A DNA stretch of 23,427 nucleotides from a virus: the IMG/VR virus record IMGVR_UViG_3300046680_000197, positions 1 through 23,427 of that record; one strand, 5' to 3'. The position numbers and the translations under genes were made by a program. Positions 1 to 23,427 of this stretch are shown piece after piece. Below the pieces are notes generated by a model. It worked only from the letters and a program-made list of their open reading frames with translations. It was not told where the DNA came from and made no database searches. Numbering within the stretch: position 1 is the first letter of the stretch; each line of letters begins with the position of its first letter.

Positions 1-66
1 CCCGCCGGGCCCCATGCCCATCGAGCTGTTGATCTGGTCGGCGCTCATGCTGCCGAAGTCGGCCAT
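1..66 (-). CDS. Partial CDS, N-terminus of a small protein after the endolysin
   Basis: Only the first 22 codons are in the window. The ATG at 66 follows a strong Shine-Dalgarno (GGAGGA, about 7 bases upstream) that overlaps the end of the endolysin gene, and the endolysin stop lies 3 bases before the ATG. The visible peptide begins MADFGSMSADQINSSMGMGP and is rich in Gly, Met and Ser. No family can be named. Its place directly after the lysozyme would suit a lysis accessory or another late gene, but that rests on position alone. Confidence 0.6.
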   Translation of the reverse strand, partial: MADFGSMSADQINSSMGMGPGG

Positions 67-69
67 GAT

Positions 70-648
70 CTAGTCCTCCGGTTCGTCGACCGTTTGCGGC
101 ATCGGGTGCTGCGGCGGTCTGGGGTCGGCCTTGCCGTCATAATTCAAATCGGGGATGTTCTGGAACAGCAGGCTCTCGGAGGCCCGGCGTCGGGTGAGGC
201 CCGAGAGCACCTTGCCGTTGGCTTTATTCCACTTCGGAAACTCGGCGGCAGCGCCGGTGCCGCCTTCGTCCTCGCTCCAGTGTCCGAAGTCGCCCGCGTT
301 GACTTTCTTCAGAAGGGTCGATTTCGAGAGGTTTCCTTCTCCGCAGTTGTACGCGAAGGAGACGAGGGCGTCGAACTGCCAAGGCTGGAGCGCCACTTTG
401 ACAAGCCTTCGTACAGCCTGCTCAAATCCCCCCATATCTTCCATAAACGCCGCATCGCATTGCGCAGCCGTCCATCGTGAGGATGCATCGAATTTGTGTC
501 CTCCATGATGCGTTGATCCCCAGCCAATTGTGAGAACCCCAGCAGGACATGTATAAGCGTGATAATGCTCGCCTTTCTTTTGCAAACATCCCTCAAAGTG
601 TTTGATCAAGTTGGCACCGGCTGGCGTTAGACTGAGATCCTCGTTCAT
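70..648 (-). CDS. Endolysin, phage lysozyme (GH24 family)
   Basis: 192 residues. Hydrolyses the peptidoglycan glycan backbone to release progeny. The GH24 signature is clear near the N-terminus: HFEG (catalytic Glu19), then AYTCPAGVLTIGWG with Cys34 where T4 lysozyme has Asp20 and Thr40 where T4 has Thr26. The E-C-T arrangement is common among phage lysozymes carrying CPAG. The helical core motif FDALVSFAYNCGEGN follows at about residues 93-107. There is no signal peptide or N-terminal anchor, so export should depend on a holin. The ATG overlaps the preceding stop as ATGA. The last 25 residues, rich in Pro and Asp, look like a disordered tail. Family assignment is firm. Confidence 0.93.
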   Translation of the reverse strand: MNEDLSLTPAGANLIKHFEGCLQKKGEHYHAYTCPAGVLTIGWGSTHHGGHKFDASSRWTAAQCDAAFMEDMGGFEQAVRRLVKVALQPWQFDALVSFAYNCGEGNLSKSTLLKKVNAGDFGHWSEDEGGTGAAAEFPKWNKANGKVLSGLTRRRASESLLFQNIPDLNYDGKADPRPPQHPMPQTVDEPED

Positions 649-920
649 GGCTTATCTCCCAACGCTTTAGTCATCACTGTCACGATTCGATCAATTGACT
701 CCTTATTGGTCGCGGTCTTCGACTCCAAAACAGTGAGCCTGCCATCGATTATTTGTAAATGTGGGCTCCCCCTGGTCTCCAAAGTTGTCACACGATTTTC
801 CAAATTAACAGAGTACGCAATTAGAGATGCAGCCCCGACAAGGGTTGCCGTGGCCTGCGCCACCAGGAAATAGACCAGCCCCTGGTTTTCAGAAAACCAT
901 GACCGGACCTTATCGATCAT
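645..920 (-). CDS. Small membrane protein with coiled coil, holin or spanin candidate
   Basis: 91 residues. One hydrophobic segment at about residues 15-39 (GLVYFLVAQATATLVGAASL and onward) follows a short charged N-terminus. After it comes a heptad-like stretch (about 40-85, LENRVTTLETRG to IDRIVTVMTKAL) typical of a coiled coil. It overlaps its neighbours on both sides by ATGA and lies immediately upstream of an endolysin that lacks a signal peptide. This suggests a lysis role such as holin or inner-membrane spanin. A single membrane span does not distinguish these, and no specific family was recognised. A virion assembly factor remains possible. Confidence 0.7.
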   Translation of the reverse strand: MIDKVRSWFSENQGLVYFLVAQATATLVGAASLIAYSVNLENRVTTLETRGSPHLQIIDGRLTVLESKTATNKESIDRIVTVMTKALGDKP

Positions 921-1501
921 AGTGACAAGGAGTAACTGCAGTTCAGTGTGTCGCCGTTCACCACCGCCTTGTCACCAGTTGCAAACGTGCCGGCCGACCA
1001 CAACACGCCGCCGGTGTCGTCCTTGGTGTTGACCGCGCCGGTGCCGAAATGGAGGAACGCGCCTTTGATGGTGCCCGATGAGGTGATCGCAAACGACAGC
1101 GCCGCCGATAGCGACTTGGCGCCGGCCGTGGCCGCCGACCACACCGCGGTCTTGCGGTTGCCGGAATAGGCTGGCGCGTTGGTCCCGCCCGCTTCCAGCC
1201 AACCGGCGTGCGAGGTCATGGTATCGCCCGCCGCCACTGCCGAATAAGAGGTCGACGAGATCAGTCCCATGTAGGGCCCGACCACCGTATAGGCGGTGCC
1301 GGCTAGGAAGGTATCGAGCGCCAGGTTCTTGCCGACCGTGCAGACCACGTTGTCGATCGTGTCGCGCCATTTCAGTTTGCCGTCGGCGCCGATGCATTCG
1401 ATCGTGTAGCGGCCGCGTGCTTCTGCGCGCTCGCCGATGCCGCTGCCGCGGATGATGGATGCGTCGGCGCATTCGCGCGCCTGTGCGCGTTCCTCAGACA
1501 T
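917..1501 (-). CDS. Distal tail / fibre-associated structural protein
   Basis: 194 residues. Start at 1501 is supported by AGGAGAG four bases upstream. The charged N-terminus (about 1-28) is followed by a beta-rich Gly/Ser/Thr/Ala body with WRDTIDNVVCTVGKN, GPYMGLISSTSYSAVAAGDT and GNRKTAVWSAATAGAKSLSA. This recurrent phage tail-tip protein type is often annotated only as hypothetical. It lies between the SPRY-bearing fibre and the lysis genes, where siphophages usually place distal tail proteins. A role as a fibre accessory or adhesin is inferred from context. No enzymatic motif is seen. Confidence 0.75.
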   Translation of the reverse strand: MSEERAQARECADASIIRGSGIGERAEARGRYTIECIGADGKLKWRDTIDNVVCTVGKNLALDTFLAGTAYTVVGPYMGLISSTSYSAVAAGDTMTSHAGWLEAGGTNAPAYSGNRKTAVWSAATAGAKSLSAALSFAITSSGTIKGAFLHFGTGAVNTKDDTGGVLWSAGTFATGDKAVVNGDTLNCSYSLSL

Positions 1502-1524
1502 GGTTCTCTCCTGTTAGGAAGCCG

Positions 1525-3963
1525 TCAGGTCAGGACGACTTTGGGGTCTAAATAAAACGTGCTCGACGCCTTGCCGACGCGCACGCGGGCGTGGATGTAG
1601 CCGGCAAGCTGCGGCGTGATCGTGGTGGTGAGCTTGAACGACGACCAGCCGGCCACACCGCCGCCACCGCCGCCGCCGGTCGCGTCGGGCGCGGCAAATC
1701 CCGACGGCGCCGTGAAGGCAAAGGAGGTCTGGCCAAAGTTGGCCGTCATCACGTCGGTTGACGGGCCGCCGGCGATAAACGCGACATACGGCGTATAGCC
1801 CTGCCGGATGGTAGCAAACACGCCGCCGGCGCCGGTGGCCGGGTTGGCACTGGCATCGTTGTTCCAGTTGCCGCCGTTCTTGCGGAACCAGAGCAACGAA
1901 TTGTCGCCGTCATAGGCCACGCCGATCACGTCGTTGACGGCGACCGCGCCGAGATCCTTGCCGGTCGAGACGCCGTTCGGCGTGTAGATGAGCGACGACG
2001 CCGAGCCCAGGATCACGCCGGTCTTGTTGTTGCCGGATGCTGGCGCCGCCGTGGTCGGATCGGTCGGCGTCATGTAGCCGATGTTGTTGCCGTTCGATGT
2101 CGAGGTCAAAAGCTTGATCTCGAAATACTGCTTCACGCCGAGCTGGCCGACCGCCGGGCCGCCGAAGTCCGAACTGTTGACGCCGGCGATGCTGGTGTTG
2201 CCATGCGTCACAGTCAGGTTGCCGCTCGACAGCGTCACGCTGGTCGGCGCCCCGTCGAAGGTCATGTAGGTCGTGCGCGGCGATGGCTCGTCGCCGGCCC
2301 TCAGCAGCGAAACCCCACTCCAGACCGAAGTATCCGCCGCCACCGGCAGGTTGCCCGCCAGCAGGCTGGCCTTGCTGGTGGTGACGATGCTGCCGAGTGG
2401 AGAACCCGACGCGCCGAGATATTCGACCTCGAGCCAGATCTCGTCATTGAACGGCAGGTAATAGGAGTTCACCGTGCCGTACACCGTCACTGTGACGCTG
2501 GTGCCGGTGACCGCATTCCAGACCGCGTAGGGCTCGGCCTTGAACGGCCGCAGCCATTGCGTATTCGCCGTGCTGACGATCTTGCGGGTTTGCGCCTGGC
2601 CGGTCGGATCGACGGCGCCGCTGGTGCGCACGATCGTGGTCTCGGTGGTCTCGGTGCCCTCGTACTGATAGCGCGCCGACTTGTAGGCCGTGCCGCTCGA
2701 GTCGGAGCGGATCAGTTGAATTGTCTGCCCAAAGGCTGATGGTGTCGGTATCGTCATCGCGGCGTTGAGCTTGCAATCCTTTATCAACCAGTTGCCCATC
2801 TCATTAGAAGCCGCCCCTTTATCGAGACTGCCTGTGAGCTGACTGAGATCGAGCGCTTCCAGGACTATGTTGCTGAAGCGACCGGCGGCTGAAGCACCCA
2901 TAAAACCTGTCGGCACCGACGATCCGCTCGCCAGCACCGGCCCAGTATTCTGCCAGATGAAATTGACGGTCCCTATTTCCAGATATTGCTGAACTGCGGC
3001 AAAGCTGATAGTGCAATTATTCCAGATGACGACGCCGGCATTGGTCGTGTTGACCTGTATGGTTGCCGTGCCGGCCAAAGTCGTCGCAACTTTGAATACG
3101 CAGTTGTCAAAATAATAAAGCGCATTGACCGGCGTCAAAATAATAAAACAGCTACCGGATGTGCCGACTCCCGCGGCCAGCGTAATGCCGTAAACGTAGA
3201 GGCCTCCGGTCGTTGGGGTGATACTCAGGTTTGCCGCAGCGGTCGTCGAAATTGTCGCGGTAGTCCGCAAATCCGTCGCTGCTGGCGGATAACTGCCTGA
3301 GTGGTTGTGGCAAAGGATCCTGCTTACGGATGCTGCGGTCAGAGCGGGCGCGATCGTGACCGCCGTCGCCTGCCCCTCGGCGTGGTTGTCGCCGACATAG
3401 ATCGTATTGCCGGCCGCGAACCAGGTGGCGGCGCAGGCGTTGGCGAGCCGCGCATGCGGCGCCTGGCCGCCGGTGAAGCTGCCGACCGGGCCGAGCGATG
3501 TCCAGGTCGTCGTGCCTTCCGTGGTCGTGGTGCCGGCGGTATCGCTGAACGCCGGCTCGGATGCGCCGAGCGTGCCGGCGGTCGAGCAGATCTGATAACT
3601 CGCGCCGGAATTCCGTTGGATGATGGCGCCGAGCGTGGGCGAACCGGCCGCCTTCTGCGCCGTCCAATTCGGCGTATTGGCGAGGTCGCCGTTCATCGCC
3701 GACGCGCCGGTGCATTCCTGCAAGGTCGCGCCGCCGGATGTATTTTTGGCGCCGCGCGTTACCGTCCACGACGGCTCGGTCGACGAGGTACCGGCAACAA
3801 TACAGATAAAGCATCGCTCCGATCCAACCGCTGGCGTCGTTAACTGACGAATGATCTGCCCGGCGGTATAGGCATGCGAGGCGGCAAACTGGGCAACGGC
3901 ATAATAACCCGTGGTCGATTGATTGCCTGCGTTGCAATAAAAAACCTGATCCGCAAAAGCCAT
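1525..3963 (-). CDS. Large tail fibre/spike with C-terminal SPRY-like domain
   Basis: 812 residues from the ATG at 3963, chosen because GGGGAG lies 7-8 bases upstream; an upstream GTG-type start would add seven residues. The N-terminus holds two short modules of the pattern YxxGxxI...S..P.W (about 20-80 and 90-155), resembling carbohydrate-binding modules common in phage fibres. The middle (about 200-500) is Ser/Thr/Asn-rich with short beta repeats (YYFDNCVFKV, VVIWNNCTISF) suggesting a beta-helix spike. Residues about 575-755 look like a SPRY domain: YFEIKLL, GVAYDGDNSLLWFRKNGGNW and ANFGQTSFAFTAPSGF. A run of seven glycines leads to a short C-terminal module. Probably the receptor-binding fibre. 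The plus-strand endonuclease cassette lies just upstream of its ribosome binding site. Confidence 0.85.
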   Translation of the reverse strand: MAFADQVFYCNAGNQSTTGYYAVAQFAASHAYTAGQIIRQLTTPAVGSERCFICIVAGTSSTEPSWTVTRGAKNTSGGATLQECTGASAMNGDLANTPNWTAQKAAGSPTLGAIIQRNSGASYQICSTAGTLGASEPAFSDTAGTTTTEGTTTWTSLGPVGSFTGGQAPHARLANACAATWFAAGNTIYVGDNHAEGQATAVTIAPALTAASVSRILCHNHSGSYPPAATDLRTTATISTTAAANLSITPTTGGLYVYGITLAAGVGTSGSCFIILTPVNALYYFDNCVFKVATTLAGTATIQVNTTNAGVVIWNNCTISFAAVQQYLEIGTVNFIWQNTGPVLASGSSVPTGFMGASAAGRFSNIVLEALDLSQLTGSLDKGAASNEMGNWLIKDCKLNAAMTIPTPSAFGQTIQLIRSDSSGTAYKSARYQYEGTETTETTIVRTSGAVDPTGQAQTRKIVSTANTQWLRPFKAEPYAVWNAVTGTSVTVTVYGTVNSYYLPFNDEIWLEVEYLGASGSPLGSIVTTSKASLLAGNLPVAADTSVWSGVSLLRAGDEPSPRTTYMTFDGAPTSVTLSSGNLTVTHGNTSIAGVNSSDFGGPAVGQLGVKQYFEIKLLTSTSNGNNIGYMTPTDPTTAAPASGNNKTGVILGSASSLIYTPNGVSTGKDLGAVAVNDVIGVAYDGDNSLLWFRKNGGNWNNDASANPATGAGGVFATIRQGYTPYVAFIAGGPSTDVMTANFGQTSFAFTAPSGFAAPDATGGGGGGGVAGWSSFKLTTTITPQLAGYIHARVRVGKASSTFYLDPKVVLT

Positions 3964-3984
3964 ATCGCTAGCTCCCCAGCACAA

Positions 3985-4063
3985 CCGGCGATATAGTGCG
4001 CGGCGAGGTCAGCGTTGGAAGCGCAGACCCCGCCACTTGACCTCGAACCGCTGGAGCGGAACG
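3985..4063 (+). promoter_or_regulatory. Leader of endonuclease cassette 1, shared with cassette 2
   Basis: The 79 bases before the nuclease ATG align with the 77 bases before the second nuclease at 14113-14189. Identical words are TATAGTGCGC (3992-4001) and GCCACTTGAC (4032-4041), with similar sequence between them. A ribosome binding site GGAGCGGA precedes the ATG at 4064. TATAGT and TTGAC resemble -10 and -35 hexamers but are in the wrong order for one promoter, so no promoter is claimed. It could be a cassette end, a regulatory leader or a remnant of the ancestral insertion site. Confidence 0.55.
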
Positions 4064-4615
4064 ATGCCCAGATACGCAGATATCACAAACATACGCTTTG
4101 GCCGACTCGTTGCCATCCATCCGACCAAGGATAGAAACGGCACAGGCTATGTAATGTGGCAGTGTCGTTGCGATTGCGGAAACGCAAAACTTGCATCCAC
4201 TGCCTGTCTCCAGCGTGGACAGGTGAGTTCCTGCGGTTGCATTCAAGGCAACATCACTCACGGCCATACCAGAAAGGGAAACTTCCACCCTTTGTATTGG
4301 GCTTGGAAAACCATGCGCAGCCGGTGCAATAACCCAAATGTTAGAGGTTATAAACTTTATGGTGGAAGAGGCATTAAGGTTTGCAGCCGCTGGAATAACT
4401 TCGCCAACTTTCTCTCCGATATTCTCGCTACGATTGGCGAACGCCCGCCAGACCATTCCCTTGATAGGATCGAGAACAGCAAAGGGTATTTCCCTGGTAA
4501 TGTCCGCTGGGCTACACGCAGCATACAAATGAAGAACCGCCGCCCCTATAAGCACCGCAAACCAAACAACGCATGGATGCGCAGGCCGCGCACCCATGAT
4601 GGGCGTTTTGCTTGA
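4064..4615 (+). CDS. Zinc-ribbon HNH-like homing endonuclease, copy 1
   Basis: 183 residues from the ATG at 4064, chosen for its GGAGCGGA ribosome binding site and alignment with copy 2; an upstream ATG at 4037 lies inside the shared leader. After ITNIRFGRL comes a cysteine cluster (CRCDCGN at 34-40, SCGC at 56-59) that would bind zinc. Then follow HG, W..MRSRCNNP, YGGRGIKVCSRW, FANFLSD, and HSLDRIENSKGYFPGNVRWA ending in NRR, an arrangement resembling a degenerate HNH/beta-beta-alpha nuclease site. These are typical of free-standing phage homing nucleases. The gene opposes every late gene around it and is richer in A and T, both signs of later insertion. Nuclease activity is inferred. The basic C-terminus may contact DNA. 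Confidence 0.8.
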   Translation: MPRYADITNIRFGRLVAIHPTKDRNGTGYVMWQCRCDCGNAKLASTACLQRGQVSSCGCIQGNITHGHTRKGNFHPLYWAWKTMRSRCNNPNVRGYKLYGGRGIKVCSRWNNFANFLSDILATIGERPPDHSLDRIENSKGYFPGNVRWATRSIQMKNRRPYKHRKPNNAWMRRPRTHDGRFA

Positions 4616-4639
4616 CCAGGTGGTGTCGGCGAAGGCCAA
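4616..4639 (-). pseudogene. Possible remnant 5' end of a tail gene cut by cassette 1
   Basis: Just after the stop of the neighbouring minus-strand gene, the DNA reads TTG-initiated LAFADTTW, preceded 8 bases upstream by GAGGGA. It resembles MAFADQVF, the start of the large fibre gene on the other side of the inserted nuclease. This could be the ribosome binding site and first codons of a gene whose remainder was displaced by the insertion. The frame stays open antisense to the nuclease down to 3968, but that stretch looks like a shadow. The similarity is short, so confidence is low. Confidence 0.25.
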
Positions 4640-4643
4640 GCGA

Positions 4644-5075
4644 TTATCCCTCTATCAAGATCACGGTTGGCTGCACTGGCTTCGGCATGATCGGGCCATC
4701 GAGCGCCAGCACGCCCTCGAAGCGGGAACCGGCGGCCTTGTCGGCATCGAGCGCATCGGCCGCGCTCGCCGCTTCCGCCACCGCGGCAGCGATCGCGGTC
4801 GGCACTGCGCCGGTGAGCAGCACATTGGCAAACGCCGCCTCGTCGACGCGTACCGCATAGGTGAGCCCAGCATTGACGGTGGCGGTAGCGTTCGCCGCCT
4901 CGACCAGGAACTGGCCGAGAAAGGCGTCGAGCCGCTCGCTCGCCGAGGCCGGATTGTCGACCAGCGCGGCAAACACCATGCCGGCATTCGTCGCATCAAC
5001 CGCCGCGGCGCTCTCGGCCACGCCAGCGGCGATCGCCACCCGCCGGCGCAACTGGCTGACGCTGCAGACCAGCAT
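4644..5075 (-). CDS. Small Ala-rich tail-region protein, unknown function
   Basis: 143 residues from the ATG at 5075, which overlaps the preceding stop by one base (TAATG). The protein is very rich in Ala and Val with regular charged residues (AIAAGVAESAAAVDATNAG, VAEAASAADALDADKAAGSR) and ends in a short hydrophobic tail, PVQPTVILIEG. This suggests a helical bundle or beta/helix structural protein, possibly a short trimeric fibre or a chaperone for the neighbouring fibre. No family was recognised. It is the last gene before the junction carrying the first endonuclease cassette. Confidence 0.7.
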   Translation of the reverse strand: MLVCSVSQLRRRVAIAAGVAESAAAVDATNAGMVFAALVDNPASASERLDAFLGQFLVEAANATATVNAGLTYAVRVDEAAFANVLLTGAVPTAIAAAVAEAASAADALDADKAAGSRFEGVLALDGPIMPKPVQPTVILIEG

Positions 5076-5902
5076 TAGGCCACGTCGGCGGAAATCAGCG
5101 GCGGCGGATCGGCAAACGGAATGCCGACCGAAGGAAATGGCCCGGAAACGATCGTGGCACTCCATTCGGGCGGCAGCACTTGAACGCCGCTAAAGTCGGT
5201 TACTGCCGGCGCCTTCGAATAAACCGTGTCCGTCCCGGCTGCGTCCAGCCGGTAGGCGATCAGGTAATAGCCGGTGTAGGTGACCTTGACGTCACCGACA
5301 TAACCCGGATGCGAGGAGGCCAGCGGATAGCACTGCACCATGGCATTCGGCGGCGGCTCCGGGCTGGTGTCGGGATCGCGGTGCTCGCCATGGCGTATTT
5401 TCCATTGCAGGCTGACGCCCGCCGTGAAGGCGCCGGTCGTTATCCCCCAGAGCAAGCCCGGCGGCGCCACCTCCGACGGCAAGTCGGCATTCGTCAGGTT
5501 GACCAGGTAAAGCGCCGGCGCCATCAAATAGGTGCCGGCTTTGGCCTGCGCCAGGCTGGTGTCGATGTCGTCTGCAACGGCGAACACCAGCACATTCAGC
5601 CAGGTGCCGTTGATGTCAAAGGGTACACCATCGGAACCGGACGGAAGGTTTGGCGCCGTCGAGGTGAGAAACACGCCGGCATCGGAATTGACCTGATAGG
5701 CCGAATTCTTGAACGGCGCCGGGTCCGTGCTGTACGAGGGCGTCGTCCACCCGTCCAGAAAGGTTGCCGCATCGCCTTCCGGGCTGAGGGTGAAAACCGG
5801 CTGCGGCACCCAGGGCGAAACTTCCATGAACACCACGATCACGTCGCCGCCGCCCCAGTTCACGTTGACGACGCGCGTCAGCACGTCGGCGGAGAACGTC
5901 AT
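5075..5902 (-). CDS. Distal tail structural protein, unknown family
   Basis: 275 residues. The ATG at 5902 begins immediately upstream of the preceding stop's last codon junction (TGA then ATG). The sequence is beta-rich and Pro/Gly/Asp-rich, with no signal peptide, membrane span or catalytic motif. Segments such as VSPWVPQPVFTLSPEGDAA and GYVGDVKVTYTGYYLIAYRL fit an Ig-like or fibre-type fold. Its place in the run of tail-tip and fibre genes between the baseplate-like protein and the SPRY fibre suggests a virion component. The specific role is unknown. Confidence 0.75.
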   Translation of the reverse strand: MTFSADVLTRVVNVNWGGGDVIVVFMEVSPWVPQPVFTLSPEGDAATFLDGWTTPSYSTDPAPFKNSAYQVNSDAGVFLTSTAPNLPSGSDGVPFDINGTWLNVLVFAVADDIDTSLAQAKAGTYLMAPALYLVNLTNADLPSEVAPPGLLWGITTGAFTAGVSLQWKIRHGEHRDPDTSPEPPPNAMVQCYPLASSHPGYVGDVKVTYTGYYLIAYRLDAAGTDTVYSKAPAVTDFSGVQVLPPEWSATIVSGPFPSVGIPFADPPPLISADVA

Positions 5903-6697
5903 TCAGATGTCCGTGCGCAGGAACGGCAGCGTCACCGACAGGCCGGACGGCGCCGCGTTGTTGGATGCCGTCACCCGCAGTGCATAGACATCGCCCTCGG
6001 CGAAGTCGGTGGTGGCCGGAATGTTGAATGTGCCGGTCTGGCCACCGCCGGCATCAGGCGTGGTGCCCGCGGTGAAAGTGATGGTGCCGATCTGGGTGCG
6101 GTTTTTCTGGATCGCCAGGACGATGTTAGTACCGGCGCCGATGGCGACATCGAGATAGGCATAGGCATGCGCGTTGCCGCTGACCAGCCGCATGGTGCGG
6201 TTGGCAACGGCCTGGAACATCGCCTCGCCGGCCGTCCGCTGCACGCTGCCGGGCACGAAGATGGCGGCGTCGTAATTGACATCGTAGAGCGGCATCCAGA
6301 ACGCATAGAGCGGGTTGCCGCTGCCATCGACGGCGTTCGGGTCAAAGATCGCCGGCAGCGGCGGCGTGGTATGGTCGACCAGCACCTGGAACAGGCCGAG
6401 CGCGCGTTGCGAAACCATATGGCCGCGAGTGTAGGGCGTCGAGTTAGTCCACTGCCCGACATAGATGATGGTGGCGATCGGTAACGGAATGGTCGTCGAC
6501 GTGCCATCCGTGAAATGTACCGTCATGCTGGTGTCGGTATAGGTAATGCTGTCGATGCGCTTGCCTTCGGCCATGGCGGCGTCGAGCACGACGATGCGCT
6601 GATCGACATCGTAGAAATTGCCGTCGACTTGCGCCGCTGAGTTGGGCGTGCCGGTGCCGGTGCCCCAGGCCCCGGTGGTGACGTAAGAGATCGTCAA
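5903..6697 (-). CDS. Tail fibre-type protein with carbohydrate-binding-like module
   Basis: 264 residues using a TTG start at 6697. That start overlaps the preceding TGA as TTGA and has a strong GAGGAG seven bases upstream; longer starts lack a site and would run into the upstream gene. After ISYVTTGAWGTGTGTP comes DAAMAEGKRIDSITYTDTSM and a Thr-rich strand. A module at about 78-140 (YVGQWTNSTPYTRGHMVSQR then LFQVLVDHTTPP) follows the W..TPY..G..V pattern of CBM5/12-like modules found in phage fibres. The C-terminal 100 residues look like a beta-sandwich (FNIPATTDFAEGDVYALRVT). Likely a receptor-contact or fibre-connecting protein, inferred from fold pattern and position. Confidence 0.8.
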   Translation of the reverse strand: MTISYVTTGAWGTGTGTPNSAAQVDGNFYDVDQRIVVLDAAMAEGKRIDSITYTDTSMTVHFTDGTSTTIPLPIATIIYVGQWTNSTPYTRGHMVSQRALGLFQVLVDHTTPPLPAIFDPNAVDGSGNPLYAFWMPLYDVNYDAAIFVPGSVQRTAGEAMFQAVANRTMRLVSGNAHAYAYLDVAIGAGTNIVLAIQKNRTQIGTITFTAGTTPDAGGGQTGTFNIPATTDFAEGDVYALRVTASNNAAPSGLSVTLPFLRTDI

Positions 6698-7107
6698 GTA
6701 TTTCTCCTCGTCATGTCGGTTTCTAGGATCTCGATATTCTCGGCGTCGGGCTGGCCGCCATAAATCATCTTCCACGGGCCGGCGTCGTCGCCGGCCAGCC
6801 GCACCTTCTTGAGCACCTCAACATCGATGAAATTGGAACGGTTGATATCGTCGCCCGCCCTGCCGCTGCTGCCGCCGCCGCCCTTCTGATAAACCCTGAC
6901 CGTATCGTATTGCCGCACCTCTTCCCGCTTCGGGTTTTGATGCGAGACGCTGACGCTGAAGCTGTAACTCTCGCTGACGGTCATCAGGCTGGTGCCGTTG
7001 ATCACCACCATGCCCTGGGTCGGATCGGCCGGCAGTGGCAGCACGCGCGGCACCGCCGGGCGGATATTGGGGAAAACGACCGGGCGAACGACGGTCTCGA
7101 AACCCAT
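6694..7107 (-). CDS. Tail-tip associated protein, unknown family
   Basis: 137 residues from the ATG at 7107, which overlaps the previous stop (TGATG). A GTG one codon upstream is the alternative. The N-terminal third is Pro/Val-rich (VVRPVVFPNIRPAVPRVLPL). The middle has beta-type sequence (GMVVINGTSLMTVSESYSFS) followed by a Gly-rich loop (YQKGGGGSSGRAGDD). The C-terminus contains DVEVLKKVRLAG. There is no membrane segment or enzymatic motif. It lies between the large baseplate-like protein and the fibre-type proteins, so a small structural role at the tail tip is likely. No homologous family was recognised. Confidence 0.75.
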   Translation of the reverse strand: MGFETVVRPVVFPNIRPAVPRVLPLPADPTQGMVVINGTSLMTVSESYSFSVSVSHQNPKREEVRQYDTVRVYQKGGGGSSGRAGDDINRSNFIDVEVLKKVRLAGDDAGPWKMIYGGQPDAENIEILETDMTRRNT

Positions 7108-9014
7108 CACGCCGCCTCGAGGTCGTAGCCGGTGGGAATTTTCAGGTCGGTAACCTGCAAGCCGTAATCGGAGGAAAATTCGCCGGTCATGTTCTTGAGC
7201 TTAAAGGTGGCGCGCTCGCCGCCCGTTGTAGCGCCGGGATGAAGAGCATCAGGCGGCGGAGTCGAGACGACGGTAAGCGGGATGTCGATCACGTCGTTAA
7301 CCGGCACCGGCGCCAGGAAGTTGATGCCGTCGTCGTTCGGGTCGGCCAGCGGTGGCTCGTAGCCGACCGAGGTGTCGAACAGCACGGTGCGGCCGGTGAA
7401 TTGCTGATAGTCGGCGCCGGTATAGTCGACCGTGGCATAGGTCGGATCGCCGCCGGCCGCCACCGCCGAGCCGCCGCGGCCGATGGCACAACCGATGCGG
7501 ATCTCGCAATCGACGTGGCCGTCGCTGCCGTTCAATGCCACCGAATAGCCGATGATCTTGCCGAGCGCCTCGCCGATCCGCGGCTCGACCAGAAAGGCGT
7601 TCTTGCGCAGGGTGATTTCCGGCAGGCGCGACAGTTTCGGCTTGACCGCGATTTCCACCACCCGCGAGCGCTGCAGCAAATGCGCGCGCGCCAAGGCGAT
7701 CAGATGCTCGAGACTCTGGTTGCCGCGCGTGGTCGTGATGTAGGAGCGCCGCCTGGCATCGCCGATCGGCAGCGAGCCGTCGCCGAGCGGTTCGCTCAGG
7801 TTGACCGACTTGATGTCGTTGATCAGCAAGGCTTCGCCGTCGTCGGGATTGGTCAAGACATGCTGCACGTCGGCGAACAGCGAGAACGTCACCAGCTCGG
7901 TGCATTGCCGCTGTGCCGCATAAGCTGCCAGCAGCGTCACCGCGGTGTATTGCATCACCTGGACGGTGTTGCTCTGCGAAAAGTTGCGACTGTAGGAGGC
8001 CGTAAAGGTAGCGCCGGCGTCGTCGGCCGGCTGGTTCTTGACGTTGATGGTGTCGGTGATCGGGCCGGGAATGGAGATCGAGCCCTGCCCGGTGGCGACG
8101 GCAGTGCGGGTCTCGGTGTAGGTGGTGGTGACCTGGGTCGGGCCGGACCAGCCGTCGTCGGGATACTTCACCGTCATGGTCGAGCCGCCGGTGTGGGTGA
8201 CCGGCTGGTAATCATAGAGCGAGGCCGCCGTCGACTCCGCCACGGTCCAACCATCGCCGAGCGAGGCTCCGGCCTTCGGCCAGTTGCTGTCGCCGAGATA
8301 GAACGACTTGATGTAATTGGGGCCGGCACCGGGCCAGTGCGACAGCAGATATTTGGTCAGGTCGACGGTGCCCTGCGCCTGCTGGGTCCAGGTATATTCG
8401 GCGCTGATGTCGACGCGCGTCAGCGGCCCGGTGGTCAACGTCAGGCCGAGCCCGTCATACAGCACCTTGCCGGTTTCGCTGGCGCCGTCGAATTCGACCA
8501 GGCCATCCTCGCCCTCGACCTCGTCGGAGATGGTGAGCACGTGGGTTTCGCGGTCGTAGTGCCAGATCGCGCTGTAGCCCTCCAGCACCACCTCGGGATC
8601 AGTGCGCCGGGTCGGATCGATCACTGCCTCGTCGTAATAGGGCAGCACCCGCAGCGTATCGGCGAGCGCGGCCTTCTGCGCCACCAGGTCGATCGGCCGC
8701 GCCACGAATTCCAAGGTCACCAGCTCCTCGAAGATCGAGGTCGGGACACCGACCAGGCGACCGCGGAAGCGGATCAGGTCGGGGCCGCAGTCGAGCGCGA
8801 ACCAGGCCCAGATCTTGCGGCCGGGACCGAGCAGGCCGATGGCATCGCCGGCGGTGTTGCGCGGGCGCCGCACCACCAGCGTCAGGCTCGCCGGGTTGCC
8901 CTCGTCCTGCGCCAGCGTGAACGAGAACACGTCCTCGTCCCAGCGCAGATGCTCGGGACCGAACACCGTCTCGCCCGGATCGATCCAGGCGAAATAAGGC
9001 ATCCCGGCCGGCAT
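7107..9014 (-). CDS. Large baseplate-hub-like tail protein
   Basis: 635 residues. The ATG at 9014 directly follows the preceding TAG. The N-terminal part (PYFAWIDPGETVFGPEHLRW, FSFTLAQDEGNPASLTLVVR, FRGRLVGVPTS) is the layout of tail-hub or distal-tail proteins in which beta domains form a ring under the tail tube. Then come long beta-rich regions and YPDDGWSGPTQVTTTYTETR near residue 280. Past residue about 420 is a segment rich in charged residues (NDPDDGEALLINDIKSVNLS-like). It follows the tape measure and one small tail gene, as hub genes do in siphophages. The hub role is inferred from order and sequence style. It is the second largest gene in the window. Confidence 0.8.
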   Translation of the reverse strand: MPAGMPYFAWIDPGETVFGPEHLRWDEDVFSFTLAQDEGNPASLTLVVRRPRNTAGDAIGLLGPGRKIWAWFALDCGPDLIRFRGRLVGVPTSIFEELVTLEFVARPIDLVAQKAALADTLRVLPYYDEAVIDPTRRTDPEVVLEGYSAIWHYDRETHVLTISDEVEGEDGLVEFDGASETGKVLYDGLGLTLTTGPLTRVDISAEYTWTQQAQGTVDLTKYLLSHWPGAGPNYIKSFYLGDSNWPKAGASLGDGWTVAESTAASLYDYQPVTHTGGSTMTVKYPDDGWSGPTQVTTTYTETRTAVATGQGSISIPGPITDTINVKNQPADDAGATFTASYSRNFSQSNTVQVMQYTAVTLLAAYAAQRQCTELVTFSLFADVQHVLTNPDDGEALLINDIKSVNLSEPLGDGSLPIGDARRRSYITTTRGNQSLEHLIALARAHLLQRSRVVEIAVKPKLSRLPEITLRKNAFLVEPRIGEALGKIIGYSVALNGSDGHVDCEIRIGCAIGRGGSAVAAGGDPTYATVDYTGADYQQFTGRTVLFDTSVGYEPPLADPNDDGINFLAPVPVNDVIDIPLTVVSTPPPDALHPGATTGGERATFKLKNMTGEFSSDYGLQVTDLKIPTGYDLEAA

Positions 9015-9392
9015 CTAGGCGCGCTGCTCCGCTTCCAATGTCCACGAAATTTCTGACGCCCACTCGTCGCGCGAGGTGTTCCAGGCCGTAACTTTGCAAA
9101 GGAGAGTCAACACGTCGCCGGTAGTGTTGGCGGCACCGAGGCCTGGAATGCAAACAATTGTAACGTCCTGACCCGGCCATATGTCAGTAAGTTCCGGCGC
9201 GGCTTGGTCGCTGCAACTAATCGAAACTTTATGCTGCCTGAACTGCGCCACCGAGATGTCCGCAAGTTGCCCGCGGCAATCGCGCGCAAGGTTCTTAGCC
9301 TGGTCTATCGGCGCCAGCGTCATGGTGATACCCCGCACCGCCCAAGGCAAAAAGTCGATGCCGTCGATCGAGAGCAGTGTCATTTCAGGCAT
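9015..9392 (-). CDS. Minor tail protein after the tape measure
   Basis: 125 residues from the ATG at 9392. An in-frame ATG at 9383 (MTLLSIDGIDFLPWAVRGIT) is also possible and overlaps the stop of a small upstream ORF as ATGA; neither has a clear ribosome binding site. The sequence is beta-rich with DVTIVCIPGL and VTAWNTSRDEWASEISWTLE near the C-terminus. A short protein between tape measure and baseplate hub is usual in siphophage tail modules and often forms the distal tail ring. The specific family is not recognised. Confidence 0.8.
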   Translation of the reverse strand: MPEMTLLSIDGIDFLPWAVRGITMTLAPIDQAKNLARDCRGQLADISVAQFRQHKVSISCSDQAAPELTDIWPGQDVTIVCIPGLGAANTTGDVLTLLCKVTAWNTSRDEWASEISWTLEAEQRA

Positions 9393-9517
9393 TGGCTATC
9401 GACGTGGGTTGGGGTTGCCTGGTAAAAAGGAAACTGCGTGCCCTGACACGGTATGACCTGGCGCGGCAAGACGTGACACGGCTCGACATGGCATCGGAAC
9501 GAGGGCCTCGGCTTCAC
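9380..9517 (-). CDS. Possible 45-residue Cys/His-rich ORF in the tail gap
   Basis: The gap after the tape measure holds a GTG-initiated ORF (GTG at 9515-9517) with GGAAAAGGA about 9 bases upstream. Its stop at 9380-9382 overlaps the alternative ATG of the next gene as ATGA. The peptide contains FRCHVEPCHVLPRQVIPCQG, a Cys/His/Pro repeat produced by a 10-bp DNA repeat. A second, 34-residue ATG-initiated ORF reads the same repeat in another frame. The ribosome binding site and the coupled stop favour a gene, but the peptide could be a by-product of the repeat. Confidence 0.25.
   Translation of the reverse strand: MKPRPSFRCHVEPCHVLPRQVIPCQGTQFPFYQATPTHVDSQCLK
9444..9493. repeat. Degenerate 10-bp direct repeat, five units
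   Basis: Five consecutive 10-bp units read TGACACGGTA, TGACCTGGCG, CGGCAAGACG, TGACACGGCT and CGACATGGCA. The consensus is close to TGACAYGGCN and the third unit is the most diverged. They occupy the only gap of more than 100 bases in the tail module, between the tape measure and the next tail gene. The period is close to one helical turn, which would suit protein binding, but no known operator was matched. Confidence 0.55.
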
Positions 9518-9536
9518 CGGCTAAGGTCCTTTTCCT

Positions 9537-11336
9537 TTAAGTGTATCGAGAGGGTTTTCTACCACCGCTTCTAACCTGCGCCATGGCGGCAGCCCGCTGC
9601 AACTGGTCGACCACGCCGGACGAGGCCCGCAGCCCGGTGATTTCGGGCAAGCCGGGGAAATTGATGGTGACGTTGTTCATGCCGCCGCCGGCAAAGGCCG
9701 GCAGGCCGAGCGGCCCGCGCACCATGCCGCCGAGTGCAAAGCGCCCCATGCCGCGCCGCAGTGCTTCTAGGAACGCCAGCACGCCCGGTTGCGCCACTGC
9801 CGCCGCCGGCATGATGTATTCGCCGCGGCTCACCCAGGCGAGGTTGCTGTCGCTTGTGCCTGAGCCACTGCCGCCGAGCAGGCCGCCGGCCGCGTGGCTA
9901 CCGATGTCGCCGATCCCCGCATCACGCGCGAGCGAGCCGCCGCCTAATCCCCATTTCGCTGCGACATTTCGAAGGCCCTCGCTTATAGAGTCACCGACTG
10001 ATTTCAAAAAAGCGTTGCCGAGCGCGGTCCCGAGCGCGGTCCCTATCGAGGTCAAGATCGGTATTAAAATGCCGCCGATCGCCTCGAACGCCGGGGCGAG
10101 CCGATCGCCGATCTTGGCTATTGCTTGTTGGAGCGGCAGGCTCTCGAAATCAGAAACAATCTGCCGCATCACCTTGGTGAAAACGTCCAACATCTGGCCG
10201 AAGGCCGGCGCCGCCAGCGCGCCTATCTTTTGAAAGAAATCAGACAAGAGGCTGGTGAACTGGTTCCACTGCTGCGCCATTTTCTGCAGTGCTTGCTGGT
10301 TGCTGCTCGTCAACGTAAAGCCAAGTTCTTCGGCCTGCGTCTGCAATTGCTTGAGCGCCCGACTGCCTTGGCTCAGTGTCGTTATTGTTTCCGGCGATAG
10401 CCCGAGCGCCTTGCCGAGCTGTGCTCGCTCCAGTTCGCTGCTGAGATTTTTGAAGATGTCGGCAAGCTTTGACCATTGATCCGCTTGCGGCACCTTGGAA
10501 AGCGTCTCCAGCAGCGCCTTGACTTTGGTATCCAAGGTAGTCAGCGGCGAAAATGTTTCGCGTGTGCCCTCGGCAAGGTGCTTAAACTTATCCCTTACTT
10601 GATCGATATCATTGGCCCAATCCACCATAACCTGGCCGGCATCGCGTGCTGCCTTCTGTTGTCCAGCCGCCGCGATCTTCTCCGATAGATTGCCAAATTC
10701 TTCCGCAAACTTGTTTGCCGATGTTCCGCCCGCTGCGAACACTTCTTGCAAAGCCGATAGGCTTTGAAACGATACGCCGCTGACCTTCTGTAATTGAGTG
10801 AGAGATTTTTCAGTCGCGCTTGCGCTTGTAGCAAACTTGATCAAAGCGGCGGCCGCGCCCACAATGGCGCCGGCGAACGCGGTAATGCCTATTGCTATCG
10901 GACCAAAAGCACCGCCGACGCGGCTCATCAGGGCAATTTGCGAGCCGAACACGCCCAGATCGACTGAGCGCAGAGCTTTGCCCAGGGCGCCAACCTCGCC
11001 CCTGGTCAGTCCTAATGCACCCGTCGCCGCCCTTGCCGCAACGGTGGTTTTATTAAACCCTCTTTCCAAATTAGCAACGCCGAGCACGGCAGCTTCCAAA
11101 TTGCCGGAGGATTGCAGGGCCGCTTTGATCTTGTCCATTTCGGCCGGTACGACGACGCCGAGAGCTTTGAATTTTTGTTCGATCACCGCCGGATCGAGCT
11201 TGGCAAAGCCGCCGGCCTGCTCGGCCGCCTTGCTGATATCGGCAAAACACTGCTGGCCGGCCTTGCTGATCCCAGCAAGCTGTTGCTCGATTTCCTTGGC
11301 GCCATCGAGTTGAATTTGCACCGACAGTTTAGGCAT
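9537..11336 (-). CDS. Tail tape measure protein
   Basis: 599 residues from the ATG at 11336; the longer frame upstream overlaps the preceding gene. The protein sets tail length and is ejected with the DNA. It has charged helical N-terminal segments (KLSVQIQLDGAKEIEQQLAG, FADISKAAEQAG), then a hydrophobic Gly/Ala stretch at about 145-172 (GPIAIGITAFAGAIVGAAAA) typical of tape measures. Long coiled-coil segments follow, with a second Gly/Ala-rich hydrophobic region near residue 440. The C-terminus has the common lambda-like ending HAAGGLL, SNLAWVSRGEYIMPAAAV, FALGGMV. At about 600 residues it is short and would predict a tail of roughly 90 nm by the usual 0.15 nm per residue, an inference. Confidence 0.93.
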   Translation of the reverse strand: MPKLSVQIQLDGAKEIEQQLAGISKAGQQCFADISKAAEQAGGFAKLDPAVIEQKFKALGVVVPAEMDKIKAALQSSGNLEAAVLGVANLERGFNKTTVAARAATGALGLTRGEVGALGKALRSVDLGVFGSQIALMSRVGGAFGPIAIGITAFAGAIVGAAAALIKFATSASATEKSLTQLQKVSGVSFQSLSALQEVFAAGGTSANKFAEEFGNLSEKIAAAGQQKAARDAGQVMVDWANDIDQVRDKFKHLAEGTRETFSPLTTLDTKVKALLETLSKVPQADQWSKLADIFKNLSSELERAQLGKALGLSPETITTLSQGSRALKQLQTQAEELGFTLTSSNQQALQKMAQQWNQFTSLLSDFFQKIGALAAPAFGQMLDVFTKVMRQIVSDFESLPLQQAIAKIGDRLAPAFEAIGGILIPILTSIGTALGTALGNAFLKSVGDSISEGLRNVAAKWGLGGGSLARDAGIGDIGSHAAGGLLGGSGSGTSDSNLAWVSRGEYIMPAAAVAQPGVLAFLEALRRGMGRFALGGMVRGPLGLPAFAGGGMNNVTINFPGLPEITGLRASSGVVDQLQRAAAMAQVRSGGRKPSRYT

Positions 11337-11343
11337 GGGCGTC

Positions 11344-11907
11344 CTAGATTTCGTCCTTGAAATTCTTGATGAACGCCTGCTCGATTTGCGCGGCGTGTTG
11401 TTCGGCGATCTGGGTAATGTGGAATTTCTTCGGGATGGTAACCGAACGAACACCTATGTAGAGCGGCTTGCGATGCGGGTCGTGGTCGCTGGCATCGAAC
11501 AACATCGGCTGGCCGCGAACGGTGGCCGACACCAGTGTTTTTCCCGACTTGCCGGGCGTCGGTGCCCCGTGCTTGGTCGGTATCCACAGCAACGGCTTGC
11601 CGTGGATGGTCGCACCATACTCAAACACGCCGGCTATTCCGTATTGATGCGAAATAATGGCCTTGGCGTCCAGCGATGGCTCGCCGTCCTTGGTCGCCCC
11701 CAGCATCCGAAAGCGCAAACCCGAGACCCATTGGGCGTGCCTGAACCCCGGCCCCGCCGCTGCGATGTCTTTGCGTCCGTCGTCAACCGCCTCCGAGGCG
11801 GTTTCGCGCAATGCAGCAACCGCAGCCGCCGCCACCGGGTGCTCCTTGTCGCGGATCGTCTTGAGCCAGGCGGCGTTGGCCACCTTGACCTTGAACTTTG
11901 CCGGCAT
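11344..11907 (-). CDS. Pre-tape-measure tail morphogenesis protein (DUF6441-like)
   Basis: 187 residues from the ATG at 11907, which overlaps the chaperone stop by one base (TGATG) with AAGGA and GGGGCGG upstream. N-terminal helical part (VAAAAVAALRETASEAVDDGRKD) is followed by GVFEYGATIHGKPLLWIPT, a recurrent motif in alphaproteobacterial phage genes just before the tape measure. The C-terminus (VRSVTIPKKFHITQIAEQHA) ends in a charged helix. I associate it tentatively with the DUF6441 or minor-tail type. Its place between tail-assembly chaperones and tape measure supports a tail assembly role. The exact function is not known. Confidence 0.75.
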   Translation of the reverse strand: MPAKFKVKVANAAWLKTIRDKEHPVAAAAVAALRETASEAVDDGRKDIAAAGPGFRHAQWVSGLRFRMLGATKDGEPSLDAKAIISHQYGIAGVFEYGATIHGKPLLWIPTKHGAPTPGKSGKTLVSATVRGQPMLFDASDHDPHRKPLYIGVRSVTIPKKFHITQIAEQHAAQIEQAFIKNFKDEI

Positions 11908-12059
11908 CAGCCGCCCCATTCCTTAATGGTCTTCTCGATATCCTTGCCCTCGCCCTGCGCGCCCAGTGCGGCGATCGTCAGCGCGTTGGCGCGCTCGATG
12001 CGATCGAGCCGGTCGCTGAATTCGAGATAGGCGGCGATCTGGCGCGGCGTCAGCGTCAT
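11907..12059 (-). CDS. Tail-assembly chaperone, second reading frame (T-type)
   Basis: A 50-residue ORF beginning MTLTPRQIAAYLEFSDRLDR with ATG overlapping the stop of the upstream chaperone as ATGA. It can be made by coupled re-initiation or as the C-terminal part of a -1 frameshift fusion. The same frame stays open upstream and encodes LAITSLIRRGFPPAFA directly before the ATG. GFPP followed by LTPRQIAAYL resembles the G.PP....LTP.E...YL core of tail chaperones in related phages and gene transfer agents. This favours the fusion, which would be about 205 residues. The C-terminus is charged and helical. Confidence 0.65.
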   Translation of the reverse strand: MTLTPRQIAAYLEFSDRLDRIERANALTIAALGAQGEGKDIEKTIKEWGG

Positions 12060-12523
12060 TGCAAAGGCGGGCGGGAAGCCGCGTCGGATGAGGCTGGTGA
12101 TGGCGAGCGCGAGGCCCGCAAGCGGACCTTGATGGTCTTTGCCGCCTCGTCCGTTGCGCCGAGCATGCTCGTCATTGTCTCGACGAAGGCGGCTATCCCG
12201 TTTGGGAATGTCAGCCCGATGATGGCTTTCAAGAGTTTCAACTGCTGTTCCACCAAGAGCGTGGCAGCGTGCCGCTCGTATTTCTCCTCGCCGGGATGGC
12301 CGCAGCCGGCCGCGATGATCGGCCCGATGGCACCGCCGAACCGCTCGATCAGTCGCGCTCCGATATTGCCGCTCATGCCGCCGAGCAGTGCAGCCAGTTC
12401 GGGAAACCGCGCCACGATCGCCGCGATGGCATCGCCGTGCAGGCCGCGCACGACGATGCGCTGGCCATCGAGCTTGACCACCTCGACCGCAGTCGAGGGT
12501 GCTATGTCCAGAAGGTCAGCCAT
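12056..12523 (-). CDS. Tail-assembly chaperone, first frame (G-type)
   Basis: 155 residues from the ATG at 12523, two codons inside a GTG that overlaps the preceding stop; AGGA lies 8 bases upstream of the ATG. The N-terminus (MADLLDIAPSTAVEVVKLDG) is followed by helices with Ala, Ile and Gly (GDAIAAIVARFPELAALLGG). Next are GAIGPIIAAGCGHPGEEKYE and LLVEQQLKLLKAIIGLTFPN. The final 23 residues (VRLRASRSPSPASSDAASRP and on) are low complexity, as when a zero frame reads through DNA whose real coding is in the -1 frame. Located between tail tube and tape measure, it fits the gpG slot that coats the tape measure during assembly. Confidence 0.82.
   Translation of the reverse strand: MADLLDIAPSTAVEVVKLDGQRIVVRGLHGDAIAAIVARFPELAALLGGMSGNIGARLIERFGGAIGPIIAAGCGHPGEEKYERHAATLLVEQQLKLLKAIIGLTFPNGIAAFVETMTSMLGATDEAAKTIKVRLRASRSPSPASSDAASRPPLQ
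12137..12143 (-). promoter_or_regulatory. Candidate -1 frameshift site GGCAAAG
   Basis: In the chaperone frame this reads GCA AAG; slipping one base back gives GGC AAA and enters the frame that ends at 11907. It resembles lambda's GGGAAAG, although only the lysine codon re-pairs well; the alanine tRNA would mismatch. It is the best slippery candidate before the zero-frame stop at 12056. No strong downstream structure was found by eye. Confidence 0.3.
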
Positions 12524-12525
12524 GG

Positions 12526-13059
12526 TCACGGTCCTGCCGGCGGTGCGGTGTCGCGGATGGTCCAGACGCCGAAGTCGCCGGCCGTGCCTTTCATCACTTC
12601 GGCCTCGAGCTCGATCACCGAGAAGTCGTCGCTATCGGTAATAAAGCTGAAGTCGCCGGACGGGATGAACGAGACGGTGGCATCGAAGTCGACCTGTTGA
12701 CCAATGTCATTGGTGCCGACCACTTTGATCTCGCCGACGAACTCGGCCTTTGACAGGCCGGACAAGGTGACTTCGCCGGGCGTTGTGGTGTCCGTTGTGG
12801 CGAGCGCAAACATGGCGAGGTTGGTTCCGCTGATCTCGTCGAGCGTGACCTTGATCGTCGCGCCGATCTGCGTGATGGCGGTGAAGTCTTTCGTTTTTAC
12901 GCCTTCTCTGGAACTGAAATGTTCCTTCTTGGTCACGTTCGGCGTGTAGATGAACTTCGGCGCATTACCGAGGTCGACATAGTCGGTGCCGCCGACTTCC
13001 TTGAAACTGACGACGCCTTTGCCGATGTGATAGTTTTGAACGTCGGGTGACGTTGGCAT
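12526..13059 (-). CDS. Major tail tube protein
   Basis: 177 residues from the ATG at 13059, chosen because GAGGAG precedes it; the longer frame overlaps the upstream gene. Sequence pattern NYHIGKGVVSFKEVGGTDYV, LGNAPKFIYTPNVTKKEHFS and GVKTKDFTAITQIGATIKVT is typical of siphophage tail tube subunits. These polymerise around the tape measure to form the tube. DDFSVIELEAEVMK near the end is the characteristic C-terminal strand. It follows the tail terminator candidate and precedes the chaperones, the standard order. Assignment is based on pattern and order. Confidence 0.9.
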   Translation of the reverse strand: MPTSPDVQNYHIGKGVVSFKEVGGTDYVDLGNAPKFIYTPNVTKKEHFSSREGVKTKDFTAITQIGATIKVTLDEISGTNLAMFALATTDTTTPGEVTLSGLSKAEFVGEIKVVGTNDIGQQVDFDATVSFIPSGDFSFITDSDDFSVIELEAEVMKGTAGDFGVWTIRDTAPPAGP

Positions 13060-13061
13060 GG

Positions 13062-13517
13062 TTACAGCTCCTCTATTTTCAGGGAATACTTGAACAGGAA
13101 GTTCACATCCACGACGCCGTGCATGAACCGGCCCCAGCCGAAGTTGGTCGAACAACCGAGGTAGCGGATGGCGCCGTTGCCGAAGCGCCCGGTCTTGACG
13201 ATCTGTTCGTTGAGTTCGGTATCGTTCAAAACCAGCTTGACCAACTGGCTGCGGAACGCCGTCATTTCCGATCCAACCGCATCGGCCTGCTGCACGATCG
13301 AGATAGTCGGCGTCATCCGCGTATGGGGATATGGCCGGTCGGATGGCTTCGCTAATTCGGCAGCGCCATCGGTTTCCTCGTCGCCGTCGAACAGCAGCGC
13401 CGCCGGCAACTGCAGTTCGGTGATGTCGACGTTGTTGCGTTGCGTCGAGCGGATGCTCGGAATGTCGGCGACCAGTTCGAGCAGACGCGCGAGGACATTC
13501 TCGCGCACGTCCTTCAT
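13062..13517 (-). CDS. Tail terminator / tail completion protein candidate
   Basis: 151 residues. The ATG at 13517 overlaps the preceding stop as ATGA. The N-terminal helix (KDVRENVLARLLELVADIPS), the segment ITELQLPAALLFDGDEE, and the strand NFLFKYSLKIEEL at the end resemble tail terminators of the gpU type. There is also HTRMTPTISIVQQADAVG in the middle. Its position between head-tail joining genes and the tail tube is where such proteins cap the tail. The family is inferred from context and size, not from a diagnostic motif. Confidence 0.75.
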   Translation of the reverse strand: MKDVRENVLARLLELVADIPSIRSTQRNNVDITELQLPAALLFDGDEETDGAAELAKPSDRPYPHTRMTPTISIVQQADAVGSEMTAFRSQLVKLVLNDTELNEQIVKTGRFGNGAIRYLGCSTNFGWGRFMHGVVDVNFLFKYSLKIEEL

Positions 13518-13873
13518 CCGAGCGCGGCCTCTTTCAGCAGAAACCTCACCTCGCCCAGATCCTCACCGTTCGGTGAGCCGCGCAGTTCGTAGGAACGCAC
13601 GATCCAGGACCGGCCGTTGAACGCCAACACCGCGTCCAGGTAGTCGTCGCGGACAATGCCATTGCCCGCCAGTTCCGGAATGCGGGCATAGGCGCCGGGA
13701 CCGACGCTATGCACCACCGCGCCGGAAGTTCCGGGAACTGACAGGTCCTTCGGCCGGGTGTCGTCAATGACGGTGATGGCAAGGTCGGCGCCGCCTGGCA
13801 CGGTCAGCACCGCCGGCACGCCGATCTCGGCATAGACCGGATCGAACAGCATGGTGCCATAGTCGATGGCCAT
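13514..13873 (-). CDS. Head-tail joining / attachment protein candidate
   Basis: 119 residues from the ATG at 13873, two bases after the previous stop; the longer frame upstream is a shadow of the membrane protein gene. MLFDPVYAEIGVPAVLTVPG followed by ITVIDD resembles the opening of small head-tail attachment proteins (gpFII type), which begin with a DP.Y...GVPA motif and a beta barrel. The C-terminus (SWIVRSYELRGSPNGEDLGE) continues as strands. Position between the connector and terminator supports this role. Assignment is moderate. Confidence 0.75.
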   Translation of the reverse strand: MAIDYGTMLFDPVYAEIGVPAVLTVPGGADLAITVIDDTRPKDLSVPGTSGAVVHSVGPGAYARIPELAGNGIVRDDYLDAVLAFNGRSWIVRSYELRGSPNGEDLGEVRFLLKEAALG

Positions 13874-13875
13874 CG

Positions 13876-14103
13876 CTAATGCACTGGCCCGATCAGGTGG
13901 ATCGACGGCACGCCGACCAGCAACGCGACCACCATGTACAAGGCGATCAGGGTGACGATCACCATGAAGATCTTCTGCACCATCACCGGCACCGGGAAGC
14001 CGATGGCTTCCATCAGCCAGAGCACGATGTAGCCGATCAGGACCAGAACCGCGACGACGATACAAACATTTATTATTCCCAAAAGGAGACCCGTCAACGA
14101 CAT
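13876..14103 (-). CDS. Small two-helix membrane protein in the head-tail module
   Basis: 75 residues from the ATG at 14103, with GGGAGG five bases upstream; a GTG one codon earlier is also possible. Two clear hydrophobic segments at about 4-30 (LLLGIINVCIVVAVLVLIGY onward) and 43-66 (VQKIFMVIVTLIALYMVVAL) are separated by a short GFPVPV loop. Membrane proteins are unusual within head-tail genes. It might be a holin-like, superinfection or morphogenesis factor. No family is recognised. The second endonuclease cassette ends at its ribosome binding site, so the gene itself is intact. Confidence 0.75.
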   Translation of the reverse strand: MSLTGLLLGIINVCIVVAVLVLIGYIVLWLMEAIGFPVPVMVQKIFMVIVTLIALYMVVALLVGVPSIHLIGPVH

Positions 14104-14112
14104 CACTGCCTC

Positions 14113-14189
14113 CCTGCGCTATAGTGCGCAGCGGCTGACGTTTCAGCGCCAGCCGCCACTTGACAATGCAACCTTTCTGAGAGGTCGCC
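14113..14189 (+). promoter_or_regulatory. Leader of endonuclease cassette 2, shared with cassette 1
   Basis: These 77 bases match the leader at 3985-4063. Identical words are TATAGTGCGC at 14120-14129 and GCCACTTGAC at 14155-14164, 35 bases apart start to start here against 40 in the other copy. TGCGC and GCGCA flank TATAGT, giving a short inverted repeat in this copy only. A ribosome binding site GAGAGG precedes the nuclease ATG. The left edge overlaps two bases of the ribosome binding site of the opposing membrane protein gene. Confidence 0.55.
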
Positions 14190-14831
14190 ATGCCCGCCTA
14201 CATTGATCTCACAAATCAGAGGTTTGGTCGCCTGCTCGCGATCAAGGATGTTGGTCGTCACGGAAGCAGCGCGCTCTGGTTTTGCCGTTGTGACTGCGGC
14301 AACGAACTGGCCGTTGCCAGCATCTATCTTCGCCAAGGCGACACCAAATCGTGCGGATGCCTCAAGCGCACAAATCCAGGTCGCCTCACTCACGGCATGT
14401 CTCAACATGGGACTACACGGACACCCGAGTACAACACTTGGCTTTTGATGCGAAAACGCTGCACCAATCCGAACGACGCGCGATATAAAGACTATGGTGG
14501 TCGCGGAATTGCCGCTTGTAAGCGATGGGACTCATTCGAAAATTTCCTCGCAGATATGGGACCACGACCGAAAGATTATTCGATTGAACGCATCGACGTT
14601 GATGGCAATTACGAGCCGGTGAACTGCAAATGGATTCCTTTGTGTGATCAGTCGAAAAATCGCCGCCATAAAACCCAATGCAGAAAAGGACATACGTTGT
14701 CGCCTGACAACATAACGGTATTTCACGATGGTCAATATCCGCATCGCAGCTGCAAACAATGCGCAGCATTGCGAGATAAGGCATACAAGGCAAGACAACT
14801 CCTTAAACATAGAACCGCATGTAAGCGTTGA
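14190..14831 (+). CDS. Zinc-ribbon HNH-like homing endonuclease, copy 2
   Basis: 213 residues, paralogous to the gene at 4064. It has LTNQRFGRL, the cysteine cluster CRCDCGN (32-38) and SCGC (54-57), HGMSQHG, YNTWLLMRKRCTNPND, YGGRGIAACKRW, FENFLADMG, then SIERIDVDGNYEPVNCKW and NRR, a degenerate HNH-like site. Unlike copy 1 it continues into a second zinc-binding element (C164, H168, C188, C191, in CRKGH and SCKQCAALRDKAYKAR), a typical tail of phage HNH nucleases. It is A/T-richer than its neighbours and lies opposite to the late genes. Its 3' end overlaps the end of the convergent connector gene by 29 bases. Endonuclease activity is inferred from family. Confidence 0.82.
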   Translation: MPAYIDLTNQRFGRLLAIKDVGRHGSSALWFCRCDCGNELAVASIYLRQGDTKSCGCLKRTNPGRLTHGMSQHGTTRTPEYNTWLLMRKRCTNPNDARYKDYGGRGIAACKRWDSFENFLADMGPRPKDYSIERIDVDGNYEPVNCKWIPLCDQSKNRRHKTQCRKGHTLSPDNITVFHDGQYPHRSCKQCAALRDKAYKARQLLKHRTACKR

Positions 14832-15441
14832 GCAGGGAATTGACCGAGTCGAACAATGGTGAGCCGAAGCCCTTTTGGCCGAACATCTGCACCGGATCGA
14901 AATATTGCACGCGCGTGTCGCCGTGCGAGACCAAGCGGACGCCGTTGGATGCGCCCATGCGCGCCTGCATCCGCGCTGCCTGGATCAGCAGTATGGTGGC
15001 CTGCTTGAGCGCCGGCGGTGCCGCGTCCGGCAACTGATACCCGCCGCTATAGGTGACGGTGACCGGCTCGGTCCAGGCACCCTCGATGCGCAGCTTGCCG
15101 GATGCGTTCTCGATCTCGTAGCTGGCCGGATCGAGGGTCGTGCCGCGCGGCGACTCGACCGCAGTGAGATCGGCATCGGCCACCGGGTAATGCGACAGGA
15201 ACAACCGCGGCGTGTCGAATGGCGGGCTGTCGCCGCGCCAGGTTTCCGCCACCGTCTCATAGGCGAACACGCGATTGCACATGGTAGCGACAACATCGCT
15301 GTACTGGTCGATCCACAACTGCAGCTGCGCGTCCTCGGCGGTGTTGGCCGGCGGGATGTTGAGCAGAGTTTTCAGTTCATCCAGCGTCAGCAATGCGTAA
15401 CTGTCGGCCGGCTGCAACACCTTCACCCAGACATCGGCCAT
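14803..15441 (-). CDS. Head-tail connector protein (gp6-like)
   Basis: 212 residues. The ATG overlaps the preceding stop by one base (TGATG). LLTLDELKTLLNIPPANTAE, LQLWIDQYSDVVATMCNRVF and ETWRGDSP form the helical N-terminus of HK97 gp6-like connectors, whose DELK..L.I....D..L...I....V... pattern is distinctive. These proteins form a ring beneath the portal. A beta insertion (PVTVTYSGGYQLPDAAPPAL) precedes a helix LKQATILLIQAARMQARMG. The C-terminal 9 codons are read on the opposite strand by the nuclease gene, but the C-terminus looks intact. Confidence 0.9.
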   Translation of the reverse strand: MADVWVKVLQPADSYALLTLDELKTLLNIPPANTAEDAQLQLWIDQYSDVVATMCNRVFAYETVAETWRGDSPPFDTPRLFLSHYPVADADLTAVESPRGTTLDPASYEIENASGKLRIEGAWTEPVTVTYSGGYQLPDAAPPALKQATILLIQAARMQARMGASNGVRLVSHGDTRVQYFDPVQMFGQKGFGSPLFDSVNSLLNAYMRFYV

Positions 15442-16358
15442 CAGCGCGCCTCGTCGTGGAACTGTTCGAACAGACCGCGCAGCTCAAGCGGCGGCGCCTC
15501 GCTCTGGTCGGACAGGATGGGCGTTGCGGTATAGGTCTTGCGGTCGATCGTCCAGCCGAGGATCAGTGGGGCAGAAACGCCCGGCAGGCCGCGGGCACCG
15601 GCTTCCCCGCGTTCGCCGCGCTGGCCCGGTAGCCCCTGAGTGCCCTTGCGGCCGGCGGACGCGATCAATTGCCAGCCCTCGCCGGGACAGGGGCCGGGCT
15701 GGTCGCGCCGCGCGATGAAACTCGAACCGCCGACCGCGGCGATATCGAGCGCCGCATAGGTCTCATCTTCTTTCCAGGTACCACGCACCTTCGGCATCAC
15801 GGCATCGCGGCCGGGGCGCGCGAGACAGATCCAGTCGGCATGGCCAGGCGCCTGCCCGGTGTCACGACTGGCCTGCCAGACGCCACCGCTATGGGTAACC
15901 ACGGCGCCGGCATAGTGAACGGTTTCAGGTGCCCATTCCCGCGCCAGCGGCAGCGTTCCGGGCTTGCCCTCTGGTCCGGGGAGGCCCGGCTCGCCAACCG
16001 CACCGACGAGTCCCTGCGGCCCCGTGGCGCCGCCTTCGCCGGCCAATCCTTGTGGGCCAGGTTCGCCGGCCGGCCCTTGTGGTCCCGGCTCGCCGTCGCG
16101 GCCATCGCGCACCGCCGCCAGCCGGTCGGCAATTTGGCGTTCCAACGCTCCGAGCTTCTCGGTAATACCGGCGCGCAATTCGGCGATCGTCGCCGTCGCT
16201 TGTGCTTCAAAAAGCGCATTCCCGCGCTGCCATTGCCGGCGTTCTTCTGCCAGTGCCTGCCCGAGTACATCGCGCCAAGCGTCAAGCAGACAGTCGGCGT
16301 CGGTCGAATCGGTCGGCGCTGGCAAAAATGTTTCGGGCCTCTCGTCGAGTAATGTCAT
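15441..16358 (-). CDS. Collagen-like protein with carbohydrate-binding-like modules
   Basis: 305 residues. The start overlaps the portal's 3' end by 77 bases. Residues 35-84 form a coiled coil (LGALERQIADRLAAV) that could trimerise the chain. Two Gly-X-Y runs follow, at about 86-134 (GEPGPQGPAGEPGPQGLAGE) and 236-260 (GRKGTQGLPGQRGERGEAGA). Between them are two modules of the W.....Y..G..V...G..W.A pattern (VVTHSGGVWQASRDTGQAPG; DIAAVGGSSFIARRDQPGPC), like CBM5/12-type modules. Collagen-like phage proteins are usually fibres. Here the gene sits between portal and connector, so it may be a head or neck fibre that binds surface sugars. That is inferred from the location. Confidence 0.88.
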   Translation of the reverse strand: MTLLDERPETFLPAPTDSTDADCLLDAWRDVLGQALAEERRQWQRGNALFEAQATATIAELRAGITEKLGALERQIADRLAAVRDGRDGEPGPQGPAGEPGPQGLAGEGGATGPQGLVGAVGEPGLPGPEGKPGTLPLAREWAPETVHYAGAVVTHSGGVWQASRDTGQAPGHADWICLARPGRDAVMPKVRGTWKEDETYAALDIAAVGGSSFIARRDQPGPCPGEGWQLIASAGRKGTQGLPGQRGERGEAGARGLPGVSAPLILGWTIDRKTYTATPILSDQSEAPPLELRGLFEQFHDEAR

Positions 16359-17727
16359 CGCGGTTGCCCTTTTTCGGCGGCGCGGGAGGTTGCGGCGCCG
16401 CTTCTGGTGCGGCTGGCGAAGGCGGCGCAGGCGATGCCGGGATCTTCCCGACTTGGCTCAAGGGAACGACCTGTTGCTGCACCCTGGGTTCATCGCCAAA
16501 TGGAACCGCTTCATAGCCCTCGAGCGCACGCGCTTCATTAGGCGCGAAAATTCCACCTTGCACGCCGCGCGCCAGACTATCGATGCGATCCTTCATCGCC
16601 GAGCGCAGCAGTGCCTCGGTGTCGAATTCCACATATTCGTCGGGCTGGCCGCCGAGGCCAAACAGCAGGCCGAACGCCTCCTCAATATGATTGAGCGCAA
16701 AGCCTAAGCCGGATGATTTCCAGCTTTGCATCAGTGCCTCGGTCGAGGAAAAAGTTGTGCCACCAATGCCGAGGATCTGTAGCGGAATACGAAACGCCAA
16801 GGCGATGTGCTCGTTCGATAGTTTCAGCATGTCGGCGGTGGCAGCGTCCTTGCCGCTTGCCGCCCACGGCTGCACCTTCAGGCCGGCGGTGAGGATCGGC
16901 GTGCCGCCCTTGTGTAGGCCCTTGGCCTGCTCGTTCCAGAGATCACGCAGCGCCTGCAACTGATTCTTGTCCATCGTCATGTCAGTGGATAACACTGCCG
17001 ACGGGCGCGCTTCGTTCAGGTAATACCGCAATTGCTGCTGGCCGATCGCGGCATTGACGCCGATGTCGCTATAGGCGGCGATGATCGGGCTTTCGCCGAT
17101 CAGTGGCACCGGCCAGCGATGCCGCTCCGTGTGTAGCCGTATATGCAGCACGTCGCGCTGCGGGATGATCATCGGCTCGCCGCCGAGCCGTTTCTCGATC
17201 ACCTGATTGCCGAATAACTGGTAGAAGATCTCGCCGTTATTGCCGAGCCGCGGATAGGACAGCAACGGGTCCATCAGATGCAATTCGTCAATCTCGTAGC
17301 GCGAATTGCGCAAGCCGAGCGCATAGGCATTGCCGTGCAGGTAGAGCGCCCGCGTCGCGTTCAGCATGAAGTCGCTGATCGACTGGTAGTCGTTAGGATG
17401 GCGCAGGAGACGCGAGAGCGCCGAAGTCTTGACGCGCTCGCGTCCGCCTTTGTCGTTCAGCCGCCAATGATCGCCGGGCAGCATCGCCACGGTCTGCGCA
17501 TAGGCCGAGATGCAAGCCTCGACCATGGCCGACTGTGACGATGCCCCGACGACGTTGTAGCCATTCTGCCACCAGTTCCAGCTATCGCCGACATCGGCCG
17601 GCAACCAGCCGCCGCTGACCGGCAGGAACCACGGCCCGGCATGGGCCTCGCCTTCGGCCTTGGTCACGAGCGTCGGAACGCCCCCGGCCTTGACGCGATA
17701 GCGAGGCTTGGCGGCCGGCTCAGTCAT
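16282..17727 (-). CDS. Portal protein (HK97 family)
   Basis: 481 residues from the ATG at 17727, which overlaps the previous gene by 8 bases. The longer frame reads the overlap as an Arg/Pro-rich shadow. Forms the dodecameric portal vertex for DNA packaging and head-tail joining. Recognisable segments are AMVEACISAYAQTVAMLPGD, SDFMLNATRALYLHGNAYAL, QQLRYYLNEARPSAVL, DMTMDKNQLQALRDLWNEQA and TTFSSTEALMQSWKSSGLGF, which is a diagnostic HK97-portal helix. The C-terminal region is Pro/Ala-rich (IPASPAPPSPAAPEAAPQPP) and disordered. It follows the capsid gene, whereas in most relatives it precedes the protease. Confidence 0.95.
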   Translation of the reverse strand: MTEPAAKPRYRVKAGGVPTLVTKAEGEAHAGPWFLPVSGGWLPADVGDSWNWWQNGYNVVGASSQSAMVEACISAYAQTVAMLPGDHWRLNDKGGRERVKTSALSRLLRHPNDYQSISDFMLNATRALYLHGNAYALGLRNSRYEIDELHLMDPLLSYPRLGNNGEIFYQLFGNQVIEKRLGGEPMIIPQRDVLHIRLHTERHRWPVPLIGESPIIAAYSDIGVNAAIGQQQLRYYLNEARPSAVLSTDMTMDKNQLQALRDLWNEQAKGLHKGGTPILTAGLKVQPWAASGKDAATADMLKLSNEHIALAFRIPLQILGIGGTTFSSTEALMQSWKSSGLGFALNHIEEAFGLLFGLGGQPDEYVEFDTEALLRSAMKDRIDSLARGVQGGIFAPNEARALEGYEAVPFGDEPRVQQQVVPLSQVGKIPASPAPPSPAAPEAAPQPPAPPKKGNRDDITRREARNIFASADRFDRRRLSA

Positions 17728-18052
17728 GCGACGGCGCGGTCCTGGTCTGATAGGCACCGCGGCTGGCCGGCTTGCCCTCGATCTGCCGCTTGTCGGTTGC
17801 CACCGGCGTGATGCCCGGATCGGGCGGCGAGCCATCCGGCTCGTGCTCGACGATATGCACGCCGAGTGCTGCCATATCGTTCTCTTCCTGGGTCGGCGTG
17901 GGTTTTACCTCGCCGGCCACACCCCGCTGCTCGGCGTGGGCTTTCTCCCGCGCCTCTTTCTCCTCGGCAAGCCGCTTCTTGGTGGCTTCCTTATGGGTTT
18001 CCGCCGCCTTGGCGCGTTCCTGTGCCTGATGTTCGGTGTTTTGTTCGGCCAT
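17720..18052 (-). CDS. Small charged protein between capsid and portal
   Basis: 110 residues from the ATG at 18052, with a perfect AGGAGG five bases upstream; an ATG at 18070 would lie within the parS-like palindrome. The N-terminal half is a highly charged helix (QAQERAKAAETHKEATKKRL, AEEKEAREKAHAEQRG). The C-terminal half is Pro/Asp-rich and probably disordered (PDGSPPDPGITPVATDKRQI). Shape and place suggest a scaffold-like or portal-associated factor. The capsid gene seems to carry its own delta-like scaffold region, so this is only a guess. No family is recognised. Confidence 0.8.
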   Translation of the reverse strand: MAEQNTEHQAQERAKAAETHKEATKKRLAEEKEAREKAHAEQRGVAGEVKPTPTQEENDMAALGVHIVEHEPDGSPPDPGITPVATDKRQIEGKPASRGAYQTRTAPSHD

Positions 18053-18062
18053 GATGGCCTCC

Positions 18063-18078
18063 TGTTTCACATGAAACT
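18063..18078. promoter_or_regulatory. parS-like palindrome (14 of 16 to consensus)
   Basis: The site reads TGTTTCACATGAAACT. It differs from the chromosomal ParB site TGTTTCACGTGAAACA at two positions, one central and one terminal. It occupies the 40-bp gap between the capsid stop and the next gene's AGGAGG. On the mRNA strand it could form a weak stem beside the ribosome binding site. Confidence 0.45.
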
Positions 18079-18092
18079 TTTAGATGGCAACT

Positions 18093-20255
18093 TTACCAGG
18101 TCACTCCAGCCGACCATGCGACCACGCCAGCGCGCCGGATGGTCCAGTTGCAGGGAAGGATCAACCGCAGGGCGAGCGAGTCGGTCTGCCACATCGACTT
18201 GACCGGAGCCGCCACCGTGGCGGGCGAGCCGGGCGTGCCGATGTCGAGCGGTGTCGTGTCCTCCATATGCAAGGTCGCCTGATCGGAAATCTCAAACCTC
18301 GGCGCATCGCCGCCCACCGCCACGAAGTCGGCGGCATCGATGGCGATCACGGTGCCGAGCGGGACCGTGCCCGAGTCGATCACCGGCCAGCCGCCCAATT
18401 GCCCGGCCTGGATCTCGCTGCGATACGGGAACACGCCGGCGCCGGGTGCCGCAACATAGAGCGCGCTGTTGATCTGTTGCGGGTTCATCAGCCAGACCGG
18501 ATTACGGACGTTGCCCTTAGTGCCGGTCAGGAGCGCACCGGAGATCGCCTTGATGTCGCCGGTCAGAGCGGCGAAGCCACCACCGGCGGTCGGTGTAAGT
18601 CCGCTGATGCCGTTGAGGATGCCGGCCGGCCGAACCGTGGTGGCCGGGTTGGCATCGAGCAGCACCGAGTCGAGCGAGATCGCGGTGTCCTCCTGCACGC
18701 CGTCGCGCAGCAAGCCCTCGATCGCCGGCACGGAATGTTCGCTGAGCTCCCGCGTCCAGGTCGTGATCACCGCCATTTTCTTCGGCGTCAGGGTTTGCGA
18801 GGTGAACAGGCCCTGGCGCACCGGGATCGGCAAGCCTTCACCGACGAACGAGCCGGCAATGGTTGGCGTGGTGGCCCGCGTCGGGATCGAGATCTTGCCG
18901 GCGGTGCCGAAACTCAGCGACAGGCCCTTGCCGGCCAACCGCGGAAACACCGCTTTCGGATAGAGCACTTCCATGAAGGCGGTGAACAGCGTCTGCGCCA
19001 GTTCGGCGGCCCAGCCGGTTTGCGTCGTGGTGGCGATGGTGGAAGCGGCACGCGCCGAGTAATCGAGCAGGGCGCGGGTGGCGTCGTCGTCACCGTAGAT
19101 TTCGCGCATCTTCTCGGCGCACGAAACGCGGTCGCGATGCGCGAGCAGTTGCACGGTGCCGGCACGCACCAGGTGATCGATCGCGCTCAGTTGCTTGCGC
19201 GGCGGTGCGCTGAACGGCCGTGCCGCCGAGATCTGCCGGGCGGGAACTGCGGGTGTGGGCGCGCGGACTACCAGTGCGTGGCTATTGCCGCCTGAGTCAT
19301 CTGAGGTGGCAGCGAGATGACGCTCGGCCTCGCGCAGCCCGGCGAGCGTGCGTTCCTCGAGCGCAATGCGGTTTTTCAGTTCGTCCGCGGTTGTCAGTTG
19401 ATCGTCACTGACATTGGCGTCGTCGGTTTTGGCCCAGTGGTCATTGAGCTGATCGCGCAGCCCGTTCAGCCGCTGCTCGGCAGCGGTAATTCTTTGAGCA
19501 TACGACATCGTCGTGCCCTTCCTTGTATCTGATGAATTCCTGGCGTGCCCGCCGATGAGCCCGCGCCGTCGCATGCCGTTGTCTTTGCCTTTCCCGGCGA
19601 AAACGACATCGATGGTGGCGGGCGAAATTTTGAGCGACTTGGCGACGGCCAGCGCATTCGGATTGGCTGGCACCGAGACCAGCGAGGTCTCGACCAATTC
19701 GGCCTTGGTAAAATACATGCCCTCGGATTCCGGCCGCGGCTTGGAACCTTTCGGGCGGAAGCCGACGCTGACCGCGCGCAGGATGCCGGCGTCGATCAGT
19801 TTGCGGATCTCGTCGATGCGAGCGCTGGTGCCAGCTGGCGCCAGTTCGAGATGGCCGCGCAGTTGCTTGTCGACGACGCGGACGTTCGACCACTTGCCGA
19901 TCGGCGCATCCTTGTTGTGGTTGAACAGCGCGATCGGGTTTTTCTGGAAGTTGCCGATGTCCCAGCCGTCCGACATGATCACGTCTTGCATGCGGTCGGG
20001 AGTTTCGTCCGACAGCACATACTCGAGACCGTTGACTTGGCCGGTATGGGTCTTGTGGCAGATGCCGGCGGCGCCGGACATGGCCATATCGTCCTCGGCG
20101 GCGTCGTCGTCCCAGATCAGTTGGCAGACGTTGAGGTCGCCAACCTGCTCGCCGCAGCGGCTCATGAAGTCTTCGTAGCTCTCACCGTCGTCGGGATACA
20201 GATCGCCCTCTTCCAGGCCGCCCACGTCCGAGCCCTGGCGCCGTTGTGTGCGCAT
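18093..20255 (-). CDS. Fused prohead protease and major capsid protein
   Basis: 720 residues; ATG at 20255 with GGAGG five bases upstream. Residues about 24-50 carry a DFMSRC...VCQLIWDD motif often attached to HK97 proteases. The S78 protease spans about 60-215, with His113 in LFNHNKDAPIG, Ser163 in AVSVGF and a Glu at 186 or 189 in AELVETSLVSVPANP as likely catalytic residues. After a linker, residues 250-340 (SYAQRITAAEQRLNGLRDQL) form a helical delta-like scaffold region. Residues about 370-720 are the HK97 capsid fold (LFTAFMEVLYPKAVFPRLAG, WTRELSEHSVPAIEGLLRDG, VWLMNPQQINSALYV, LGGWPVIDSGTVPLGTVIAI). Normally these are two genes. An internal ATG at residue 250 has a strong ribosome binding site and probably makes free capsid. 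Confidence 0.95.
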   Translation of the reverse strand: MRTQRRQGSDVGGLEEGDLYPDDGESYEDFMSRCGEQVGDLNVCQLIWDDDAAEDDMAMSGAAGICHKTHTGQVNGLEYVLSDETPDRMQDVIMSDGWDIGNFQKNPIALFNHNKDAPIGKWSNVRVVDKQLRGHLELAPAGTSARIDEIRKLIDAGILRAVSVGFRPKGSKPRPESEGMYFTKAELVETSLVSVPANPNALAVAKSLKISPATIDVVFAGKGKDNGMRRRGLIGGHARNSSDTRKGTTMSYAQRITAAEQRLNGLRDQLNDHWAKTDDANVSDDQLTTADELKNRIALEERTLAGLREAERHLAATSDDSGGNSHALVVRAPTPAVPARQISAARPFSAPPRKQLSAIDHLVRAGTVQLLAHRDRVSCAEKMREIYGDDDATRALLDYSARAASTIATTTQTGWAAELAQTLFTAFMEVLYPKAVFPRLAGKGLSLSFGTAGKISIPTRATTPTIAGSFVGEGLPIPVRQGLFTSQTLTPKKMAVITTWTRELSEHSVPAIEGLLRDGVQEDTAISLDSVLLDANPATTVRPAGILNGISGLTPTAGGGFAALTGDIKAISGALLTGTKGNVRNPVWLMNPQQINSALYVAAPGAGVFPYRSEIQAGQLGGWPVIDSGTVPLGTVIAIDAADFVAVGGDAPRFEISDQATLHMEDTTPLDIGTPGSPATVAAPVKSMWQTDSLALRLILPCNWTIRRAGVVAWSAGVTW
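19516..19524 (-). promoter_or_regulatory. Internal ribosome binding site for free capsid
   Basis: AAGGAAGGG lies seven bases before an in-frame ATG at 19506-19508, which is codon 250 of the fused gene. The product from this ATG is 471 residues starting MSYAQRITAAEQ, the usual beginning of a capsid precursor with a delta domain. It lies exactly at the boundary between the protease part and the capsid part, so it is likely functional. Confidence 0.65.
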
Positions 20256-20281
20256 GGCATCCTCCTCGCGGTTTTTAAGAA

Positions 20282-20563
20282 TCAGTTCTGGCGGTCGAGC
20301 GGCCAGCCGTCGGCGTCGACGCCGGGTCGCTCGCGCTCCAGCATTTTCTTCGTGGAATTGTGGCAGGTTTCACACAGCGACTGCAGTTTGCCGAGCACGA
20401 ATTTGTCCCAATTGCCGCGGTGCGGCTCGACGTGGTCGACGATGGTGGCGCGCACCACGAGCGCGCGATCGGCGCAGAACTTACAGAGCGGATGCGCGCG
20501 CAATTGTGCCCGTCGCCGCCGCAGCCAGTAGGCGGTCGAGTAGAACTGCGGCCAGTCGCCCAT
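20282..20563 (-). CDS. HNH endonuclease of the packaging module
   Basis: 93 residues from the ATG at 20563, 5 bases after the previous stop; an upstream start at 20602 would overlap that gene. The HNH core is complete: CKFC, the DHVEPHRGNWDKF strand, then LQSLCETCHNSTKK, with two Cys pairs binding structural zinc. In many HK97-like and cos phages such a small HNH protein next to terminase aids terminase cleavage or genome packaging. Here it is between two small proteins and the protease-capsid fusion, a common location. Family assignment is firm, role inferred from known relatives. Confidence 0.9.
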   Translation of the reverse strand: MGDWPQFYSTAYWLRRRRAQLRAHPLCKFCADRALVVRATIVDHVEPHRGNWDKFVLGKLQSLCETCHNSTKKMLERERPGVDADGWPLDRQN

Positions 20564-20568
20564 CGACG

Positions 20569-20907
20569 TCAGGCGGTCTCGACCGCGATGGCAAACTTGC
20601 ATGTCTCTTTTTGCGCGACCGGATGGCTGCGGCTGCCACTGCGAAACTTGATGAAGTTGATCGACTTCGTCCAGGCTTCTGCCACCACAATTCCGGTGTC
20701 GGCTTTCGCCGCCAGCGTGACCTCGCCGCCGGCCATGTGCAGGTCGTTGTAGAGGTTGCCGTCGCTCGATACTTGGAAGGTCAGGTTTGCCGAGGTGAAT
20801 TCCTGCGGCACGGTGATGCGCACGATGGTGCCGGCCGAGCAGTCGGCGCCATCGGAAAGCGATTCACCGGCGGCGATGGTCGGCCCGTCAACGATGGTCA
20901 ATGCCAT
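20569..20907 (-). CDS. Small virion protein, paralog B of a tandem pair
   Basis: 112 residues; AGGGAG precedes the ATG by about 8 bases. It shares a pattern with the adjacent upstream gene: a beta strand, then FQVSSDGNLYNDL, later INFIKFRSGSRSHPVAQKET ending in C.F...V. The two look like tandem duplicates of one beta-sandwich protein. Small genes between terminase and capsid are often head decoration or packaging accessory proteins. Decoration is plausible but unproved. No enzyme motif or membrane span is seen. Confidence 0.8.
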   Translation of the reverse strand: MALTIVDGPTIAAGESLSDGADCSAGTIVRITVPQEFTSANLTFQVSSDGNLYNDLHMAGGEVTLAAKADTGIVVAEAWTKSINFIKFRSGSRSHPVAQKETCKFAIAVETA

Positions 20908-20919
20908 GGAAATTCTCCC

Positions 20920-21261
20920 TTATGGACCTTGAACGATGAGGCCAAACTGGCACGCTACGTTTTGCGCCACCGGCTGTGCGCTGGTGCCCGAGCGCAACTT
21001 GATCGCCGCGCAGCCGAGCAACCGGTTCTGGGCGATTGCAACATAAGAGTTCGGCTTGATGTTGAAGCTAAGTTCTTTTGCCGTCATGCCATCGTACAGA
21101 TCATAAAAATTGGTGCCATCTACCGAAGCCTGCACGGTGACCACCGCAGGCGCCCAGACGGCCGGCGTGATGAGCCCGACGACCGGACCCGTGATGGCGG
21201 CGCTGCCGCTGATCGTGCCGCGCGCGGGAATTGTCGCCGTGACGGTAGCAATTGTTGTCAT
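20920..21261 (-). CDS. Small virion protein, paralog A of a tandem pair
   Basis: 113 residues from the ATG at 21261, with GAAGGA six bases upstream and 10 bases after the terminase stop; the longer frame runs into terminase. Shares VTVQASVDGTNFYDL and IKLRSGTSAQPVAQNVACQF with its downstream neighbour, aligning over most of their length with moderate identity. Thr/Ile/Ala-rich N-terminal strands and no charged helix suggest a beta-sandwich. Possible head decoration protein, judged only from position and fold pattern. Confidence 0.8.
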   Translation of the reverse strand: MTTIATVTATIPARGTISGSAAITGPVVGLITPAVWAPAVVTVQASVDGTNFYDLYDGMTAKELSFNIKPNSYVAIAQNRLLGCAAIKLRSGTSAQPVAQNVACQFGLIVQGP

Positions 21262-21271
21262 GCTGGTTCCT

Positions 21272-22930
21272 TCACCCGATAAGGCTCTCGATATCGACCG
21301 GCTTGACCGCGGCATCACGCGCGCGCAGCCCGAGCAGCATGGCGAGCGCCACCGCGCCGTCGATGCGAAACCGCGCCTTGCCCTTGTCGAGCTTGCGGTT
21401 GCCGGCCGGATCGGTGGTGGCGATCGCGTTACCCATGTTCCAATTCAGTAACGGATTGTTATTGTGGATCAGCGAGCGTTCGGTGATGGCGAGCTCGAGC
21501 GCGTCGATCGCCGGCGCCATGTCTTTGAAGCCCTGGCCCCACGGCACCAACCGCAGCCCGTCGCCCTTCTCGCCGTCCTTGTAGGTCTGCAGCCCGAGCC
21601 GGTCGAACTCGCGCATCAGTTCGTTGATGCGCCAGCGATCGTAGGCGAGTCCGCGAATGCGATACCGCTGCGTCAGCTCGGCGATGTAGAGCGCCACCAC
21701 CGACGGGTCGATGCTCTTGCCGGGCGAAGTCTTGAGGTGCCCGGCCTCGTGCCATTCCACATAGCGCAAATTGCCGGCGCCAAAGTCGCGGTTGCTATGG
21801 TCGCGCAGCAGGTCAGCCGGCTTCCAGAACAGCGACTGCACCCGCATCGGCTCGTCGACCGAGCCCATCACCAGCGCGGTCAGATCCCAAACGCTCGACA
21901 GATCGACGCCGAGATAGACCTCCTCGCCGTCGACGAACTCGGCCGGCCCAGCGCAGGCAAACCACTCGGCGCGGGCGATCAGCGAGGCGTTCGGCGACAC
22001 CCGCTGGTTCAGGAACAGGTTGCGCACCTTCGGCTCTTCCGCCGGCATGCGCATTGCCTTGTAGACCGCGGTCACCAGATCCTCGCGGTCGCGAAAGATG
22101 CCGAGCGCCGGGTTGGCTTTCGACCACTGGCTCTCGTCGTCGAGCGCACAGTCCTCGTCGGCGGCGTACAGATGGCAGACAATCGCCGGATCGGTCTTCG
22201 CCAGCCCGTCGTCGATCAGTTTGGAAAGAATATGCTCGGGATCGTTCGACTGCGTCGAGATGGTCACAAACAGCGGCTCCTCACGAGCGCCGAACGAAGT
22301 ATCGAGCACGTCATACAGATCCCGACTCTTGGCCTGTGCCAGCTCGTCGTAGATCACCAGGCTCGGCAGGTAGCCGTGCTTGGTGCCGGCCTCGGCCGAA
22401 ATGGCGCGGTAGATCGAGCCGGTCGGCCGCGCTACCATGGTCTTGGTCGACGGCACCACCTCGACCATTGCCATCAGTTCGGGCTCGAGCTCGACGATCT
22501 GGCGGGCGAACTTGAACACGATCGCCGCCTGATCGCGGTCGTTGGCGGCGCTGTAAATCTCGCCGTTCGGAATCGCTTCCGGCCCGATCAGATGAGCCAG
22601 CGCGAGCGCCGCGATCAGCGCCGTCTTACCGTTCTTGCGCCCGATCGACAGGATCGCCCGCCGCACCACGCGCCGCCCATTGCGGTGCGGCTCGTAGATG
22701 TCACGAATCCAATCTTTCTGAAACGGCGCCAGCTTGAACCGCTTGCCCTGGCCCTTCCCGCTCGGCACCGTCAGACACTCGATGAACTTGATGACCTTGG
22801 CGGCCCGCCGCTTGCCGTCCGGTGTCCTCACCGCCAACGAGGCCGGCGAACTTCGACCGGGCATTGCCGGCGGCGACGCCGGCGGCGATGCGGGCGCGGC
22901 TGGCGGGGGTAAATCCAAACTCACAGGCAT
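21272..22930 (-). CDS. terL: Terminase large subunit
   Basis: 552 residues in the longest frame. The packaging motor has Walker A GRKNGKT (97-103), Walker B LVIYDE (191-196) and coupling motif ISTQS (224-228). The nuclease domain opens with GVDLSS (Asp343) and continues with YDRWRINELMREFDRLGLQT. Conserved TerL sequence (KVIKFIECLTVPSGKGQGKR) begins only at residue 45. Residues 1-35 are Pro/Ala-rich and overlap the conserved part of terS in another frame, so the true start may be the ATG at 22864 or the GTG near 22828. The ATG at 22930 has a weak ribosome binding site. It belongs to the terminase_1 type that pairs with P27 small subunits. Confidence 0.95.
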   Translation of the reverse strand: MPVSLDLPPPAAPASPPASPPAMPGRSSPASLAVRTPDGKRRAAKVIKFIECLTVPSGKGQGKRFKLAPFQKDWIRDIYEPHRNGRRVVRRAILSIGRKNGKTALIAALALAHLIGPEAIPNGEIYSAANDRDQAAIVFKFARQIVELEPELMAMVEVVPSTKTMVARPTGSIYRAISAEAGTKHGYLPSLVIYDELAQAKSRDLYDVLDTSFGAREEPLFVTISTQSNDPEHILSKLIDDGLAKTDPAIVCHLYAADEDCALDDESQWSKANPALGIFRDREDLVTAVYKAMRMPAEEPKVRNLFLNQRVSPNASLIARAEWFACAGPAEFVDGEEVYLGVDLSSVWDLTALVMGSVDEPMRVQSLFWKPADLLRDHSNRDFGAGNLRYVEWHEAGHLKTSPGKSIDPSVVALYIAELTQRYRIRGLAYDRWRINELMREFDRLGLQTYKDGEKGDGLRLVPWGQGFKDMAPAIDALELAITERSLIHNNNPLLNWNMGNAIATTDPAGNRKLDKGKARFRIDGAVALAMLLGLRARDAAVKPVDIESLIG

Positions 22931-23315
22931 GTTTCATCATCTCGCTGCAGGCTTGACTGGCGATCGTGACCAACGGGTTCTTGACCATGCTGCCGGTCGA
23001 ACCCTTGACCGTCAGGCCGGCCGTCAGCGGATCGTCCTTGGCCATCTTGGCGATCGACTTTTCCGCCGCCACCCAATGCGCAAACGATTGGCAGTAGCTC
23101 GCAAAGCCCCGTTCATCGACGATCGACAGCAGTCCGAGGCGGTAGACTTCGGCGATCAGACGCCGCCACTCAGCTTTCGCATCGGCGGTCAGGAACGACG
23201 GCGGCTCGGGAATGTCGGGCGCCTTGGCGGGTTCAAGTTCCGGATGAATGACGCGCTGGCCAGGGTTGCCGCGCAGCATCTTCAGATGCGCCGGCATCGC
23301 CTTTCTCCCCCTCAT
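22701..23315 (-). CDS. terS: Terminase small subunit (P27 family)
   Basis: 204 residues from the ATG at 23315, supported by GAGGA eight bases upstream and the family opening MRGRK..P..LK.LRGNPG. The P27 core includes ADAKAEWRRLIAEVYRLGLL, DERGFASYCQSFAHWVAAEK and KNPLVTIASQACSEMMKHAC followed by EFGFTPASRARIA, all typical. It recognises viral DNA for packaging. Conserved sequence ends by about residue 160 (SKFAGLVGG). The last 44 residues read terL-coding DNA in another frame and look like a shadow (DTGRQAAGRQGHQVHRVSDG), so a stop may have been lost. The overlap with terL is 230 bases. Confidence 0.92.
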   Translation of the reverse strand: MRGRKAMPAHLKMLRGNPGQRVIHPELEPAKAPDIPEPPSFLTADAKAEWRRLIAEVYRLGLLSIVDERGFASYCQSFAHWVAAEKSIAKMAKDDPLTAGLTVKGSTGSMVKNPLVTIASQACSEMMKHACEFGFTPASRARIAAGVAAGNARSKFAGLVGGEDTGRQAAGRQGHQVHRVSDGAEREGPGQAVQAGAVSERLDS

Positions 23316-23361
23316 CGTACTGTCCTCATTTTACCGACAGGCGTCGTACCAGTGACCGCAT

Positions 23362-23389
23362 GGAACCGGCCGGGAACCCCCATGGAACC
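23362..23389. repeat. Three GGAACC repeats at 11-bp spacing upstream of terS
   Basis: GGAACC begins at 23362, 23373 and 23384, so the copies are exactly 11 bp apart and lie on the same face of the helix. Two copies extend to CATGGAACC. A CCGGCCGG palindrome at 23366-23373 lies between the first two. They sit about 50-75 bp upstream of the terS start, where cos or pac recognition sites often occur. A -10-like TAAAAT (23328-23333, minus) lies between the repeat and terS but has no good -35. The rest of 23316-23427 shows nothing else. Confidence 0.5.
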
Positions 23390-23427
23390 TCAAATGACCC
23401 TTCAATCAGCAGGATTTAACGCGGCTT

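Follow-up and report, generated by a model that had tools for sequence, protein, structure and literature searches.

A protease-capsid fusion gene of a tailed phage with a conserved candidate internal start for the capsid precursor

Introduction

Does a phage gene that joins the maturation protease to the capsid protein in one reading frame yield one product or two? The question is raised by a locus of the viral record IMGVR_UViG_3300046680_000197, of which positions 1 to 23,427 are referred to as the window. In phage HK97, the protease is followed by a capsid protein whose N-terminal delta domain is a scaffold built of coiled-coil helices (PMC10275583). The HK97 protease and capsid are encoded by separate genes (genes 4 and 5, respectively), whereas in the window they occupy one open reading frame (ORF). 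We consider it likely, at a probability of roughly 85%, that this ORF, part of a tailed phage's head module, holds two genes nested in the same frame and encodes both the fusion and a free delta-capsid precursor of 471 residues.

Domain architecture of the fusion gene

Protease and capsid were confirmed to lie in a single minus-strand frame of 720 uninterrupted codons (Table 1), as the first-pass annotation had stated, and both Pfam domains scored above their cut-offs: Peptidase_S78 (PF04586) with 43.5 bits against 21 (E = 4.8e-11), and Phage_capsid (PF05065) with 37.8 bits against 24.2 (E = 1.9e-9). The capsid model TIGR01554 also exceeded its cut-off (39.5 and 27.5 bits, respectively), and the protease model TIGR01543 scored 44.2, under its cut-off of 59. 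Residues 77-720 of the fusion aligned with positions 28-626 of the 626-position profile of PHROG 617 (major head protein; E = 3.8e-79). Among named phages, the closest relatives of the window's phage were Bradyrhizobium prophages, with 54-67% identity.

The AlphaFold2 model of the fusion had a mean pLDDT of 59.8, with the protease and delta parts at about 80; it was read for the protease, linker and delta regions only, the capsid part being poorly modeled. In Foldseek searches, the protease fold matched the T4 gp21 protease (5jbl; TM-score 0.61 by target), and the capsid part matched HK97-fold shells with TM-scores that were low because that part of the model was poor. Residues H113, S163 and E189 were invariant among relatives, which suggests them as candidate active-site residues of a predicted catalytic protease. 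A sequencing error or accidental fusion was ruled out, since nearly all full-length relatives, drawn from independent contigs and isolate genomes, were likewise uninterrupted; in the exception (L055), stop codons follow codon 477. Ahead of the protease domain, N-terminal residues 22-48 (about 20192-20112) form an acidic stretch whose D-F-M-x-R-C ... C-Q-x-x-W motif is conserved in many relatives.

Table 1. Features of the fusion gene and its surroundings in the window (SD, Shine-Dalgarno; energies in kcal/mol)
Feature	Position	Strand	Basis
Terminase large subunit	21272..22930	-	Profile match
SD of full-length start, GAGGAGG, anti-SD energy -11.8	20261..20267	-	Pairing energy
Protease-linker-delta-capsid fusion ORF, 720 aa	18093..20255	-	Stop codon 18095-18093
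Prohead protease domain Peptidase_S78, residues 87-204	19644..19997	-	Pfam
Hypervariable low-confidence linker, residues 221-249	19509..19595	-	Alignment and AlphaFold2 model
Conserved G-x-x-A motif in linker (GGHA, residues 235-238)	19542..19553	-	Alignment
Internal SD AAGGAAGGG, anti-SD energy -8.1	19516..19524	-	Pairing energy
Candidate internal start codon ATG, codon 250 (Met250)	19506..19508	-	In-frame
Predicted nested capsid precursor (delta and capsid), 471 aa	18093..19508	-	ORF and AlphaFold2 model
Predicted delta (scaffold) domain of two helices, residues 252-319	19299..19502	-	AlphaFold2 model
Phage_capsid match, residues 451-644	18324..18905	-	Pfam
Portal protein	16282..17835	-	Profile match

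Candidate internal start codon and the domain junction

Inside the frame, the ATG at codon 250 is preceded by the SD sequence that had been noted at first pass (Table 1). When 14 ATGs in this frame were scored, it had the strongest anti-SD pairing (runner-up, -5.9 kcal/mol), and an upstream site as strong was found at 2.5% of the codon positions in the ORF. The product lengths proposed for the two starts, 720 and 471 residues, were also correct, the shorter product being predicted to comprise delta plus capsid. The placement of codon 250 exactly at the delta/capsid boundary was mistaken; it lies at the junction between the protease-linker part and the delta domain. In the AlphaFold2 model, confidence was low over residues 221-250, helices spanned residues 252-276 and 284-319, confidence was again low over residues 319-353, and helices resumed at residue 358. 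Since the linker is of low confidence up to residue 250 and helices follow from residue 252, codon 250 starts the predicted delta domain, with Met250 two residues ahead of the delta helices and the delta/mature-capsid junction about 70-105 residues beyond it.

Conservation among homologous fusions

Relatives were gathered from IMG/VR (75) and bacterial genomes (15), with more from GenBank phages and two family searches. All 82 fused ORFs of the window's family had an in-frame ATG at most three codons from the aligned Met250, down to about 40% identity, a count that is independent of the SD sequence, whereas the surrounding linker was not kept: in columns 239-249, the commonest residue was shared by just 17-73% of 30 representatives. 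The G-x-x-A motif (GGQA/GEHA) is also conserved in the linkers of L036-L073, and many relatives have it in two or three copies.

An SD-like sequence was retained before the ATG across clades with differing codons and peptides, and it was weak in 12 of the 82 fusions. Among 34 representatives, the mean SD energy at the boundary ATG was -7.0 kcal/mol, compared with -2.9 kcal/mol at the remaining in-frame ATGs in these ORFs (Wilcoxon p = 4e-10), where the set includes distant fusions, in the most distant of which the boundary ATG was picked by linker position and SD, favoring strong values. The RNA around the boundary ATG was also more open in these representatives (0.50 vs 0.38 unpaired, p = 8e-9). 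In 30 sequences under 80% identity, the boundary SD was stronger than in synonymous recodings weighted by the codon usage of the respective gene, at an average cost of about 1.9 kcal/mol on recoding (Fisher combined p = 6e-6, with many sequences singly not significant). All of these p-values overstate the case, as the representatives share ancestry and are not independent. Counting sites with both ATG and SD over a whole 110-codon interval (33 in 3740 codons vs 119 in 19978) gave a weak test because about one such site per gene is expected, and the position-specific test was used instead.

Distant fusions and separate-gene relatives

At about 25% identity, the fusions of PAJU2, FSL SP-016 and JLK-2012 also had an ATG with SD at the same protease-linker/delta junction. 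In a second fusion family, an in-frame linker ATG with SD was usual (ep3, PPpW-3, VP882, phiHAP-1, CRP-811 and RcRhea); a clear SD at the linker ATG was not found in two of its members, S-LBS1 and FoX1. Where relatives encode protease and capsid separately, the capsid gene begins at the point equivalent to Met250: the protease stop overlaps the capsid start in Mcat9 (SD -8.0), and a short gap separates the two genes in phiKM1. In numerous relatives, a single in-frame stop divides protease from capsid; these were set aside as evidence on the origin of the fusion because the search that yielded them favors same-frame neighbors.

Capsid-only matches in L071 and L096 were rejected as split genes: each is a second homologue of the capsid, and no protease was found in its vicinity. 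Such HK97-type homologues, with a short N-terminus and no protease part, were seen in five relatives (L037:1604-2683, L086:2748-3896, L088:2782-3918, L071:2653-3918 and L096:3755-4903), directly upstream of the protease-capsid fusion in L037, L086 and L088; a search of the window for such a homologue found none.

Upstream start and product ratio

The first-pass annotation had predicted two products, with little fusion and much free capsid. The ATG, the SD conserved in a way that suggests function, the low local structure and the separate-gene relatives all favor two products, and on this comparative evidence the cell very probably also makes the shell protein alone from a second start inside the fusion. 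The predicted levels found no such support in the sequence. SD strength was rejected as a sign of a low fusion level, the upstream SD being stronger than the internal one in the window (-11.8 vs -8.1 kcal/mol) and in close relatives (L006, L015 and L082-L086; -10 to -12 vs -4.4). Either order occurred in other phages: the internal SD was stronger in PAJU2 and VP882, and the first SD was stronger in FSL SP-016 and JLK-2012.

Alternative explanations and proposed mechanism

The conserved ATG could also be read without a second start, the fusion being the sole translation product. Self-cleavage within the linker, for instance close to the G-x-x-A motif, would then release all free capsid, and the internal ATG and SD would be left over from an ancestor in which the capsid gene was separate. 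Such a reading would accommodate the stronger SD of the upstream start, seen both in the window and in close relatives, the weak SD at the internal ATG of some fusions, and the conservation of the motif, which is repeated in some relatives and may be a self-cleavage or binding site. A remnant, however, should decay, so that retention of both the ATG, in a linker otherwise not kept, and the SD argues against it, and SD pairing is maintained beyond what the encoded peptide would need. We regard a single product as unlikely.

A still less probable explanation, to which we give very little credence, is that the needs of the protein keep Met250 and the preceding purine-rich codons, whether for a basic peptide of the K-G type or for a hydrophobic residue capping the delta helix, and that the likeness to an SD is a by-product. 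K246 and G247 are indeed the most frequent residues before Met250, and AAAGGG by itself yields about -4.4 kcal/mol. Yet the peptide before Met250 varies (QGGFPM, GEQAM, GGAAM and RRTPM) while SD pairing persists, synonymous recoding weakens the pairing on average, as described above, and in the second fusion family an ATG with SD is usually present next to peptides of unrelated sequence.

From the reading frame, its domains, the ATG and SD and their conservation, we infer initiation at codon 250, and the nested gene pair remains our preferred reading. Ribosomes starting at 20255 would produce the protease-linker-delta-capsid fusion, and those starting at 19508 the free precursor. To judge from HK97 biology, the two would co-assemble, as is expected of products that share their delta and capsid domains; the fusion would carry the maturation protease covalently into the procapsid, and the protease would cut off the delta domains and probably also itself. 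Placement of the protease inside the procapsid by fusion, as had been suggested, is plausible by analogy, and the protease dose would be set jointly by the two starts.

If this is true, the fusion becomes a dosing device, in which one message with two starts would give a mixed shell with a fraction of subunits bearing the maturation protease, and an unannotated free capsid precursor would be predicted in many phage records. We lean slightly toward the broader proposition that nested dual genes are the general rule among the protease-capsid fusions of tailed phages, the capsid keeping a start of its own and the two starts setting the amount of protease built covalently into the procapsid, that this would hold in at least two families, and that annotation has overlooked it.

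Comparison with known systems

Fusions of protease and capsid are already known. Those of the PHROG 617 / NF045541 type (PAJU2 and JLK-2012) have the same protease-linker-delta-capsid order in one ORF, with an ATG and SD at the same junction, but differ from the window's fusion in sequence (about 25% identity) and are annotated as one product only, that of PAJU2 as 'prohead protease fused capsid protein'. Against NCBIfam NF045541, the window's fusion scored 39.6 bits with a cut-off of 525, placing it outside this narrow family despite the like architecture. Jilinvirus/Hapunavirus-type fusions (ep3, VP882 and phiHAP-1) also combine the protease and an HK97-type capsid in one ORF, in a separate sequence family. 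One gene of Pseudomonas phage MD8, that for gp5, encodes protease, scaffold and capsid together, and the paper describing it mentions no internal start (PMC8508860); its likeness to the window's fusion lies in the described architecture. Searches of open-access papers found no account of such fusions in which the capsid has a start of its own.

The closest functional parallel is found in a different arrangement. Nu3 of phage lambda is made from an in-frame internal start. The gene for this smaller assembly protein overlaps that of the protease, C (PMC11739229). Lambda nests the scaffold in the protease gene and keeps the capsid gene E separate, whereas the window nests the capsid itself, as delta plus capsid. 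The conserved in-frame internal start with an SD that characterizes the lambda C/Nu3 type is present in the window's fusion; the window's predicted pair would work like lambda C/Nu3 but is not a member of that system.

Neighboring genes

The fusion gene is flanked by head-module genes, with the terminase subunits upstream and the portal downstream (Table 1). Immediately upstream of the fusion is a gene for a small HNH endonuclease (20282-20602, minus strand). Between the portal and the head-tail adaptor, a collagen-repeat protein is encoded (15441-16358, minus strand) that weakly matches a carbohydrate-binding module. Among the head genes, a 213-aa ORF on the opposite strand (14190-14831, plus strand) has, by eye, the look of a free-standing HNH-type endonuclease.
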